The notes beneath the pieces are model-generated. The model was not told where the DNA came from. It did no database searches and was given only the letters and a program-made list of their open reading frames with translations. A DNA stretch of 64,000 nucleotides from Streptomyces armeniacus. Lineage in GTDB: Bacteria > Actinomycetota > Actinomycetes > Streptomycetales > Streptomycetaceae. A program made the position numbers and the translations under genes. Shown here piece by piece: positions 1 to 64,000 of this stretch. Every line of letters begins with the position of its first letter. Position 1 is the stretch's first letter. The stretch is from positions 4,455,367 to 4,519,366 of the forward strand of contig NZ_CP031320.1 in the NCBI RefSeq assembly GCF_003355155.1, read 5' to 3'.

Positions 1-2
1 GC

Positions 3-425
3 CTGGCCTTCCCGCGGCCGGTCTCCGACGACGCCGGGGACTCCCGGCCCCTCGAGCGCTCGCACGCCAAGATGCGCCGCTACGCCAGCACCTTGCGCGA
101 CCAGCTGCTGGCGCTCCAGGAACTGGAGCTGGTGCCGCAGGTGTCGATAGACATCCGTACGGTGGCGATCACTCCGGTGCAGAAGCTGTACCTCCTCAAC
201 GGCACCGAGTCGCTGATCGGTTACTACCAACTGGTGGAGCACTCCGTCGAGATCGACAAGGAGGAGCTGGAGATCTACGACGCGTTCGGGTTCCGTACGA
301 AGCTGTTCCGCTCCTCCAACGGCCCCGACCGGCGCGACGAGCAGGACGCGGCCTTCGTCGAGGAGTCGCAGCTCTGGTACGAGTCGCTCTGGTCGACCAT
401 CGCGCGGCCCTTCGCCCTCGACTGA
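3..425 (+). CDS. 3' part of an unrecognised conserved protein (partial)
   Basis: The reading frame is open from the left edge, so the gene starts outside the window; about 140 C-terminal residues are visible. The part seen is acidic and non-membrane, with a run KLYLLNGTESLIGYYQ followed by an aromatic segment LWYESLWSTIA near the end. This resembles the effector half of streptomycete transcription-regulator-like proteins, but the DNA-binding half is not in view, so I do not assign a function. An in-frame ATG at 72 is not a convincing start, because coding continues upstream of it. The 3' end overlaps a possible small convergent membrane-protein gene. Confidence 0.7.
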   Translation: MAFPRPVSDDAGDSRPLERSHAKMRRYASTLRDQLLALQELELVPQVSIDIRTVAITPVQKLYLLNGTESLIGYYQLVEHSVEIDKEELEIYDAFGFRTKLFRSSNGPDRRDEQDAAFVEESQLWYESLWSTIARPFALD

Positions 426-712
426 GGACTGACGCCGACGACCTCACGCGGCCGGTCGGGCCCGGTGATCGCGTCGAACAACACCAGAGCGATGAACGCG
501 GCGAAGGAACCCCCGAGATACGTGGTCCCGCTGAGCATGTCGCCCAGGGGCGCCACGAGTTGGGCCACCACTCCGAGCAGGCAGAGCAGGGCCAGCAGCC
601 ATCGCACCAGCGTGGGTTTGAGCCGCGCCGCATAGCCCCGGGCCGCCCGGAGATGACCCCCTCCTGGCATGCCACCCCCTGTACCGGACTTGGTTGCGGG
701 CGCGCTCATCAT
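275..712 (-). CDS. small predicted membrane protein
   Basis: The frame encodes about 145 residues with two hydrophobic segments: one around residues 37-62 (RWLLALLCLLGVVAQLVAPL) and a second starting GSFAAFIALVLFD. The N-terminal stretch is basic. The chosen start is one of two adjacent ATG codons near 712, close to a GGGCGGG run; a start at 736 is also possible. The C-terminal third (275-425) is antisense to the neighbouring gene and Ser/Arg-rich, so the true end may be a shadow of that gene. No family is recognised. If real, it is a two-pass inner-membrane protein of unknown role. Confidence 0.4.
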   Translation of the reverse strand: MMSAPATKSGTGGGMPGGGHLRAARGYAARLKPTLVRWLLALLCLLGVVAQLVAPLGDMLSGTTYLGGSFAAFIALVLFDAITGPDRPREVVGVSPQSRAKGRAMVDQSDSYQSCDSSTKAASCSSRRSGPLEERNSFVRNPNAS

Positions 713-820
713 CCCGCCCGGTTCACGGCCCCACAAGAACGCCCCGCGTGTGGCCGCCCCGCCCCCGCGGGGGCACGCGACCGCTCCGGCCCCGCGGGGG
801 CGGTGGCGGGCCGGGAGAGG

Positions 821-1561
821 TCAGCCCGTGACGGCCGCCAGGACGTCCCGCAGATCCGATACGACGTGCTCCGCTCCGCCGCCGCAGAGCCGGGCCGCCT
901 TGGCGGCGTTCCTGGCGTAGCCGAGGAACGGAACGCCCACGGCGTACGCCGCCTCGTGGTCGGTCGGCTGGTCGCCCAGCAGCAGGCACTCCTCGGCCCG
1001 CAGATCGACCCGTTTCACGGCCTGGATGACGGAGTGCGGATTGGGCTTCATCAGCAGGGGGTCGGTGGGGTCGCGGCCGATCACGCCGTCGAACAGCACG
1101 TCGATTCCGGCCCGTTCGAGGTAGTCCGAGACGGCCTCGGGCGCGTTGTTGCTGGTGACCATCAGCCGGCGGCCGCTTGCGTGCAGCGCCCGCACGAGTT
1201 CGACCGCTCCCCGGACGGGTTCGGCGGAGCCGATGGCCGCCCGCTCGTGGTGTGTCAGCACACGTTCCAGCTCCGCGACGAGTCGGCGCCCCTCGTGACC
1301 GAGGGTCTCCGCGCCGAACAGCTCCCGCCGTACGCCCCACAGGATGCGGTGCGGGTCGTCGGACGCCGCCCAGTCCTCGTGCAGTCCGTAACGGCTCTCC
1401 CGCACCACGGTCTTGAGCTCGGCCGCGATGAGAGCCGCCGGATGGCCCGCGAACGCCCGGCAGAGGGGCCCGTCGAAGTCGAAGAACACGGCCCTGGCGG
1501 CGCCCATGAGACGCGCCAGGCCGACGGGAGTGGCTGGCGATGCGTTTGCGGTCACACTCAC
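821..1561 (-). CDS. HAD-superfamily hydrolase (phosphatase-like)
   Basis: This is a soluble haloacid-dehalogenase-fold enzyme, probably a small-molecule phosphatase. From the GTG at 1561 it is 246 residues. Motif I is FFDFDGPLC with Asp nucleophile and acid/base (about residues 28 and 30), motif II is LMVTSNN, the conserved Lys is in LMKPNPHSV, and motif IV is LLGDQPTDHEAA. A helical cap lies between motifs I and II, as in the beta-phosphoglucomutase/Gph branch. The frame stays open upstream to 1711, but that part is low-complexity, so a GTG at 1561 or 1555 is preferred; the Shine-Dalgarno site is weak. It diverges from the kinase-like gene at 1825. Substrate unknown. Confidence 0.85.
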   Translation of the reverse strand: MSVTANASPATPVGLARLMGAARAVFFDFDGPLCRAFAGHPAALIAAELKTVVRESRYGLHEDWAASDDPHRILWGVRRELFGAETLGHEGRRLVAELERVLTHHERAAIGSAEPVRGAVELVRALHASGRRLMVTSNNAPEAVSDYLERAGIDVLFDGVIGRDPTDPLLMKPNPHSVIQAVKRVDLRAEECLLLGDQPTDHEAAYAVGVPFLGYARNAAKAARLCGGGAEHVVSDLRDVLAAVTG

Positions 1562-1824
1562 CTCGTCAGTGTGCTGGATGCGGGATGCGGGAGCCAGTAC
1601 CGCCTCCCCTCCCCTCTCACGTCCGTTCCGGCCGAACTCCGGGCATACGCCGGCCCCTTGTGGCCTGCTCACCAGGGTGACAGCGGCGGATGCCGGCGGC
1701 GTACCGTGCATCCGGCCACCTCACTACGTTCGGGTGACGGACACCGGCCCTGACGGGACCCGCAGATCCACTGGCGATACAGTCATCTTCCCTTGGCCAG
1801 CCGACCGCACACGAAAGCCTGCCG

Positions 1825-2913
1825 ATGACGTCCCACGCCCACGCACAGGCGGCGCGTCTCGGTGTGCTGGAAGGTCCGCTGCGCGGATACCACCGCGAGT
1901 GGTACGTCGTGCGGTCCAGCGGCGAACTCGCCGAGCTGGGGCGGCTGAAGGTCGGGGAGCCGCGTGAGGGCGTGCTCTGGTTCGACCGGCGGTGCTTCCC
2001 CTCCGAGGAGGCCCTGCTGATGGAGCTGGCGGGACGCGAGGTGCCGCGCATCCCGCCCGTACGGCGCATCGGCACGGACGGCCCGGCCATCCACGGCTTC
2101 GTCGAGGGAAGCACACTGGCCGAGCTCGCGCCCTCGGGCCGGCCGGTCGACCGCCACCACGTGGACCAGATCATGGAGCTGTTCCGCGGTCTGGCTGGTG
2201 TGCGCCCCGGCGACCTCTCGCTGATGCCTGCCGGCAGCGAAGGCGGTGACGGCGAAGCGCCCGTCCAGGACCGCGACAGCGCCGGCTTCCTGACCGGTCT
2301 CCTGCGCTTCACACGAGAGCACGGCTATACGCGGCGACGGCCCGAGTACGGCCGGCTCTTCGACCGACTCGGCGTCCCCGCCCACGCGTTCGACGACGCG
2401 TCGCAGCTCGGCGTACAGGCCGCGCAGCTGACCGAACGGCCGTTCTGTCTGCTCCACGGGGACCTGCACCGGGAGAACTTCATCGTCGACCCGTCCGACG
2501 GCCTCTGGACGATCGACTGGGAACTCGCCACGATCGGCGACCCGCTCTACGACCTCGCCACCCACCTCCACCTGATGCACTACCCGTCGGAGCAGGAGAA
2601 GGAGGTCGTGGCCCGCTGGTGCGGGGTGATGGAGGAGGCGCTGCCCGGCGCTACGGCCGCGCTCGACCCCGACCTCGACCGCTATCTCAGGTTCAAGCGC
2701 GTCCAGTCCGTCTGCACGGACGTGGTGCGCCACGCCGCCGCCGTACGGGACGCACGCCCCGCGCGGCGGGCGGAGCAGCTCGGCGCCACCGCCACGTCGG
2801 TACACCGGATCCTCCTGCGGGCCGCGGAGGCACTCGGGCTCCCGGAGGTGCCCAGCCCCGGGACCGTCGAGGAGATCTACGCCGCGCTGCCCCCGGCCGG
2901 CCCCCGGCCCTGA
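1825..2913 (+). CDS. aminoglycoside phosphotransferase (APH)-family kinase
   Basis: This 362-residue protein has the choline/aminoglycoside kinase fold. The catalytic loop HGDLHREN is at about residue 211 and the metal-binding segment TIDWELATIGDP at about 231, so the phosphotransfer residues are intact. The N-terminal lobe is less conserved, as usual for APH-like small-molecule kinases. Such proteins phosphorylate hydroxyls of sugars, choline, homoserine or antibiotics; nothing here identifies the substrate. It diverges from a HAD phosphatase 263 bases away, a kinase/phosphatase pairing that may act on the same metabolite (inference). A strong hairpin follows the gene. Confidence 0.85.
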   Translation: MTSHAHAQAARLGVLEGPLRGYHREWYVVRSSGELAELGRLKVGEPREGVLWFDRRCFPSEEALLMELAGREVPRIPPVRRIGTDGPAIHGFVEGSTLAELAPSGRPVDRHHVDQIMELFRGLAGVRPGDLSLMPAGSEGGDGEAPVQDRDSAGFLTGLLRFTREHGYTRRRPEYGRLFDRLGVPAHAFDDASQLGVQAAQLTERPFCLLHGDLHRENFIVDPSDGLWTIDWELATIGDPLYDLATHLHLMHYPSEQEKEVVARWCGVMEEALPGATAALDPDLDRYLRFKRVQSVCTDVVRHAAAVRDARPARRAEQLGATATSVHRILLRAAEALGLPEVPSPGTVEEIYAALPPAGPRP

Positions 2914-2973
2914 CCGCACCGGCCCTGACCGCAGTACAGGGTCGTGCGGCGCGGCCATCACGTAAGGCGGCGC

Positions 2974-3003
2974 GCCCGTACGGTGGCCGGTCACCGTACG
3001 GGC
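2974..3003. terminator. bidirectional terminator-like hairpin
   Basis: A perfect 12-bp inverted repeat (GCCCGTACGGTG / CACCGTACGGGC) with a 6-base loop sits between the convergent kinase and MMPL genes. No T-run follows, which is usual for Streptomyces terminators. Its position suggests termination in both directions. Confidence 0.65.
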
Positions 3004-3014
3004 ACATGCCCGGT

Positions 3015-5351
3015 TCAGTGGTGCTCCAGCTCCACCTTCGGCAGCAGCCGGGCCAGGGGCTTCGGGAGCCACCAGGCGCTGCGGCCGAGGAGTTGCATCA
3101 CCGCGGGCACGATCAGGCAGCGGATCAGGACCGCGTCGAGCAGGATGGCCACCGCGAGGCCGAGGCCGAACTGCTGGAGCATACGGTCCGGGCTCAGGAT
3201 GAAGGCCGCGAAGACGACGATCATGATGGCCGCCGCGGCCGTGATCACCCGGCCCGTGTGCGCCAGGCCCTCGCGTACGGCGAGTGCCGGGTCCTTCGTA
3301 CGCTCCCACTCCTCGTGGATGCGGGACAGCAGGAACACCTCGTAGTCCATGGACAGTCCGAAGACGATCGCGAAGATCATCACGGGGATGAACGACTCGA
3401 TCGGCCCCGGCTGCGCGCCGAACCAGCCCTCCTGGAAGACCAGGGTGATGACGCCGAGGGAGGCGCCGATGCTGAGCAGGTTGAGTACGGCCGCCTTCAG
3501 CGGGATGAGGACCGAGCGGAACACCGCCATCAGCAGCAGTGCCGACAGCCCGACCACGATGGCCACGAAGAGCGGCATGCGTTCGGAGACCGTGGAGGAG
3601 AAGTCCTGGGCCGCCGCGGTCGCGCCGCCGACGAGGAACTCGGTGTCCGTGTCCCGTTCCAGCGGCGGGAGTACGTCGTCGCGGAGGGAGGCGACCAGGT
3701 CGGAGGTGGCCTCGTCCTGGGGCGAGGACTCCGGGTAGGCGATGACGGTGGCCGCGGACGGGTCCTTCGTCGGGATGGGCGGCGAGGCCGCCGCGATGCC
3801 GGGGGTGTCGAGGAGGGCCGTACGGAGTTCGGCCGCCGCGGACGCCACCGGCTTGCCGTCCCCGTCGCTCCCGGAGCCGCTGCCGGAACCGCCGCCGTCG
3901 GCGACCACGATCAGCGGCCCGTTGAAGCCGGGCCCGAAGCCGTCCGCCAGCAGGTCGTACGCCTTGCGGCTGGTGCTGTCCGCCGCGTCGTTGCCCGCGT
4001 CCGCGAAGCCGAGCCGCATGTCGAGCGCGGGCGCGGCGAGCGCGCCCAGCGCGGCGACCGCGAGCACCAGCGCCGCCCACGGGTGCCGCTGTACGCCGCT
4101 GCCCCAGCGGCGCCAGCCGGCGCCCTCCTCGCGCCCGCCGCGCGCGGCGCGGCGGGCGGCGCGCTTGGCGACGTTGCGCTGGATGCGGCCGCCGAAGACG
4201 CTGAGCAGCGCGGGCAGCAGCGTCAGCGACGCGACCATGGTGAGCAGTACGGTCAGCGCCATGGCCAGCGCGACGCCCTGCAGCGAGCCGAGGCCGAGTG
4301 CGACCAGCCCCAGCAGCGCGATGATCACGGTGCAGCCGGCGAAGAAGACCGTACGGCCCGCCGCGTCCAGCGCGATGCCGGCCGCGCGTTCGCCGGCGGG
4401 GCGCGCCGCGCCCGTACGGGGGTCGGTGTCGCCGTCGGGGCGGGAGAGGAGTTCGCTGCGGTAGCGGGAGAAGATCAGCAGCGCGTAGTCGATGCCGACG
4501 CCCAGGCCGACGAGCATCATCAGCGGCGGCGTGAAGTCGGCGAGGGTCGCGAAATGCGAGGCCAGGATGATCAGCCCCATGGTGCTGCCGACCGCGAACA
4601 GCGCCGTGATCACCGGCAGGCTCGCGGCGACCAGCGAGCCGAAGAGGAAGACGAGGATCACCAGCGCGCCCATGATCCCCGCGCCTTCGGCACCGCCGCC
4701 GCCCTCCTCCGAGGCGTTCCGTACGGCGTCGCCGCCCAGTTCGACCTGGAGGCCGTCGCCCGCGCTGTCCTGCGCGGTGTCGATGATCCGCCGGGTCTCC
4801 TCGGTGGACACGTCGACGCCCGCGGTGCCGTCGAGGGTGACGGTCGCGTAACCGGTCTCGCCGTCACCGGCGACGGCGGCGCGGTCCTCGTACGGGCTGC
4901 GCACCTGCGCCACGCCGGGCAGCGCCTCGACCTTGTCGAGCATGGGCTCGACGCGCTCCTGTACGCGTGCCGTACGGATGCCGTCCGGGTCGTGCAGCAC
5001 GATCTCCACGCTGTCGCCCGCCTGGGCGGAGCCGTGCCGCTCCATCGTCTCCAGCGCCTTGTGCGAGTCGGTGCCGGGGAGGGAGAAGTCGTTGCGGTAC
5101 TCGTTGCCCGCCACTCCGGCGAGGGCCAGCACGCCGATGAGCACGGCGGTCCAGAGAGCCAGTGCGCGCCACTTGTGGCGGTAGGCGAAGGTGGCGATGC
5201 GCTCGAAGACGCCGGTGCCGGAGCCGTTGCCCTTGCCGTCGTCGTTGCCGTTGCCGTCGTCGTTGCCCTTGCCGTCGTCGTTGCCGTTGCGGGCGGGGGC
5301 GCCGCCAGGGTCGTCGCCGCTCGGTGGGGCCGGTGTCCGTGCGTTTCTCAT
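3015..5351 (-). CDS. MMPL/RND-family membrane transporter
   Basis: The 778-residue protein has the actinobacterial MmpL/YdfJ layout: an N-terminal membrane helix, an extracytoplasmic domain, a block of helices containing GIDYALLIFSRYRSE, a second extracytoplasmic domain, and a C-terminal block with GLSMDYEVFLLSRIHEEW. These paired D-Y motifs are typical of proton-driven exporters of lipids or hydrophobic metabolites. The start ATG at 5351 follows AGGAG and GAGGACC; the open frame further upstream is not protein-like. Residues about 15-50 form a Gly/Asn/Asp/Lys repeat (DDGKGN, DDGNGN) before the first helix, encoded by tandem 12-15-base repeats at 5215-5290. The CydB-like gene lies 112 bases upstream and may be co-transcribed. 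Cargo unknown. Confidence 0.9.
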   Translation of the reverse strand: MRNARTPAPPSGDDPGGAPARNGNDDGKGNDDGNGNDDGKGNGSGTGVFERIATFAYRHKWRALALWTAVLIGVLALAGVAGNEYRNDFSLPGTDSHKALETMERHGSAQAGDSVEIVLHDPDGIRTARVQERVEPMLDKVEALPGVAQVRSPYEDRAAVAGDGETGYATVTLDGTAGVDVSTEETRRIIDTAQDSAGDGLQVELGGDAVRNASEEGGGGAEGAGIMGALVILVFLFGSLVAASLPVITALFAVGSTMGLIILASHFATLADFTPPLMMLVGLGVGIDYALLIFSRYRSELLSRPDGDTDPRTGAARPAGERAAGIALDAAGRTVFFAGCTVIIALLGLVALGLGSLQGVALAMALTVLLTMVASLTLLPALLSVFGGRIQRNVAKRAARRAARGGREEGAGWRRWGSGVQRHPWAALVLAVAALGALAAPALDMRLGFADAGNDAADSTSRKAYDLLADGFGPGFNGPLIVVADGGGSGSGSGSDGDGKPVASAAAELRTALLDTPGIAAASPPIPTKDPSAATVIAYPESSPQDEATSDLVASLRDDVLPPLERDTDTEFLVGGATAAAQDFSSTVSERMPLFVAIVVGLSALLLMAVFRSVLIPLKAAVLNLLSIGASLGVITLVFQEGWFGAQPGPIESFIPVMIFAIVFGLSMDYEVFLLSRIHEEWERTKDPALAVREGLAHTGRVITAAAAIMIVVFAAFILSPDRMLQQFGLGLAVAILLDAVLIRCLIVPAVMQLLGRSAWWLPKPLARLLPKVELEHH

Positions 5352-5463
5352 GGTGGTCCTCTTCTCCTGTGCCCCCGGTCCGCCCGGGAGTCGGCGAGTG
5401 TCTGTGCGAGTTGCTGTGTCCGTACGAACTGCCGTGTCCGGATCGGCCCCGCGGGCCCCGCCC

Positions 5464-6303
5464 CTACGGCAGGCCGCCGCCCAGCCCGTCCCGGAACGTG
5501 CGCCACACCCGTAGCTGCGCTGCCGCCAGCGGCACCGCGGCCACTGCCAGCGCGGCCGGTACGAGCAGTCCCGGCACAAGCCCGGCTGCCGCGGCGCCGC
5601 GCAGCGGCAGCCGGGCGCCGCCGACGAGCGGCAGCGCGGCCAGTACGGCCGCGGTCAGCCCGTATGTCTGCCGTCCGCCCGTACGGCCCGCGAGCAGCCG
5701 CGCCCGCTCGAACGGCCGGCCCGCCAGCCGCAGCGCCCCGAACGCCAGCCCGTGCGCGGCGAACAGCGCGCCCACGGCCAGCGCGGTGCTCACCCCGAGC
5801 ACCCCGCTCACCGAGCCCGCCGTACGGCCGCTGACCAGCCCGGCCAGCAGCCAGCCGCAGGACAGGGCCGCCGCCCAACTGCCGTACACGACCAGCGCGT
5901 CGAGGCCCCAGCGCGTACGGGCGCCCGGACGGGTACGAGGGCCTGGGCGCGTACGGGCGCCCGGACGCGTACGCGAGCCCCGCCCCGTACGGGCCCCGTG
6001 CTGCCCCCACAGGCCCGCGTCCCGCGCCGCCAGGCCGAGCAGCAGCGCGGCGAGGGCGGGCAGGTGGTCGTCCCACAGCCGTACCGCCGACTCCGGGAAG
6101 CAGCCGACGAGCGCGCCGGCCGCGAGGACCAGCAGCGCCTCGTCGGCGCGCAGGGACGGCGTGAGGGCGCGGCGTACCAGGCCCCGTTCGTACGGTCCGC
6201 GTGCCAGCCACGGCAGCACCATGCCGACTCCGACCCCGGCACCGGACAGCACGAACCAGCCGACTGTGAAGACGGCGAGCAGTACGACGGCGAGTGTCTG
6301 CAC
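5464..6303 (-). CDS. orphan CydB-like (cytochrome bd subunit II-like) membrane protein
   Basis: The 279-residue protein is almost wholly hydrophobic. Its first 100 residues follow the pattern of cytochrome bd oxidase subunit II: an opening helix ending FVLSGAGVGVGMVLPWL, a hydrophilic turn RALTPSLRADEALLV, and a helix ending GCFPE. Compared with genuine CydB, the usual GFDFGVGML becomes GAGVGVGMV and the WDGNEVW segment becomes LRADEAL, so heme/quinone-side residues appear lost. It is shorter than normal CydB (about 330-380) and no cydA or cydCD is nearby. The loop at about residues 104-133 is built from near-repeats TRPGAR and TRPGPR. The GTG start at 6303 follows AGGAG. It may be co-transcribed with the MMPL exporter. 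Function unknown. Confidence 0.65.
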   Translation of the reverse strand: MQTLAVVLLAVFTVGWFVLSGAGVGVGMVLPWLARGPYERGLVRRALTPSLRADEALLVLAAGALVGCFPESAVRLWDDHLPALAALLLGLAARDAGLWGQHGARTGRGSRTRPGARTRPGPRTRPGARTRWGLDALVVYGSWAAALSCGWLLAGLVSGRTAGSVSGVLGVSTALAVGALFAAHGLAFGALRLAGRPFERARLLAGRTGGRQTYGLTAAVLAALPLVGGARLPLRGAAAAGLVPGLLVPAALAVAAVPLAAAQLRVWRTFRDGLGGGLP

Positions 6304-6770
6304 CGCGTGCTCCTTCCGTGCGGAGGCTTCCCTGCGGAGGCCGTGTCCCCCGGCGGCCGGACCGGCGAGGGCCGATCGCGTACTCAGCGTGCGGGGCCGG
6401 CCGGCCGCGGCGCGTCGGCCGTGGGTTACGAGCTGCCGTACGACCGGGGTTGCGGCGCGCCCCGCGGGCGTACCGCCCGGGTTGCGGCGACCCCGAGACG
6501 CACCCCGAGGCGGACCCCGAGACGGACCCTGACGCGCGGCGCCGGGCGGGGGGCGAGGATCGAGCCGTCCGGGGGGCCGCCGGGGACGGCCGCACCGGGC
6601 TACGGGCTACGGGCTACGGGCTACGGGCTACCGCAAGGAAATGTTCATGGCGCCGCGCGCGCACGACGCGCTGTTCCGCTGACGGGCGGGCGCATCGGCC
6701 GTACGACGGCCCGGTCCGTCCGCCATCCGCCCCGGCGCAGCCGCATCACCAACCTGTCCGAACAACACAC
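6304..6770. other. gene-free interval with a short tandem repeat
   Basis: I see no credible gene in this 467-base stretch. At about 6597-6631 there are four to five tandem copies of the 7-mer GGGCTAC, and at 6490-6540 a diverged repeat built on ACCCCGAGGCGG. The Shine-Dalgarno site of the CydB-like gene lies just above 6304. The interval contains no intact cydA. Confidence 0.6.
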
Positions 6771-7436
6771 CTAGCCGAGCCAGCCCGGCGTGATCATGCC
6801 CGACTCGTAGGCGAGGATGACCAGTTGGGCCCGGTCCCGTACGTCGAGCTTCGTCATCACGCGGCTCACGTGCGTCTTCGCCGTCGCCGGGCTGAGTACC
6901 AGCCGCTGCGCGATCTCGTCGTTCGAGAGGCCCGCGCCGACCAGGCCCATCACCTCGCGCTCGCGGTCGGTCAGCGCGTTCAGCCGGGGGCCCGGCTCCG
7001 GGCGCTTCACGCGGCCCGCGAACTCCGCGATGAGCCGCCGCGTCACCGCCGGCGCGATGAGCGCGTCGCCGCGCGCCGCGACCCGTACACCGTGCAGCAG
7101 CTCCATCGGCTCGGTGTCCTTCACCAGGAACCCGGACGCGCCGGCGCGCAGCGCGCCGTACACGTAGTCGTCGACGTCGAAGGTGGTCAGGATGACCACG
7201 CGGACGCCCTCCAGCTTCGCGTCGGAGACGATCTCGCGGGTTGCCTCCAGGCCGTCCCGCTCGGGCATGCGGATGTCCATCAGGACGACGTCGGGGCGCA
7301 GTTCCCGCGCGAGCCGCACGGCCTGTACGCCGTCGGCCGCCTCGCCGACGACGTCGATGTCGTCCTCGTCGGCGAGGATGGAACGGAAGCCCGCACGTAC
7401 GAGGGTCTGGTCGTCGGCCAGTACGACCCTGATCAC
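6771..7436 (-). CDS. NarL/LuxR-family response regulator
   Basis: This is a 221-residue DNA-binding response regulator. The receiver domain (residues 1-120) has the acidic pair at D8/D9, the phospho-acceptor D54 in VVLMDIRMP, the switch Thr in VVILTTF and Lys in FLVKDTEP. A LuxR-type helix-turn-helix follows (LTDREREVMGLVGAGLS, TAKTHVSRVMTKL). The GTG start at 7436 overlaps the stop of the histidine-kinase gene as GTGA, so the pair is translationally coupled. The open frame extending far upstream is not coding. Targets unknown; the neighbouring ankyrin or exporter genes are candidates only by position. Confidence 0.95.
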   Translation of the reverse strand: MIRVVLADDQTLVRAGFRSILADEDDIDVVGEAADGVQAVRLARELRPDVVLMDIRMPERDGLEATREIVSDAKLEGVRVVILTTFDVDDYVYGALRAGASGFLVKDTEPMELLHGVRVAARGDALIAPAVTRRLIAEFAGRVKRPEPGPRLNALTDREREVMGLVGAGLSNDEIAQRLVLSPATAKTHVSRVMTKLDVRDRAQLVILAYESGMITPGWLG

Positions 7437-8776
7437 CGGGCCTCGCCGCCGCGGTCGCCGTCGGTTTCCCCGGTTTCCCCGGTTTCCCCGGTTTCCCCGG
7501 TTTCCCCGGTGCCCTCGGTGTCCTCGGTGGGCGGGTGCACCGGAAGGCGGGCCTCCACGCGGAAGCCGCGCACCGCCCCGCGCGTACCCGGATCGCCCGC
7601 GTCCGCGCCACCCGTACCCGGATCGTCCGTGCCCGGATCGTCCGCGGCCCCGTCCGTCCCCGGCACGTTCTCCGCGGTGAGCTCGCCGCCCAGTGCCCGT
7701 GCCCGTTCGGCCATGCCGCTCAGGCCGCTGCCGCCGGGCCGTTCGCCCGGGGGCAGCCCCTTGCCGTCGTCCTCGACCCGCACCCGTACTCCCACCTCGC
7801 GCTCGTAGCGCACCGTCACCACCGCGGCCGACGCCTCCGCGTGCCGCACGATGTTCGTCAGCGACTCCTGCACGATCCGGTACGCCGCCAGGCCCACCTG
7901 GGGCGGCAGCGGCGGCGCGTCCTCCGGTACGTCCACGACCGTACGCACCTCCAGCCCCGCCGCGCACGCGCGGTCCGCCAACTCCCCCAGCTGCCCCAGC
8001 CCCACGTCCGCCGGCGCCGTCGGCGCCGCCTCGTCCACCTGCCGCAGTACGCCGAGGGTGGCGCGCAGCTCGCGCAGCGCCTCGCGGCTGCTGTCCCGGA
8101 TCGCCTCCATCGCGGGCGCCATGTCGGTGGCCGTGCCCTTCGCGTAGCGATGCAGGGCGGCGGCGGACTGCACGTTGATCAGGGAGATGTTGTGCCCCAG
8201 GACATCGTGCAGTTCCCGGGCGATGCGCAGGCGCTCCTCCGTCGCGGACTGCCGCGCCCGTACGTCCTTCTCGCGCTCGGCGGCCAGCGCGCGCTGCTCC
8301 ACCTCGCGGAGGTACGCCTGCCGCGTACGGTGCGCGTGCCCCACCGCGATCACGCCCACGAACCACCCGGCCAGCAGGAAGATCGACGTGTCGTCGACGT
8401 GCCTCTCGTCCGGGCCCGACACCAGCTCGACCAGCGTGATGCCCAGCGTCGTGACCAGCGCCAGCGTGACGGCGGCGACGAGATGGCCCGCCGCCACGAC
8501 CGTGAACAGCGAGACGACGAAGGCGATCAGCAGCAGCGGCACGTCGCGGTAGGCGACGGGGAAGTACAGGGCGTTGCAGACGAGCGCGGTCAGCGCGACC
8601 GGCACCGGGTACCTGCGCAGCCACCACAGCGCGCCGCAGCCCACCACGGTCAGCGCCCAGGCCAGCAGCGTACGCAGCACGGACCCGCCCGGACGGGTCG
8701 CGACGTCCCACACGACCACGGCCGCGAGCAGCGGCACGGCCACGCCGGGAAGGATGCGCTTCGCAGTCACGGGCAT
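7433..8776 (-). CDS. two-component sensor histidine kinase (HisKA_3, NarL partner)
   Basis: This 447-residue membrane sensor partners the regulator that follows it. The N-terminal 150 residues hold about five hydrophobic helices with little extracytoplasmic loop, suggesting an intramembrane-sensing kinase. The dimerisation and phosphorylation segment RIARELHDVLGHN puts the phospho-His near residue 191. The ATPase domain has RIVQESLTNIVRHA (N box) and VEDDGKGLPPG (G1). The C-terminus is low complexity, with an acidic Gly/Asp/Thr stretch and five GET units encoded by a 9-base tandem repeat at about 7465-7510. The ATG at 8776 is chosen because upstream sequence is intergenic repeat, although the ribosome-binding site is weak. 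Confidence 0.92.
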   Translation of the reverse strand: MPVTAKRILPGVAVPLLAAVVVWDVATRPGGSVLRTLLAWALTVVGCGALWWLRRYPVPVALTALVCNALYFPVAYRDVPLLLIAFVVSLFTVVAAGHLVAAVTLALVTTLGITLVELVSGPDERHVDDTSIFLLAGWFVGVIAVGHAHRTRQAYLREVEQRALAAEREKDVRARQSATEERLRIARELHDVLGHNISLINVQSAAALHRYAKGTATDMAPAMEAIRDSSREALRELRATLGVLRQVDEAAPTAPADVGLGQLGELADRACAAGLEVRTVVDVPEDAPPLPPQVGLAAYRIVQESLTNIVRHAEASAAVVTVRYEREVGVRVRVEDDGKGLPPGERPGGSGLSGMAERARALGGELTAENVPGTDGAADDPGTDDPGTGGADAGDPGTRGAVRGFRVEARLPVHPPTEDTEGTGETGETGETGETGETDGDRGGEAR

Positions 8777-8822
8777 GCGGGGAAGCGTACGTAAGGTGGG
8801 CGCCACCGGCACCGGGACGGCG

Positions 8823-8903
8823 CGTACCGGCACCTCGGCGCGGGCACCCGCCCGTACCGGCACCTCGGCGCGGGCACCCGCCCGTACCGGCGGACCACCC
8901 GCC
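8823..8903. repeat. 30-base direct repeat in a divergent promoter region
   Basis: Two exact adjacent copies of a 30-base unit (8823-8852 and 8853-8882, beginning CGTACCGGCACC) are followed by two shortened copies beginning CGTACCGGCGG. They fill most of the 213-base gap between the kinase and ankyrin genes, and so may influence both promoters. Confidence 0.75.
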
Positions 8904-8989
8904 CGTACCGGCGGCCGGCCCGGCACGGCGGACCGGCACGACCGGCCACGGCACCCGCCGCAGGCACGACGACGAGAGGACGGACCGCG

Positions 8990-9406
8990 ATGACCGACGC
9001 ACCGCTGCCCGAGAGCAACGAGCCCGCGCACGACCCCGAGGTGCTGCAGCTGGCCGCCAAGATCTTCGATCTCGCCCGGCATGGGGGCACGGACACCATC
9101 GCCGCCTACGTCGACGCGGGCGTCCCGGCCAACCTCACCAACGACAAGGGCGACTCCCTCATCATGCTCGCCTCCTACCACGGCCACGCCGCCGCAGTCC
9201 GCTCCCTCCTGACCCGCGGCGCCGACCCCAACCGCCCGAACGACAAGGGGCAGACGCCGCTGGCGGGCGCCGTCTTCAAGGGCGAGGACGCGGTGATCGA
9301 AGCCCTGCTCGACGGCGGCGCGGACCCACGGGCGGGCCAGCCGTCGGCGATCGAGACGGCGCAGATGTTCGGCAAGACGGAACTGGTGGAACGCTTCGAA
9401 CGCTGA
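8990..9406 (+). CDS. ankyrin-repeat protein
   Basis: This is a small soluble protein of 138 residues. After about 35 N-terminal residues come three ankyrin-type helix pairs: NDKGDSLIMLASYHGHAAAV, NDKGQTPLAGAVFKGEDAVI, and a shorter terminal unit ending IETAQMFGKTELVERF. Conserved G-D/Q-S/T-P/L turns are visible in the first two. Ankyrin repeats mediate protein-protein contact; no catalytic motif is present. The ATG at 8990 follows GAGAGGAC at good spacing. It is divergent from the two-component operon. Partner unknown. Confidence 0.88.
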   Translation: MTDAPLPESNEPAHDPEVLQLAAKIFDLARHGGTDTIAAYVDAGVPANLTNDKGDSLIMLASYHGHAAAVRSLLTRGADPNRPNDKGQTPLAGAVFKGEDAVIEALLDGGADPRAGQPSAIETAQMFGKTELVERFER

Positions 9407-9425
9407 CTGCGCCCGGCCACGCGCC

Positions 9426-10080
9426 GTGATCCGCGACCCGTCTCCGCGTCACCCGCCCTGGCTCATGCTCACGGCTCGGGTTCGAGCACGTGCCGGGGCG
9501 GTCCGCCGACCTCTCCCCGGGCTCCGCCGACCTGCCGCGGCTGGCGGCCCTGCTCACCACGGTCGGGCGCCTCACCGCGGGCTCGGTCCCGATACAGCGG
9601 CTCGGGCAGCGCTGGTCGATGACCACGTGGCGCGACGCGGCCCGTTCGGGTGCGCTCCTGTCCGGCTGGCAGGCGGCGTACGCCGGGAGGCTGGCCGAGT
9701 TGGAGGCCCGTACGCCGGGCCTGGTCGCCGGCGAGGCGGTACAGCACACGGACATGACGCCGCACAACTTCCTCGTCGCGGACGGCGGCGTACGGCTCAC
9801 GGGCTGGTCGTGGCCGGCCCTCGCGGCGCCCTGGGTGGACACCGCGCTGCTGGTGCACCGCATGATTGCCGCCGGCCACACCGTGGTGGAGGCCGAGAGG
9901 TGGGCGGACCACGTCCCGGCGTGGTGGAGCGCGGCGGAGGAGGCGGTCAGTGCCGTGGCCGTCACGGTGCTCGGGCTGTGGCAGGCCCGGAGCCGGGCCG
10001 ACCCGGCGCCGTACCGCGCGCAGTTGGCCGGGGCGGGGAGCGCCTGGGTACGGTGCCGGCTCGGCGTCCCCGGCCCCTGA
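9426..10080 (+). pseudogene. broken APH-family phosphotransferase
   Basis: Only the C-terminal half of an aminoglycoside-phosphotransferase-like protein remains. The frame from about 9484 reads EHVPGRSADLSPGSADLP and contains the catalytic loop as HTDMTPHNFLVADGG, then GWSWPALAAPWVDTALLV, so the usual D-x-D/W metal-binding segment is altered. The preceding coding segment (PPWLMLTA, near 9456) is in another frame; a shift of one base near 9478 would join them. The N-terminal lobe, about 110 residues, is absent between the ankyrin gene and here. An alternative reading is a 196-residue ORF from 9490, but it lacks the ATP-binding lobe. Decay or an assembly error could explain the shift. Confidence 0.65.
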
Positions 10081-10150
10081 GGCCGGGAAGGGGACGGGCC
10101 GCGGCGGAGCCCGGGACCCGTCCCGGGGCAGCGTCGATACCTTCCGGGCG

Positions 10151-10513
10151 ATGACTGCGAACAAGACACGTAGACCGCCGGTGCCCGTCACGGCGGTGAC
10201 CGCGCTCATCGCGCTGCCTGCCCTCGCCTTGATCGTGATCGCGATCATGGCCTTTGCCGAGGGCGGCCCCGCCGGCGCCCTGTTCCTTCTGCTCGCGCTC
10301 CTTCCGAGCGCGGCAGCCCTCGGGCTGTGGCAGGGCAACCGCGGCGCCCGCGTCGTGGTGATCATGATCGGAGCGGCCGTCGCGATCATGCCCGCCGGCG
10401 GCGCCTCCGGCGTGAACGGCCCGGCCCGGATCGTGTACGGGCTCACCATCGTTCTGCTGCTGGCGGCGCCCAGGTCTTCCCGCGACTGGTTCAGCCGTCA
10501 CCGTCGGCCTTGA
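10151..10513 (+). CDS. small three-helix membrane protein
   Basis: The 120-residue protein starts at the ATG at 10151 with a basic N-terminus, then has three hydrophobic segments (TALIALPALALIVIAIMAF, ALFLLLALLPSAAALGLW, and one containing VVVIMIGAAVAIM), with a fourth weak one near the end. It resembles short conserved membrane proteins of Streptomyces with no assigned function. The stop codon lies inside a small direct repeat (GTCGGCCTTGAAGGA) copied again at 10546-10560. It converges on hemC. Confidence 0.65.
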   Translation: MTANKTRRPPVPVTAVTALIALPALALIVIAIMAFAEGGPAGALFLLLALLPSAAALGLWQGNRGARVVVIMIGAAVAIMPAGGASGVNGPARIVYGLTIVLLLAAPRSSRDWFSRHRRP

Positions 10514-10568
10514 AGGAGTCCGTGCGCGGTGGCCGCCTTGAAGCAGTCGGCCTTGAAGGACGAGCAGC

Positions 10569-11504
10569 TCAGTGCGGGATCGAGTCGATCAGTTCGCGCG
10601 CGCCCTGGCGCAGCAGGGCGACGGCCACCGACGTGCCGAGCGTCGGGGGGTCCAGCGGCCCCGCCCACTCGTGCGCGTCCAGGACGACCTTGCCCTCCGG
10701 GCTGAAGACGCGGGCGCGCAGTGAGAGCCGGCCGTCGCGTTCGGCCTTGGCGTAGCCGGCGATGGGCGAGTTGCAGTGGCCCTGCATGACGTGGAGGAAC
10801 ATCCGTTCCGCGGAGGTCTCGCGCCAGGCCGCCGGGTCGCCGAGCGCGGAGACGGTGCCGATGGTGTCCTCGTCGTCCTCGCGGCACTGGAGCCCGAGCA
10901 CTCCGGCGCCGATCGGCGGGCACATCGTCTCGACGGGCAGGATCTCGGTGATCCGGTCCTCCCGGCCGATGCGCTCCAGCCCGGACACCGCGAGGAGCAG
11001 GGCGTCGGCCTCGCCGGCCTCCATCTTCTCCATCCGCCGGTTGGCGTTGCCGCGCATCGGCACGCACTCCAACTCCGGGTGGGACATGGCGAGCTGAGCG
11101 ATCCGCCGTACCGACGAGGTGCCGATACGGCTGCCCGCGGGCAGCTCGTCCAGCGTCAGCCCGCCGGGGTGGATGACCGCGTCGCGGATGTCGTCGCGCT
11201 TGAGGTACGCGGCGAACATGGTGCCTGCGGGCAGCGGCCGGTCGGCCGGCACGTCCTTCATGCAGTGCACCGCCAGGTCCGCCTCGCCCGCGAGCAGCGC
11301 GGCGTCCACCTCCTTGGTGAACGCGCCCTTCCCGCCGAGTGCGGACAGCGACCCCATCCACCGGTCGCCGGAGGTGGTCACGGGCACCACTTCGGTACGG
11401 ATGCCGGGGTGCAGCCGCGCCAGCTCGGCGCGTACCCGCTCGACCTGGGCCAGGGCCATCGGCGAAGCCCGGGACACGATACGGATCAGCTCAGGGGTGG
11501 ACAT
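10569..11504 (-). CDS. hemC: porphobilinogen deaminase (hydroxymethylbilane synthase), second type
   Basis: The enzyme polymerises four porphobilinogen units into hydroxymethylbilane in tetrapyrrole synthesis. The 311-residue length is normal. Seen are [14 protein letters not shown] at the N-terminus, the substrate-binding KDVP in [25 protein letters not shown], and the cofactor-attachment Cys (about residue 244) in [13 protein letters not shown]. The segment that is usually P-x-x-GQGAL-x-x-E-x-R reads [14 protein letters not shown] here, a departure from the common form. It stands alone rather than in a hemACBD cluster, which fits the additional hemC copy known in streptomycetes, so the housekeeping copy is probably elsewhere. 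The ATG at 11504 is the start. Confidence 0.88.
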
Positions 11505-11652
11505 GTAACCACGATAGGGCGTCCGTCTCGGGTCCTGAGCAAGAACCCCTTGTGTTCGCGGTACGGCGAACGGTCACCGCAGGTCACCGCCGTACGGCCG
11601 CCAGGCGGGGCGGTCAGGCGGGGCGGTCAGGCGGAGCGGTCAGGCGGGCCGG

Positions 11653-11949
11653 TCAGCCCGTGGTGCGGTCGGCCGCGGGCGCCGAGGACACGAGGCCGAG
11701 GTGGCGGCGGCTGAGCAGCCCGCCGATCCCGGGGACGACGGCGAGGGCCGCGGCCCGCGTACGTACGCCGCCCGCGGCTCGTACGGCCGCCACGACCACG
11801 AAGAGGTAGGCGCAGCCGTGCGTGGGGCCGGCGAGCGAGGACACGGCGGGCGTGTGCGCGGTGGCGAGGTTGGTCAACAGGACGATCAGCGAGACGATTT
11901 CGACGTGCGCGGCGACGAGCAGCGCGTCCGGGCGACGGGACACGGTCAC
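11653..11949 (-). CDS. DUF3817-like small membrane protein
   Basis: The 98-residue protein starts at a GTG (11949) that overlaps the stop of the upstream gene as GTGA, with GGAG just before it. Three hydrophobic helices are visible, the second preceded by GPTHGCAYLFVVV. The P-x-HG turn followed by an aromatic helix is typical of the DUF3817 family of small actinobacterial membrane proteins. Function is unknown for the family. It is translationally coupled to a DUF2269-like protein, so the two probably form a membrane pair. Confidence 0.7.
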   Translation of the reverse strand: MTVSRRPDALLVAAHVEIVSLIVLLTNLATAHTPAVSSLAGPTHGCAYLFVVVAAVRAAGGVRTRAAALAVVPGIGGLLSRRHLGLVSSAPAADRTTG

Positions 11950-12527
11950 GCTCCCGTCGTGGAGCCGGGGCGGACGATCATCAGCACGGTGACGATCGCC
12001 CAGAGCAGGTTGAACACGCCGGTGTACATGCCGAGCCGGGCGGCCGTACGGGACACGGACACGGTGGGCGTACGGATCGCGGTGGGCGTAGGGGGCGGGG
12101 CGGCCGTATCGGCGTCCGCGCCGCCCGGGTCCCCGTCCGGGTCCGAGTCCGCACCGGCGTCCGCGTCCGTGCCGGTCAGCCGCGCGAGGGCCGCCTCCTG
12201 CCCCGGCAGCACGCACAGCACCAGCACGGCGGCCGCGACCGCCGTCAGCACGATCGACGTGATCAGCCACGCGTCGCCGAGCACGCCGAGGCTGCTGGCC
12301 GTCGCGAACCCGAAGACGGGGACCACGATCCCGATGACGACGTAGACCCGGCAGATGCGGTGCAGCGTACGGACCACCGCCACGCCCTGCGGGTCGGCCG
12401 CCGCGGCGGGCCCGGCCTCGGGCGCCGCCCGGCGGAGCGCGGCGGGGAACATGCTGGCCGCGACGGCCACCGGCCCGATCGCGAGGATGGCCGCCAGTAC
12501 ATGGACGGCGAGGAGGAACTTGGTCAC
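11946..12527 (-). CDS. DUF2269-like integral membrane protein
   Basis: From the GTG at 12527 (AGGGAAG upstream) the protein has 193 residues. Four hydrophobic helices are visible: FLLAVHVLAAILAIGPVAVAA, then VYVVIGIVVPVFGFA, LITSIVLTAVAAAVLVLCVL and a last one MYTGVFNLLWAIVTVLMIV. Between helices 3 and 4 lies a loop rich in Asp, Gly, Ala and Pro. The opening HVLAAILAIGP resembles DUF2269 proteins, which have no established activity. The frame open to 12587 adds a basic stretch unlikely to be translated. It is divergent from the GlxA-like regulator. Confidence 0.7.
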   Translation of the reverse strand: MTKFLLAVHVLAAILAIGPVAVAASMFPAALRRAAPEAGPAAAADPQGVAVVRTLHRICRVYVVIGIVVPVFGFATASSLGVLGDAWLITSIVLTAVAAAVLVLCVLPGQEAALARLTGTDADAGADSDPDGDPGGADADTAAPPPTPTAIRTPTVSVSRTAARLGMYTGVFNLLWAIVTVLMIVRPGSTTGA

Positions 12528-12742
12528 GGAACGGGCTTCCCTACGGTGCTGGGCCCGGCAGGGCCGGCGGGCGCGTCGGCCCCTCACGCTAGGGAACGGC
12601 CGCCGGGACGGGGAGTGGCGCTGATGCCATACATCAACTGATTCTCGCCATCAGCCCGTTCGCCCGCGTGGCCAGCCCATACGGGTCCTCGGCCCCGCCG
12701 TACCGGCTTGGCAGGAATCCGTCGACCGCCTACGGTGCGGCC

Positions 12743-13750
12743 ATGCACACCGTGGCCGTACTCGCCCTGGACGGGGTCGTACCGTTCGACATGTCGACGC
12801 CCATCGACACCTTCGGCCGCGCCCGGCTCCCCGACGGCCGCGACGCGTACCGCGTCCGCGTGTGCGCGGCCACCGAGGAGGTCGAGGCCGACGGCGGCGT
12901 GTTCACGCTGCGCGCGCACTGGGGGCTGGAGGCGCTGGCGGAGGCGGACACCGTCGTCGTGCCGGGCACGCCCGACGTGTCCGCGGGCGTGCCGCCCGAG
13001 GTGGCGGACGCGCTCCGGGCCGCGGCGCGGGCGGGCACGCGTATCGCGTCGATCTGCGTGGGCGCGTTCGTCCTCGCGCAGACCGGGCTGCTGGACGGGC
13101 TGCGCGCGACGACGCACTGGGCGGCCACCGGTGAACTCGCCCACCGGTACCCGGAGATCAAGGTCGATCCCGACGTCCTCTACGTCGACAACGGCCGGAT
13201 CCTGACCTCCGCCGGCGCCGCCGCCGGGCTCGACCTGTGCCTGCACATGATCCGCTGCGATCTCGGTACGGCGGTCGCCGCCGACACCGCCCGCATCTGC
13301 GTGATGCCGCTGGAACGGGACGGCGGGCAGGCGCAGTTCATCGTGCACGAGCCGCCCGCGCCGGACGGCGCCACGCTGGAGCCGCTGCTGCGCTGGATGA
13401 CGGAGAACTCCCGGCAGGAGCTGACCCTCGCCGACATCGCCGCCCGCGCCGGTATGAGCACCCGCACGCTGAACCGGCGCTTCCGCGAGCAGACCGGCAC
13501 CACGCCGCTGCAGTGGCTCCAGCACACGCGGATACGGCACGCGCAGCACCTGCTGGAGACGACCGCGCACTCCGTCGAACGGATCGCCGCGCAGACGGGG
13601 TTCGGTTCGCCGACCGCGTTCCGCGACCGCTTCCGCCGGCACGTGGGCACGAGCCCGTACGCGTACCGGCGCGCCTTCCGCTCCACGCGGCGGCAGCCGG
13701 GCCCGCCCGCAACACCGGTCCCGGCGGCACCGGCACCCGCCGGGGTCTGA
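12743..13750 (+). CDS. GlxA/AdpA-type regulator (DJ-1/PfpI domain plus AraC helix-turn-helix)
   Basis: The 335-residue protein has a DJ-1/PfpI-like domain (residues 1-175) with the nucleophile-elbow Cys retained at about residue 105 in SICVGAFVLAQTG. A double helix-turn-helix AraC domain follows (about 230-325): LTLADIAARAGMSTRTLNRR and VERIAAQTGFGSPTAFRDRF. This architecture is shared with AdpA, the streptomycete developmental regulator, and with GlxA-family regulators generally. The C-terminal tail here is short and it lacks a TTA codon, so it is probably a paralogue rather than AdpA itself. The ATG at 12743 is chosen; the upstream open stretch is not protein-like. Possible target: the divergent membrane-protein pair. 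Confidence 0.88.
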   Translation: MHTVAVLALDGVVPFDMSTPIDTFGRARLPDGRDAYRVRVCAATEEVEADGGVFTLRAHWGLEALAEADTVVVPGTPDVSAGVPPEVADALRAAARAGTRIASICVGAFVLAQTGLLDGLRATTHWAATGELAHRYPEIKVDPDVLYVDNGRILTSAGAAAGLDLCLHMIRCDLGTAVAADTARICVMPLERDGGQAQFIVHEPPAPDGATLEPLLRWMTENSRQELTLADIAARAGMSTRTLNRRFREQTGTTPLQWLQHTRIRHAQHLLETTAHSVERIAAQTGFGSPTAFRDRFRRHVGTSPYAYRRAFRSTRRQPGPPATPVPAAPAPAGV

Positions 13751-13864
13751 GGCGGGGCGGGCCAACGGCCGGGCGCGGGGCGGGTCTTGCTCCCCCGCCT
13801 TGCTCCCCCTTGCCGTCCCACGGCCGCCCCCGCGTTGTCAGACCCCTCCGTTACGGTCCTGACC

Positions 13865-16351
13865 ATGACCGATCACGACCCCGCCCTTCCGCGCGAGAAC
13901 GTCCTCGACATGCCGAAATCCTGGCAGCGGCATCTGCACCCCAGACGCGGCGGCGCGCCCGGACCGAAGATCAAACGGGCCACGGTGGGCGAGGAGGAGC
14001 TGCGTGCCCCGTACGCCGACGTGATCGAGAAGGTGCTCGCGCACCGCCGCACCGACCCGGCGCTGGCCGCGGCGGCGCGGGAGCATCTGGCCGGGACGGT
14101 GAGCCCGCTGGGCGCGGCGGCGGTCGCGGCCGTCCCCGAGTCGGAGTTCCACAGCGGTGAGATGACCGCGCGGTTCGTCGACGCCTGGGTCACGACGCAC
14201 GGTCTGCGGTTCGCCGTCCACGCCTTCCTGGAGCGCTGCGACATCGAGGTCGGCGGTTACGGCGCCGCCAAGAGCGGCCTGGTCCTGCGCGACGGCGCCG
14301 GTCTCGACTCCCGGTCTCCGGACGCCGCCAAGAGGCTGCGGCTGCTGCTCGCGGCGGCGGCCGACACCGAGTACGGGGACGTCGTCGATCTCCTGGCCGG
14401 GCTGCGCACGACACCGGTGCGGCAGGCGCTCAGCGCCTACCTCGTGCCGACGGAGCACGCCTGGGTGGACGAGTGCTGCGCCGCGCCGGAGCACTCCATG
14501 CCAAGGGAGCTGCTCCTGCGCGCTCTTGGCTTACCCGCGCACCTGGACATGCTGGGCTCCGCGGCACACATATCGGTCTCCGACTGCTACGACATCGGGA
14601 ACCTCGTCACCCTCGCCGACGGCGTGGGGCCCGCGATCGCCCCGTATCTGGCGGAGGCGTTCGGCGAGCACCACGACGAGCCCCGACGGCGCAAGGCGCT
14701 GCTGGAGGTGCTGGGCAGACTGCCAGGCGACGAGGCGTTCCGGCTGATGCTGGACCGCGCCGGGAACGCGCACATGCGGACCGCGCTGCGCGAGACCATG
14801 CGGCGCTTCCCGGTGCGCGCGGTACGTCTCCTCGCCCCCGCCACGGCCGGCGGGGACGCCACCGCGCAGGAGCTGCTGACGGACCACCTGCGTGCCCACG
14901 CCGAACTGCTGCCGCGCATGCTGCCCGAGCTGCCCGACGACACCCGCGCGACCGTCGAGAAGCTGTCCGCGGCGGACGGCCGGCTCCCGGAATCCTCCGC
15001 GGACGCGCTGCCGCGGCTCCTCGTGGACCCACCCTGGGCCCGTACGGCGCCGAAGGCCAGGCCCGTCGTGCTCAAGGGCCTGTACGCCCCCGAGGAGCGG
15101 ACCATGGCGTGGGCACCCGGCGAGCGCGAGACCTGGCGGCGTACGGAGCTTGCGAACCCCGGCCGGAACAGCGTGACGCTGGAGCCCGCCCCGCCGCCGG
15201 GCAGGCCGGACGAGGTCTGGGAGAAGCGGATGGCGAACATCCGGGACGGGGTGGCGGTCGAGCCCGTCCAGGCGGAGCTGTACTGGCAGGCCGGGATGTT
15301 CGCGAAGGGGCCCGAGGAGCTCGTACGGCCCGTGCTGCGCGAGTGGGCGCCGGACTGGCGCAAGCAGCGGGGCTTCGGGAACCGCGGGCCGTGGAGCCCG
15401 GACGGCTGGCTGCGCACCCTCATAGCCCGCTTCGAACTGGACGCGCTGCCGGTCACGTTGGACTACGCCCGGTCCCGCCCGGCGTACGGCCCGGAGCTGC
15501 TGCTGCCGTTCCGCTCCGGCGAGGTCGCGCAGGCGATGGCCCACTGGCTGCTGAACACGGAGGCGGCGCGGGAGGCGGCGGTCGCCTGGTTCGCCCGGCA
15601 CGGGCGGGCCGCGCTGCCCCATCTCGTACCGGTCGCACTGGGCAAGGCGGGCCGTGCCCGTACCGCCGCCGAGTACGCGCTGCACTTCCTCGCCGGCCAG
15701 GAGGGCAGGGACGCGGTGCTCGACGCGGCGCGGGAGCACGGTGAGCGGCCGGCCGAGCTGGTGGAGGCGCTGCTGGCCGGCGATCCGGAGGAGCTGCGGC
15801 CGCCCAGGAAGATCCCCACGGATCTCGGCGTGGACGCCGAGGTGCTGCCGCAGGTGCTGCTGCGGGGCCGCGAGCGCGCGCTGCCCGTGCCCGCCGTGCG
15901 CCACCTGCTCACCCTGCTGGCGATCACCGCGCCCGCGGACCTGGACGCGGGCCAGGGCCGGATACCGGACCCGGATCCGGACCTCGCCTCTGTGCTGGAC
16001 GCGTGCGACGGGCAGTCGCTCGCCGAGTTCGGCTGGGCGCTGTTCCGGCACTGGCAGGAGCACGGCGCGAAGCCCATGCACGCCTGGCAGTTCACCGCCC
16101 TGGGCCGCCTCGGTGACGACCGGACCGTACGCCGCCTCGTCCCACTGATCCGTGCCTGGCCGGCGGAGGACGGCCACCACCACGCGGTGCGCGGACTCGA
16201 CGTACTCGTCCTGATCGGAAGCGAGTCGGCGCTGAGCACACTGCGCGGCCTCGCCCAGAGCGTGAAGTTCAAGGGGCTGAAGAAGCACGCACAGGAGAAG
16301 GCCGAGCAGCTCGCCACGGCCCGCGCGGCACAGACGGGAGCGGCCCCGTGA
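13865..16351 (+). CDS. large HEAT-repeat-like protein with a TTA codon
   Basis: The 828-residue protein has no signal peptide or membrane segment. Its composition (Ala, Leu, Glu, Arg with regular helix-breaking Pro/Gly) and recurring helical pairs such as RKALLEVLGRLPGDEAFRLML suggest an alpha-solenoid of HEAT type, broadly like the bacterial DUF4132/MolR proteins, though I cannot fix the family. No catalytic motif was recognised. Codon 223 is TTA (14531-14533), very rare in Streptomyces and dependent on the bldA leucyl-tRNA, so translation may be tied to development. The start ATG at 13865 has only a weak ribosome-binding site; the frame stays open upstream to 13787. It follows the GlxA-like gene after about 115 bases. 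Confidence 0.8.
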   Translation: MTDHDPALPRENVLDMPKSWQRHLHPRRGGAPGPKIKRATVGEEELRAPYADVIEKVLAHRRTDPALAAAAREHLAGTVSPLGAAAVAAVPESEFHSGEMTARFVDAWVTTHGLRFAVHAFLERCDIEVGGYGAAKSGLVLRDGAGLDSRSPDAAKRLRLLLAAAADTEYGDVVDLLAGLRTTPVRQALSAYLVPTEHAWVDECCAAPEHSMPRELLLRALGLPAHLDMLGSAAHISVSDCYDIGNLVTLADGVGPAIAPYLAEAFGEHHDEPRRRKALLEVLGRLPGDEAFRLMLDRAGNAHMRTALRETMRRFPVRAVRLLAPATAGGDATAQELLTDHLRAHAELLPRMLPELPDDTRATVEKLSAADGRLPESSADALPRLLVDPPWARTAPKARPVVLKGLYAPEERTMAWAPGERETWRRTELANPGRNSVTLEPAPPPGRPDEVWEKRMANIRDGVAVEPVQAELYWQAGMFAKGPEELVRPVLREWAPDWRKQRGFGNRGPWSPDGWLRTLIARFELDALPVTLDYARSRPAYGPELLLPFRSGEVAQAMAHWLLNTEAAREAAVAWFARHGRAALPHLVPVALGKAGRARTAAEYALHFLAGQEGRDAVLDAAREHGERPAELVEALLAGDPEELRPPRKIPTDLGVDAEVLPQVLLRGRERALPVPAVRHLLTLLAITAPADLDAGQGRIPDPDPDLASVLDACDGQSLAEFGWALFRHWQEHGAKPMHAWQFTALGRLGDDRTVRRLVPLIRAWPAEDGHHHAVRGLDVLVLIGSESALSTLRGLAQSVKFKGLKKHAQEKAEQLATARAAQTGAAP

Positions 16352-16618
16352 CCGGCTGAGTTCGGGCGTGGCCCGCAAACCGCCGCGCAGCTCAGGGCGG
16401 CTCAGGGCGGCCCGGCGCCGTTCAGCGCGGCTCAGGGCCCTTCGCCCGCCTTGCCGGGCCCGCCCTCCGCCATCACCCGGTCCAGGGCCTCCGGCTCGGG
16501 GGTGCCCTCGTCCACGAACGGGAAACGGCCGCATCGACACCGCCGGCGGATTTTCCGGAAGGTTTTCCGGAGAGTCGTCCGGAGTGCTTTCCGGAAGGAG
16601 AAGGGGGGCGGGACGACG

Positions 16619-17058
16619 TTACGGCGGCCCCGCGAAGTCCCGTACGGCCGCCACGACCGCCTCCGGGTCCTCCTCCGGGATCCAGTGCCCCGTGCCCGGC
16701 ACGACCAGGCCGGTGACGTCCTCCGCGACCTCCCGCATCATCTCCTCGATGAGCGGCCCGGTCGTGCTGATCGCGCCGCCGACGGCCAGCACGGGCACGG
16801 TCAGCCTGCCGTTGCGCCGCAGTGCCGCGCGGTTGTCCTCCGCGTCCTGGTCGAACGTGCGGTACACCTCGAACCCGGCGCGCATCGCGCCCGGCGCGGA
16901 GTACGCCGAGACGTACACGTCGAGGTCGCGTCGGTGACGGCGGAGGGGTCGTACACGCCGGGCTCGATGTCGGCCATGCCGTGGGTGAGCCGGGGGGCCG
17001 CCCGGTGGTCCGTACGGCCCGCGGGGCCGTCGGGGTACTGATCAGCGGGCACGTGCAC
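16619..17058 (-). pseudogene. broken alpha/beta hydrolase (epoxide-hydrolase-like)
   Basis: Only the C-terminal third of a cofactor-free alpha/beta hydrolase is present. The longer frame reads LDVYVSAYSAPGAMRAG, EVYRTFDQDAEDN, then LTVPVLAVGG and the catalytic-His region VVPGTGHWIPEEDPEAV. Just upstream the sequence continues in another frame as GVYDPSAVTDA; deletion of one base near 16930 would explain the shift. Everything upstream of that, including the nucleophile elbow and catalytic Asp, is missing. It lies in repeat-rich DNA (short TTTTCCGGA repeats at 16550-16605, CGTCCGGCCGCCGGT repeats at 17085-17135). It may be a decayed gene or, less likely, a base-call error on an already truncated gene. 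Confidence 0.7.
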
Positions 17059-17177
17059 GCTCCTTCGCCGTCGGTCGTCCGGCCGCCGGTCGGTCCGTCG
17101 TCCGGCCGCCGGTCGGTCCGTCGTCCGGCCGTCCGTTCGTCCGGTCCATGCGCGCGCCCGCTCACCGCGGGCGCCGC

Positions 17178-18350
17178 CTACGCCGTACGCGGCAGCACGT
17201 CGGCCACCACACAGCTGACGTTATCCGGACCGCCGAAGCGGTGCGCGGCGGCGACCAGTTCGCGTACGGCCCGGTCGGGCTCGCCGGCCGCGGCGAGCAC
17301 GTCGCGCAGGTCACCGCCCGGTACGACGGCGGACAGGCCGTCGGAGCAGAGCAGGTAGCGGTCACCGGGCCGTACGTCGTGCAGCCGCACGTCCGCGTCC
17401 ACCTCCGGGCCGCCCGCCAACGACCGCGCCAGCAGCGACCGCTGCGGGTGCGAGGCCGCCTCCTCGGGGCTCAGCCGGCCCTCGTCGACGCGCGCCTGCA
17501 CCACCGTGTGGTCGTGCGTGATCTGCCGGAGCCCGCCGTCACGCAGGACGTACGCGCGCGAGTCCCCGATGTGGACGAGTGCCAGCTGCGAGCCGGTCCA
17601 CAGCATGGCGGTCAGGGTCGTACCGGACTCGGCGGGCAGCGCGTCCCGGGCCGCGTTGTGGACCGCCGCGTTGGCGCGGGCGACGGCGTCCTCCAGCACG
17701 TTGAGGAGGTCGCCGGCCGGGACGCTCCCGAGGCCGGAACCGGAACCGGAATCGGGACCGGAATGGGAACCGGGACCGGGTCCGGAGCTCGAACCGGAAC
17801 CCGGTCCGGCCGTCTCCAGCTCCCGTTTCAGCACCTCGATGGCGGCCGCGCTGGCCGGTGCGCCCGCGCCGCCGTAGCCGTCGGCCACGGCGAACAGCCG
17901 CGAACCGGCGTACGCCGCGTCCTGGTTGCCGTCGCGGACCAGCCCGGCGTCGGACAGTGCGGCGTAGCGGATCTCCGGCGGCGGCGTACGAGTCTCGGAC
18001 ATCTCGGGTTCCTTCCCGGACAGCTGGTCGACGAGGAACGCGGCGAGGTCCCGCCGGGCGGCGGTGTCGGCCTCGACCCGCGACCAGAACGCGCGCACCT
18101 CGCGCGCCGCGTCCGGCCCCGGCAGCCCGCACACGTGCCGGATCTCCGCCAGCGGCATGCCGATCCTGCGCAGCCACGCCACCAGGCGGGCCCGCTCCAG
18201 CTGCGCGGGCGCGTAGAGCCGGTAGCCGGTCGCGGGGTCGACGCGGGCGGGCGGCAGCAGGCCGAGCTCGTCGTACAGCCGCAGGGCCTTCGGCGACAGG
18301 CGGGACGCCCGCGCGAAGGCCCCGATCGTCAGCAGCGCCGTACTCGCCAT
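17178..18350 (-). CDS. MerR-type DNA-binding domain fused to a PP2C protein phosphatase
   Basis: The 390-residue protein joins two modules. Residues 1-115 are a MerR regulator: LTIGAFARASRLSPKALRLY, the wing GYRLYAPAQLERARLV, and a helical dimerisation segment. From about residue 120 it is a Ser/Thr phosphatase of the PPM/PP2C family: RDGNQDAAYAG, LFAVADGYGG (metal Asp), a GDSRAYVL motif, LLCSDGLS and GPDNVSCVV. A Gly/Ser/Pro spacer (about residues 177-207) interrupts the phosphatase between strand motifs and is encoded by short repeats. Metal ligands look intact, so it is probably an active phosphatase. It may act as a regulator whose DNA binding is linked to dephosphorylation. It diverges from the AhpD-like gene. 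Confidence 0.88.
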   Translation of the reverse strand: MASTALLTIGAFARASRLSPKALRLYDELGLLPPARVDPATGYRLYAPAQLERARLVAWLRRIGMPLAEIRHVCGLPGPDAAREVRAFWSRVEADTAARRDLAAFLVDQLSGKEPEMSETRTPPPEIRYAALSDAGLVRDGNQDAAYAGSRLFAVADGYGGAGAPASAAAIEVLKRELETAGPGSGSSSGPGPGSHSGPDSGSGSGLGSVPAGDLLNVLEDAVARANAAVHNAARDALPAESGTTLTAMLWTGSQLALVHIGDSRAYVLRDGGLRQITHDHTVVQARVDEGRLSPEEAASHPQRSLLARSLAGGPEVDADVRLHDVRPGDRYLLCSDGLSAVVPGGDLRDVLAAAGEPDRAVRELVAAAHRFGGPDNVSCVVADVLPRTA

Positions 18351-18472
18351 GCCCGCTCCCTCCCCGCTCCCTCTTCCCCGCTCCGGATTCCCCGTTCCCC
18401 GTTCCCCGGCCGGGCGGTCGGCCCGGCACGGCCGATGCTGCGGCCTCCCCCAGGGACAAGGTCAACGCCCGC

Positions 18473-18499
18473 CGTCACACTCGCCCGCCGCCGTACGTC
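18473..18499 (+). promoter_or_regulatory. candidate ECF41-type promoter for the AhpD-like gene
   Basis: CGTCACA (18473-18479), a 16-base spacer and CGTC (18496-18499) match the known ECF41 promoter signature (TGTCACA/CGTC) with one mismatch, 70 bases before the ATG at 18570. An ECF41 sigma factor is encoded at 25333, and its own operon has a near-identical site. This is a sequence match only. Confidence 0.5.
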
Positions 18500-18569
18500 A
18501 GTGGAATGCCGGCGCAGGAGCGCGGCACCCAGGCAGGCCGTTCGACGGCCCAGGCAACAGGAGAACGTC

Positions 18570-19028
18570 ATGCAGGCACGTACACGAAACCCCGCGGTGG
18601 TCCTCCCCGGCATCACACAGCCCGTACTCGACCTGCTCAAGGTCGCGCGGGACGGCGGCGTACCCGGGCACACGCTGGAGCTCGTCCACCTGCGCGCCAG
18701 CCAGATCAACGGCTGCGGGTACTGCGTGGACGCGGGAGCGCGCAGCGCCAGGAAGGCGGGCGAGAGCGAGGAGCGGCTGTTCGCGGTGGCGGCCTGGCGC
18801 GAGGCGCCGTACTTCACCGACGCCGAACGCGCCGCGCTGGCGCTCACCGAGGCCGCGACCCGGCTCAGCGACCGCGCGGACCCGGTGCCGGACGAGGTCT
18901 GGGACGAGGCCGCGCGGCACTACGACGAGCGGGGGCTGGCGGCGCTGACGCTGATGATCGGCGTGACGAACCTCTTCAACCGGTTCAACGTGACCACTCG
19001 GCAGCCCGCGGGGGCGGCCGACTGGTAA
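18570..19028 (+). CDS. carboxymuconolactone-decarboxylase/AhpD-family protein lacking the relay histidine
   Basis: The 152-residue protein has the all-helical CMD/AhpD fold. A CxxC pair is present in INGCGYCVDAGARSARKAGE, but the His that normally follows in C-x-x-C-x-x-x-H is replaced (CVDAGA instead of the usual CLDMH). In AhpD that His relays protons to the redox cysteines, so the peroxidase-type chemistry may be weakened or different. The rest (YFTDAERAALALTEAATRL, ALTLMIGVTNLFNRFNV) is typical. The ATG at 18570 follows AGGAGAA. CMD proteins are classical partners of ECF41 sigma factors, which fits the upstream promoter match. It is divergent from the MerR-PP2C gene. Confidence 0.88.
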   Translation: MQARTRNPAVVLPGITQPVLDLLKVARDGGVPGHTLELVHLRASQINGCGYCVDAGARSARKAGESEERLFAVAAWREAPYFTDAERAALALTEAATRLSDRADPVPDEVWDEAARHYDERGLAALTLMIGVTNLFNRFNVTTRQPAGAADW

Positions 19029-19059
19029 GCCGGGGCCGCCGGGCGGGGCTGCTCAGGAC

Positions 19060-19150
19060 GGCTCCGGCAGGTCCGGCAGGTCCGGCAGGTCCTTGGCAGG
19101 TCCGGCAGGCTCAGGACCGCTCCGGCAGGCTCAGGACCGCTCCGGCAGGC
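19060..19150. repeat. short tandem repeats between convergent genes
   Basis: Three copies of GGTCCGGCAG are followed by three copies of an 18-20-base unit (CTCAGGACCGCTCCGGCAGG). The last copies reach the end of the neighbouring zinc-ribbon gene, whose final codons (ELPERS) and stop derive from the repeat. Confidence 0.7.
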
Positions 19151-19513
19151 TCAGGACCGCTCCGGCAACTCCGGCCGTACGAGTGCCGTGGCGAACGGCT
19201 CGCCGGTGACCCGGGCGTACGCCATCCGTTCGCGCACCTCGCCCAGGGTGCGCGGGCGGTAACCCGGGCCGTCGCAGCAGCTCTTGTGGAACCGGACGCC
19301 CGCGTGCAGCAGCACCGACAGCACCCGCCACGCCTCCGTGTCCCGGCGCTTCGGCGGCGCGAAAGCGGAACCGACATGGACCATCGCACGCGCACACCGC
19401 GGACACCGCCGCTCCGCGGACTCGCCCGCGCGCGGCACACCGATCCGCGGGTGCGGCTGCTTGTACGAGGCCCGGCAGGGCAGGCAGACGAACGAGGTCT
19501 TCGCGTGCGGCAT
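19151..19513 (-). CDS. small zinc-ribbon protein
   Basis: The 120-residue soluble protein has two Cys pairs, FVCLPCRASYK near the N-terminus and RRCPRCARAM at about residue 36, forming a likely zinc ribbon. A conserved-looking tail follows: FHKSCCDGPGYRPRTLGEV, with two more Cys. It resembles short conserved proteins of Streptomyces without assigned function. The ATG at 19513 is the start. The 3' end runs into a tandem repeat, so the last residues are probably variable between strains. The convergent neighbour is the AhpD-like gene; the amidohydrolase gene lies upstream on the same strand. Confidence 0.7.
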   Translation of the reverse strand: MPHAKTSFVCLPCRASYKQPHPRIGVPRAGESAERRCPRCARAMVHVGSAFAPPKRRDTEAWRVLSVLLHAGVRFHKSCCDGPGYRPRTLGEVRERMAYARVTGEPFATALVRPELPERS

Positions 19514-19575
19514 ACGGCCAGACTAGGGCCGGGGACCGCGCCGCCTCCACGCTTTTCCGCACCGCAAGGTGCGTG

Positions 19576-20613
19576 CTACAGGCCGAACAGCCGCGCCGCG
19601 TTGTCGTGGCAGACGGCCCGCAGCCACGCCGTACCCAGGTCCGTGCGTTCCAGCGCGTGGAGCGCGTCGGCGTACGAGTACGGGATGTTGGGGAAGTCCG
19701 TGCCCAGCAGCACGCGGTCCCCGAGGTCCGCCAGCCGCGGCAGCGCACGGCGCGGGAACGGCGCGGCCTCCTCCACGAACGCCGTGAAGGCCATGGTGGT
19801 GTCCAGGGTGACCCGCTCGTACCGTTCGGCCAGCGCCAGGAACTCCTCGTACTCCGGCATCCCCAGGTGCGCGACCGTCAGCGGCAGCCGCGGATACCGC
19901 GCCAGCAGCGCCGCCACCGGGCCGGGCCCCGTGAACGGCCCGGGCACCGGCCCCGACCCGCAGTGCGTCACGACGGGCACGCCCGCCTCGGTCAGCAGCG
20001 CCCACACGCCGTCCAGCAGCGGGTCGTTGGGGTCGTACGCGCCGACCTGGAGGTGGCACTTGAACACCCGCGCGCCCTGCTCCAGCGCGCGCCGTACGTC
20101 GTCGAGCGCGCTCGGCTCCGCGTAGAACGTCGCCGTGTGCAGGCAGTCGGGGGTGCGGGCGGCGAACTCGGCGGCCCAGTCGTTCAGCGAACGCGCCATG
20201 CCGGGCTTGTGCGGATAGAGCATGGACGTGAACGCCCGTACGCCGAAGCCGCGCAGCGTCTCCAGCCGCTGCCGCTCCTCGTGCCGGTACGTGATCGGCC
20301 AGTGACGGCCGACGAGCGGCCCGGCGGCGTCGAAGTACGCCCACACCTTGGCGAGCAGGCGCTGCGGCATGAAGTGGGTGTGGACGTCGACGAGTCGGGA
20401 CAGCCCGAGGGAACGGCGGAAGGCGGCGACGTCGGCGCGCTCGTCGCGTGCGGCGCGCTCGTCGCGTGCGGCGCGCTCGTCGCGTGCGGTGCGTGCGGTG
20501 CGGTGGGGGTGTACGGCGCCTTCGTCGCGTACGGCGTCCCCGTCGCGTACGGCGTCGGCGCTCTCGCCCGCGTCCGCTGCGGCGGTGTTCTCCCCAGGTA
20601 CGGACCTCGGCAC
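19576..20613 (-). CDS. amidohydrolase-2 family metal-dependent hydrolase
   Basis: The 345-residue protein has the TIM-barrel amidohydrolase-related fold (ACMSD/isoprenylcysteine-carboxylate type). Seen are the metal-binding HxH in VDVHTHF (about residue 77), FKCHLQVG, VVTHCGSG, VAHLGMPEYEEF and the terminal Asp in VLLGTDFPN. These support hydrolysis or decarboxylation of a small carboxylated or cyclic substrate, not identifiable here. The GTG at 20613 is favoured by a strong GGAGGAGG five bases upstream. As a result the first 65 residues are low complexity, including three ARDER repeats encoded by a 15-base tandem repeat (20432-20485). Expression as part of an operon is not obvious. Confidence 0.88.
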   Translation of the reverse strand: MPRSVPGENTAAADAGESADAVRDGDAVRDEGAVHPHRTARTARDERAARDERAARDERADVAAFRRSLGLSRLVDVHTHFMPQRLLAKVWAYFDAAGPLVGRHWPITYRHEERQRLETLRGFGVRAFTSMLYPHKPGMARSLNDWAAEFAARTPDCLHTATFYAEPSALDDVRRALEQGARVFKCHLQVGAYDPNDPLLDGVWALLTEAGVPVVTHCGSGPVPGPFTGPGPVAALLARYPRLPLTVAHLGMPEYEEFLALAERYERVTLDTTMAFTAFVEEAAPFPRRALPRLADLGDRVLLGTDFPNIPYSYADALHALERTDLGTAWLRAVCHDNAARLFGL

Positions 20614-20956
20614 CCGGACCTCCTCCCGTTCACCGCGCCGCCACCCTGCCCACCCGGCCGGTGCGCGCGGCGCCTACGGGCCAGGGTGGCACGGCCGCAC
20701 CACGCCTCCGTCCGCACGCCCTCTCGACGGCGCCCGCCACCAATCCCAGCCCGTCGGCACGCCCTCTCGACGGCCCAAGCCACCACTCCCAGCCCGTCCG
20801 GCGATTGAGGACGGCCCTCAGCCACAACGGGCCCGAACCCGGCCGACTACGGTCCAGGCATCGGACCCTGTGCCGCCGCGTGGCCGCCCCGGACCGTCCT
20901 CAAACGCCGGACGGGCTTGACGGGACAAGGCCCGCTCCCGGCTGCGGGCGGCGCGG
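20614..20956. repeat. gene-free interval carrying a palindromic repeat element
   Basis: No gene is seen here. The core is an inverted-repeat element at 20789-20918: the left arm AGCCCGTCCGGCGATTGAGG and the right arm CCTCAAACGCCGGACGGGCT pair at all but one of 22 positions around an 83-base middle. The same element recurs at 55083-55203. Two direct copies of CACGCCCTCTCGACGGC (20717 and 20758) lie to its left. Elements with these arms are common between genes in Streptomyces genomes; a role as transcription terminator is plausible. Confidence 0.75.
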
Positions 20957-21661
20957 CTACTCCGGGCGCCGCGCCAGTACGTACGCCCTGCGGGTCTCGG
21001 CCTCCGCCGGGTAGCTCGCGCGTTCCAGCTGCGCCTCGACGGCGAAGCCCGCGGTCGTCAGCGTCTCGGCGACACGCTCCGGTTCGAGGAACCGGAAGTC
21101 GACGTCCACACCGTGCCCCCACCACTCGTCGAGGTGCCGCACCTCGGTCCCGGCGTGGAACGCCAGCAGCAGCAGTCCGCCGGGCCGCAGCACCCTGCGC
21201 ATCTCGTCGAACGCCGGGCGCAGCCCGTCCGCTTCGAGGTGGATGACGGAGTAGAACGCGACGGCCGCGGCGAACTCGCCGTCCGCCGCCGGGAGTTCCC
21301 GCAGGTCGCCGACGCGGAACTCGACGCGCGGGTAGCTGCGGCGGCCGACCTCAACCATCTCCGGCGAGAGGTCGATCCCGACCGCCCGCACACCGCCGTG
21401 GCCGGCGAGCCAGTCCGCGACATGTCCGGGTCCGCACCCGAGGTCGGCGACGAGCCGCACGGCCGCGTCGCCCGCCCCTTCCTGCGCGCCCTGCACGCCC
21501 TGCACGCCCTGCACGCCCTGCACGCTCTGCTCGAGCAGCGCCGCGAGCAGCGCGCGGTCCAGCGGTTTCGCGGCGAGCTCGTCGCCCAGGCGTGCCGCGT
21601 ACTCCTCGGCGACCGCGTCGTAACTCTCCCGCGTCCGCCGCCCGTTCCCGGTGTCCGTCAT
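20957..21661 (-). CDS. SAM-dependent methyltransferase (class I)
   Basis: The protein (234 residues from the ATG at 21661) has a Rossmann-fold methyltransferase core: motif I VADLGCGPGHVADWLA, the acidic residue of motif II in AVGIDLSPEMVEVGR, VGDLRELPAADGEFA, and LRPGGLLLLAF. The short N-terminal helix YDAVAEEYAARL is typical of ubiquinone/UbiE-like small-molecule methyltransferases. Four VQG units lie before motif I, encoded by a 9-base tandem repeat at about 21487-21525. A GTG at 21676 is an alternative start; neither has a convincing ribosome-binding site. Substrate unknown. Confidence 0.88.
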   Translation of the reverse strand: MTDTGNGRRTRESYDAVAEEYAARLGDELAAKPLDRALLAALLEQSVQGVQGVQGVQGAQEGAGDAAVRLVADLGCGPGHVADWLAGHGGVRAVGIDLSPEMVEVGRRSYPRVEFRVGDLRELPAADGEFAAAVAFYSVIHLEADGLRPAFDEMRRVLRPGGLLLLAFHAGTEVRHLDEWWGHGVDVDFRFLEPERVAETLTTAGFAVEAQLERASYPAEAETRRAYVLARRPE

Positions 21662-21712
21662 GCCGCAGTGTGGCACGCGCCGTCGGTCACCCCCCGTCCG
21701 GCAACCCCTCTG

Positions 21713-22291
21713 TCACCCGCGCTCCGCCAGCGCGCGCAGGGCCCGTTCAAGACGGGCCTGCCTGCCCTCCGGCGTACGGGCCTGGAGCAGCGGCAGGATC
21801 AACTGGTACCGGCCGGTCTTGTCCAGCGCCTCGTACGCCTCCCTGGCCGCGGGGTCCGCCTCGAGCGCCGCGGCGAGGTCGGGTGGCGTCACCGCCGTCT
21901 TCTGCGACGCGTACGCCCGCTCCCAGCGCCCGTCCTCCTGCGCCTTGCGCACCTCGGCCAGCCCCGGCTCGCGCATGCGCCCGGCGGCGGTGAGCTCGGC
22001 GACCTTGTCGACGTTCACCTGGGACCACAGGCTGCCGGGGCGGCGGGGGACGTACTTCTGGAGGTAGTACCGCTCGTCGAAGGCGCGCCGCTGGCCGGAG
22101 ATCCAGCCGTAGCACAGGCCGGTGTCGACGAGCTCGTCCTCGGTGACCGATGGGATGCCGGACTTCTTCTTGGCCATCCTGATCCACACGCCCTCGTGGC
22201 GCGTGTGGTGCTCGGCCAGCCAGCTCTCGAACGCCGCGGCGTCCGGGAAGGCGATGACCTCGACCCCGTCCAGCTCATCCAGCTCGCCCAT
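21713..22291 (-). CDS. YdeI/OmpD-associated-family protein
   Basis: The 192-residue protein has the arrangement of bacterial YdeI-like proteins: an N-terminal segment (FESWLAEHHTRHEGVWIRMAK), the central CYGWISGQRRAFDERYYLQ with YVPRRPGSLWSQVN, and a C-terminal helix pair ending ALDKTGRYQLILPLLQARTPEGR. No catalytic residues are known for the family; some members are linked to resistance against cationic peptides, but that cannot be inferred here. The ATG at 22291 follows TGAGG; the open frame to 22507 is not coding. A methyltransferase gene follows on the same strand after 51 bases. Confidence 0.85.
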   Translation of the reverse strand: MGELDELDGVEVIAFPDAAAFESWLAEHHTRHEGVWIRMAKKKSGIPSVTEDELVDTGLCYGWISGQRRAFDERYYLQKYVPRRPGSLWSQVNVDKVAELTAAGRMREPGLAEVRKAQEDGRWERAYASQKTAVTPPDLAAALEADPAAREAYEALDKTGRYQLILPLLQARTPEGRQARLERALRALAERG

Positions 22292-22400
22292 ACGCCTCAG
22301 GCTAGCCGCGCCGGAGGGCGTACGCCGTGCGCGCGCAGGGCCGTTACGGCTCGGGCAGTTCGATGTGCACGCGGCCCGGCGCGCCAACGTATCCCGCGGC

Positions 22401-23375
22401 TCACCCGTGGCGGCGGAACCAGCGGCGCTTGCGCGGGCGCGCACCGGGCCCGTCCCCGGCACCGTAACCGTCCGCGGCGTCCTCGCCCTCGCCCTCCTCG
22501 TCATCAAACAGGAAGTACGTGACCGGCCCGGAGAGCCGGGACGCGGGGCCCGTCTCCGGGGCCGCGGTGACGAACACCAGCCGCCGCCCCCGGCTGGGCG
22601 ACTCGATCGGCACCACGCGGGTGCGGTGCAGCAGTCCGCCCTCGCTGATCATCCCGTGCCGCTCGTAGAGGCCGACCAGTACGAGGCCCATCCGGCGCTC
22701 CAGTTCCTCGCCGTCCCGCTCGTCCGCCTGGTTCACCTGCGACCGTACGGTGAGCCCCGCACGGTCCTGCCAGGCGCAGGCCAGATCGACCAGCTGGTCG
22801 GCCTCCTCCTGGCTGGTCGGCGTTTCCCGCCAGAGGATCAGGACGTGCTCCAGCTTCTCGGTGAACGGGTTGGCGGGCATCCCGCGCGGGCGCCCTGTCG
22901 GCAGCACCGGCACGCCCAGCTCGCCGCCGCAGCTCTCGTACGGGCAGCTGCGGTCCCGCGGGTCGAGGCAGTCGCGGCACAGGGAGTAGCGGCAGGCCTG
23001 GCACTGCAGGCCGACGGGGTTGGACACCACGAAGTTCTCGGGCTCGACGGGGACATGGCCCGAGTACCAGAACCGCGCGCAGCCGGCGCACTCCGTCGCC
23101 ACGGGCGCGAAGTACGGGCTCCCGTGCTGCTCCGGGGTCACCGGCTCGACGACGTCCGGGTCGGGCGTACCGCGCTGCCCGGCGTGCAGGAGCATCAGCG
23201 CCCAGCGGTACGCCTCCGCGTCCCTGCCCTCCGTACGCAGGAACCGCAGGATCACGTCGAGCGCGGACCTGTAGCGGCGCTCGTGCCACAGCCGGTCGAC
23301 CTCGTCGGTCAGCTCGGGCTCGGGCAGCGGGTCGTGCCGCGCGGGAAAGTGGAACGCCTCGACATCGTGCCGCAC
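22401..23375 (-). CDS. Cys-rich zinc-binding protein of unknown function
   Basis: The 324-residue protein is not recognised. The N-terminal 90 residues are helical (LWHERRYRSALDVILRFLRT). A central domain (about residues 90-160) carries Cys pairs in ECAGCARFWYSGH, LQCQACRYSLCRDC and a final CPYESCGG, consistent with two or three zinc sites of ribbon or cross-brace type. The C-terminal part has predicted strands (RLVFVTAAPE, PVTYFLFDDE) and an acidic then basic tail. No signal peptide is seen. The GTG at 23375 follows a GGAGGGG run. It may be a protein-interaction or nucleic-acid-binding factor; that is inference. Confidence 0.7.
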   Translation of the reverse strand: MRHDVEAFHFPARHDPLPEPELTDEVDRLWHERRYRSALDVILRFLRTEGRDAEAYRWALMLLHAGQRGTPDPDVVEPVTPEQHGSPYFAPVATECAGCARFWYSGHVPVEPENFVVSNPVGLQCQACRYSLCRDCLDPRDRSCPYESCGGELGVPVLPTGRPRGMPANPFTEKLEHVLILWRETPTSQEEADQLVDLACAWQDRAGLTVRSQVNQADERDGEELERRMGLVLVGLYERHGMISEGGLLHRTRVVPIESPSRGRRLVFVTAAPETGPASRLSGPVTYFLFDDEEGEGEDAADGYGAGDGPGARPRKRRWFRRHG

Positions 23376-23403
23376 CCCTCATCACCCCTCCACGCACCGA
23401 CCC

Positions 23404-23455
23404 TCGTACGGGCCCCTCGTACGGGCCCTTCGTACGGGCCCCTCGTACGGGCCAC
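23404..23455. repeat. 13-base tandem repeat
   Basis: Four near-identical copies of a 13-base unit (CGTACGGGCCCCT) stand upstream of the Cys-rich gene. Each contains the palindromic core CGTACG. It lies in the divergent intergenic region 23376-23612. Confidence 0.75.
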
Positions 23456-23612
23456 GCACCCTAGCCCCGCCCCCTCGGGACGGGTCCCGGGCTCCCGAGC
23501 CGCGGCCGTCGGGCAGCCCTCGGGCAGCCAGCCGGTCAGCCGCCGTGCATCCGGGTCGACCGGGGCCGGCGCGGCGAGAGATCCTCGGTGCGCACCGGAC
23601 CGAGGAGACGTT

Positions 23613-24218
23613 TTGCTCACCACGTATCAGCGGCGGTTGCGGAAGCACTACCTCGCCGCTCCCGTCATGCCCGCACCGGAACCGTGGCAGCCGGTCGTGG
23701 AGTACGGAACCCCCGTCGGCGGGCTGCTCGGCATCGGCTTCGCCGTCCACGCCGAGAGCGGACACGACCTCGTCATGGTCGTCTCCCACGACGGTCACGG
23801 GCTGTTCGACGCGGTCACCGGCGAGAAGATCGCCCGCGACCGGGACCCCGACCCGGCGACCAGTACGCCCGACGCGCACCCCGACCTCACCTGCCCCGGG
23901 CTCGGGCCGGTCCAGGGCACCCGGGTGCGCATCGCGGGCCTGTTCGGCGGCGGTCTGCACAGCACCACGCCGGACGGCTGGGGCCTCGACGTCGTCAGCC
24001 CCGACTGGCCGCACCACCGCGTCTTCCTGTCCACGGACGGAGGGCTGCACAAAGGGCCGCCGGGAGAGAAGTGGTGGCACGTCTTCCACGCCGATTACTC
24101 CGAGCTCCGCGCAGCGGGCTTCTCCCCCTCCGGCCGCACCCTGGCGGTCGCGACCAGCAGCGACCTCACGCTCTGGACGCGCCCCAAGCCCCGGCACGGG
24201 CCCCGGCACGGCGCGTGA
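23613..24218 (+). CDS. conserved hypothetical protein (TTG start)
   Basis: A TTG at 23613, five bases after AGGAG, gives 201 residues beginning MLTTYQRRLRKHYLAAP. The body is rich in Gly, Asp and aromatic residues with predicted strands (GGLLGIGFAVH, DLVMVVSHDGHGLFDAVTGE) and ends GFSPSGRTLAVATSSDLTLW, which looks like a single WD40/beta-propeller blade. It has no membrane segment or signal peptide. No other in-frame start has a better ribosome-binding site. Family and function are not recognised; similar proteins occur as conserved hypotheticals in streptomycetes. Confidence 0.7.
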   Translation: MLTTYQRRLRKHYLAAPVMPAPEPWQPVVEYGTPVGGLLGIGFAVHAESGHDLVMVVSHDGHGLFDAVTGEKIARDRDPDPATSTPDAHPDLTCPGLGPVQGTRVRIAGLFGGGLHSTTPDGWGLDVVSPDWPHHRVFLSTDGGLHKGPPGEKWWHVFHADYSELRAAGFSPSGRTLAVATSSDLTLWTRPKPRHGPRHGA

Positions 24219-24333
24219 GGGGCGGGGCTCAGTCGCGGGCGCCCGCCGGGTTGGTGTCCTGGCCGAGGCAGGTGCCGTATCCCTCCGTGACCAGAGGGCC
24301 ATCGGCCCGTACGCGGCCGCCGTACGCGCCCGA

Positions 24334-24361
24334 TGTCACAGATCACGGAGCCTGTCTCGTC
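24334..24361 (+). promoter_or_regulatory. ECF41-type autoregulatory promoter
   Basis: TGTCACA (24334-24340), a 17-base spacer and CGTC (24358-24361) match the conserved ECF41 promoter elements. The site lies 36 bases before the start of the epimerase gene, which is coupled to an ECF41 sigma gene, so autoregulation is the natural reading. Confidence 0.7.
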
Positions 24362-24397
24362 CCGTGGGCGAGGGACGAGTCGGGTGTCGGGAAGGTG

Positions 24398-25336
24398 ATG
24401 GCTGTGCGGGTGTTCGTGGCAGGCGGGACCGGGGTCGTGGGGCGGCGGCTGGTGCCGCGGCTCGTCAGCAGGGGGCACCACGTGACGGCCACGACGACGA
24501 GCGCCGCCAAGCTGGCCTCCCTGGAGCGGCTGGGCGCGGAGGCCGTCGTGATGGACGGGCTCGACCCGGCGTCGGTCGGCGAGGCGGTGGCCTGGGCGCG
24601 GCCGGACACGCTCGTGCACCAGATGACCGCGATCTCCGCGGCGCACGCAGGCAAGCCCGATCTGAAGCACTTCGACCGCTGGTTCGCCCGCACCATCCGG
24701 CTGCGTACGGAGGGTACGGATCATCTGCTGGCCGCCGCCCAGGCGACCGGCGTCAGCCATGTCGTCGCGCAGAGCTACGCCAACTGGAACGGCATCCGCA
24801 GAGACGGCTGGATCAAGACCGAGGAGGACCCGCTGGATCCGGAGAAGGGAACGGTCGCACACAAGGGGGCCGAGGCGATCCGCCACCTCGAGGAGGTGGT
24901 CGTCGGCGCCGGCGGCGCGGTCCTGCGCTACGGCGGGCTGTACGGACCGGGCGCCACCGACGACCAGGTGAAGCTCGTACGGAAGCGGCAGTTCCCGCTG
25001 GTGGGGCGCGGCACCGGGCACGCCTCGTGGGTGCACCTGGACGACGCGGCGAGCGCTACCGTACTGGCCGTGGAGCAGCGGGCCAGGGGCGTGTTCAACA
25101 TCGTGGACGACGAGCCGGCCCCCGCCGGCGAGTGGCTGCCGCATCTGGCGGCCTGTGCGGGCGCGAAGCCGCCGGTGCGGGTGCCCAAGTGGCTGGCCCG
25201 GCTGCTGGCCGGGGAGGTGGCGGTGACAATGATGACCGAGGGGCGCGGCTTCTCCAACGCCAAGGCCAAGCGCGAGCTCGGCTGGGAACCGCACTATCCG
25301 TCGTGGCGGCAGGGCTTCCGGGAGGCGCTGGGATGA
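24398..25336 (+). CDS. NAD-dependent epimerase/dehydratase-family protein (ECF41 partner)
   Basis: The 312-residue protein is an extended short-chain dehydrogenase-like enzyme. The NAD(P)-binding loop VAGGTGVVGRRL is at the N-terminus, followed by VVMDGLD and LLAAAQATGVSHVV. The usual catalytic Y-x-x-x-K is not obvious; a Lys is present in HKGAEAIRHLE, so it may be an atypical or regulatory member. C-terminal segments GVFNIVDDEPAPAGEW and KRELGWEPHYPSWRQGF are typical of the family. The ATG at 24398 follows GGGAAGG. Its stop overlaps the sigma gene as ATGA. Epimerases are one of the known partner classes of ECF41 sigma factors. Confidence 0.88.
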   Translation: MAVRVFVAGGTGVVGRRLVPRLVSRGHHVTATTTSAAKLASLERLGAEAVVMDGLDPASVGEAVAWARPDTLVHQMTAISAAHAGKPDLKHFDRWFARTIRLRTEGTDHLLAAAQATGVSHVVAQSYANWNGIRRDGWIKTEEDPLDPEKGTVAHKGAEAIRHLEEVVVGAGGAVLRYGGLYGPGATDDQVKLVRKRQFPLVGRGTGHASWVHLDDAASATVLAVEQRARGVFNIVDDEPAPAGEWLPHLAACAGAKPPVRVPKWLARLLAGEVAVTMMTEGRGFSNAKAKRELGWEPHYPSWRQGFREALG

Positions 25337-26265
25337 ACCGGACCGAGGAGTTCGAGGAGCTGCGGCCGCTGCTGTTCGCGATCGCGTACCGCATCCTCGG
25401 GAGCGTGAGCGAGGCCGAGGACGCCGTCCAGGAGAGCTGGCTGCGCTGGGCGGCCTCGCCGACCCAGCCGGCGTCCACCAAGGCGTTCCTCTCGGCGGTG
25501 GTCACCCGCGTCTCGATCGACGTACTGCGGTCGGCGCGCGTCCGTCGGGAGGAGTACGTGGGGCCGTGGTTCCCGGAGCCGCTGCTCACCGACACCGACC
25601 CGTACCAGGACCCGGAGCGCTCGGCGGAGCTGGCCGACTCGCTGTCGATGAGCGCGCTGCTCCTGCTGGAGCGGCTGACGCCGCTCGAACGCGCCGTGTT
25701 CGTGCTGCGGGAGGTGTTCGGGTTCGGCTTCCCGGACATCGCGTCGGCCGTGGGGCGTTCGGACGCGGCGTGCCGGCAGCTCGCAGTACGGGCGCGGCGC
25801 CACATGGACGAGGGCAGGCCCCGGTTCGAGGCCGACCGGCAGGAGCGCGAGAAGCTCGCCGAGCGGTTCTTCGACGCGTTCAGGGACGGCGACGTCGACG
25901 GGCTGCGCGAACTCCTCGCCGCCGACGTCCAGATGGTCGGCGACGGCGGCGGCAAGGCACCGCAGTGGGCCAACCCCATCAACGGCGCCGACAAGGTGGC
26001 GCGGGTGCTCGCCTCGTTCGTCCACCCGCTGCACCGGATCGGCGTGGTGGTGGAGCCGCACGAGGTGAACGGCCAGCCGGGCGCGATCTTCCGCGACGCG
26101 GCCGGGAAGGTCTTCAACGCCCTCGTGCTCGACGTGCTGGACGGCCAGATCCAGGCGATCCGTTCGGTGATCAACCCCGACAAGCTCGCGCACGTGGGCC
26201 CGGTGGTGGCGGATCCGTGGGCGCTCGCGCGGGCGGCACAGAAGGCACGCCGCGAGAACCCGTGA
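25333..26265 (+). CDS. ECF41-family RNA polymerase sigma factor (SigJ-like)
   Basis: The 310-residue protein has sigma region 2 (LLFAIAYRILGSVSEAEDAVQ, VVTRVSIDVLRSARVRREEY) and region 4 (LERLTPLERAVFVLREVFGF, AVGRSDAACRQLAVRARRH). A SnoaL-like C-terminal extension of about 120 residues follows, with the ECF41 hallmarks DGGGK and NPDKL. In this group no anti-sigma factor is needed; the extension itself controls activity. The start overlaps the epimerase stop (ATGA), so both are made together. The upstream TGTCACA/CGTC promoter suggests autoregulation. The gene ends 30 bases before the adapter-like stretch, so its downstream context cannot be trusted. Confidence 0.93.
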   Translation: MNRTEEFEELRPLLFAIAYRILGSVSEAEDAVQESWLRWAASPTQPASTKAFLSAVVTRVSIDVLRSARVRREEYVGPWFPEPLLTDTDPYQDPERSAELADSLSMSALLLLERLTPLERAVFVLREVFGFGFPDIASAVGRSDAACRQLAVRARRHMDEGRPRFEADRQEREKLAERFFDAFRDGDVDGLRELLAADVQMVGDGGGKAPQWANPINGADKVARVLASFVHPLHRIGVVVEPHEVNGQPGAIFRDAAGKVFNALVLDVLDGQIQAIRSVINPDKLAHVGPVVADPWALARAAQKARRENP

Positions 26266-26295
26266 CCCGTGAGGTGAGGGGGGTGGAGGGATGAG

Positions 26296-26422
26296 GTGTC
26301 CCCTAGACCCATCTGACGCGGCCGACGAAGGCTTAGGGGTGGACATAGAGATCATCCTCCGACGTGCCCCGAGTCCTTCGCTAAAGGCTTCGTCGGCAGC
26401 TGCAGACGTGTATAAGGGGCAG
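26296..26422. other. degraded Nextera sequencing-adapter sequence (assembly artefact)
   Basis: The left end (26296-26328) matches the reverse complement of the Nextera S5 adapter at 27 of 33 positions, including an exact ATCTGACGC and GCCGACGA. It is followed at 26329-26336 by AGGCTTAG, the exact reverse complement of index S508 (CTAAGCCT). The right end (26390-26422) matches the forward adapter at 28 of 33, with exact TCGTCGGCAGC and GTGTATAAG. Translated, the stretch gives the contaminant-type peptides SDAADE and SSAAADVYK. The base composition is unlike its surroundings. It is not biological, and contiguity across it is unproven. Confidence 0.9.
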
Positions 26423-26499
26423 GCGCAACGCTGTGGCCTCCGAGGAGACGCCACTCACGGGTCAGGCGGCCGGCGGCGAGGCGAGGAGTACGACGGGCG

Positions 26500-27414
26500 A
26501 TGGGCTGGACAGCACGGGACATCCCCGACCAGAGCGGCCGCACTGCGGTCGTCACGGGTGCCAACAGCGGGCTCGGCGAGGTGACCGCGCGGGAGCTGGC
26601 CCGGCGCGGCGCCCGGGTCGTCCTCGCGTGCCGCAGCGAGCGACGCGGCAAGGCGGCCGTCGAACGACTGCTGGCCGAGGTGCCGGAGGCGCGGGCGGAG
26701 TTCCGTCCGCTGGACCTGGCGGATCTGGGGAGCGTACGGGCCTTCGCGGCGGGGCTGCCGTACGACCGGCTCGACGTGCTCGTCAACAACGCCGGGCTGA
26801 TGGCCGTGCCGTACGCGCGGACCGCCGACGGCTTCGAGACGCAGTTCGGCGTGAACCACCTCGGGCACTTCGCGCTCACCGGCCTGCTGCTGGACCGGCT
26901 GCTGGCGTCGGAGTCGGCGCGGGTGGTGACCGTGTCGAGCATGATGCACGCGCTGGCCAACATCGACATCCGCGACCTCAACAGCGAGCACCGCTACCGC
27001 CGCTGGGAGGCGTACTGCCGCTCCAAGACGGCGAACCTCCTCTTCACCCGCGAACTGGCCCGGCGCGCCGACGGACACGCGCTCACCGCCGCCGCCGCGC
27101 ACCCCGGCTACTCCGCGACGGAACTCCAGACCAAGGGCCCGCGCCTGGCCGGCCGGCGGGCCGGCGAACGCGCCATGCGGCTCGCGAACACCGTTGTCGC
27201 CTCGCCGCCGGACCTGGGCGCGGCGCCCAGCCTGTACGCGGCGACCGCGCCCGGTGTCGTACCGGACTCGTTCACCGGCCCGCGCGTGCTGCTCGTACGC
27301 GGTGCCCCCGGCCCGTCCTGGCGCGCCCCGTGGACGCGGAACGACGTGGCGGCGGAGCTGCTGTGGACGGCGTCGGAGCGGCTCACCGGCGTGCGGTACG
27401 GGGCGCTGGGATGA
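26500..27414 (+). CDS. short-chain dehydrogenase/reductase (protochlorophyllide-reductase-like subgroup)
   Basis: The 304-residue oxidoreductase has the NAD(P)-binding TGANSGLG, the structural NNAG in LDVLVNNAGLM, the catalytic Ser in VVTVSSMMH and Y-x-x-x-K in AYCRSKTAN. It belongs to the long SDR subgroup that acts on diverse carbonyl or alcohol substrates, here unidentified. The ATG at 26500 is preceded by GGCGAGGAG. Its stop overlaps the start of the response regulator as ATGA, an unusual coupling of an enzyme to a regulator. Its left neighbour in the true genome is uncertain because of the adapter-like sequence. Confidence 0.9.
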   Translation: MGWTARDIPDQSGRTAVVTGANSGLGEVTARELARRGARVVLACRSERRGKAAVERLLAEVPEARAEFRPLDLADLGSVRAFAAGLPYDRLDVLVNNAGLMAVPYARTADGFETQFGVNHLGHFALTGLLLDRLLASESARVVTVSSMMHALANIDIRDLNSEHRYRRWEAYCRSKTANLLFTRELARRADGHALTAAAAHPGYSATELQTKGPRLAGRRAGERAMRLANTVVASPPDLGAAPSLYAATAPGVVPDSFTGPRVLLVRGAPGPSWRAPWTRNDVAAELLWTASERLTGVRYGALG

Positions 27415-28427
27415 ACGGCGGCACCAGCGGCGGGACCGGCACCGGCACCGGCACCGGCACCGCGGGCGGACGCCGCCACGGTGCCGGTGTCGCCGGACCG
27501 CCCGTCCGCGTGCTCGTCGTGGACGACGACTTCATGGTGGCCCGGCTGCATCGCACGCTGGTCGAGCGGACCCCGGGCTTCACGGTCGTCGGGGAGGCAC
27601 GCAGCGGCGCCGAGGCGCTGGCGTCCGTGCGGGAACTCCGTCCGGAGCTGGTACTGCTGGACATGTACCTTCCGGACATTTCGGGCCTGGATGTGCTGCG
27701 TGAGCTGCGCGCCGCCGAGGAGCCCGGCACACACGGGGTCGACGTCCTGGTGGTGACGGCCGCACGGGACGTGGAGACCGTACGGGGCGCACTGCGCGGC
27801 GGCGCCGTGCACTACATCGTCAAGCCCTTCGAGGGCGGCACCCTGCGGGAACGGCTGCTGCAGTACGCGCACAGGCGGCAGGAGCTGGCGGACCTGGGCG
27901 CGGCGAACCAGGCGGACCTGGACCGGGTCTTCGGCGGCGGTGGCCGTGGCGGTGGCGGTGGCGGTGGCGGTGGCGGTGGCGGTGGCGGTGGCGGTGGCAA
28001 CGGAAGGGGTGTCCGTACGGGCGCGGGCCGCGCGGCCTCCGCGGGCGACCGCACGGAGGGCGCACCGGGCGGGGGCGGCACGTACGGCGGGGCGTACGGC
28101 GGTGGGCCGCGCGGCGGCGGACAGCGCGCCGCGACGGCGGCACCCAGCCTGCCCAAGGGGCTCACCGCGCAGACGGCGGCGCTCGTACGGCGCACCCTGG
28201 ACGGCTGCCCGGAAGGACTCTCGGCCTCCGAGTGCGCCGAACGCAGCGGCCTCTCCCGGGTCAGCGCCCGCCGCTACCTCGAGCACTTCGTCGCTACCGG
28301 ACGCGCCGAGGTGACACTCCGCTACGGCACGACGGGGCGCCCCGAGCGCCGTTATCACGCCACCCCACCGCCGGGGCACGCGGGGGGCGTTGCGGGGGCG
28401 GCCGACCCGGACCAAGGCAGACAGTGA
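27411..28427 (+). CDS. orphan CitB/DpiA-type response regulator with poly-Gly linker
   Basis: The 338-residue protein begins with a Gly/Thr repeat (residues 4-18), then a receiver domain: VRVLVVDDDFMVARLHR, phospho-acceptor Asp in LVLLDMYLPDISG, VVTAARD and IVKPFEGG. After the helix LLQYAHRRQELADLG comes a linker with about 17 consecutive Gly, from a GGTGGC hexamer repeat at about 27936-28000. The C-terminal helix-turn-helix (LSASECAERSGLSRVSARRY) and wing (YGTTGRPERRYH) are as in CitB/DcuR regulators of C4-dicarboxylate or citrate responses. No partner sensor kinase of CitA type is beside it. The start overlaps the SDR stop. Confidence 0.88.
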   Translation: MNGGTSGGTGTGTGTGTAGGRRHGAGVAGPPVRVLVVDDDFMVARLHRTLVERTPGFTVVGEARSGAEALASVRELRPELVLLDMYLPDISGLDVLRELRAAEEPGTHGVDVLVVTAARDVETVRGALRGGAVHYIVKPFEGGTLRERLLQYAHRRQELADLGAANQADLDRVFGGGGRGGGGGGGGGGGGGGGGGNGRGVRTGAGRAASAGDRTEGAPGGGGTYGGAYGGGPRGGGQRAATAAPSLPKGLTAQTAALVRRTLDGCPEGLSASECAERSGLSRVSARRYLEHFVATGRAEVTLRYGTTGRPERRYHATPPPGHAGGVAGAADPDQGRQ

Positions 28428-28825
28428 CGTACGGAAGCGGCTAACTCCCGACATTCACCGAGACTTGGCGAGCAACTTGAGCCGCATATCCCCTAAGAGC
28501 AATAAGTCCGTTTCAGTCGTTTCGGCGTGAATGAGACCGTCTGCGATGCGGCGTGACGTGACTAACAGAACCGCCCCCGGCAATACGTCACTCACCGCAC
28601 GGCAATGCCTTACGTCCGGTCAACTCTCCTGGCATGCGGCCCTTTTGGCGTTGCCACAGCAAAGATCGAAGCTAACGGAGAGGTAACGGCCCGCAGCACA
28701 CCGTGTATACGGGGCCCCTCGAATTCCCGGAGCCGGGCATGGGTAAACGAACGCTCCTTGCCGGGACGAATTGGTTGTGTTTTCGTTTCGAATCCCGCCG
28801 CAACTTACGCGGCGGGCCTCGCCGG
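28428..28825. other. long leader/promoter region upstream of the riboswitch
   Basis: No credible gene is seen in this 398-base stretch, which is less GC-rich than its surroundings. A hairpin is possible at 28553-28591 (GTGACGT / ACGTCAC with a 25-base loop), which could end the upstream transcript. The promoter of the riboswitch-controlled cell-wall gene must lie here or slightly downstream, but I cannot place it confidently. Confidence 0.45.
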
Positions 28826-29018
28826 GACGCCTAGTCCTGCCGCCCGGTGGAGGAGCCAACGTCACCGAACGGCAGGAGCGGGGGACCCAGGTAAGTGCCG
28901 GCCGTGCGCCACAGCACCGGACGGCTTGGGGTGAAGTCACGCGGACAGTGTGGCCACAACACACTCGTGCGTGACCGGGCAACTCCAGCCCGAACCCGAC
29001 AGCTCACCTCGCAGGCGT
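28826..29018 (+). promoter_or_regulatory. ydaO-type c-di-AMP riboswitch
   Basis: The leader shows conserved ydaO blocks in order: ACGCCTAGTCCTGCCG at the 5' end, GGAGGAGCC, AGCGGGGGACCCA, TTGGGGTGAAG, and CCGAACCCGACAGCTCACCT followed by CGCAGGCGT. The outer stem P1 pairs ACGCCT (28827-28832) with AGGCGT (29013-29018). The Shine-Dalgarno AGGAGAGG begins right after P1, so ligand binding could limit translation or transcription. In actinobacteria this c-di-AMP sensor usually sits before resuscitation-promoting-factor and cell-wall hydrolase genes, exactly as here. Confidence 0.9.
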
Positions 29019-29036
29019 AGGAGAGGAAGCACCACT

Positions 29037-30299
29037 ATGTCTGCACGCGGACGTCACCGCCGCCCCCGCACCCAGCGCATCGCGCGCGCCACCCTCGCCC
29101 TCACGGCGGGCGGCGCGGGCATCGCCCTGCCCCTCATGGGCGCGGGCAACGCGAACGCCGCCTCGGTGGACACCTGGGAGAAGGTCGCCCAGTGCGAGTC
29201 CACCGGGGACTGGAGCATCAACACCGGCAACGGGTACTACGGCGGCCTGCAGTTCAGCCAGAGCACGTGGGAGTCCTTCGGCGGCACCGAGTACGCGGCG
29301 ACCGCCGACCAGGCCACCAAGGAGCAGCAGATAGCCATCGCCGAGAAGGTGCTGGCCGAGCAGGGCCCGGGCGCCTGGCCGAACTGCGGCCCGAAGGCCG
29401 GTCTCTCGCAGAACAGCGGCGACCCCGACATCGACCCGTCGGGCCAGGGCGGCCAGGCGCAGGCGAAGCCCGAGGCCAAGGCCGAGCCCAAGGCCGAGCC
29501 GAAGAGCCAGCCCAAGGCCGAGGCCCCGGCCGCCGGCGCGGACAAGCGCGACGACGCGCCCGCCGCCGACCGGAGCAAGCGCGACGCCAAGCCCACCGAC
29601 TACACGGTGAAGTCCGGCGACACCCTCTTCAAGATCGCCAAGTCGCAGGGCGTCGCGGGCGGCTGGGAGCGCGTCTACGAGGGCAACCGCGAGGTCATCG
29701 GCGACGACCCCGACCTGATCTACCCCGACCAGCGGCTCTCCCTGGACGGTTCGGGCGCGACCAAGTCCCACGCCTCCCGCTCCGAGGCCCGCCCCGAGGC
29801 CCCGGCGCCGCAGCCCAAGCAGGAGTCGAAGCCGGCGCCCAAGCCGGAGTCGAACGGTGGCGAGAAGGCCGCCGACTCCGCCGACAGCAACAAGGGCGGC
29901 TTCCAGAAGCCGGTCGACGCGCCCGCCAGCACCCCGTACGGCGCCTCCGGCGGCAGCTGGTCCAGCGGCAGCCACACCGGCGTCGACTTCTCCGCCTCCA
30001 GCGGCACCCCGGTGAAGGCCGTCACCAGCGGCACCGTGGTCTCCGCCGGCTGGGGCGGCGCGTACGGCAACGAGGTCGTCGTCAAGCACTCCGACGGCCG
30101 GTACAGCCAGTACGGCCACCTCTCCTCGCTGTCCGTCTCCGCCGGCCAGACCGTCGGCGCGGGCGACCAGCTCGGCCTCTCCGGCTCGACCGGCAACAGC
30201 ACCGGCCCGCACCTGCACTTCGAGATCCGTACGGGTCCGGACTACGGCTCGGACATCGACCCGCTGGCCTACCTCCGCGCCAACGGCGTCTCGGTCTGA
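29037..30299 (+). CDS. secreted Rpf-like transglycosylase with LysM and M23 peptidase domains
   Basis: The 420-residue exported cell-wall hydrolase has four parts. A signal peptide is followed by cleavage near ANAAS (about residue 42). An Rpf/transglycosylase-like domain follows (WEKVAQCESTGDWSINTGNG with catalytic Glu, ending QGPGAWPNCG). A Lys/Pro/Ala linker leads to a LysM domain (YTVKSGDTLFKIAKSQGV, about 185-235). After a second linker comes a C-terminal M23 domain with zinc ligands in HTGVDFSA and HLHFEI. It should cleave both glycan and peptide bonds of peptidoglycan during growth or spore germination. The ATG at 29037 follows AGGAGAGG, and a c-di-AMP riboswitch precedes it. Confidence 0.93.
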   Translation: MSARGRHRRPRTQRIARATLALTAGGAGIALPLMGAGNANAASVDTWEKVAQCESTGDWSINTGNGYYGGLQFSQSTWESFGGTEYAATADQATKEQQIAIAEKVLAEQGPGAWPNCGPKAGLSQNSGDPDIDPSGQGGQAQAKPEAKAEPKAEPKSQPKAEAPAAGADKRDDAPAADRSKRDAKPTDYTVKSGDTLFKIAKSQGVAGGWERVYEGNREVIGDDPDLIYPDQRLSLDGSGATKSHASRSEARPEAPAPQPKQESKPAPKPESNGGEKAADSADSNKGGFQKPVDAPASTPYGASGGSWSSGSHTGVDFSASSGTPVKAVTSGTVVSAGWGGAYGNEVVVKHSDGRYSQYGHLSSLSVSAGQTVGAGDQLGLSGSTGNSTGPHLHFEIRTGPDYGSDIDPLAYLRANGVSV

Positions 30300-30324
30300 C
30301 CGAAGGCCCCACCCGGCAAGCCCA

Positions 30325-30360
30325 AGAGGGCGCCGCCCCCGAATGGGGACGGCGCCCTCT
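30325..30360 (+). terminator. hairpin terminator after the cell-wall hydrolase gene
   Basis: An 11-bp perfect stem (AGAGGGCGCCG / CGGCGCCCTCT) extends into a CCCC/GGGG inner stem. It lies 25 bases after the stop of the cell-wall hydrolase gene. Confidence 0.8.
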
Positions 30361-30465
30361 GCGCATACCAGCGCCCACCCCATCCCGCCGCCACGGCGCG
30401 CGACCCGCACAGCGAGGGTCCGGCGGAATACGCGACCGGCCGGAAGCGGCACGTGCGGCGAAGAC

Positions 30466-31134
30466 CTACCGCGGCAGATGGATACCCGTCACGATCAGCC
30501 CGTCCCGTACGAGCCAGCGGCCCGAGAAGCCGCGCATGTGCGTGCCGCCGATCAACGGCGCGGGCACCAGGAAGCGCGCCTCAAAGGTCCGTTCGGATTC
30601 GTCGACCTCGATTTCCGCTTCCACGAAGTCGAGTTCGATTCCCGTCTGCGGATACCACGTTTTGAAAACGCTCTCCTTCGCACTGAACAGCAGCCGGTCC
30701 CAGTGCACTTCGGGCCGGCGTGCGGAAAGCGCGCTCACCCATTTCTGTTCGGACGGAAGCGAGATCGCTTCCAGGACGCCGTCCGGCACGGGCCCGTTCG
30801 GTTCGGCGTCGATGCCGATCGCCAGGGATCGGGACGCGCGGGACACGACCGCCGCGCGGTAGCCCTCGCAGTGGGTCATGCTGCCGACGATGCCGTCGGG
30901 CCACTGCGGCGCCCCGCGCTTGCCGGGCAGCAGCGGCGCGGGCGGCAGCCCGAGCCGCCCCAACGCGGCGCGCGCGCACGCCCGTACGGTCGTGAACTCC
31001 CGCCGCCGCTGCGCCACCGCCTTCGCGATGACCTCGGCTTCCTCCGGGTACAGGGCGGCACCGGGGCCGCCGCGCGACGTGTCGTCGTACGCCTCTTCGG
31101 CGAGGACGATGGAGGGCAGTATCTCCTCGATCAT
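30466..31134 (-). CDS. 4'-phosphopantetheinyl transferase (EntD/Sfp superfamily)
   Basis: The 222-residue enzyme transfers phosphopantetheine from CoA to carrier-protein Ser residues. Family motifs are present: the CoA-binding region KRGAPQWPDG and SMTHCEGYRAAVV, the metal-binding Asp in AIGIDAEPNG, and the catalytic segment LLFSAKESVFKTWYP. It resembles the EntD-like stand-alone transferases of streptomycetes that activate polyketide and non-ribosomal peptide synthases encoded elsewhere; no synthase is in this window. The start ATG overlaps the metallophosphoesterase stop by one base (TGATG), so the two are translationally coupled. Confidence 0.93.
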   Translation of the reverse strand: MIEEILPSIVLAEEAYDDTSRGGPGAALYPEEAEVIAKAVAQRRREFTTVRACARAALGRLGLPPAPLLPGKRGAPQWPDGIVGSMTHCEGYRAAVVSRASRSLAIGIDAEPNGPVPDGVLEAISLPSEQKWVSALSARRPEVHWDRLLFSAKESVFKTWYPQTGIELDFVEAEIEVDESERTFEARFLVPAPLIGGTHMRGFSGRWLVRDGLIVTGIHLPR

Positions 31135-32048
31135 CAGCGGCCCTGCCCCGCGGCACCAGCCGACCCGGCGGACGCTCCCGCAGCGGAAGACCCGCCCGCG
31201 GAAGACCCGCCCGCGGACGGCTCCGGCAGGATCTGCCGGAGCGGCGTACGGGGCGGCCGCGGCCGCCACTCGCGCGGGTAGCCGACGGACACCTCCTCGA
31301 ACCGCACCCCGTCGTGCCAGGTGACGCGCGGGATGTGCAGGTGCCCGTAGACGACGGCGGCGGCACGGAAGCGCGTGTGCCAGTCGGCCGTCAGCTCGGT
31401 GCCGCACCACTGCGCGAACTCCGGATACCGCAGCACCCGCGTGGGCTCGCGCACCAGCGGATAGTGGTTGAGCAGCACCGTGCGGTGCGCGGGGTCGATC
31501 CCCTCCAGCCGCTCCGTGGTCGCGGCGACCCGCGCGCGGCACCAGGCGTCCCGGCTCGGGTACGGGTCTGGGTGCAGCAGATACTCGTCCGTGCACACGA
31601 CCCCCGCGTCGTGCGCGACGCGCAGCGACTCCTCCTTGGTGAAGGTGCCGGGGGCGCGGAACGAGTAGTCGTACCCGACGAACAGCGGAACCACCGTGAC
31701 GGGCTCGTCCCCGCCCTCCCACACCGGGTACGGGTCCTCGGGCGTCACGACCCCCAGCTCGCGGCAGAGCTCCACCAGCCGCAGATACCGCTTCTCACCG
31801 CGCAGCTCCACCGTGTCCTGGGGATGGGTCCACAACTCGTGGTTGCCCGGCGTCCAGATCACCTTCGCGAAGCGGGAACTCAGCAGCCCCAGCGCCCACT
31901 CGATGTCCTCGAACTTCTCCGCGACATCGCCCGGCAGCAGCAGCCAGTCCTGGTCCGAACCGGGCCGCAGGCCCTCCGCGACGGCGCGGTTCTCCTTGTA
32001 CGCCACGTGCAGATCGCTGACAGCCAGCAGTCTTCCCGACGACGACAC
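31134..32048 (-). CDS. calcineurin-like metallophosphoesterase
   Basis: The 304-residue enzyme has the binuclear-metal phosphoesterase motifs: LLAVSDLHVAY, LLLPGDVAEK, TPGNHELW, VLLNHYPLV and a terminal VVYGHLHIPR. All metal ligands look present. The GTG start at 32048 is six bases after GGGGGAGG; an open frame to 32168 is less likely to be translated. The C-terminus has Ser/Gly/Ala repeats (AGGSS). It is directly upstream of and overlapping the phosphopantetheinyl transferase gene, a pairing that also occurs in other streptomycetes. Its substrate might be a CoA- or phosphopantetheine-related phosphate, but that is inference from the pairing. Confidence 0.9.
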   Translation of the reverse strand: MSSSGRLLAVSDLHVAYKENRAVAEGLRPGSDQDWLLLPGDVAEKFEDIEWALGLLSSRFAKVIWTPGNHELWTHPQDTVELRGEKRYLRLVELCRELGVVTPEDPYPVWEGGDEPVTVVPLFVGYDYSFRAPGTFTKEESLRVAHDAGVVCTDEYLLHPDPYPSRDAWCRARVAATTERLEGIDPAHRTVLLNHYPLVREPTRVLRYPEFAQWCGTELTADWHTRFRAAAVVYGHLHIPRVTWHDGVRFEEVSVGYPREWRPRPPRTPLRQILPEPSAGGSSAGGSSAAGASAGSAGAAGQGR

Positions 32049-32280
32049 GTACAGCCTCCCCCTGTTGCCCCCGCGCGGCGCACTGCCTCGCACCGCGCGC
32101 ACGACGGCCCAGCGTACCCACCCACGACGACACCCCGCCCCCACGCCCACCCCGTACGACACCGGCACCCAACTCCCGTACGCCCGCCCTGAGTACGGGC
32201 ACTCATGCCGCCGCTGACAGTCTCCGCTACCGTCGATGCCCGTACGTGAACGCTCACACTACGTAACGAGGGGGGGCTTC

Positions 32281-32745
32281 GTGGCCTGGGAGCAGCAGTG
32301 GGCGCAGCTGGTGGAAGACGCCTCGCGCGACTCCGGCTTGAAGCTGGCCAGCGCCGGCGACGAGCCGGGTTGGGCATCGGCTCCGGGCGGCATGCGGTCT
32401 GACAAGAAGGCATGGAGCACGGCGGCGACAAATGTGGGCTCTCTCAAGAAGGGCATCGACAAAGGCCTGGGCGATCTCGCGGAGGGCCAGGCAGGGCTCG
32501 GTGAGGGGAGCGTCACTGGTGGTCAGACCCAGAGCGGTGCCGCGCAGAGGGAGTTGTACACGTCCTGGAAGCAGTACCTCGGCAAGGTGAGCGGACGGTG
32601 CGCCGTGCTCCAGGACCGGCTCGAGAAGGCCGGGAATGATCACTACAAGAACGACCAGGCGACCAAGCGAGCGTTCGACGGCCTGAACGATCGGTACGAG
32701 GACACCCCGGCCATCGGCGGCCAAGACGGGAGCCGGTGGCCGTGA
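32281..32745 (+). CDS. WXG-like helical protein, first gene of an esterase cassette
   Basis: The 154-residue protein starts at a GTG (32281) after GAGGGGGG. It opens MAWEQQWAQLVEDASR and is otherwise helical and soluble, without signal peptide. Length and pattern are reminiscent of WXG100/ESAT-6-like or structural helper proteins found before DUF1023 hydrolases in Streptomyces, but the exact W-x-G hairpin is not clear. The stop overlaps the next gene's start (GTGA), so it is co-translated with the hydrolase. Base composition over 32.3-35.0 kb is less GC-rich than neighbouring DNA, suggesting acquisition. Probable role: export or folding partner of the hydrolase (inference). Confidence 0.7.
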   Translation: MAWEQQWAQLVEDASRDSGLKLASAGDEPGWASAPGGMRSDKKAWSTAATNVGSLKKGIDKGLGDLAEGQAGLGEGSVTGGQTQSGAAQRELYTSWKQYLGKVSGRCAVLQDRLEKAGNDHYKNDQATKRAFDGLNDRYEDTPAIGGQDGSRWP

Positions 32746-34535
32746 ACTTCGCGACGCTCAAGAGCCTGAAGCCCGATGAATTCGAGAGCGCGGCCGACGG
32801 CTACAAGAAGGCCAGTGACATGGCCAGCTCTGCCAAGGACCGCGTCGAGCAGGAGTACGCCGCCAAGATGCAGGCTGCCCTGGAGGGTGAAGCCGTCGAG
32901 GCAGCAGCCGAACAGCTCCGCAAGTTAGGCAAGAACTTCCACTACGTACAGGTCGAATGCGGTCTGGCGAGTACGGCGCTCAACGGGCTCGCGTTCGACT
33001 TCCGAGCAGCGAAGAAGAAGCTTGACGCCGCCCTGGCGGACGTGAGCGCGGAGAAGTTCACAACGAACCCCGATGGCTCCGTCACTTACCCCGCCGCCGG
33101 CGAGAAGGTCGACGGCAGAACACCGGAAGGCGGCACGGTAACCGGCCGGGCGGCGAACGGCCATACAGGGAACCCGATCGATCCGGGCGGTGACGCCGAC
33201 GATGCGGCCAGCGCCATCGAGGACCAAGCGGCCCGCTTCGACCCCAACCCCAACCGCGGAAGGGCCCAGGGCTACGCCAACCGCATCGCCCAGGCCGTCA
33301 AGGAAGCCACCGACGCCGACGAGAAGTGGGCCCCGAAGCTGCGACGGCTCAAGGCTGACGACGACCTCGACGTCTCGCACGGGGACTGGGTCGATGCCAA
33401 CAAGGACATGCAAGGCGTCCGCAAAGGCGCGGAAGCCTACCTCGACAAGATCGAGGCCCCCCCGAAGGGTGGCACCCCGAAGGAGAACGCAGACTGGTGG
33501 CAGGGACTGTCAGCGGAGGACCAGGACGCCTACATCTCCATGCACCCCGCGAGCGTCGGCGCCATGGACGGCGTCCCGGCGGAGGTCCGGGACGAAGCGA
33601 ATCGTACGGTGCTTGCCGAAAAGCGAGCCGCATACCAGACAGAGCTGAATGCACTGCCGTCGGCACCCAAAGGGCCATGGCGATACCTGACGAGGGATCC
33701 ATTTCGTGAAAGACGAGGCGAACTGGAGGAGGCCCTGAAGGGTATGGACGCGATTCAGAAACGGTTTGACCGTACCGGGAGGAAGGGTCTCCCAGAGGCA
33801 TACCTTCTTGGCTTCGACCCCAAAGGCGCAGCGAACGGGAGAATCATTCTCGCCAGCGGTAACCCGGACACCGCTGACCATACGGCTACCTACGTCCCAG
33901 GCACCTACACGGACATCAAAACCATAGGTAAGGACATCGAACGCACGGACAACCTGTGGCAGGAAAGCACTCAGCATGCCCCCAACCAATCCACGTCTAC
34001 CATCATGTGGTTCGATTACGATGCTCCGGACAACCCTGTCACGGAATCACCCTCACGTAAGTACGCCGATGAAGGCGGCCCCGTCTTGAGGCAGTTCCTT
34101 GACGGCAACGAAGTAGCCCACCACGGAGCAACCGGCCACCCCTCCCACACCACGGTCATCGGACACAGCTACGGCAGTGTGGTGGTGGCGGATGCCGCCA
34201 TCGGAAAGCTGGGCGGCGATCCCTTGGCGGACGACATCATCGCGGCGGGCAGCCCCGGGATGAGGGTCAAGAACCCCGAGGGGCTTGGCGTTGACCGGGA
34301 CCACATGTGGGCCGCCGAGGCTGACGGGCCAGCCGATTGGGCAACTCGCCACTTCGGCCGATTCGTTCACGGCGGCGGTGTCCCGCCCCTCGTTCCTTCC
34401 GATTCAACATTCGGGGCAAATCAACTGGACTCCGACGCTGCGGGTCACGGTGGATACTGGGATCCGGAGTCGCGAATCCTATCGAGTCAAGCTGCTATTA
34501 TCGCCGGGAGATACGAGCGTGCAGAGCTTCAGTAA
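32742..34535 (+). CDS. alpha/beta hydrolase (DUF1023-like) with WXG/LXG-like N-terminus
   Basis: The 597-residue protein has a helical N-terminal domain (residues 1-105: LKSLKPDEFESAADGYKKA, AALEGEAVEAAAEQLRKLG) like type VII secretion-associated proteins, a long helical middle, and a C-terminal alpha/beta hydrolase. The hydrolase carries the nucleophile elbow VIGHSYGSVVVA and the likely catalytic His in GHGGYWDPES, so it is probably an active esterase or lipase. GTG at 32742 overlaps the previous stop; GTG at 32736 is an alternative. Codon 62 is TTA (32925-32927). It overlaps the lipoprotein gene by 17 bases. The N-terminus and neighbours suggest a secreted or surface-acting enzyme; target unknown. 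Confidence 0.8.
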   Translation: MNFATLKSLKPDEFESAADGYKKASDMASSAKDRVEQEYAAKMQAALEGEAVEAAAEQLRKLGKNFHYVQVECGLASTALNGLAFDFRAAKKKLDAALADVSAEKFTTNPDGSVTYPAAGEKVDGRTPEGGTVTGRAANGHTGNPIDPGGDADDAASAIEDQAARFDPNPNRGRAQGYANRIAQAVKEATDADEKWAPKLRRLKADDDLDVSHGDWVDANKDMQGVRKGAEAYLDKIEAPPKGGTPKENADWWQGLSAEDQDAYISMHPASVGAMDGVPAEVRDEANRTVLAEKRAAYQTELNALPSAPKGPWRYLTRDPFRERRGELEEALKGMDAIQKRFDRTGRKGLPEAYLLGFDPKGAANGRIILASGNPDTADHTATYVPGTYTDIKTIGKDIERTDNLWQESTQHAPNQSTSTIMWFDYDAPDNPVTESPSRKYADEGGPVLRQFLDGNEVAHHGATGHPSHTTVIGHSYGSVVVADAAIGKLGGDPLADDIIAAGSPGMRVKNPEGLGVDRDHMWAAEADGPADWATRHFGRFVHGGGVPPLVPSDSTFGANQLDSDAAGHGGYWDPESRILSSQAAIIAGRYERAELQ

Positions 34536-35046
34536 GATCCCATTCGCACTCACACTGTCCCTTACAATCGTCATCTTGATGGGGTGTTCGAAGAGCATGG
34601 ATTCCGAATCTCTCGAAGAACGATCGAAGACTAGCGCAGAAGACAAGACCGAAAGCATGTCGAGTCAGATCAGGGACATCATCAACGTCAAGGGAAAGAC
34701 CACGGAGTCCGGCGCGCTGGTCGACGGCTGGGCAGATTGCCCCGGCGGGGATGAAAGTTACCGGATGCGCCACGCGTGGAGCGTCTACGAAGCCCCGAAC
34801 ACCGAGTTGAGCGCGGGTATGCAACGCCTTCGCGAGGGACTCCCGGCACAGGGCTGGGAGATCGGCAAGGACGGCCCGGACAAGTCCCCCGCCAAGACTC
34901 CGGAGATCGTCGCCAAGCACGGCAAGACCGGGTTCTCCGTCAACATCAAGCTGATGCTGGAGGACAAGCAGTCGCCGCATACGTCACTCATCGCCGTAAC
35001 GGTCGTGTCTCCCTGCTACCGAGAGCCCGCGGGGCAAGACAGCTGA
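34519..35046 (+). CDS. lipoprotein, third gene of the esterase cassette
   Basis: The 175-residue protein starts at a GTG (34519) after GGGAG. It has a signal sequence with a lipobox (TIVILMGCSKS; lipidated Cys about residue 24), then a charged linker. A compact domain follows with WADCPGG and a second Cys in VVSPCYREP, which may form a disulfide. It overlaps the 3' end of the hydrolase gene, so the two are made together. It would be anchored on the outer face of the membrane. As a small lipoprotein next to a possibly exported enzyme, it could be an immunity protein, chaperone or substrate receptor; I cannot decide from sequence. Confidence 0.75.
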   Translation: MQSFSKIPFALTLSLTIVILMGCSKSMDSESLEERSKTSAEDKTESMSSQIRDIINVKGKTTESGALVDGWADCPGGDESYRMRHAWSVYEAPNTELSAGMQRLREGLPAQGWEIGKDGPDKSPAKTPEIVAKHGKTGFSVNIKLMLEDKQSPHTSLIAVTVVSPCYREPAGQDS

Positions 35047-35114
35047 CGGTGCGCCATCAACCGGATTTTGGATCCAGGATTGATTGTCCAGTCCCCCTCC
35101 GCTAGATTCCGGCC

Positions 35115-36314
35115 ATGGCCGAGGCATTGGGCGGGCTGCTCGTCGTCGACTTCAGCCGGGTGCTGGCCGGGCCGTACGCCACCATGTTGCTGGCCGACCT
35201 CGGCGCCGAGGTGATCAAGGTGGAGCGGCCCGGGGGCGGGGACGACACGCGGGCCTGGGGGCCGCCGTTCGCCGGGGGTGAGAGCACGTACTTCCTCGGG
35301 CTCAACCGCAACAAGCGCTCCGTCGCGCTCGATCTGGCCGACCCCGCCGACGCCGAGGTGGCCCGGACCCTCGCCGCCCGTGCCGATGTGGTCGTGGAGA
35401 ACTTCCGCACCGGCACCATGGAGCGGCTCGGACTCGGCTACGACGCGCTGCGCGCCGTAAACCCCCGGCTCGTCCACTGCTCGATCACCGGTTTCGGTGC
35501 GGACGGCGGCGCCGGTCTGCCCGGCTACGACCTGATCGTGCAGGCCGTCGGCGGGCTGATGAGCGTGACCGGGCCGGCCGGGGAGGGCGGTACGAAGGCC
35601 GGGGTCGCGCTCGTGGACGTGCTGACCGGGCTGCACGCCGCGTTCGGCGTGCTCGCCGCGCTGCGGCATCGCGACGCCACCGGTGAGGGCCAGCGCGTGG
35701 AGGTCTCGCTGCTGACGTCGCTGCTGTCCGGGCTGGTCAACCACTCCTCGGCGTACGTCGCGGCCGATGTCGTACCGGCGGCGATGGGCAACCGGCACCC
35801 GAGCATCGCCCCGTACGAGCTGTTCGACACGGCCGACCGGCCGCTGGTCATCGCGGCGGGCAACGACCGGCAGTTCGGCGCGCTCTGCGCCGCCGTCGGT
35901 CGGCCCGAGCTCGCGGCGGACAGCCGGTACGCCGCGAACGAGGGGCGGGTCGCGCACCGGGAGGAGCTCGTACGGGAGCTGAGCGCCGCGCTCGTACGGC
36001 ACGACGCCGACCGCTGGTTCGCCGAACTCACCGCCGCCGGCGTGCCCTGCGGCCCGGTCAACGACCTCGCGGACGCCTTCGGCCTGGCCGCGCGGCTCGG
36101 GCTGAACGCCGAGGTCAGCGTGGCGGATCCGCGCCGGGACGCGCCGGTGCGGCAGGTCGCGAACCCCGTACGGCTCAGCGCGACCCCGCCCGCGTACCGC
36201 AGCGCGCCGCCGCGGCTGGACGAGGACGGGCCCGGCGTACGGGAGTTGGCGGCGCGGTGGGCCGCGGAGGCGGCCCGCGATGGGCGTGAGGACGCCCGGG
36301 ACGAGGGCGCGTAG
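35115..36314 (+). CDS. CaiB/BaiF family III CoA transferase
   Basis: The 399-residue enzyme transfers CoA between acyl-CoA and carboxylic acid via an aspartyl-CoA thioester. Seen are VVDFSRVLAGPYATMLLADLG, EVIKVERPGGGDDTRAWGPP, LGLNRNKRSVALDL, VVVENFRTGTMERLG and the catalytic Asp in GLPGYDLIVQAVGG (about residue 137). The C-terminal segment AAGVPCGPVNDLAD is also typical. Length is normal. The start ATG at 35115 is preceded by only a weak Shine-Dalgarno site. It stands alone, followed by a terminator hairpin; the acyl substrate is unknown. Confidence 0.92.
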   Translation: MAEALGGLLVVDFSRVLAGPYATMLLADLGAEVIKVERPGGGDDTRAWGPPFAGGESTYFLGLNRNKRSVALDLADPADAEVARTLAARADVVVENFRTGTMERLGLGYDALRAVNPRLVHCSITGFGADGGAGLPGYDLIVQAVGGLMSVTGPAGEGGTKAGVALVDVLTGLHAAFGVLAALRHRDATGEGQRVEVSLLTSLLSGLVNHSSAYVAADVVPAAMGNRHPSIAPYELFDTADRPLVIAAGNDRQFGALCAAVGRPELAADSRYAANEGRVAHREELVRELSAALVRHDADRWFAELTAAGVPCGPVNDLADAFGLAARLGLNAEVSVADPRRDAPVRQVANPVRLSATPPAYRSAPPRLDEDGPGVRELAARWAAEAARDGREDARDEGA

Positions 36315-36325
36315 CGGGGAAATGG

Positions 36326-36361
36326 AAGGGGGCGGAGCCTCCGCACAAGGTCCGCCCCCTT
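36326..36361 (+). terminator. hairpin terminator after the CoA transferase
   Basis: An 11-bp perfect stem, AAGGGGGCGGA / TCCGCCCCCTT, with a 14-base loop, lies 11 bases after the stop. Confidence 0.8.
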
Positions 36362-36475
36362 CCCGGGATCCGGGGCCGCCCGCCCGGTGAGGGTCGAGGC
36401 ACGGCGGCCGGCCCCGGAAGCATCAGACGCGCGGCACGCGCCCCAGGTGCACGCGCCGAAGCCGAAAGCGCACGC

Positions 36476-39208
36476 TCACGCCCCCGCCGCCGCGCGCCCC
36501 GCCTCCAGCCGGGCGACGGGCACGCGGAACGGCGAGCACGACACGTAGTCCAGCCCCACCTCGTGGAAGAAGTGCACCGACTCCGGGTCGCCGCCGTGCT
36601 CCCCGCACACGCCCAGCTTGAGGTCGGGCCGCGTGGCGCGGCCGGCCTCCACGGCGTCGCGTACGAGCGCGCCGACGCCGTCCTTGTCGATGGTCTCGAA
36701 GGGCGACACCCCGAAGATGCCCTTCTCCAGGTACGCGGTGAAGAAGCTGGCCTCGACGTCGTCGCGCGAGAAGCCCCAGACGGTCTGCGTGAGGTCGTTG
36801 GTGCCGAACGAGAAGAAGTCCGCCGACTCGGCGATCTGCCCGGCGGTCAGCGCCGCGCGCGGCAGTTCGATCATCGTGCCGAGGGAGAGCTTCAGGTCGA
36901 CGCCGTACGTCTCCTCGATCTCCGCGATGACCTTCTCGGCGTCCTCCCGTACGATCTCCAGCTCCTGCACGGTGCCCACCAGCGGAATCATGATCTCCGC
37001 GCGCGGGTCGCCCTTGGCGGCCTTCCGTTCGGCGGCGGCCTCCGCGATGGCCCGTACCTGCATGGTGAACAGGCCGGGGATGACCAGTCCGAGCCGTACG
37101 CCGCGCAGGCCCAGCATCGGGTTCTGCTCGTGCAGCCGGTGTACGGCCTGGAGGAGGCGCAGGTCGTTCTCGTTGGCGTCCTTGCGGGACTCGGCGAGGG
37201 CGACCCGTACGGACAGTTCGGTGATGTCCGGCAGGAACTCGTGCAGCGGCGGGTCCAGCAGCCGTACGGTCACCGGCAGTCCGTCCATCGCCTCGAACAG
37301 CTCGACGAAGTCCCGCTTCTGCTGCGGTAGGAGACCGGCGAGGGCGGAGTCCCGTTCGCTGTCGGTGTCGGCGAGGATGAGCCGTTCGACCATCTCGCGC
37401 CGCTCGCCGAGGAACATGTGCTCGGTGCGGCACAGCCCGATGCCCTGCGCGCCGAAGCGCCGGGCGCGGGACGCGTCTTCGGCGTTGTCGGCGTTGGCGC
37501 GCACGCGCAGGCGCCGTACGCGGTCGGCGTACGCCATGACCCGGTGTACGGCCTTCACCAACTCGTCGGCGTCGTCCGCGCCCGCGTGCATGCGGCCCTC
37601 GAAGTACTCGACGACGGGGGACGGCACGACGGGCACCTCGCCGAGGTAGACCTTTCCGGAGGAGCCGTCGATGGACACGGTGTCGCCCTCCTCGACGACA
37701 GTGCCGCCCGGCGCGGTCATCCGCCGCCGCTTGGTGTCCACTTCGAGCTCCTCGGCGCCGCACACGCAGGTCTTGCCCATGCCGCGGGCGACGACGGCGG
37801 CGTGCGACGTCTTGCCGCCGCGGCTGGTGAGGATGCCCTCGGCGGCAAGCATGCCGTCGAGGTCGTCGGGGTTGGTCTCGCGGCGGATGAGGATGACCTG
37901 CTCGCCGGAACGGGACCACTTGATCGCCGTGTACGAGTCGAACACCGCCTTGCCGACCGCCGCGCCCGGCGACGCGGCGATGCCGGAGCCGATCCGCTCT
38001 ATGGCGGCGTCCGCGGCGAACCGCGGGAACATCAGCTGCGCGAGCTGCGCCCCGTTCACGCGCTGGAGCGCCTCGGCCTCGTCGATGAGGCCCTGGTCCA
38101 CCAGCTGCGTGGCGATACGGAAGGCCGCGGCGGCGGTCCGCTTCCCCACCCGGGTCTGGAGCATCCACAGCTTGCCGCGCTCGACGGTGAACTCGATGTC
38201 GCACAGGTCCTTGTAGTGCGTCTCGAGGGTTTCCATGATCTGCATCAGGGAGTCGTACGACGCCTTGTCCAGCTGCTCGAGGTCCGCGAGCGGCACGGTG
38301 TTGCGGATGCCGGCGACGACGTCCTCGCCCTGCGCGTTCTGCAGGTAGTCGCCGTACACGCCCTGGTGGCCGGAGGCGGGGTCGCGGGTGAAGGCGACGC
38401 CGGTGCCGGAGTCCGGGCCGAGGTTGCCGAAGACCATCGAGCAGATGTTGACGGCGGTGCCGAGGTCGTGCGGGATGCGCTCCTGGCGGCGGTAGAGGCG
38501 GGCGCGGTCGCCGTTCCACGAGTCGAAGACCGCGCGTACGGCGAGGTCCATCTGCTCGCGCGGGTCCTGCGGGAAGTCGCGGCCGGTCTCCTTGACCACG
38601 ATGCCCTTGAACCGCTCGACGAGCTGCTCCAGTTCGGGCGCTCCGAGGTCGACGTCGGTGGTGGCGCCCGTGACCTGTTTGACCTCCTCCAGCGCCTCCT
38701 CGAAGAGGTCGCCGTCCACGGCGAGGACGGTCTTGCCGAACATCTGGATGAGCCGCCGGTACGAGTCCCACGCGAAGCGCTCGTCGCCGGACTGCGCCGC
38801 GAGCCCGCGTACGGACTCGTCGGAGAGGCCGATGTTCAGGACGGTGTCCATCATGCCGGGCATGGAGAACTTGGCGCCGGAGCGTACGGAGACGAGGAGC
38901 GGGTCGTCGGCCTGGCCGAGCTTTTTGGCCATCTTCCGTTCGAGGGCGTCGAGATGGGTGCTGACCTCGTCGCGCAGCGCGGCGGGCTCGGTACCGGACT
39001 CCAGGTAGACCTTGCAGGCTTCGGTGGTGATGGTGAACCCGGGCGGCACCGGGAGACCGAGATTCGTCATCTCGGCGAGGTTGGCGCCTTTGCCGCCCAG
39101 AAGGTCCTTGAGATCCTTGTTGCCCTCTGTGAAGTCGTAGACGAACTTCTGGCGTTGTGTGTCCGCTGCGTTCGCTGCATTCGCTGCGTTATCTGCGTTA
39201 TCCGGCAC
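36476..39208 (-). CDS. ppdK: pyruvate, phosphate dikinase
   Basis: The 910-residue enzyme interconverts pyruvate, ATP and phosphate with PEP, AMP and pyrophosphate. Domains in order: the ATP-grasp half (KDLLGGKGANLAEMTNLG, PGMMDTVLNIGL, FGNLGPDSGTGVAFTRDP), the swivelling phosphohistidine domain (GGKTSHAAVVARGMGKTCV with catalytic His), and the PEP-binding barrel (GIGLCRTEHMF, LGLVIPGLF, FSFGTNDLTQ, GVCGEHGGDPESVHFF with catalytic Cys). The GTG start at 39208 follows GAGGAG; it adds a short N-terminal Asn/Ala repeat (NAANAANAADT) from a small DNA repeat. The gene is monocistronic, and a -35/-10 pair is visible upstream. Confidence 0.96.
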   Translation of the reverse strand: MPDNADNAANAANAADTQRQKFVYDFTEGNKDLKDLLGGKGANLAEMTNLGLPVPPGFTITTEACKVYLESGTEPAALRDEVSTHLDALERKMAKKLGQADDPLLVSVRSGAKFSMPGMMDTVLNIGLSDESVRGLAAQSGDERFAWDSYRRLIQMFGKTVLAVDGDLFEEALEEVKQVTGATTDVDLGAPELEQLVERFKGIVVKETGRDFPQDPREQMDLAVRAVFDSWNGDRARLYRRQERIPHDLGTAVNICSMVFGNLGPDSGTGVAFTRDPASGHQGVYGDYLQNAQGEDVVAGIRNTVPLADLEQLDKASYDSLMQIMETLETHYKDLCDIEFTVERGKLWMLQTRVGKRTAAAAFRIATQLVDQGLIDEAEALQRVNGAQLAQLMFPRFAADAAIERIGSGIAASPGAAVGKAVFDSYTAIKWSRSGEQVILIRRETNPDDLDGMLAAEGILTSRGGKTSHAAVVARGMGKTCVCGAEELEVDTKRRRMTAPGGTVVEEGDTVSIDGSSGKVYLGEVPVVPSPVVEYFEGRMHAGADDADELVKAVHRVMAYADRVRRLRVRANADNAEDASRARRFGAQGIGLCRTEHMFLGERREMVERLILADTDSERDSALAGLLPQQKRDFVELFEAMDGLPVTVRLLDPPLHEFLPDITELSVRVALAESRKDANENDLRLLQAVHRLHEQNPMLGLRGVRLGLVIPGLFTMQVRAIAEAAAERKAAKGDPRAEIMIPLVGTVQELEIVREDAEKVIAEIEETYGVDLKLSLGTMIELPRAALTAGQIAESADFFSFGTNDLTQTVWGFSRDDVEASFFTAYLEKGIFGVSPFETIDKDGVGALVRDAVEAGRATRPDLKLGVCGEHGGDPESVHFFHEVGLDYVSCSPFRVPVARLEAGRAAAGA

Positions 39209-39628
39209 GACGACTCGACTCCTCGTGGACGGGCTGCCCTGACGGCGGGGAGCGTACCCAGATCGAAGGCGTGGGAGTACGTCCATCGGCATGCCATGCG
39301 GGTGTAACCACCCGTCCGCCGAGAGATCAAAAGTGATCGTGGCGTACGGGCGCGGGCGGCGTCTGTTGATGTGCCGAAGGCAGGATTGCGGAGGGTAGTC
39401 GGCGCGGCCCCGGAACGCACGGAACGCGAGATTCCTCTTCAGTTCGCTAACCAAGGGACGGTAAACCCTCACCCCGCTCCTTGGAGATCTGGAGCTCCCA
39501 TTTGAGCGCTCATTTGAGCGCACCCCTGATCAGAGTGGCCAGAATCACGCGCTTCTGAGGCCTTCGTATCCCACGATGTGGACACACCTGGCACCCGGTG
39601 CCACTCCCCGAGGCCGTCGCAGCAGCGG
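39209..39628. other. intergenic region with ppdK promoter and a direct repeat
   Basis: On the minus strand TTGATC (39330-39325) and TACACC (39306-39301) with an 18-base spacer form a reasonable promoter for ppdK, about 93 bases before its start. At 39499-39521 there are two copies of CATTTGAGCGC separated by one base. No gene is seen in this 420-base interval. Confidence 0.5.
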
Positions 39629-40276
39629 CTACTCGAAGGCGGGCAGCAGCGTCTCGGCCACCGCCCCGGCCGGGGGCAGGAAGCGCTCGGCGTCGGGGCC
39701 GAGCAGGTGCCGGTGCAGGGCCCGTTGATGGGCGGCCCCGATCAGCAGCAGGGCGCCGGCGTCCGGATCGAGCGTGCCCCGCACCCGCCCGGCCGCGCGC
39801 CGCGCGCGCAGCAGCGCGGCGACGGGCCGCAGCGCCTGATGCGGGCCGACCGCGGCCTGGCGTGCCACGAGCAGTTCGCGCAGCTGGCTGTCGGACTGGA
39901 GGGCCCCGAGGATCGGCATGATGCGCACGTAGAACTGCTCCAGCCCGGACACCACCTCGGTGAGGTCCGCGAGCAGCGCGGCCCGCGGGTCGGTACGGGC
40001 CTCCGCGCCGTCGCCGTCGCCTTCGTCACCCGCCGGGCGAGGGCCCAGCACCTCGGCGACATCGGAGAAGACGGGCAGGTACTGCCCGACGACGGCCTGG
40101 AGGAGCCCGAGCCGGTCGCCGAAGTGGTAGAAGATGCTGGATTCCGCGACGCCGGCCCTGCGCGCGATCTCCTTGGTGGACAGCGCCAGCCCCGTGTCGC
40201 CCAGCACCTCCTGAGTGGCCTTGAGCACGGCTTCCCGCACCCCCGTCGACGGCCGCCCACGCCGCGCACTCGCCAC
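39629..40276 (-). CDS. TetR-family transcriptional regulator
   Basis: The 215-residue repressor-type protein has an N-terminal helix-turn-helix (LSTKEIARRAGVAESSIFYHFGDRLGLLQAVV, residues about 33-64) and a variable helical ligand-binding C-terminal domain. An acidic insert DEGDGDGAEA follows residue 87. The GTG start at 40276 follows GAAGGGAG. It is divergent from a SnoaL-like gene; the intergenic region holds palindromes that are probable operators for both promoters. The ligand is unknown but may be the substrate or product of the SnoaL-like enzyme. Confidence 0.92.
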   Translation of the reverse strand: MASARRGRPSTGVREAVLKATQEVLGDTGLALSTKEIARRAGVAESSIFYHFGDRLGLLQAVVGQYLPVFSDVAEVLGPRPAGDEGDGDGAEARTDPRAALLADLTEVVSGLEQFYVRIMPILGALQSDSQLRELLVARQAAVGPHQALRPVAALLRARRAAGRVRGTLDPDAGALLLIGAAHQRALHRHLLGPDAERFLPPAGAVAETLLPAFE

Positions 40277-40318
40277 GCGTGACTCCCTTCGCTCCGTACC
40301 GGCTTCCCGGACACTTCT

Positions 40319-40367
40319 TGAGTTATCACTCAGGAAGAAGTTAACTTACTGATGAATGACTCAGTAA
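40319..40367. promoter_or_regulatory. two palindromic operators between TetR and SnoaL genes
   Basis: The first is TGAGTTATCACTCA (40319-40332; 5-bp perfect arms). The second has arms TTACTGA (40346-40352) and TCAGTAA (40361-40367) around an 8-base centre. Both share TGA-G/C-T half-site elements and overlap the probable promoters, as expected for autoregulated TetR pairs. Confidence 0.7.
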
Positions 40368-40390
40368 TCGTGGTTCGGGGAGGGACGCTC

Positions 40391-40822
40391 ATGAGCACGG
40401 AAGCACGTACAGAAGCACGTACAGAAGCGCACAAGGACGCCATCCGGCGCCTCTACAAGGGACTTGAGGGCGGCGACGTCGATCTGGCCGACGAGCTGTT
40501 CACGGCGGACTTCGTCACCAGCGAGGGCCTGCACCAGAACGTCACCGGCCCGCAGGGCTTCAAGGACGCCATCCGCGGCGTGCACTCCGCCTACACCGAC
40601 CCGCGCTTCGAAATCCTCGACATGGTGGGCGAGGGCGACGAGGTCATGGTGCGCTGGCGCATGCGGGCCACGCACACCGGCGAACTGATGGGCGTGCCGG
40701 CCACGGGCAGGCAGGTGAGCACGGAGGCGTTCGCGCTGTTCCGCTTCACCGGCGACCGGATCAGCGAACGCCACGCGGTCGTCGACCGGTTGGGCCTGCT
40801 GCAGCAGGTACGGGCGGACTGA
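40391..40822 (+). CDS. SnoaL-like ester cyclase-family protein
   Basis: The 143-residue protein has the cone-shaped NTF2/SnoaL fold: AIRRLYKGLEGGDVDLADELFTADFV, GPQGFKDAIRGVHSAY, then strands EVMVRWRMRATHTGELMGVPATGR and FRFTGDRISERHAVVD. The usual catalytic Asp/His pattern of polyketide cyclases is only partly present, so the function may be general binding or isomerisation. Residues 4-12 are a TEAR repeat encoded by a 12-base tandem repeat. The ATG at 40391 follows GGGGAGGGA; the ATG at 40352 lies within the operator and is unlikely. Controlled, by position, by the divergent TetR protein. Confidence 0.88.
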   Translation: MSTEARTEARTEAHKDAIRRLYKGLEGGDVDLADELFTADFVTSEGLHQNVTGPQGFKDAIRGVHSAYTDPRFEILDMVGEGDEVMVRWRMRATHTGELMGVPATGRQVSTEAFALFRFTGDRISERHAVVDRLGLLQQVRAD

Positions 40823-40861
40823 CGGGCGCGCACGTACCCCTGCGGTGGGCAGCGCCCCGCC

Positions 40862-41086
40862 TCACGTCGCACGCTCCGCGTCGATGACGGCCAGGTCCTC
40901 GCGCAGCCAGTCCGGAGCGAACACCGACCGCGCCCGTACGCGGGCGCACGGCAGGCACGCCTTCCGGGACGGACCGCCGGGCCCGGAACCGCCCTGCGGC
41001 ATGGCGATGATGACCCGCTCACCGGCGTGCTCACGGCAGTCTGCGCACTCCCCGCCCGCCAACAGCAACTCGGACGCGGCGGTCAC
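40862..41086 (-). CDS. small Cys-rich protein in the XRE/flavoprotein module
   Basis: The 74-residue protein starts at a GTG (41086) overlapping the upstream stop as GTGA. It has two Cys pairs, GGECADCREH and ACLPCARVRAR, that could bind one zinc ion. It ends with a short helical tail. No family is recognised. Translational coupling to the DUF6415-like gene and position beside the XRE/flavoprotein pair indicate it belongs to that accessory module. Confidence 0.65.
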   Translation of the reverse strand: MTAASELLLAGGECADCREHAGERVIIAMPQGGSGPGGPSRKACLPCARVRARSVFAPDWLREDLAVIDAERAT

Positions 41087-41427
41087 CGCTCACCCTCCGC
41101 GTACGTCAGCAGGGCGGCGCAGTCGCGGGCGAGGTGCCGCACCTGCACGTGGGCGGAGAGCGGGCTGTCGCCGAGGTCGCGGGCGACGTCGAGGCGGATA
41201 CGGTCGAGCTGGGCGCGGCACTCGTACCACTGCACCGAGCCGTGCCACAGCTCTTCGGCGGCGGCCTCGGCGGCGGGCAGCAACAGCTCGACGTGCTCCC
41301 GCAGTTGCTGCTCCAGCTCGACCATGTCCGGACGCGCTGGCCGCGCCAGCGGCCGCAGCGCGCGGTCGACCGTGGCGCGGATCGCACGGACGTCGACCGC
41401 CTCCGTTGTCACCCCAGTGGAGTCCAC
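41083..41427 (-). CDS. DUF6415-like helical protein
   Basis: From the GTG at 41427, after GAAGGGG, the protein has 114 residues. It is an all-helical soluble protein: MVELEQQLREHVELLLPAAE, a Trp/Tyr-containing segment HGSVQWYECRAQLDRIRLDV, then VRHLARDCAALLTYAE. This matches small streptomycete proteins annotated DUF6415, often found beside XRE regulators and sometimes in natural-product clusters; their function is unproven. It is divergent from the XRE regulator and coupled to a small Cys-rich protein. Confidence 0.65.
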   Translation of the reverse strand: MDSTGVTTEAVDVRAIRATVDRALRPLARPARPDMVELEQQLREHVELLLPAAEAAAEELWHGSVQWYECRAQLDRIRLDVARDLGDSPLSAHVQVRHLARDCAALLTYAEGER

Positions 41428-41490
41428 AGTTACCCCTTCGCTACTGTGCGTTGCATGAGCGCAAGGTAGGACCGGGTACAAGACTGACGA

Positions 41491-41507
41491 GCACGCAAAG
41501 TGCGTGC
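41491..41507. promoter_or_regulatory. candidate XRE operator palindrome
   Basis: GCACGC and GCGTGC form a perfect 6-bp inverted repeat with a 5-base centre, 20 bases upstream of the XRE regulator start. The position suits autoregulation. Confidence 0.45.
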
Positions 41508-41526
41508 CTTGTGCGGGGAGTTCGCC

Positions 41527-42762
41527 ATGGAAACCGGACGCGTCGGACGCCGGATCGCCTACTGGCGCGAGCGGCGCGGCTTCACACAGGGCGACTTCGG
41601 CCGTCTTATGGGCAAGTCCCGCAGGTGGGTGCAGGACCTCGAAGGCGGACAGCGGCAGGCCGACCCGCGGCTGTCCGTGCTGGAGCGCGCAGCGGAGATC
41701 CTGCGCATCTCCCTGGAGGAGTTGTGGACCGACGCCCCCGCCGCTCCTGCCGGGACGGACCCGCCTCCGGAGGACGTCCGCGCCGTCGTCGACGCCCTGG
41801 ACCGGCACGACGTCATGACCGGCGCTTTCACGCCCGCCCATGATCCACCCGAGCTGTCGGCCATACGCGGCTCCCTCGGCTACTGCTGCGAGGCGTTCCA
41901 GGCGTGCCACTACACCGCCATCGGGCGGCAGCTCCCGAAGCTACTGATCGACGCGCACCGCACCGCGGCCGCCGCACGGGCCGACGCGGTGTGCGAGGCG
42001 TACTGTCTGCTCTCCCGCGTCTACCAGCTCACCGCGTCCTTCCTCCACAAGTACGGTGCCGCCGCCACGGCTCCCGCAGCCATTGCCGCGGACCGGGCCC
42101 TGACCGCCGCCGAACGGTCCGCGGACCCCGTCGCCATCGGGGCCGCCTCCCGCCGGGTCGCCAAGAGCCTGATGTACCAACGCCGTCCGGAGGCCGCCGT
42201 CGCCTTCGCCACCGACGCCGCCGCCCGGCTCCGCGACGATCTCACCGGAGCCGGGGCACGTGGGCTGTCCACGCTGGGCATGCTCTACCTCAACGCTGCC
42301 GTGGCCGCGTCCGCCGGCGAGCGCACGGCGCAGGCCGTGGCCACCGCGACCGCCCTTGTCGACGAGGCGGACGACGCTGCCGCCGAGCAGGGCGGTGACC
42401 GCAACGAGGACTGGACCGCGTTCGGCCCGACGAACGTCGGGCTGCACCGGGTCGATGTCCTCGTACGGTTCGAGGACGGCTGGTCGGCGATCGAGGCCGC
42501 CGACGGGCTGGCTGCGCCCTCGCTCCATGCGCTCACCCGCGAGCGCCGCGCGCAACATCTCATCGCGCTGGCACGTGCCGCGCTCCTGACCCGCCGGAAG
42601 GACGATGCCGCGCACGCGCTTCTGGAGGCCGAGCGGATGGCGCCGCAGGAGGTGAGGGAGCGACCGTCCAGCGTGGACCTCGTACGGGACGTGGTCGGCG
42701 TGACACCCGCCCCCGGCGGGGAGTTGCGCGCGCTCGCGGAGCGCTGTGGACTCCGGGCATGA
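41527..42762 (+). CDS. XRE-family regulator with helical repeat C-terminus
   Basis: The 411-residue protein has an N-terminal Cro/C1-type helix-turn-helix (IAYWRERRGFTQGDFGRLMG, SRRWVQDLEGGQR; residues about 7-60) and a long helical C-terminal region resembling tetratricopeptide-like repeats (ALTAAERSADPVAIGAASRR, ALIALARAALLTRRKDDAAHAL). This is the common large XRE regulator of streptomycetes, likely to sense a ligand or partner through the repeat domain. The ATG at 41527 follows GGGGAG; the frame is open to 41500. The stop overlaps the flavoprotein start as ATGA, so the two are co-translated. Confidence 0.9.
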   Translation: METGRVGRRIAYWRERRGFTQGDFGRLMGKSRRWVQDLEGGQRQADPRLSVLERAAEILRISLEELWTDAPAAPAGTDPPPEDVRAVVDALDRHDVMTGAFTPAHDPPELSAIRGSLGYCCEAFQACHYTAIGRQLPKLLIDAHRTAAAARADAVCEAYCLLSRVYQLTASFLHKYGAAATAPAAIAADRALTAAERSADPVAIGAASRRVAKSLMYQRRPEAAVAFATDAAARLRDDLTGAGARGLSTLGMLYLNAAVAASAGERTAQAVATATALVDEADDAAAEQGGDRNEDWTAFGPTNVGLHRVDVLVRFEDGWSAIEAADGLAAPSLHALTRERRAQHLIALARAALLTRRKDDAAHALLEAERMAPQEVRERPSSVDLVRDVVGVTPAPGGELRALAERCGLRA

Positions 42763-43310
42763 CCAAGCCCGTTCTGTACTTGATCGCCTGCGCTGCCGGT
42801 CCGGCCCGCTACGTTGACCTGGGCGTACGCCGTGCGCAGGAGCGCGGCTGGGACGTGTGTGCCGTCCTGACGCCGTCTGCCGCGCGCTGGTGGGACGTAC
42901 GCTTGCCGGAGCTGGAGGAGTTGACCGGCCGTACGGTGCGCTCCCGGTACAAGCTGCCGCACGAGGCGGACGCGCTGCCGAAGGCGGACGCCATGGTCGT
43001 CGCACCGCTGACGACGACGAGCGCCTGCAAGTGGGCGGCCGGGATCACGGACACCGTCGCGCTCGGACTCCCCGCCGAAGCCGTGCACTTGGGCGTGCCG
43101 GTGCTGGCGGCACCGTTCTGGTCGACGGCGCTGGGCGCGCAGCCCGCCGTGAACCACGCGGTGGAGGTCCTGCGGGAACAGGGCGTCCGAGTGGAGTTTC
43201 TCCCGGGTGAGCCCCATCCGCCGAAGCAGGGCGACGACGCGGGGTTCGGCTGGGAACGGCTGCTGGACGCACTCCACGAGGCTGCGGATCTTCGGCAAGG
43301 GCCTCGTTGA
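42759..43310 (+). CDS. flavoprotein (PPC-decarboxylase-like fold)
   Basis: The 183-residue protein has the homo-oligomeric flavin-containing Cys-decarboxylase fold: VLYLIACAAGPARYVDL, the FMN-contacting AMVVAPLTTTSACKWAAGI, and PVLAAPFWSTALGAQPAVNH. The His base of true phosphopantothenoylcysteine decarboxylases is not evident at the expected N-terminal place, so the reaction may differ. ATGA overlap with the XRE gene implies a functional pair, possibly a redox- or flavin-responsive switch. Streptomyces genomes carry several such XRE/flavoprotein pairs. Confidence 0.85.
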   Translation: MTKPVLYLIACAAGPARYVDLGVRRAQERGWDVCAVLTPSAARWWDVRLPELEELTGRTVRSRYKLPHEADALPKADAMVVAPLTTTSACKWAAGITDTVALGLPAEAVHLGVPVLAAPFWSTALGAQPAVNHAVEVLREQGVRVEFLPGEPHPPKQGDDAGFGWERLLDALHEAADLRQGPR

Positions 43311-43325
43311 GAGTCCGTACAGGCG

Positions 43326-43353
43326 CCCGCTGAGGCGGAAGGGCTCAGGCGGG
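43326..43353. terminator. possible terminator between convergent genes
   Basis: CCCGCTGAG and CTCAGGCGGG pair with a single bulge around a 9-base loop, between the flavoprotein and acetyltransferase genes. It overlaps the acetyltransferase stop codon. Confidence 0.45.
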
Positions 43354-43899
43354 TGGTCGGCGCAGGAGGCGCTGCATCCACAGCGAGCTGAGGTACCGGT
43401 CGTTCTTGACGGCGTACTCGCGGAAGACGCCGACCTCGGTGAAGCCGAACTTGCGGTGCAGCGCCACGGATGCCTCGTTCGGGACGGCGATGCCCGCCAG
43501 CGCGACGTGCACGGCCTCGTCGGCCAGGTGGTCGAACAGCGCTCCGTACAGCATGCTGCCCACGCCCCGGCCCCGGCTGTCGGCGTCGAGCGAGATGCTC
43601 ACCTCTACGGTCTCCGAGAACGCCTCGTGGTCCCGGTACCGCTGGCTGCAGGCGAAGCCCGCCACCCGTCCGCCGCGGCGCGCCACGAGGAGCCGGTACG
43701 GGCCGGACGGGCCGAAGCGGGAGAACCAGTCGCGCCGGTCGGCCACGCTCGTCGGACGGACGGCGAAGTTGGCGTCGGAGTGCGCCGCCGTGTAGTTGAG
43801 GATGTCGACGATTCCGGGGAGATCCGTCTCGTCTCCCACGACGATGTCGTACGGCGCGGGGCGGGGAGGTGCGTCTGGGCCAGGCGTGTCCGGCGTCAT
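43345..43899 (-). CDS. GNAT acetyltransferase, phosphinothricin-acetyltransferase-like
   Basis: The 184-residue enzyme has the GNAT fold with the acetyl-CoA loop DSRGRGVGSMLYGALFDHL and the C-terminal motif AVPNEASVALHRKFGFTEVGV, FREYAVKND. An early segment IVDILNYTAAHSDANFAVRP fits the Pat/Bar and YncA branch, whose members N-acetylate phosphinothricin, methionine sulfone or similar amino acids. Resistance cannot be claimed from sequence alone. The ATG at 43899 is the start. It converges on the flavoprotein gene. Confidence 0.88.
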   Translation of the reverse strand: MTPDTPGPDAPPRPAPYDIVVGDETDLPGIVDILNYTAAHSDANFAVRPTSVADRRDWFSRFGPSGPYRLLVARRGGRVAGFACSQRYRDHEAFSETVEVSISLDADSRGRGVGSMLYGALFDHLADEAVHVALAGIAVPNEASVALHRKFGFTEVGVFREYAVKNDRYLSSLWMQRLLRRPPA

Positions 43900-43995
43900 G
43901 GGTCCGGAGCCTAGGCGCTCCGGAGAAGCCCAGGCGCTCCGGACCCTGGGCCCTTGTCCGGCTGATGCCCAAAGACCCGCCGGGCAGGGACCGGC

Positions 43996-44928
43996 TCACC
44001 GCGGCAGGGCCTGGGCCAGGAGCTGCTGGAGGCGCAGGCCGCGGGACGCGTCCAGGGTGGGGGGACGGCCGGTGCGGACCGCGGTGGCGAATTCGCTGCG
44101 CAGCACCGGCCAGCACTCCTCGTGGTCCAGCGGTGCGGTGTCATACACCAACTCCGCCTCCGGGCCGAACAGTTCCAGCCGCGTCCGCGCCTTCGGCAGG
44201 TTCACCGCGCCCGACAGCGACGCCTGGCTGACCGCGCCGTTCTCGTGTTCACACGTGAGCTCGATCCAGCGGCGGGCGTCGCCCGTGCCGCGTACGGAGG
44301 TGATCGGCGCGACCGCCTCGTCCAGCAGGTCGAGGAGGTGCGGGCCGAGGTCGAGGAGCGCGCCGTGTTCCAGGCGCCAGGCCGTGGCGAAGTCGCCGCC
44401 CAGGAAGGCGCCGTGGAGGTAGCAGGAGCGGGCGCCGGTGATCTTCAGCTCGGCGGCGGCGCGCAGGAAGTCGCGGGTCGCGGGGTGGTAGCGCTTGGTC
44501 AGGACCAGTTGGGAGACGACGCCCGCCTCGGCGACCGCGTCCGCGACGGCGCGCGCGGCGGGCACGTCGGGCCCGAGCGGCTTCTCCAGCAGCAGCGCGC
44601 GGCCCGCGAGGGCGGCCCGTACGGCGAGTCCGGCCTGTACGGCGGGCGGTACGGCGAAGGCCACGGCCTCGCAGGTGTCGAGGAGTTCGTCGTACGAGGC
44701 GGCGGCCCGCGCGCCGTACGGCTCGGCCACCTCGCGGGCGGCCTCCGTACGCCGTGCCCACACGGCGACCAGCTCCGTCTCCGGGCCGGCGGCCAGGATG
44801 CGGGCGTGGGTGGCGCGGGCCCAGGGCCCGGCGCCGACGAGTCCGACGCGTACGGGGGCGGCGGCGCGTACGGGGGCTCCGGCCCGTACGGGGGCTCCGG
44901 CAGGAGGAGACGGGCTCATGCGGCTCAC
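43996..44928 (-). CDS. Gfo/Idh/MocA-family oxidoreductase
   Basis: The 310-residue protein has an N-terminal NAD(P)-binding fold (VRVGLVGAGPWARATHARIL) after a short AGAPVRA repeat, the catalytic-lysine motif LLLEKPLGPD, and the C-terminal alpha/beta domain (KRYHPATRDFLRA, WRLEHGALLDLGPHLLDLL). Such enzymes oxidise sugars or inositols. The GTG at 44928 overlaps the ROK regulator stop (GTGA); an ATG at 44919 is also possible. It is the last gene of the minus-strand arm of the sugar locus and probably oxidises a product of the imported carbohydrate. Confidence 0.9.
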   Translation of the reverse strand: MSRMSPSPPAGAPVRAGAPVRAAAPVRVGLVGAGPWARATHARILAAGPETELVAVWARRTEAAREVAEPYGARAAASYDELLDTCEAVAFAVPPAVQAGLAVRAALAGRALLLEKPLGPDVPAARAVADAVAEAGVVSQLVLTKRYHPATRDFLRAAAELKITGARSCYLHGAFLGGDFATAWRLEHGALLDLGPHLLDLLDEAVAPITSVRGTGDARRWIELTCEHENGAVSQASLSGAVNLPKARTRLELFGPEAELVYDTAPLDHEECWPVLRSEFATAVRTGRPPTLDASRGLRLQQLLAQALPR

Positions 44929-46199
44929 AGCCCCATCGCCGCGAGCCGCGCGTCCGCGCGGTCCGGTGCGTACAGGTGCTCCACGACCAGCGCGCCCGCC
45001 CCGGCCAGCCCCGCCCGGTCGCCCAACTCCGAGGTGACGACCTGGAGATGGGCGGTCGTACGCGGCATCGCCCGCTGGTACAGCAGCTCGCGTACGCCGG
45101 TCAGGAACGGGGTGCCGGCGAGCTCGCCCGCGATCATCAGTACGCCCGGGTTGAGCACGGTGACGACGGTGACCAGCACCTCCCCCACCCGGCGCCCCGC
45201 GTCGCGGGCGAGGCGTACGGCGTCCGGCTGACCGGCGGCGAGCTGGTCGCGTACGTCCGAGCCGGAGGCGGTGGGCACCCCGGCCGCGGCCAGCTGCCCG
45301 GCGAGGGCGCGGCCGCTGGCGACGGCGGCGAGGCAGCCGTACGAGCCGCACATGCACAGCGCGTCCTGGCAGTCGTGCAGCCGGATGTGGCCGATGTCGC
45401 CTGCGCCGCCGTCGATGCCCCGGTACAGGCCGCCGTCCACGACGACACCGGCGCCGATTCCGGTGGAGACCTTGACGAGGAGGAAGGCGGCGCAGTCGGG
45501 GTGGCCGACGCGCTGTTCGGCGTACGCCATGAGGTTGGCGTCGTTGTCCACCAGTACGGGGACGTCCGCCTCCGCGGGGACATCCGCATCGGCGAGGGCG
45601 TCCGCCTCCGCGGGGACATCCGCATCGGCGAGGGCCGCCCCGCCGGTGTGTTCGGCGAAGGAGCGGCGCATCCGTTCGGCGACCGGATAGCGGTCCCAGC
45701 CGGGCATGATCGGCGGCTGTACGACCTGGCCCGACTCCCAGTCCACCGGGCCCGGCACGGACAGCCCGATGCCGCAGACCTTCGCAGGCGCCGTACCGGA
45801 CTCCGTCAGCAGCCGCGCGAACCACTCGCCGAGCCGGTCGAGCACCGCGTCCGGGCCGTCGTCGATGAGCAGCGGCCCGGCGTGCTCGGCGAGGACCGTG
45901 CCGGCGAGGTCGAGCACGGCGGCGCGCGCGTGCCGGGTCTCCAGGTCGGCGGCGAGCACCACGGCGTGCGACGCGTCGAACTCCAGCCGCGCCGACGGCC
46001 GTCCGCCGGACGCCCCGGCGGCGCCGGTGGCGCCCGCGGCGCCCGCGCGCAGCCAGCCCGCGCCGAACAGCTGGTCCAGCCGGTGCCCCACGGTGGAGCG
46101 GGACAGCCCGGTGGCGCGCTGGAGCTCACCGCGCGTGGTCGCGGCCCCGGTGCGGATCAGCCGCAGCAGGTGGCCCGCGCTCGCCTGGTTCCCGGTCAT
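44925..46199 (-). CDS. ROK-family transcriptional regulator with a tandem duplication
   Basis: The 424-residue protein has an N-terminal winged helix-turn-helix (GELQRATGLSRSTVGHRLDQL) and a ROK sugar-sensing domain: VCGIGLSVPGPVD, VLVDNDANLMAYAEQR, STGIGAGVVVDGGLYRG, the zinc-site motif with Cys (GDIGHIRLHDCQDALCMCG, then YGCL), and LNPGVLMIAGEL. Residues around 190-215 contain ADADVPAEAD twice, from a near-perfect 36-base tandem duplication (45565-45636) beside the sugar-binding VLVDND. It probably represses both arms of the sugar locus until its inducer appears. It overlaps the Gfo/Idh/MocA gene. Confidence 0.92.
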   Translation of the reverse strand: MTGNQASAGHLLRLIRTGAATTRGELQRATGLSRSTVGHRLDQLFGAGWLRAGAAGATGAAGASGGRPSARLEFDASHAVVLAADLETRHARAAVLDLAGTVLAEHAGPLLIDDGPDAVLDRLGEWFARLLTESGTAPAKVCGIGLSVPGPVDWESGQVVQPPIMPGWDRYPVAERMRRSFAEHTGGAALADADVPAEADALADADVPAEADVPVLVDNDANLMAYAEQRVGHPDCAAFLLVKVSTGIGAGVVVDGGLYRGIDGGAGDIGHIRLHDCQDALCMCGSYGCLAAVASGRALAGQLAAAGVPTASGSDVRDQLAAGQPDAVRLARDAGRRVGEVLVTVVTVLNPGVLMIAGELAGTPFLTGVRELLYQRAMPRTTAHLQVVTSELGDRAGLAGAGALVVEHLYAPDRADARLAAMGL

Positions 46200-46251
46200 C
46201 GGGTCATACCGTCCGTCGCCTCCCGTACCGTCCGTCGCCTTCCCGTACCGC

Positions 46252-47121
46252 TCAGCCCTTGTCCGCGCCGCTGGTGAGACCCTCGGTCAGCAGGCGTTCG
46301 GCCAGGAAGAACAGGAGTACCACGGGCAGGGTGAGCACCACGGACCCGGCCATCAGCACGGTCTTGGAGACCTCGATGCCGCCCGCGAGCTGCTGGAGCC
46401 CGAGCGACACCGTCCACTTGCCGGGTTCCGCCGCCAGGAAGAGGAGCGCGAAGAGGAACTCGTTCCAGGCGATCATGAAGATGTACAGCCCCGTGGCCAT
46501 GATCGACGGCATCGCGAGCGGCAGCACCACCTTCCGTACGGTCTGCAGCCGCGAGCAGCCGTCGATCGCGGCGGCCTCCTCGATGCTGTACGGGATGGTG
46601 ACGAAGTAGTTCTTCATCATGTAGATCGACACCGGCACGGTCTGGGCGATGTAGACGATCGCGAGCCCCACCAGGCTCCCCTGGAGCCCCATCTTCGCGA
46701 ACATCACGAAGAGCGGCACGGCCAGCAGCGTGGCCGGAAACAGATACACGGCGAGGAAGAGTGTGCTGACGTGCCGTCCGCCGAAGAACCGCAGCCGGCT
46801 GATCGCGTACGCCCCCGGCACCGCCGCCGCCAGCGTCAGCGCGACCGTGGCGAGCGAGACGAGCGCGGAGTTCGTCAACATGGTCAGGAAGCCCTGGCCG
46901 CCCTCCGAAGTGGGCCGCAGCACCTCCTCGTACGTCGTGGTGGTGAGCTCCTTCGTGGACACCCACAGCCGCCCCGGGTCGAGCAGCAGCGCGTCGATCG
47001 GCTTCAGGGACAGCAGCACCATGTAGTAGAAGGGCACCAGGGTGATCAGCCCGAGGAAGGCGATGACCACCCAGCGGAACGCTCCGAAGAACCGCTCCTC
47101 GAACTGTGCGCGGCTCGTCAC
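46252..47121 (-). CDS. carbohydrate ABC transporter permease (MalG-like)
   Basis: The 289-residue inner-membrane permease has six helices and the EAA motif IEEAAAIDGCSRLQTVRKVVLPLAMP that contacts the ATPase. It is the MalG/CUT1-type partner of the permease encoded just upstream, whose stop its GTG start overlaps (GTGA). No ABC ATPase is encoded in the locus; streptomycetes commonly share MsiK among such systems. Between it and the ROK gene lies a short CCGTCCGTCGCC repeat. Confidence 0.95.
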   Translation of the reverse strand: MTSRAQFEERFFGAFRWVVIAFLGLITLVPFYYMVLLSLKPIDALLLDPGRLWVSTKELTTTTYEEVLRPTSEGGQGFLTMLTNSALVSLATVALTLAAAVPGAYAISRLRFFGGRHVSTLFLAVYLFPATLLAVPLFVMFAKMGLQGSLVGLAIVYIAQTVPVSIYMMKNYFVTIPYSIEEAAAIDGCSRLQTVRKVVLPLAMPSIMATGLYIFMIAWNEFLFALLFLAAEPGKWTVSLGLQQLAGGIEVSKTVLMAGSVVLTLPVVLLFFLAERLLTEGLTSGADKG

Positions 47122-48113
47122 GACTCCTCCTGGACCTTCTTGGCGAAGAACTTGAAGTAGATGCCCAGCAGGACCATCAGGATCCCGGCGAGCACGAGTG
47201 CCTGGGCCGCGGCGGCGCCCACGTCGTAGCGCGCGGTGAGGAAGTCGTAGACCCGTACCGCGATCACGTCGGTGCCAGCGCCGCCGCCGGTCAGCAGGTA
47301 GACGTCGTCGAACTTGTTGAACGTCATGATGAAGCGCAGCACGCACAGCAGCGCGATGACCGGCATCAGCTGCGGCAACAGGACGTACCGGAAGCGCTGG
47401 GTGAGCGTCGCGCCGTCCACCGTGGCCGCCTCCTCCAGCCCGTCCGGCACGGCCTGCAGCCGGGCCAGCAGGAAGAGGAAGGCGAACGGGAAGTACCGCC
47501 ACGTCTCGAACGCGATCACCGTGAGCAGCGCCAGCGGCACGTCGAAGTGCAGCCCCAGCAGGCCGACTTCGTACTCGCGGGTGGAGAGGAACGCGATCGG
47601 GTCGTCCCAGCCGAAGAGGCTGCGCCCCCACTCGTTCACGATGCCGAACTGCGGGCTGAGCGCGATCTCCCAGACGAACGCCACGGCCACCACCGGCGCC
47701 ACGTACGGCAGCAGCATCGCGCCGCGCAGGATGCCCCGGCCGCGGAACGGGCGGCGCAGCGCGAGCGCCGCCGTCAGCCCGAGCAGTACGGAGCCCACGG
47801 TGGCGCCGACGGTGTAGACGAGCGTGGTGACGAGGCTGGACCAGAAGCCGGGTGACGCGAAGACGCTGTCGAAGTTGTCCAGGGACCAGTTCCCGAACAG
47901 CCCCATCCCCTGGATGTCGACCAGCTTCGCGTCCTGGAACGCCAGCAGCACCGTCCACAGGATGGGCAGCACGACCACCACCAGGACCACCACGAAGGTG
48001 GGCGTGACGAAGGCCAGCCCGGCCCGGTTCTCGCGGCCGCTCGCGGTGAGGGGGCGCCGCCCGCCCGGGGGCAGGCCGCGGGCGCGGCGGGACAGGTGAG
48101 CTCTCGTCGTCAT
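47118..48113 (-). CDS. carbohydrate ABC transporter permease (MalF-like)
   Basis: The 331-residue permease begins with a basic cytoplasmic tail of about 30 residues, then six helices starting AFVTPTFVVVLVVVVLPILW. The EAA motif is LEEAATVDGATLTQRFRYVLLPQLMP. It forms the membrane channel with the MalG-like subunit and lies 38 bases downstream of the solute-binding protein gene. The ATG at 48113 is used; the open frame upstream is antisense to other coding and not real. Confidence 0.95.
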   Translation of the reverse strand: MTTRAHLSRRARGLPPGGRRPLTASGRENRAGLAFVTPTFVVVLVVVVLPILWTVLLAFQDAKLVDIQGMGLFGNWSLDNFDSVFASPGFWSSLVTTLVYTVGATVGSVLLGLTAALALRRPFRGRGILRGAMLLPYVAPVVAVAFVWEIALSPQFGIVNEWGRSLFGWDDPIAFLSTREYEVGLLGLHFDVPLALLTVIAFETWRYFPFAFLFLLARLQAVPDGLEEAATVDGATLTQRFRYVLLPQLMPVIALLCVLRFIMTFNKFDDVYLLTGGGAGTDVIAVRVYDFLTARYDVGAAAAQALVLAGILMVLLGIYFKFFAKKVQEES

Positions 48114-48151
48114 GGGTCGCGTACCTCGTGGGCTTCTGCGGGCGGGCCGGT

Positions 48152-49564
48152 TCACTGGAGGGACTTCTGCAGCGCGGACACTTCGTCGGCGGCTTCGCGC
48201 GCGGCCTCGCCGGGTTCCGTCTGGCCGCTGGTCATGGCGCCGATGGTCTTGGGTACGGGCAGTTCGCCGTTGGTGGCGCCGACGAGCACGCCCTCGCCCT
48301 GCTCGATGCCCCAGCGCTTCATGCGGCCGACGGCCTCGGTGAGCTGGTCCAGCAGCTCCGGCCGGAACACCTCGTTCATGGGCTTCTTCTTGTCGACGCC
48401 GACGCTGCTGTCCCGCCAGGCCCGTTCGAACTTCCGGGGGTCGTCGGCGGTGCCGCCGCGGACCGGGATCTTGCCCTCGGGCGACATCCCGAACCAGTCC
48501 GCGTAGCCGGTGTTCATCATGTACTCGATGAACTTCCGCGACGCGCCCGTCTCCGCGCTCCGCGTCACCGCCCAGGACGTGATCTCGCCGAACTGGGCGG
48601 GCTCCTCTGCGTCCGGGCCGCGCAGCGAGGTGACGATGCCGCTGCGGTCCGAGAGGTAGCGGCCGCCCTCCTTCGTGCACTGCGGGCAGCTCGGCAGCGC
48701 GTCCTTGCGCAGGCCCGCCAGCTCGTCGAGGACGAACGAGGACCACAGCAGCATCGGCGCCTTGCCGGAGAAGTACGTGGCGCGGGTCGAGTCGACGGTC
48801 TGGGTGCCGGCGGCGCCGTGCTCTCCGCCGAGCGCGTTGTACGCGTCGAACGCCGTGCGGCAGGCCGGGGAGGACAGCCGGATCTCGCCCTGCCCGTCGA
48901 CGAGTTGACAGTCGTTGGCGAGGGCGACGCTCTCGAAGCTCTGCTGTGTGAAGACGTCCCCGGGGTCGGTGGCGACGGCGGCGCCGTTCTGCCCGCGCGT
49001 GTCGAGTTTCTCGGCGGCGCGCAGCATCTTGTCGTAGGTGTCGGGGACCGGCAGGCCCGCCTTCTTCAGCAGGTCCTTGCGGTAGACGAGGATCTGCAGC
49101 CAGGCGTCGGAGGGTACGGCGAGCTGGGCGCCGCCGTCGGCGGTGAGGCGGAGCGCGTTCTCGTCGAAGGTGCCCTTGCCGAGCTTCCGTACGAGGTCGG
49201 TGGTGACCTCCGTGTTGAGCAGTCCGTTGCCGTGCATCTGCCAGACCTGGCCCATCGGGATGGCCCCGATGACGTCGGGCAGGTTGCCCGCGGCGGCGGC
49301 CGACATGATCAGCTGCGGCAGCTGGTTCTCGGCGACGCCGACCAGCTCGACGTCGATGCCCGACCGCTGCTCGAACCGGTGGACGACCTTCTTGCTCGCC
49401 TCCATCCGGTCCGGGAGGTTCTCCAGGGACCAGACCGTGATCTTGTTGTCCGGCTTGCCTGGTTTGCCTGCCTGGCTGTCCGCGCAGCCGGCCAGCAGGC
49501 CACTGCCCAGCACCAGGGCAAGAGCGGCCGCGGTCGCCCTCGACCGCCGCGTCCACTTGCGCAT
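48152..49564 (-). CDS. sugar ABC transporter solute-binding lipoprotein
   Basis: The 470-residue extracytoplasmic binding protein has a signal peptide with lipobox (SGLLAGCAD; lipidated Cys about residue 27), then the family-1 fold: KITVWSLENLPDRMEASKKV, NLPDVIGAIPMGQVWQM, and Trp-rich segments (SDAWLQILVYRKDLLKKAG, LLWSSFVLDEL, ITSWAVT) typical of carbohydrate pockets. A Cys pair, PSCPQCTK, may be structural. It is the first gene of the minus-strand arm and starts 145 bases from the divergent dehydrogenase gene. The bound sugar is unknown. Confidence 0.94.
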   Translation of the reverse strand: MRKWTRRSRATAAALALVLGSGLLAGCADSQAGKPGKPDNKITVWSLENLPDRMEASKKVVHRFEQRSGIDVELVGVAENQLPQLIMSAAAAGNLPDVIGAIPMGQVWQMHGNGLLNTEVTTDLVRKLGKGTFDENALRLTADGGAQLAVPSDAWLQILVYRKDLLKKAGLPVPDTYDKMLRAAEKLDTRGQNGAAVATDPGDVFTQQSFESVALANDCQLVDGQGEIRLSSPACRTAFDAYNALGGEHGAAGTQTVDSTRATYFSGKAPMLLWSSFVLDELAGLRKDALPSCPQCTKEGGRYLSDRSGIVTSLRGPDAEEPAQFGEITSWAVTRSAETGASRKFIEYMMNTGYADWFGMSPEGKIPVRGGTADDPRKFERAWRDSSVGVDKKKPMNEVFRPELLDQLTEAVGRMKRWGIEQGEGVLVGATNGELPVPKTIGAMTSGQTEPGEAAREAADEVSALQKSLQ

Positions 49565-49637
49565 GCCTCGTCCTTACGCCGCTGTGCCGCTTCCGTCTGT
49601 CACTTCCGCTTGTTCGTCAGGCATCACAGCACCACTT

Positions 49638-49667
49638 TTGCCTAATGACAAGACGTATCCTTAAGGT
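49638..49667 (+). promoter_or_regulatory. promoter and palindrome of the divergent sugar locus
   Basis: TTGCCT (49638-49643) and TAAGGT (49662-49667), 18 bases apart, form a plausible promoter for the plus-strand arm. CCTTAAGG (49659-49666), an 8-bp perfect palindrome, overlaps the -10 element and may be part of the ROK operator. The region is AT-rich compared with its surroundings. Confidence 0.45.
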
Positions 49668-49709
49668 ATCTTCGACATAACCGTGGCAGCCCAACCCATC
49701 GGAGTCTTC

Positions 49710-50768
49710 GTGGAACGCGTCGTCCAGTTCACCGGCCCGCACCGGGTCGAGGTCGCCGAGCACGAGAGGGAGCCGCTGCCACCGGGCCACATCCGCGTCC
49801 GTACGCGGTTCTCCGGCATCTCCGCCGGCACCGAGCTCACCGCGTACCGCGGCACCAACCCGTATCTCACCCGCACCTGGGACGCCGGCGCGCGGCTCTT
49901 CCGGGACGGCGCCGCCGGCATCGAGTACCCGGTCGCGGGCTGGGGGTACTCGGAGGTCGGCGAGGTCACCGAGGTCTCCCCCGATCTGCCCGCCGAGTTG
50001 GCCGGCGACCCGGAGCTGCCCGCCGTCGGCGATCTCGTCTGGGGCATCTGGGGCCACCGCAGCGAGGGCGTCGTGCCCGCCGAACGGCTCGTCGGCCACC
50101 GGCTGCCGGCCGGGCTCGACCCGCTCTCCGGCGCGTTCGCCCGGGTCGGCGCCATCGCGTACAACGCGGTGCTCGCCGCCGGCCTCCACCTCGGCGAGGA
50201 CGTCGCCGTCTTCGGGCAGGGCGTCATCGGCCTGCTCACCACCCGGCTCGCCCAGCTCAGCGGCGCCCGCGTGACCGCCGTCGACGCGCTCGACGGCCGG
50301 CTGGACACGGCGCGGAAGTACGGCGCGGAGCGCACGCTGAACGCCCGTACGGACGCCGTGGCCGAACGCGTACGGGAGGCCACCGGCGGCCGGGGCGCGG
50401 ACGCCGCCATCGAGATCAGCGGGGTGCACGCCGCCCTGCACGAGGCGCTGCGCTCGGTCACGGCGGACGGCCGCGTCGTCGCCTCCGGCTTCTACCAGGG
50501 CGACGCCACCGGGCTGCGGCTCGGCGACGAGTTCCACCACAACCGCGTCCAGCTGGTCTGCTCGCAGATCGGCGGCGTGCCGCCGCAGTTGCAGGGACGG
50601 TGGAGCGTCGAACGGCTGCAGCGGACGTTCCTGCGGCTCGTCGCGGAGGGCCGGGTGGATGTGGAGTCCCTGGTCAGCCATGTCGTGCCGGTCGCGGAGG
50701 CGGCCGACGCGTACGCCCTGCTGGACGAACGGCCGCAGGACGCGCTGCAGATGGTGCTCTCGTTCTGA
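49710..50768 (+). CDS. medium-chain dehydrogenase/reductase
   Basis: From the GTG at 49710, five bases after GGAG, the protein has 352 residues; a GTG at 49683 lacks a ribosome-binding site. The GroES-like N-terminal half contains FSGISAGTELTAYRG, and the nucleotide-binding half contains VAVFGQGVIGLLTTRLAQLSG and AVDALDGRLDTARKYGAE. The usual catalytic-zinc Cys and the structural-zinc Cys cluster are absent, as in the bacteriochlorophyllide/sugar-dehydrogenase-like branch. First gene of the plus-strand arm; it likely oxidises or reduces a sugar intermediate handled with the Gfo/Idh/MocA enzyme. Confidence 0.9.
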   Translation: MERVVQFTGPHRVEVAEHEREPLPPGHIRVRTRFSGISAGTELTAYRGTNPYLTRTWDAGARLFRDGAAGIEYPVAGWGYSEVGEVTEVSPDLPAELAGDPELPAVGDLVWGIWGHRSEGVVPAERLVGHRLPAGLDPLSGAFARVGAIAYNAVLAAGLHLGEDVAVFGQGVIGLLTTRLAQLSGARVTAVDALDGRLDTARKYGAERTLNARTDAVAERVREATGGRGADAAIEISGVHAALHEALRSVTADGRVVASGFYQGDATGLRLGDEFHHNRVQLVCSQIGGVPPQLQGRWSVERLQRTFLRLVAEGRVDVESLVSHVVPVAEAADAYALLDERPQDALQMVLSF

Positions 50769-50877
50769 GCCCGCGCCCGGCCGTCCCGTCCCGTCCCGTC
50801 CCCGTCCCCGCCGCCCGCCGTCCCGCCCGCGAACACCCAGTTCTGAGCACCGAGTTGTGAGTCTGAGAGGCCGAAGG

Positions 50878-51768
50878 ATGTTCCAGATCGCCTGCCAGGA
50901 GCAGTTGCTCCCCGGCGACACCCTGCAGCACAAGTGGGAGTTCGCGGTGGCCGCCGGCTACGACGCGATCGAGCTGCGCGCCAAGGGCGACTTCCACTTC
51001 CGCGGCCGGCTGCCGGAGCTGCGGCAGGCGGCCGCGGACGGTGTGGTGATGCCGACCGTCTGCGTGGACATGCTGCACTTCTTCGGCGCGTTCGACGAGG
51101 AGCCGCGGCGCGACGCCGTGGCCCAGCTGAAGTCCCAGCTGTCCGTCATCGCCGAGCTGGGCGGGCGCGGCGCGCAGACCCCCGCGTCGTACGGGATGTT
51201 CTCGCGGCGGCTGCCCCCGTTCACGCCGCCGCGCACTGAGGACGAGGACCGCGAGGTGCTGCTCGCCGGGCTCACCGAACTCGGCGAGCACGCGCGGCGC
51301 GAGGGCGTGACCCTCTTCCTCGAGCCCCTCAACCGCTACGAGGACCACATGGTCAACCGGCTCGACCAGGCCGCCGAGCTGATCCGTACGGTCGGCCTGG
51401 ACTCGGTGCGCATCGGCATCGACAGCTACCACATGAACATCGAGGAGGCCGACCCGCCCGCCGCGATCCTCGGCGCCGCCCCGTACCTCGGGCACGCGCA
51501 GGTCAGCGACTCCAACCGGCTCCAGCCCGGCGCCGGCCACCTCGACTGGCCCGCGTGGCTGGGCGCGCTGGACGCCGCCGGGTACGTGGGCCCGCTGGCC
51601 GTCGAGTGCCGCCTCGGCGGCGACCCGGAGGAGGCCGTACGGTCCATCCCGCCGTTCCTGCGCCGCGCGGGCGGGGCGCACGTGACAGGCGGGTCCGACG
51701 GCGCGGGGTCCGACGGCGCGGGGTCCGACGGCGCGGGGTCTGACGGCGCGGGCCGGGCCGCCGTATGA
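50878..51768 (+). CDS. sugar phosphate isomerase/epimerase-family TIM barrel protein
   Basis: The 296-residue protein has the xylose-isomerase-like barrel (AP endonuclease 2 superfamily): YDAIELRAKGDFHFRG, VCVDMLHFFGAF, VTLFLEPLNRYEDHMVN with a metal-ligand Glu, RIGIDSYHMNIEE and GHAQVSDSNRLQPGAGHLDW. These carry metal ligands expected for keto-sugar epimerases, inosose dehydratases or isomerases. The ATG at 50878 follows GAGAGGCCGAAGG. The C-terminus ends with four GSDGA units from a 15-base tandem repeat (51691-51750), so its tail is variable. The stop overlaps the next start as ATGA. Confidence 0.9.
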   Translation: MFQIACQEQLLPGDTLQHKWEFAVAAGYDAIELRAKGDFHFRGRLPELRQAAADGVVMPTVCVDMLHFFGAFDEEPRRDAVAQLKSQLSVIAELGGRGAQTPASYGMFSRRLPPFTPPRTEDEDREVLLAGLTELGEHARREGVTLFLEPLNRYEDHMVNRLDQAAELIRTVGLDSVRIGIDSYHMNIEEADPPAAILGAAPYLGHAQVSDSNRLQPGAGHLDWPAWLGALDAAGYVGPLAVECRLGGDPEEAVRSIPPFLRRAGGAHVTGGSDGAGSDGAGSDGAGSDGAGRAAV

Positions 51769-53144
51769 CCGCCGCCCCCCTGCTCGCCACCGCCCCGCGC
51801 GACGCGGACGGCCGTATGCCCGACCCCGCCGCGCTGCGCCGCGCCGCCCGCCGCGTGCTGCTCCGCAACTGGACCGGGGCGTCCACCGTGCCGTCGCACG
51901 GCCTGTACCCGCACCAGTGGAGCTGGGACTCGGCGTTCATCGCCATCGGGCTGCGCCACCTGTCCGTCGTACGGGCGCAGCGCGAGCTGGAGACGCTGCT
52001 CGCCGCGCAGTGGGGCGACGGGCGCGTGCCGCACATCGTGTTCAACCGGACGGTGCCGCTCGGCGCGTACTTCCCCAGCCCCGACTTCTGGCGCTCCTCC
52101 ACGGCGGGCGCCGCCGCGGGCGCGCCCGCGGACGTCGAGACGTCCGGCATCGTGCAGCCGCCGGTCCACGCCCTCGCCGCCTGGCTCGTGCACGAGGCCG
52201 ACCCGGCGGAGTCGGCGCGGCGGGGCTTTCTGACCCGGCTGTACCCGCGGCTCGCGGCCTGGCACGGCTACCTCGCCGGCCACCGCGACCTCGGCGGCCA
52301 CGGCCTGGTGTCGATGGTGCACCCGTGGGAGCCCGGCATGGACAACAGCCCGTGCTGGGACGGGCCGCTGTCGCGCGTCGAACCGGCCGAGCCCGGCTCG
52401 TTCCGGCGCGCCGACCTGGATCACGGCGCCGCGGCCGACCGCCCGACGGATCTCGACTACGGCCGGTACGTGCGGCTCGCCGCCGACTACCGCGACCACG
52501 GTTACCGCGACGCCGACACACCGCACGCCTTCGCCGTCGAGGACCCGAGCGTCAACGCCCTGCTGATCGCCTCCGAACACGCCCTCGCCGCCATCGCCGG
52601 CGCCCTCGGCGCCGACCCGTCCCCCCACCTCGCCCGCGCCGAACGGCTCACCGGCGCGCTCGTGTCCCGGCTGTGGGACGCGGACGCGGGCCTGTTCCTG
52701 TGCCGGGACGTACGCGCGGGCGCGCCCGTACGGGAGCGGAGCGTCGCCGGCCTCATCCCGCTGATCGTCCCCGGGCTGCCCGCGGACGTGGCGGACGCGC
52801 TGCTGCGTACGGCGGCGGGCGAGCACTTCGGGCTGGGCGGCGCCGTACGCCTCGTGCCGAGCTACGACCTGCGCGGCGCCGCGTTCGACCCGTCCCGCTA
52901 CTGGCGCGGACCCGCCTGGTTCAACGTCAACTGGCTGCTGGAACGCGGCCTCCGGCAGCACGGCGCACCGGAGCGCGCGGACGCGCTGCGGGCGGCGGGG
53001 CTGGCGACGGCGTACGCCTCGGGGTTCTCGGAGTACGTCGACCCGTACACCGGACAGGCGCGCGGCACCCGCGACTTCAGCTGGACGGCGGCGTTGGCGC
53101 TGGACCTGCTGGCAGGGCCGTACACGGGCGGTGACCCCGTATGA
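51765..53144 (+). CDS. GH63-like (alpha/alpha)6 glycoside hydrolase
   Basis: The 459-residue protein has the six-hairpin fold. Key segments: LYPHQWSWDSAFIAIGLRHL near residue 45, GRVPHIVFN, MVHPWEPGMDNSPCWD (with candidate acidic residues), AVEDPSVNALLIASE, and YWRGPAWFNVNWLLERGL near the C-terminus. These match GH63-related enzymes such as mannosylglycerate and glucosylglycerate hydrolases. No signal peptide is present, so it acts inside the cell on an imported sugar. ATGA overlaps on both sides couple it to the isomerase and the debranching-like protein. Substrate is not established. Confidence 0.82.
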   Translation: MTAAPLLATAPRDADGRMPDPAALRRAARRVLLRNWTGASTVPSHGLYPHQWSWDSAFIAIGLRHLSVVRAQRELETLLAAQWGDGRVPHIVFNRTVPLGAYFPSPDFWRSSTAGAAAGAPADVETSGIVQPPVHALAAWLVHEADPAESARRGFLTRLYPRLAAWHGYLAGHRDLGGHGLVSMVHPWEPGMDNSPCWDGPLSRVEPAEPGSFRRADLDHGAAADRPTDLDYGRYVRLAADYRDHGYRDADTPHAFAVEDPSVNALLIASEHALAAIAGALGADPSPHLARAERLTGALVSRLWDADAGLFLCRDVRAGAPVRERSVAGLIPLIVPGLPADVADALLRTAAGEHFGLGGAVRLVPSYDLRGAAFDPSRYWRGPAWFNVNWLLERGLRQHGAPERADALRAAGLATAYASGFSEYVDPYTGQARGTRDFSWTAALALDLLAGPYTGGDPV

Positions 53145-55102
53145 ACGGCGGGACCGGGCAGCGGGTGCTCGTACGGGACGGGACGTTCGCCGTGCTGGAC
53201 GGGCGCGGCGACATCCGTACGGAGGCGGATTCCGCGGGTGCGCCGGGCGTGAGCGGCGGACCGTACGGGCTGTTCCGGCGCGACGCCCGGCACCTCAGCC
53301 GCTGGCTGCTGACCGTCGGCGGTACGGAGCCCACCCTGCTGGTGCCCGGCCCCGACGGCGCCCACGGCACGGCCGTCCTCACGCCGCCGGGCGTACGCGA
53401 CCAGCCGCCCGCGTACACCGTCTTCCGCGAACAGGAGGTGAAGGGCGGCGCGTTGCGCGAACGCGTACGGCTCGTCGGGAACAGCGCCGCGGCCGTCACC
53501 GTGACCGTCACCGTCGCGGTGGACGCGGACTTCGCCGACCAGTTCGAGCTGCGCGGCAACCGCGAGTACGCCAAGCCGGGCGCGGAGCGCACGTGCGAAC
53601 CGCACGCGGACGGTGTGGAGTTCCACTACCGGCGCGGCGAGTGGCACTCCCGTACGGCCGTCACCGCCCGGCCCGCGCCCGACCGCGCCACGGAGGCGGC
53701 GGACGGCGCGCGGCTGCTGCACTGGACGCTCACCGTGCCGCCGCACGGGGCGGTGGCGCTCGAACTGCGGGCGGACACGCACCCGTTCGGCGCGCCGCCC
53801 GCGGTGGAGGCGGTGGAGGCGGTGGAGGCGGGCTCCGCTCCGGTCGCCTCCCCGCCCGCCGAACCGGACGGCGAACCGGACGGCGACCTCGCCCGCGCCT
53901 GTGCGCAGGGCCTCGCCGACCTGGCCGCGCTGCGCATCCCGGCGACCGGGCCCGACGGCGAGCCCGTACGGCCGCCGGCGGCCGGAATCCCCTGGTTCCT
54001 CACCCTGTTCGGCCGGGACGCGCTGCTCACGTCGCTGTTCACGCTCCCGTACGAGCCCGCGCTGGCCGACGCGACCCTCCTCGCGCTCGCCGCCACCCAG
54101 GCCGACCGCACCGACCCGGAGCGCGTCGCACAGCCCGGCAAGATCGTGCACGAGATCCGGCACGGCGAACTGGCGCACTTCGGGCAGGTGCCGTACGGGA
54201 GTTACTACGGCTCCGTCGACAGCACCCCCCTGTTCCTGGTGCTGCTCGGCGCCCGCACCGAACGCACCGGGGACGACACGCTCGCCCGCCGCCTGGAGGG
54301 CCACGCGCGGCGCGCCCTCGACTGGCTGTTCCGGCACGGCGGCCTCGACGACCGCGGCTACCTCGTCTACCACGCCGACGAAGGCGGCCTCGCCAACCAG
54401 AACTGGAAGGACTCCCCCGGCGCCGTCTGCACCACCGACGGCACCCAGGCGGAGGGCGCCATCGCGGTCGCCGAGGCGCAGGGGTACGCGTACGACGCGC
54501 TGCGCCGCGGCGCCCGTATGGCACGCACCGCGTGGGCCGACCCGGACTTCGCCGACCGGCTGGAACACGCGGCGGACGCGCTGCGGGACCGCTTCCGCCG
54601 CGACTTCTGGATGCCGCGGCACGGGTTCCCGGCGCTCGCCCTGGACGGCGACGGGCGCCAGGCCGACGCCCTCGCCTCGGACGCCGGGCACCTGCTGTGG
54701 TCCGGCATCCTCGGCCGGGAGGACGGCGTACGGGTCGGACGGCGGCTGCTGGAACCGGACTTCTTCTCCGGCTGGGGCATCCGCACCCTGGCCGCGGGCC
54801 AGCCCGCGTACCACCCGCTGTCGTACCACCGCGGCAGCATCTGGCCCCACGACAACGCCGTCGCGGCGCTCGGCCTGGCCCGCTACGGCCTGCACGAGGA
54901 GGCCCGCGCGCTCGCGCGCGGCCTGCTCGCGGCCGCCGCGCGGCACGAGTACCGGCTGCCGGAGGTGCTGGCCGGGTACGGCCGCGACACCGCCGGCGGG
55001 CGGCCGGTCCCGTACCCGCACGCCTGCTCGCCGCAGGCATGGGCAGCGGCGACACCGCTCGCACTGCGCACAGCCCTGGAATCCAGCCCGCCCGGCGATT
55101 GA
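53141..55102 (+). CDS. amylo-alpha-1,6-glucosidase/glycogen-debranching-like enzyme
   Basis: The 653-residue protein has an N-terminal beta-rich domain (GDE_N_bis-like: GLFRRDARHLSRWLLTVGG, FREQEVKGGALRERVRLVG, RGNREYAK) and a C-terminal (alpha/alpha)6 catalytic domain: IPWFLTLFGRDALLTSLF, GKIVHEIRHGELAHFG, NQNWKDSPGAV, and the terminal YHRGSIWPHDNAVAA. These are typical of the glycoside-hydrolase debranching-related group acting on oligosaccharides. It is cytosolic, with no signal peptide. Its start overlaps the previous gene (ATGA). The last codons and stop (SSPPGD) lie inside a dispersed palindromic repeat element, so the native C-terminus has been replaced. It is the last gene of the arm. 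Confidence 0.85.
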   Translation: MNGGTGQRVLVRDGTFAVLDGRGDIRTEADSAGAPGVSGGPYGLFRRDARHLSRWLLTVGGTEPTLLVPGPDGAHGTAVLTPPGVRDQPPAYTVFREQEVKGGALRERVRLVGNSAAAVTVTVTVAVDADFADQFELRGNREYAKPGAERTCEPHADGVEFHYRRGEWHSRTAVTARPAPDRATEAADGARLLHWTLTVPPHGAVALELRADTHPFGAPPAVEAVEAVEAGSAPVASPPAEPDGEPDGDLARACAQGLADLAALRIPATGPDGEPVRPPAAGIPWFLTLFGRDALLTSLFTLPYEPALADATLLALAATQADRTDPERVAQPGKIVHEIRHGELAHFGQVPYGSYYGSVDSTPLFLVLLGARTERTGDDTLARRLEGHARRALDWLFRHGGLDDRGYLVYHADEGGLANQNWKDSPGAVCTTDGTQAEGAIAVAEAQGYAYDALRRGARMARTAWADPDFADRLEHAADALRDRFRRDFWMPRHGFPALALDGDGRQADALASDAGHLLWSGILGREDGVRVGRRLLEPDFFSGWGIRTLAAGQPAYHPLSYHRGSIWPHDNAVAALGLARYGLHEEARALARGLLAAAARHEYRLPEVLAGYGRDTAGGRPVPYPHACSPQAWAAATPLALRTALESSPPGD

Positions 55103-55203
55103 GGACGGCCCCCGGCCACGACGACGCCGCACCGGGGCAAAGACCGTAGGCCCACCGAAGGTGCGTGGCCGCCCCGCTTCGTCCTCAAACGCCGGACGGG
55201 CTT
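55083..55203. repeat. second copy of the palindromic intergenic element
   Basis: The left arm AGCCCGCCCGGCGATTGAGG (from 55085) and the right arm CCTCAAACGCCGGACGGGCT (to 55202) match the element at 20789-20918. The segment GTGGCCGCCCC before the right arm is also shared. The left arm overlaps the end of the debranching-enzyme gene and supplies its stop codon. The element probably terminates transcription of the sugar operon. Confidence 0.8.
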
Positions 55204-55366
55204 GGGGGGTACGCCAGGCCGGGCCTGGGGGTGCGCCAGGACGGGCTGGATGGCGCGGTGCGCATACGGGTGCGTTCCGGTCGCATAAGTCCGGCCCCCA
55301 GGGGCACCGTGGACACGCAGACACGCACACGCACATCCCGTACGTACGACACCAGCGGAGCTCGCC

Positions 55367-55588
55367 ATGACGCAGCACACCTACCGCGTGACCGAGATCG
55401 TCGGCACCTCCCACGAAGGCGTGGACGCCGCCATCCGGAACGCCATCAGCCGGGCCTCGGACACCGTGCGCAACCTGGACTGGTTCGAGGTCACCGAGGT
55501 GCGCGGGCAGATCGAGGACGGGCAGATCGAGCACTACCAGGTGGGTCTCAAGGTCGGCTTCCGCCTGGAGGACCCCGGCGCAAGCTGA
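55367..55588 (+). CDS. dodecin (flavin-binding)
   Basis: The 73-residue protein matches the dodecin family in full: RVTEIVGTSHEGVDAAIRNA, SRASDTVRNLDWFEVTEVRG and IEHYQVGLKVGFRLED. Dodecins form hollow dodecamers that store riboflavin, FMN or CoA; the Trp in NLDWFEV stacks on the flavin. The ATG at 55367 follows GGAG. The last 22-23 bases and stop are repeated once immediately downstream (55590-55612), a tandem duplication that does not alter the protein. Confidence 0.93.
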   Translation: MTQHTYRVTEIVGTSHEGVDAAIRNAISRASDTVRNLDWFEVTEVRGQIEDGQIEHYQVGLKVGFRLEDPGAS

Positions 55589-55624
55589 AAGAGGACCCCG
55601 GCGCAAGCTGAATAACAGGGGCCG

Positions 55625-56785
55625 TCAGCCCCCCGACGTGTCGAGCTCGGCCTCCGCCCCGACACCCGCCGCGCAGTCATACGGGTCCGCGAGCCACCCG
55701 TCGGGCAGTACGACGCGGTTGCGCCCGGACGTACGGCCGCGCGGCCCGTCGGCGCCCTCCGCGGGCCAGGGCTGGTCGAGGTCCAGCTCGCCGAGGAGCG
55801 CGGCCAGTTCGTCGAGGGACGAGGCGACCGCCAGCTTCCGGCGCAGGTCCGAGCCGACCGAGAAGCCCTTCGTGTACCAGGCGACGTGCTTGCGGAAGTC
55901 GATGACGCCGTGTGCCTCGTCCTCGAGCCACTCCCCCAGCAGCCGTGCGTGCCGCAGCATCGTGTCGGCGACCTCCCGCAGCCGCGGCCGCGCGTACGAG
56001 CCCTCGTACACATCCCCGGAAGCAGCGCCGAACGCCTTCACCAGGTCCCCGAACAGCCACGGCCGCCCCAGGCACCCGCGCCCGACGACCACACCGTCGC
56101 AGCCGGTCTCGCGCACCATCCGTACGGCGTCGTCCGCGGACCAGATGTCGCCGTTGCCGAGCACCGGCACCTCGGGCGGCATGGCGTCCCTGAGGCGGGC
56201 GATGGCGTCCCAGTCGGCGGTGCCGCCGTAGTGCTGGGCGGCGGTACGGCCGTGCAGCGCGACAGCGGTGACGCCCTCCTCGGCGGCGATCCGCCCGGCG
56301 TCGAGGTACGTGAGGTGCTCGTCGTCGATGCCCTTGCGCATCTTCACGGTCACCGGCATCCCGTCGGCGCCCGCGACGGCCTCGCGCAGGATGGCGCGCA
56401 GCAGCGGCCGCTTGTACGGGAGCGCGGAGCCGCCGCCCTTGCGGGTGACCTTGGGGACGGGGCAGCCGAAATTGAGGTCGACGTGGTCGGCCAGGTCCTC
56501 GTCCACGATCATGCGGACGGCCTTGCCGACGGTCGCCGGGTCCACCCCGTACAGCTGGATGGAGCGCGGCACCTCGCCCGCGTCGAAGTGGACGAGGCGC
56601 ATGGTCTTCTCGTTGCGTTCGACCAGCGCCCGGCTCGTGATCATCTCGCTGACGAACAGCCCCTGTCCGCCCGAGAACTCCCGGCACAGCGTCCGGAACG
56701 GCGCGTTCGTGATCCCGGCCATCGGCGCCAGCACCACGGGCGGCTGGACGGCGTGCGGTCCGATACGGAGCGGCGGCTGGGTCAT
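55625..56785 (-). CDS. tRNA-dihydrouridine synthase (DusB-like)
   Basis: The 386-residue FMN enzyme reduces specific uridines of tRNA to dihydrouridine. Seen are VVLAPMAGITNAPFR, LFVSEMITSRAL, IQLYGVDPATVGK, HVDLNFGCPVPKVTRKGGGSAL with catalytic Cys, KMRKGIDDEHLTYLD, ALHGRTAAQHYGG, VLGNGDIWSADD and GRGCLGRPWLF. The C-terminal helical RNA-binding region contains FRKHVAWYTKGF. Its ATG at 56785 is preferred to the open frame further upstream. It is a housekeeping gene, here convergent with dodecin. Confidence 0.95.
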   Translation of the reverse strand: MTQPPLRIGPHAVQPPVVLAPMAGITNAPFRTLCREFSGGQGLFVSEMITSRALVERNEKTMRLVHFDAGEVPRSIQLYGVDPATVGKAVRMIVDEDLADHVDLNFGCPVPKVTRKGGGSALPYKRPLLRAILREAVAGADGMPVTVKMRKGIDDEHLTYLDAGRIAAEEGVTAVALHGRTAAQHYGGTADWDAIARLRDAMPPEVPVLGNGDIWSADDAVRMVRETGCDGVVVGRGCLGRPWLFGDLVKAFGAASGDVYEGSYARPRLREVADTMLRHARLLGEWLEDEAHGVIDFRKHVAWYTKGFSVGSDLRRKLAVASSLDELAALLGELDLDQPWPAEGADGPRGRTSGRNRVVLPDGWLADPYDCAAGVGAEAELDTSGG

Positions 56786-56930
56786 GGAGCGGGTGTCCTC
56801 GCTGTCATACGGCGGAGTCTTACGGAGGCGGGGCGGGCACAGGGAGAGTCTTGCGGAAGCGGGGCGGGGAGCCACCGGCAGCCATCCATTGTCGCGCATC
56901 CGCGGCACCCGGGGACCGCGGGACCGCCGC

Positions 56931-57827
56931 TCACCCGCCGTCCGCGGTGACCAGCGCGTGCAGCCGCTCGATCCGTTCCCGCGTCTCCGCGTCGTCGGGC
57001 ACGTACACGCTGAGCCGCGGTCCGTGGTTCGGGCCGAGCCACAGCTTCGTCGGCATGAAGTGCAGCAGCCCGACCTGGGGGTGCCGGAAGCGCTTGACCT
57101 TGGTGGCGGCCTGGACGACCTCGTGCCGGTCCCAGATCTCGCGGAACTCCGGCGACGCCCGCTGCAGCCTGTGCACGAGCGCCTTCCACGCGGGCTCCGC
57201 TATGTGGTCGGCCATGGCGGCGCGCAGGTTCGCGGTCATGAGGCGCTGCGCCTCCTCGCGGTCGACGAGTGTGGCCTGCCACTCGGGGTGGGTGAAGAGG
57301 AGCCACAGGCAGTTCCGGTCCTCGTACGGGAGGGCGTCGAGGTCGCAGAACAGCCGGCCGTACGTGCGGTTGTAGGCGAGCAGGTCGTAGCGGGCGTTCT
57401 GGACGCAGGCCGGGTACGGCTCGAGCTGCTCCAGGGTCCGCCGCAGCGAGTCGGTGACGACGCCGCTGCATTCCGTCCCGGGCGTACGGTCGGTGACTCC
57501 GGCGAGCGCGAACAGGTGGGCGCGTTCGCTGGGGTCGAACAGCAGCGCCTGCGCGAGCGCGTCCAGCACCTGCGGGGACACCTGGATGGGGCGGGCCTGC
57601 TCCAGCCACGTGTACCAGGTGACGCCGACGGCCGAGAGGTGCGCGACCTCCTCGCGGCGCAGTCCGGGCGTACGCCTGCGGCGCCCGCGGGGCAGCCCGA
57701 CCTGTTCGGGGGCGATGCGCTCGCGGCGGCTGCGCAGGAACGCGGCCAGCTCGCGGCGGCGCAGGCCGCCGCCGTCCACGGGGGTGTACGGGGCGGGGGT
57801 GGGCGTCTCGTCCACGGCCATGCTCAT
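56931..57827 (-). CDS. XRE regulator with MmyB-like ligand-binding domain
   Basis: The 298-residue regulator has an N-terminal helix-turn-helix (LRRRELAAFLRSRRERIAPEQ, TPGLRREEVAHLSAVGVTWY, residues about 20-90) and a C-terminal MmyB-like PAS domain: YPACVQNARYDLLAYNRTYG, NCLWLLFTHPEWQ, and HPQVGLLHFMPTKLWLGPNH. MmyB-type proteins in Streptomyces bind fatty acids or antibiotics and usually control an adjacent oxidoreductase or exporter. Here the divergent neighbour is an MFS transporter, and a perfect palindrome lies between them. The ATG at 57827 is used; 57821 is an alternative. Confidence 0.9.
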   Translation of the reverse strand: MSMAVDETPTPAPYTPVDGGGLRRRELAAFLRSRRERIAPEQVGLPRGRRRRTPGLRREEVAHLSAVGVTWYTWLEQARPIQVSPQVLDALAQALLFDPSERAHLFALAGVTDRTPGTECSGVVTDSLRRTLEQLEPYPACVQNARYDLLAYNRTYGRLFCDLDALPYEDRNCLWLLFTHPEWQATLVDREEAQRLMTANLRAAMADHIAEPAWKALVHRLQRASPEFREIWDRHEVVQAATKVKRFRHPQVGLLHFMPTKLWLGPNHGPRLSVYVPDDAETRERIERLHALVTADGG

Positions 57828-57873
57828 GCGTACCAGCATGCGGGGAGGCGCAGGGCGTTTCCAGGTAGTTCTT

Positions 57874-57899
57874 GTACCAGGATAAAGACACTCTGGTAC
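57874..57899. promoter_or_regulatory. operator palindrome between MmyB-type regulator and MFS gene
   Basis: GTACCAG (57874-57880) and CTGGTAC (57893-57899) are perfect inverted arms 12 bases apart in the divergent intergenic region. They start 31 bases before the MFS gene start, the expected place for a regulator site. Confidence 0.65.
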
Positions 57900-57929
57900 C
57901 CCTTTACGGCCTCCCGCAGGGTCGGTTCC

Positions 57930-59510
57930 GTGAGCGAATCCACGACAGACCACCCGTCACGTACGTCACAGATACCGGAACAGACACCACCCGCACCGCG
58001 TGTCCCGCGCCCCTCGCCGCCTTCGCGGGCCGAGATCCGGCCCCGCGTACGCCGTATCGGCGCGGCGGGCGTCTCGCAGGCCGACGCACCGGCTCCCGCA
58101 CCGGCGCCCGCCGATTCTCCCGCCGGGGCCCAACGGCTCGGACCGCTCGGCCTGTTCACCGTGCTCGCGGGGGCCGCGCTCCCGCTGCTCGACTTCTTCA
58201 TCGTCAACGTCGCGCTGTCCGCCATCGGCCGCGATCTGCACGCGGACCCCGCCCTGCTGGAGCTGGTCGTCGCCGGATACGGCGTCGCGTACGCCGTGCT
58301 GCTCGTGCTCGGCGGCCGCCTCGGGGACATGTTCGGGCGCCGCACGCTGTTCCTCGCCGGGCTGGTCGCGTTCGCCGTGACCTCCCTGCTGTGCGGGCTC
58401 GCGCCGGACGCCTGGAGCCTGATCGCCGCGCGCGCCGCGCAGGGCGCCGCGTCCGCGGCGATGCTGCCGCAGGCGCTCGCCACCATCCAGGCCACGACCG
58501 CGGGCCGGCGCCGGGCCCGCGCGATCGGCCTGTACGGCGCGACCGCCGGGCTGGCCATGGTCGCCGGGCAGATCCTCGGCGGCGTCCTGCTCGCGGCGGA
58601 CCTCGCCGGTACGGGCTGGCGCGCGGTGTTCCTGGTGAACGTGCCCGCCGTGCTGCTCCTCCTCGTACTGGTGTGGCGTACGGTCCCGGAGACCCGTTCC
58701 GACCGGCCCGCGCCCGTCGACGTACCGGGCACGGTGCTGCTCGGCGCCGCGCTGGTCGCGCTGATGCTGCCGCTGACGGAGGGCCGGGCCGCGGGCTGGC
58801 CGCTGTGGTCGTGGCTGGCGCTGGCCGCGTTCCCGTTCCTGGCCGCCGCGTTCGCGGCCGTGGAACGCCGGGCGGACCGGGCGGGACGTGTCCCGCTGGT
58901 GCCGCCGGGCATGCTGCGGCTGCCGGGCATGCGGCGGGGGCTGCCGCTGGTGGCGCTCACGGTGGGGGGCTTCGGCGGCTTCATGTTCGTGCTGGCCATC
59001 GCCTTCCAGCAGGGCCTGGACTACGGCCCCGTACGGGCGGGCACGGCCCTGGTGCCGTACGCGGTCGCGTTCTTCCTCGCCTCCCTCGCCGGACCGCGCC
59101 TGACCGGCCGCTTCGGCGACCGCGTCGTCACCGCGGGCGGCGTCGTCCAGATCGCGGGCCTGGTGCTGCTCATCCTGACCGTGCTCGACGCCTGGCCGCA
59201 CCTGGGCTTCCGGGACCTCGCACCCGGGCTGGCCGTGGCGGGCTTCGGGCAGGGCCTGATCATGCCGGTGGCGATACGGATCGTGCTGGCGGACGTCCCC
59301 GCGGAGCAGGCGGGCGTGGGCGGCGGCGTGATGGCCACGGTGCAGCAGTCCGCCGTGGCCCTGGGCATGGCGCTGATCGGCGCGCTGTTCCTGACGGCCG
59401 TCCCGGAATCGGGCATGCGCGACGCCCTGGCCCTGGCCCTGACGGCCCAACTGACCCTGGTCGCACTGATCACATTCCTGAGCCTGCGGCTCCCGCGGGG
59501 CACGGGGTGA
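57930..59510 (+). CDS. MFS drug-efflux-type transporter (DHA2-like)
   Basis: From the GTG at 57930 the protein has 526 residues, with a long Pro/Arg/Ala-rich cytoplasmic N-terminus of about 70 residues and roughly 13-14 membrane helices. MFS signatures include LGGRLGDMFGRRTLFLAG (motif A) and the helix-5 motif C-like segment GLAMVAGQILGGVLL, then GWRAVFLVNVPAVLLLLVL. This fits 14-helix proton-driven exporters of antibiotics or dyes. It is probably controlled by the divergent MmyB-type regulator through the palindrome upstream. The start is uncertain because AGGGT is a weak Shine-Dalgarno site. Substrate unknown. Confidence 0.9.
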   Translation: MSESTTDHPSRTSQIPEQTPPAPRVPRPSPPSRAEIRPRVRRIGAAGVSQADAPAPAPAPADSPAGAQRLGPLGLFTVLAGAALPLLDFFIVNVALSAIGRDLHADPALLELVVAGYGVAYAVLLVLGGRLGDMFGRRTLFLAGLVAFAVTSLLCGLAPDAWSLIAARAAQGAASAAMLPQALATIQATTAGRRRARAIGLYGATAGLAMVAGQILGGVLLAADLAGTGWRAVFLVNVPAVLLLLVLVWRTVPETRSDRPAPVDVPGTVLLGAALVALMLPLTEGRAAGWPLWSWLALAAFPFLAAAFAAVERRADRAGRVPLVPPGMLRLPGMRRGLPLVALTVGGFGGFMFVLAIAFQQGLDYGPVRAGTALVPYAVAFFLASLAGPRLTGRFGDRVVTAGGVVQIAGLVLLILTVLDAWPHLGFRDLAPGLAVAGFGQGLIMPVAIRIVLADVPAEQAGVGGGVMATVQQSAVALGMALIGALFLTAVPESGMRDALALALTAQLTLVALITFLSLRLPRGTG

Positions 59511-59647
59511 GCGGGGCGGGGCGGGTCGCGCCCCGCGTCGGGACGACCGCGGGCCGACAGGTCAGGGCTTGGCCGGGGCCGGGGCCGGGGGCCTAGGGCG
59601 AAGGCCGGTCTCGCCTTCGCGGGCCCGTACGCGCGATGCTCCTCGTC

Positions 59648-60298
59648 ATGGTCGATCCGCATCAGCTGGCCGCGTTCTGCGCGATGTCCCTGCTGCTCTC
59701 CGCCGTGCCAGGGCCCAGCGTGCTGTTCGTCGTCGGGCAGGCGCTGGCGCGCGGGCGGCGGGCGGCGCTGGCGTCCGTGCTGGGCAACACCCTCGGCGGC
59801 TACGTCCTCGTCATCGCGGTCGCGCTCGGCGTCGGCACGGTAGTGGAACGGTCCGTGCTCCTCTTCCAGGTGATCAAGCTGGCCGGTGCGGCCTACCTCG
59901 TGCTCCTCGGTGTCCGTGCCCTGCGGGCGAGTTGGGCGGGCCGCCGGTCGGCTGGGCCGGTCGCGGGCGCCGTACGGGAGCCGGTGACGGCCGGGCGCGC
60001 GCTGCGGCAGGGGTTCGTCGTGGGCGTGACCAATCCGAAGAGCATCGTCTTCCTCACGGCGGTGCTGCCGCAGTTCGTGGACCGGGACGCCGGGCACGCC
60101 GTCGTGCAGATGCTGCTTCTGGGGCTGGCGGGCGCGCTGCTGGCGCTGGTGTCCGACGGCACCTGGGGGCTGGCGGCCTCCGCCGCGCGCGGCTGGTTCG
60201 GCCGCTCGCCCCGCCGGATGGCCGTGGTCGGCGGGACGGGCGGACTCGCCATGATCGGGCTCGGTACGACGGTGGCGGTCACGGGACGCGCGGACTAG
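59648..60298 (+). CDS. LysE/RhtB-family amino-acid exporter
   Basis: The protein (216 residues from the ATG at 59648; an in-frame ATG at 59636 is also possible) has about six helices and family motifs: LLLSAVPGPSVLFVVGQAL, a long cytoplasmic loop, GFVVGVTNPKSIVFLTAVLPQFV, and a C-terminal helix. The conserved TNPK in the fourth helix region is diagnostic. These proteins export lysine, homoserine lactone or other small metabolites. No divergent LysR/ArgP regulator lies beside it. Neither start has a clear ribosome-binding site. Confidence 0.88.
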   Translation: MVDPHQLAAFCAMSLLLSAVPGPSVLFVVGQALARGRRAALASVLGNTLGGYVLVIAVALGVGTVVERSVLLFQVIKLAGAAYLVLLGVRALRASWAGRRSAGPVAGAVREPVTAGRALRQGFVVGVTNPKSIVFLTAVLPQFVDRDAGHAVVQMLLLGLAGALLALVSDGTWGLAASAARGWFGRSPRRMAVVGGTGGLAMIGLGTTVAVTGRAD

Positions 60299-60314
60299 CC
60301 ACGGCACGGCTGCC

Positions 60315-60455
60315 GTACGGACCGCGCCCGCACGGACCAGCCGCGCCCGCACGGACCACGCCCGTACGGACCAGCCGCGCCCGCACGGACCACGCCCGCA
60401 CGGACCACGCCCGCACGGACCACGCCCGCACGGACCACGCCCGTACGGACCGCGA
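60315..60455. repeat. 15-19-base tandem repeat array
   Basis: Seven to nine units built on CGCACGGACCACGCC alternate with a longer form containing AGCCGCGCC. The array fills the 175-base gap between the convergent LysE and esterase genes. It has no spacer sequence diversity, so it is not a CRISPR array. Confidence 0.8.
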
Positions 60456-60473
60456 CCGCCACCCCTCCGTACG

Positions 60474-62780
60474 TCAGTCGCCCGCCGCCCCCGGCCCCGA
60501 CGGCAGCGCCTGCCACGTCCCGTCCAGCGGGCGCTGCCAGCGGCCCTCGCGGGCCCAGTCGCACACGCCGCCCGGGAACGTCTCCCGCAGCTCCGCCAGC
60601 TCCGCGGGCGTGAACTCGACCGCGTAGTCCGCCGGTTCGACGGGCTTGCGCCGGCAGGCGACCACGTCGTCCGCGACCGGGGCACCGGCGACCAGCCGCG
60701 GCGTGGGGAAGGCGGGGTAGAGCTTCCCGCACTCGCCCCGGTTGTCGTACGTGAGCCGCTGCGTGATCTTGCGCGGCTGCTCGTCCGGCGTCCAGCACGC
60801 GTCCGTGAGGCCGGCGGGCTTGTGCGCCACGACGTCCGCGCCGGACGGCCGTTCAGCCGCGGGGCCCGCACCGCCCGGGAGGGGCGCGCCGTCCGCCGTG
60901 AGCGACGTCAGCCACTCGTCCATCGCGCTCAGCGCGTACCGCAGTACGGGGCTCTCCAGGCTGAAGCCGCCGTGCCGTACGTCCTCCTCCAGCATCACGT
61001 GGTTGTCGGCGTGCCCGTTCCGTTCCAGCAGCCGGGCGCGGGTGGAGAAGCCGTGCACCGCCATGTGGATGTCACCGCCGGGGGTGTCGTCCGTGTACGC
61101 GCGGTAGTCGATGACCGGTGTACGGGAGAGGCCGGCGCCGCCGTCCAGGATGCGGCCCGTGCCGTACGCCGCCCGGGTCGCCGAAGGGTCCGCCGCCGTA
61201 CGGGACTTGGTGGGGCGCGCGTCCCGGTCGATGCCGCCGACACCGGAGTTGAGGTCGAGGAACTGCCGCTTGTCGATGGTGCCGTCGTTCAGCGCGCCGA
61301 GCCCGTACTGCACGCCGGTGTTGTCCAGCGGGCGCAGGGCCGCGCCGGTGGCGGGGTCGGTGCCGTAGACGTTGACGGTGTGGTCGTAGACGGTGCCGCG
61401 GACGCCGTCCGGGTTGGTCTCGGCGTCGTAGCGCTGCGAGTCCGGGAAGCCCAGGGGGAACTCCTCGTCCGGGTCGAGGCGCTTGGCGCCGTCGCTGAGG
61501 TTCGGGATGCTCTCGCGCAGCCGGAACCCGGAGACCGCGCGCTGCTGCTCCGCGCTGAACTCGCCCTTCCCCGCGCCCTCGAACCAGCCGTGCAGGACCC
61601 GGGAGTCGAGCAGCGTCAGGTTGGTGGCGGAGGTGACGTCGGGGAAGCTGCATCCGACGACGATGCCGTCGAGCAGGCCGGGGTAGTTGTCGGCGATCTG
61701 GTGGCCCTGGTACGAGCCGCCCGAGCAGCCCCAGCCGATGGTGAAGCGGGGCGTGCCGTAGGCCTCGGTGAACTGCTCCTTGACCATCATGGTGGTCTCG
61801 GCGGCCAGCAGGTCGTTGCAGTTGTTCCCGAAGACGTTGAGGGAAGACGAGGCCACGGCGTACCCGCGTCCGAGCATCTCGGGATCGAGGACACCGCCGG
61901 TGGAGACACCCTGCGTGTACCAGCCGGCGCGGCAGCCGCCGCCGAAGGTGTAGACGAGGCGGCCGTTCCAGCCGGCGCTGCGGGCGGTGGTGCCGGGCTC
62001 GGGGTCGGCGGGGTCGTGCAGCATGGAGATCTGGTAGACGGCGCGGTTGACGGTGCCGGTCTCGATCCGGATGAGGAACGGGACGGTCTTCCCGTCCGTC
62101 GTGGTGGTCTCCGCGAGGTCGGCCGGGCGCTCGTCCGGGTCAGGCAGCGGCTTGGTCTTCCCGTCGGTGGAGCGGTACGCGTAGTCCACGCGCGTGCCGA
62201 CGGAGCAGTCCTCGTCCAGCGGGGGCCCGAGCGTCGTACCGTCCACGAGCGCGAAATACTCGGTGGTGCACACGTACGGGTCCTCGTGCGGGCCGCTGAT
62301 GACGGGCCCGGCCGTGGGGTGGTTCCGTACGCGCAGCTCGGCCCGGTCGCCGCCCCCGTCGCCGTCCGGTGCGGTGGCGACGAGGCTGTTGGCGCCGTCC
62401 TTCAGCCCGGCCACCAGGCCGGTCAGCCGCTGTCCGCCGGGGTCGGGCGTGAACGCGCCGGTGACGTCGGTGCCGTTGCGGCGTACGGCCACCTCGCCGG
62501 GGTCGGCGCCGTCGGGTATGTCCACCCGTACGAGGACGTCCCCGCCGGTCACGAAGTCCGCGCGGGTCGACAGCGGCGTGAGGGCGAGCCCCCCGTCGCC
62601 CGGTCTCTCCCCGCCGCCGGGCTGGGCCTGCGCGCCGGAGGCGGCGGGCAGCAGCGTCACGACGAGGCCGGCGGCGAGCGCGGCCACGAGGGTACGGGGG
62701 CGGGCCCGGCGTACGGCAGCGGTACGGCGGCGCAGACGGTCGCGGCTGCGGCTGCGTCTAGGGCGGTCGGACGGAAGCAC
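60474..62780 (-). CDS. secreted DUF6351-type alpha/beta hydrolase (tannase/esterase-like)
   Basis: From the GTG at 62780, after GGAGG, the protein has 768 residues. A long basic n-region precedes the hydrophobic stretch LVAALAAGLVVTLLPAASGA, with cleavage probably after AQA (about residue 54). A beta-rich N-terminal domain follows, then an alpha/beta hydrolase domain with the nucleophile elbow FTIGWGCSGGSYQGHQIA. A likely catalytic His is in the region of NGHADNHVMLEED. Several Cys (VCTTEYF, GGGCRAGW, NNCNDLL) suggest disulfides. It resembles secreted actinobacterial DUF6351 proteins of the tannase/feruloyl-esterase class. A strong promoter precedes it. Substrate unknown. Confidence 0.82.
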   Translation of the reverse strand: MLPSDRPRRSRSRDRLRRRTAAVRRARPRTLVAALAAGLVVTLLPAASGAQAQPGGGERPGDGGLALTPLSTRADFVTGGDVLVRVDIPDGADPGEVAVRRNGTDVTGAFTPDPGGQRLTGLVAGLKDGANSLVATAPDGDGGGDRAELRVRNHPTAGPVISGPHEDPYVCTTEYFALVDGTTLGPPLDEDCSVGTRVDYAYRSTDGKTKPLPDPDERPADLAETTTTDGKTVPFLIRIETGTVNRAVYQISMLHDPADPEPGTTARSAGWNGRLVYTFGGGCRAGWYTQGVSTGGVLDPEMLGRGYAVASSSLNVFGNNCNDLLAAETTMMVKEQFTEAYGTPRFTIGWGCSGGSYQGHQIADNYPGLLDGIVVGCSFPDVTSATNLTLLDSRVLHGWFEGAGKGEFSAEQQRAVSGFRLRESIPNLSDGAKRLDPDEEFPLGFPDSQRYDAETNPDGVRGTVYDHTVNVYGTDPATGAALRPLDNTGVQYGLGALNDGTIDKRQFLDLNSGVGGIDRDARPTKSRTAADPSATRAAYGTGRILDGGAGLSRTPVIDYRAYTDDTPGGDIHMAVHGFSTRARLLERNGHADNHVMLEEDVRHGGFSLESPVLRYALSAMDEWLTSLTADGAPLPGGAGPAAERPSGADVVAHKPAGLTDACWTPDEQPRKITQRLTYDNRGECGKLYPAFPTPRLVAGAPVADDVVACRRKPVEPADYAVEFTPAELAELRETFPGGVCDWAREGRWQRPLDGTWQALPSGPGAAGD

Positions 62781-62900
62781 ATGACCTCCAGCAGGTCGGG
62801 CACAGAGGGGACAGCGGACCGTGGAACCGGAGGACCGGGGACCCGGGGGACCGGGACCGACAACCGGACAGCCATGGAACCGATTACGCAATGCAACGGA

Positions 62901-62929
62901 AACGTAGAAGGAACCACATAGGGGGTCAA
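62901..62929 (-). promoter_or_regulatory. housekeeping-type promoter of the secreted esterase gene
   Basis: On the minus strand, TTGACC (62929-62924), a 17-base spacer and TACGTT (62906-62901) form a good sigma-70-type promoter, giving a leader of about 110 bases. The rest of 62781-63145 holds no gene that I can see. Confidence 0.65.
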
Positions 62930-63145
62930 GCAAAACGCACACAAACCAACGGGAAACGGCCTGGCGAGCCCCCTAAGCCCCCGGCGTACACCCGAACGCC
63001 CCTGTATGCGCCCGCTGTTACCCCTTTCGGTACGCCTCCGGAGGCCCTTCGTCCCCATACGCTGTCGAGCCCGCCGCTCCCCCGCCGGCGTTCTTCCGCG
63101 CGTGGTGGAGCGCCACCGGCCTGCCCGACCCCGAACGGAGTGACA

Positions 63146-64000
63146 GTGGCCCGTGTCCCGGCACCAGGACAGTACGGCGGTACCCGCGCGGACGCGGCCG
63201 CCTGGCGCAGGCCCCCGGTGGAGCCGGCCACCAGCGAGGCCTGCCGCTTCCTCTGCGCCGGCGTCCACCTCGACAGCAACTACCGCGCCGCGGTCTTCGA
63301 CGAGCTGTACGTGCACGAGGAGCGGTTCACCGCCCCCTCGTTCGGCATCGACGCGGCCCGCGTCCTCGCCCACGCGCTGCACGCCCGCCGCCTCGAACTC
63401 GCCTGGGGGCTGGGCGTCCTGCTGTTCTGGATCGTGTCGTCCCTCCTCACCGAAGGGCTGTTCCTGCTGCTGGCCCTGCCCTGCCTGCTGCTGACCGCCG
63501 CGCCCGCGCTGCGCCGCCGCGCCGGCGAGACCCCGCAGGCGTCCGCGGCGCGCGCGTCGCTGGGCACGGCGGTGCGCTGGTACGGCCGGATCATGCTCGC
63601 CATCGTCCTCGTCGTGCTCGCCGAGCTGGCCACCGGCAGCGCCGACGGCGCCATAAGCGGGGCGCTGACCTGGCTGCCGGGCGTGGAGGCCCTGCACTCA
63701 CTGACCGAGTCCGACACGGACGTGTACGGGTCGGGCGTGGAGGTCAGCGACACGCTCCAGCGCCACGCGTGGCTGTCGCTGGGCCTGTTCCTGCTGCCGC
63801 TCCCCCTCGCCGTCGGGCTGCGGCGCGGCCAGTTCGCCCGGCTGATGCGGGGCCCGCTGTCCGCGGAGCGGTTCCCCAACGTGGCCGCGGACCCGGCGGA
63901 GTTGACGCTGGGCAACCGGGCCGAACGTTCCAAGCACGTGATCCGCCGGGAGCAGCACGCACCGTTGATCATGTATCACACCGAGAACCCGTTCCGGGGC
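63146..64000 (+). CDS. polytopic membrane protein (3' end outside window)
   Basis: A GTG at 63146, five bases after GGAG, opens a frame that runs off the right edge; 285 residues are visible. After about 80 soluble residues (CRFLCAGVHLDSNYRAAVF, then LHARRLELAW) come hydrophobic helices GLGVLLFWIVSSLLTEGLFL, a following helix LLLALPCLLLTAAPAL, RIMLAIVLVVLAELATG and HAWLSLGLFLLPLPLAVGL. The C-terminal part seen returns to hydrophilic sequence (LGNRAERSKHVIRREQHAP). No family is recognised; it resembles conserved membrane proteins of Streptomyces with unknown function. Confidence 0.75.
   Translation, partial: MARVPAPGQYGGTRADAAAWRRPPVEPATSEACRFLCAGVHLDSNYRAAVFDELYVHEERFTAPSFGIDAARVLAHALHARRLELAWGLGVLLFWIVSSLLTEGLFLLLALPCLLLTAAPALRRRAGETPQASAARASLGTAVRWYGRIMLAIVLVVLAELATGSADGAISGALTWLPGVEALHSLTESDTDVYGSGVEVSDTLQRHAWLSLGLFLLPLPLAVGLRRGQFARLMRGPLSAERFPNVAADPAELTLGNRAERSKHVIRREQHAPLIMYHTENPFRG

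What the first reader, a model, noticed from the sequence alone, without database searches (positions are those of the whole stretch)
26296..26422. Sequencing-adapter sequence embedded in the chromosome
Both ends read as degraded Nextera transposase adapter in inverted orientation (27/33 and 28/33 identities to the remembered adapter), with an exact reverse complement of index S508 next to the left arm. Translations give the known contaminant-type peptides SDAADE and SSAAADVYK. The sequence either side may be a false join, so the apparent neighbourhood of the ECF41 operon and the SDR/response-regulator operon is unsafe.
Basis: partly seen in the sequence, partly recalled or inferred. Interest (0 to 1): 0.75.

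Follow-up and report, generated by a model that had tools for sequence, protein, structure and literature searches.

The report
Adapter scar between concatenated contigs
The stretch is left-over Illumina Nextera adapter DNA trapped where two unrelated assembly pieces were placed end to end in a record that looks like a finished chromosome, so it is not biology and the genes on either side are very probably not real neighbours.

The parts
25333..26265 (+).
   Evidence: Sigma70_r2, Sigma70_r4_2 and SnoaL_2. DNA homology of 25 relatives' ECF loci ends at 26204-26259.
26266..26295 (.). short tail of the left contig after the ECF stop codon
   Evidence: Sequence read; no match in the loci printed.
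26296..26328 (-). Nextera read-1 transposase adapter, reverse complement, 27/33
26329..26336 (-). i5 index S508 (CTAAGCCT), exact, read as AGGCTTAG on the + strand
   Evidence: S508 is best or tied in 39 of 44 P5 arms of this genome. Index name recalled.
26337..26383. degraded outer P5 tails of both arms, where the two contigs abut; only 26337-26343 aligns to the P5 oligo
   Evidence: at other sites too the outer P5 part is more corrupted than the inner adapter.
26384..26422 (+). right arm: end of the i5 index plus the forward Nextera read-1 adapter (26390-26422, 28/33)
   Evidence: 33 of 39 identical.
26428..27414 (+). start of the right-hand contig's genuine sequence; SDR gene at 26500-27414

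Best explanation
It is an assembly artefact. Inserts of one Illumina Nextera-type library (i5 S508, i7 N705) were read through into the adapter. Clean adapter copies were probably trimmed away; copies with base-calling errors escaped and became contig ends. The contigs were then strung end to end, longest first, into one chromosome-length record. At 26296-26422 the left contig ends in reverse-complement adapter, the right contig begins with forward adapter, and their P5 tails meet. The two contigs (the right one about 55 kb) stand next to each other because of their size, not because they are neighbours on the chromosome. Shown: adapter identity, index, orientation, error type, shrinking spacing, synteny break. 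Inferred: escape from trimming, and concatenation by length.
Confidence: 0.97

Rival explanations
1. Adapter scar between contigs that really are neighbours: only the adapter bases are wrong, and the ECF-SDR order is real because this strain rearranged relative to its relatives.
For: Streptomyces chromosomes rearrange (established knowledge); most other predicted boundaries nearby carry no adapter.
Against: Synteny break coincides with the adapter to 6 bases; the spacing of sites along the whole record fits length-sorted contigs, and this block has about the length predicted for its place.
Confidence: 0.03
2. Contigs were ordered by scaffolding and gap filling rather than by length, with errors.
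For: N runs occur in 7 of 55 fetched site loci and one of 1,328 bases at 8,032,086.
Against: Spacing of sites falls from the left end to the right end (rho -0.88; 28 record lows), which scaffolding would not produce; N runs may come from scaffolds inside single pieces.
Confidence: 0.05
3. A natural inverted-repeat element (MITE-like, or a Tn5/IS50 relic) that happens to resemble the adapter.
For: About 127 bases with inverted ends and many diverged copies in one genome.
Against: The similarity runs on into a library index and the P5 and P7 flow-cell oligos, which to my knowledge are not Tn5 sequence; P5 and P7 types occur mixed; other genomes carry other indices, often at contig ends; errors follow sequencing dephasing.
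Confidence: 0.01
4. Chance resemblance in GC-rich intergenic DNA.
For: Imperfect identity of each arm.
Against: 28/33 and 27/33 against a simulated maximum of 22 and at most 21/33 in 143,700 other bases; 92 against 0 in the pattern control.
Confidence: 0.001

Closest known systems
Adapter contamination of microbial genome databases (Moeller et al. 2024, PMC11536531; abstract, Results and one Methods section read)
   Same: Illumina adapter left in published assemblies, concentrated at contig ends in a fixed orientation, harming assembly.
   Different: They searched exact 12-mers of the TruSeq adapter in MGnify assemblies and trimmed contig ends. Here it is the Nextera adapter, none of 92 mosaic-end copies is error-free, the copies lie inside one chromosome-length record, and their spacing exposes length-sorted concatenation.
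Nextera P5-i5-read 1 and P7-i7-read 2 adapters (sequences and index names recalled)
   Same: Both oligos recognised; indices S508 and N705.
   Different: Aligned parts are 77-95% identical in the 41 P5 matches.
Barcode and adapter remnants in public assemblies (Barbell paper, PMC13293122; passages read)
   Same: Library sequence surviving trimming into public records.
   Different: Nanopore barcodes.

Membership tests
Illumina Nextera adapter contamination | Match to the transposase adapter (14-base read-1 part plus 19-base mosaic end) far above chance | tested here: met
   27/33 and 28/33; simulated maximum 22.
Illumina Nextera adapter contamination | Flow-cell oligo and sample index next to the adapter, one index pair for the library | tested here: met
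   S508 best or tied in 39 of 44 P5 arms, N705 in 11 of 16 P7 arms (two P7 arms with N left out).
Illumina Nextera adapter contamination | Adapter lies at contig ends or joins, in the orientation insert-ME-index-P5 | tested here: met
   10 of 11 two-arm loci run reverse then forward; 21 of 30 loci in other genomes lie at contig ends.
Illumina Nextera adapter contamination | Absent from the same locus of relatives | tested here: met
Illumina Nextera adapter contamination | Raw reads end or lose pairing at the interval | not testable with these tools
   No reads held.
Length-sorted concatenation of contigs | Spacing between contig joins falls along the record | tested here: met
   94 clustered sites: rho -0.88, 0 of 2000 permutations as low; 28 record lows against at most 12 in 5000 shuffles.
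Length-sorted concatenation of contigs | Synteny blocks have the contig length predicted for their place | tested here: met
   Right block about 55 kb (4,481.8-4,537.2 kb), other block at most about 53 kb (4,755.1 to about 4,808 kb), between 63 and 49 kb; one relative only.
False contig join | Other adapter joins in this genome are non-collinear with a relative | tested here: inconclusive
MITE or Tn5/IS50 relic | Target-site duplication and a transposase source | not tested
   Not pursued once index and P5/P7 sequence were recognised.

The most novel reading that the evidence does not exclude
Some single-record Streptomyces genomes that look finished are contigs glued together longest first. 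Error-bearing Nextera copies, which survive trimming, mark the glue points, so a mismatch-tolerant adapter scan plus the trend of its spacing can unmask such pseudo-chromosomes. Gene order across every join in them is meaningless. Here the evidence is strong for this genome. For a second single-contig genome (G012) it is only suggestive: 29 of its 32 listed P5 sites lie beyond 6 Mb of 9.
Probability: 0.8. Interest if true: 0.45.

Novelty: not a real feature. Interest (0 to 1): 0.3.

Why it matters
The record looks like a finished 8.08-Mb chromosome scored 100% complete, yet it appears to be contigs in order of length. Operon calls, synteny, replication-arm comparisons and gene-cluster predictions across its joins are unsafe; the ECF-SDR association would be one false result. 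In a sample of 295 genomes of the genus (this one included), 32 have two or more mosaic-end near-matches, while no genome has two or more control matches and 20 have one. Completeness scores do not see this kind of error.

Tried and rejected
Natural inverted-repeat element: rejected on index, P5/P7 and error evidence. Inverted repeats of genomic sequence across the joins, suspected while reading the flanks: the longest exact inverted match at 51 sites was 7-11 bases, controls median 9, 95th percentile 11, highest 22, so nothing there. Scaffolding and gap filling was my first explanation of the joining; searches replaced it. Other adapter kinds in the window: TruSeq and PacBio stay within the simulated maximum; the Nanopore adapter reached 19/28 at 28579 on one strand against a simulated maximum of 17, not followed up. 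Adapter at the predicted boundary near 4,808,100: a suggestive trace only. Database search with the 97-aa artefact ORF: 12 candidates, none at E <= 0.001. Literature: four searches for adapter contamination (listings) and one for the artefact peptides (four papers listed, none about contamination by title). PMC11536531 was found through the reference list of PMC13293122. PMC6295017 was opened for one passage, a methods mention. I do not know which strain this is.

Full report
Observation. Sequence simulated from the window's base-to-base transitions reached at most 22 in 20 windows of 64 kb, and 143,700 bases of other sequence from the same genome reached 21. The exact reverse complement of index S508 follows the left arm at 26329-26336. 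Against the full P5-S508-Nextera oligo the left arm aligns over 26297-26343 (40 of 47) and the right over 26384-26422 (33 of 39). The 40 bases between are what remains of the two P5 tails by position only.

Genome-wide. The window lies at 4,455,367-4,519,366 of a single 8,083,249-base record. That record holds at least 41 matches to the P5-S508-Nextera oligo with E <= 1.4e-4, two of them this site; only 40 of 83 candidates were scored. It holds 14 to the P7-Nextera oligo with E <= 8.4e-4; 40 of 46 candidates were scored. The 19-base mosaic end occurs 92 times with up to 3 mismatches, while the same pattern read backwards occurs 0 times. None of the 92 is exact; 2 have one mismatch, 54 two and 36 three. 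I fetched 55 loci around such sites; 51 had an arm of 24 or more identities. Of 44 P5 arms, S508 is the best or tied-best of 18 recalled i5 indices in 39; of 16 P7 arms free of N, N705 is the best or tied-best of 12 recalled i7 indices in 11. One library with one index pair explains this; a natural repeat does not.

Anatomy of the joins. Where two arms lie in one locus (11 loci), 10 have the reverse-complement adapter first and the forward adapter second, 67 to 183 bases apart; one has forward then reverse, 440 bases apart, as a small contig with adapter at both ends would. In other genomes 21 of 30 loci read lie at a contig end; the 9 internal ones are the 4 of G012 (one contig) and the 5 of G121. 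N runs occur in 7 of the 55 loci, and one of 1,328 bases lies at 8,032,086.

Length-sorted record. I clustered the sites into 94 places. By megabase they number 1, 4, 3, 7, 4, 9, 13 and 35 for the first eight, and 18 lie in the last 0.08 Mb. The distance from one site to the next falls along the record: rho -0.88, 0 of 2000 permutations as low. The running minimum of the spacing falls in 28 steps from 606 kb to 475 bases; shuffles average 5.1 steps and reach 12 at most in 5000. Several longer spacings are near whole multiples of the running minimum (for example 2.93, 1.91, 2.99, 1.95), as when one or two joins in between carry no adapter; others are not. Dense sites at one end only would be odd for a linear chromosome with two like arms. 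The simplest reading is that contigs were strung together longest first. The window lies where pieces should be between about 63 kb (at 4.056 Mb) and 49 kb (at 4.958 Mb) long.

Why the copies are imperfect. In P5 arms identity is mostly 0.7-0.98 per position in the inner 33 bases (lowest 0.41) and 0.32-0.82 in the outer P5 part, on ungapped alignment. Of 401 substitutions in read direction, index included, 200 equal the preceding adapter base (expected 146, highest of 2000 shuffles 178) and 176 the following base (expected 136, highest 165); 261 go from A/T to G/C and 62 the other way. This is what dephasing in sequencing by synthesis would leave. The lack of clean copies fits removal of good matches by trimming (inference).

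Controls in other genomes. In 295 genomes of the genus, own included, with up to two mismatches, 42 have a mosaic-end match and 32 have two or more (hand count); the reversed control occurs in 20 genomes, once each. Eight high-count genomes were searched with the P5 oligo and 7 matched. The index is genome-specific where readable: GTAAGGAG in 5 of 5 loci of G077, TATCCTCT in 4 of 4 of G194 and 4 of 5 of G121, TTATGCGA in G114 (two full, two partial readings), CCTAGAGT in G099 and G120 (three full, one with a mismatch, four partial). The four loci of G012 gave inconsistent readings.

Known or new. Adapter contamination of genome databases is in print (PMC11536531; abstract, Results and one Methods section read). 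That study used exact TruSeq 12-mers and contig ends. Here the adapter is Nextera, no mosaic end is error-free, and the copies lie inside a chromosome-length record and betray its construction. It is not a biological feature.

Noticed in passing
L192 (genome 8,032,086-8,033,413): A 1,328-base run of N inside the single-record chromosome.
   Followed up: partly
genome 7.0-8.08 Mb: 53 of the 92 mosaic-end near-copies lie in the last 1.08 Mb (hand count); followed up as the spacing trend.
   Followed up: yes
G012 (unnamed Streptomyces, one contig): A second single-contig genome with 102 mosaic-end near-matches; 29 of its 32 listed P5 sites lie beyond 6 Mb of 9. It may be length-sorted too; its index could not be read consistently.
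   Followed up: partly
G121 (unnamed Streptomyces): 175 mosaic-end near-matches; the 5 loci read are about 1.5 kb or more from contig ends, so internal adapter joins occur there too.
   Followed up: no
window 28579 (- strand): 19/28 match to the recalled Nanopore adapter, slightly above the simulated maximum of 17; single and probably chance.
   Followed up: no
window 26291-26584: 97-aa spurious ORF that runs through the adapter into the right contig and could be annotated as a hypothetical protein.
   Followed up: yes
window 27940-28060: Long glycine-rich, GGC-repeat run in the response regulator reading frame.
   Followed up: no
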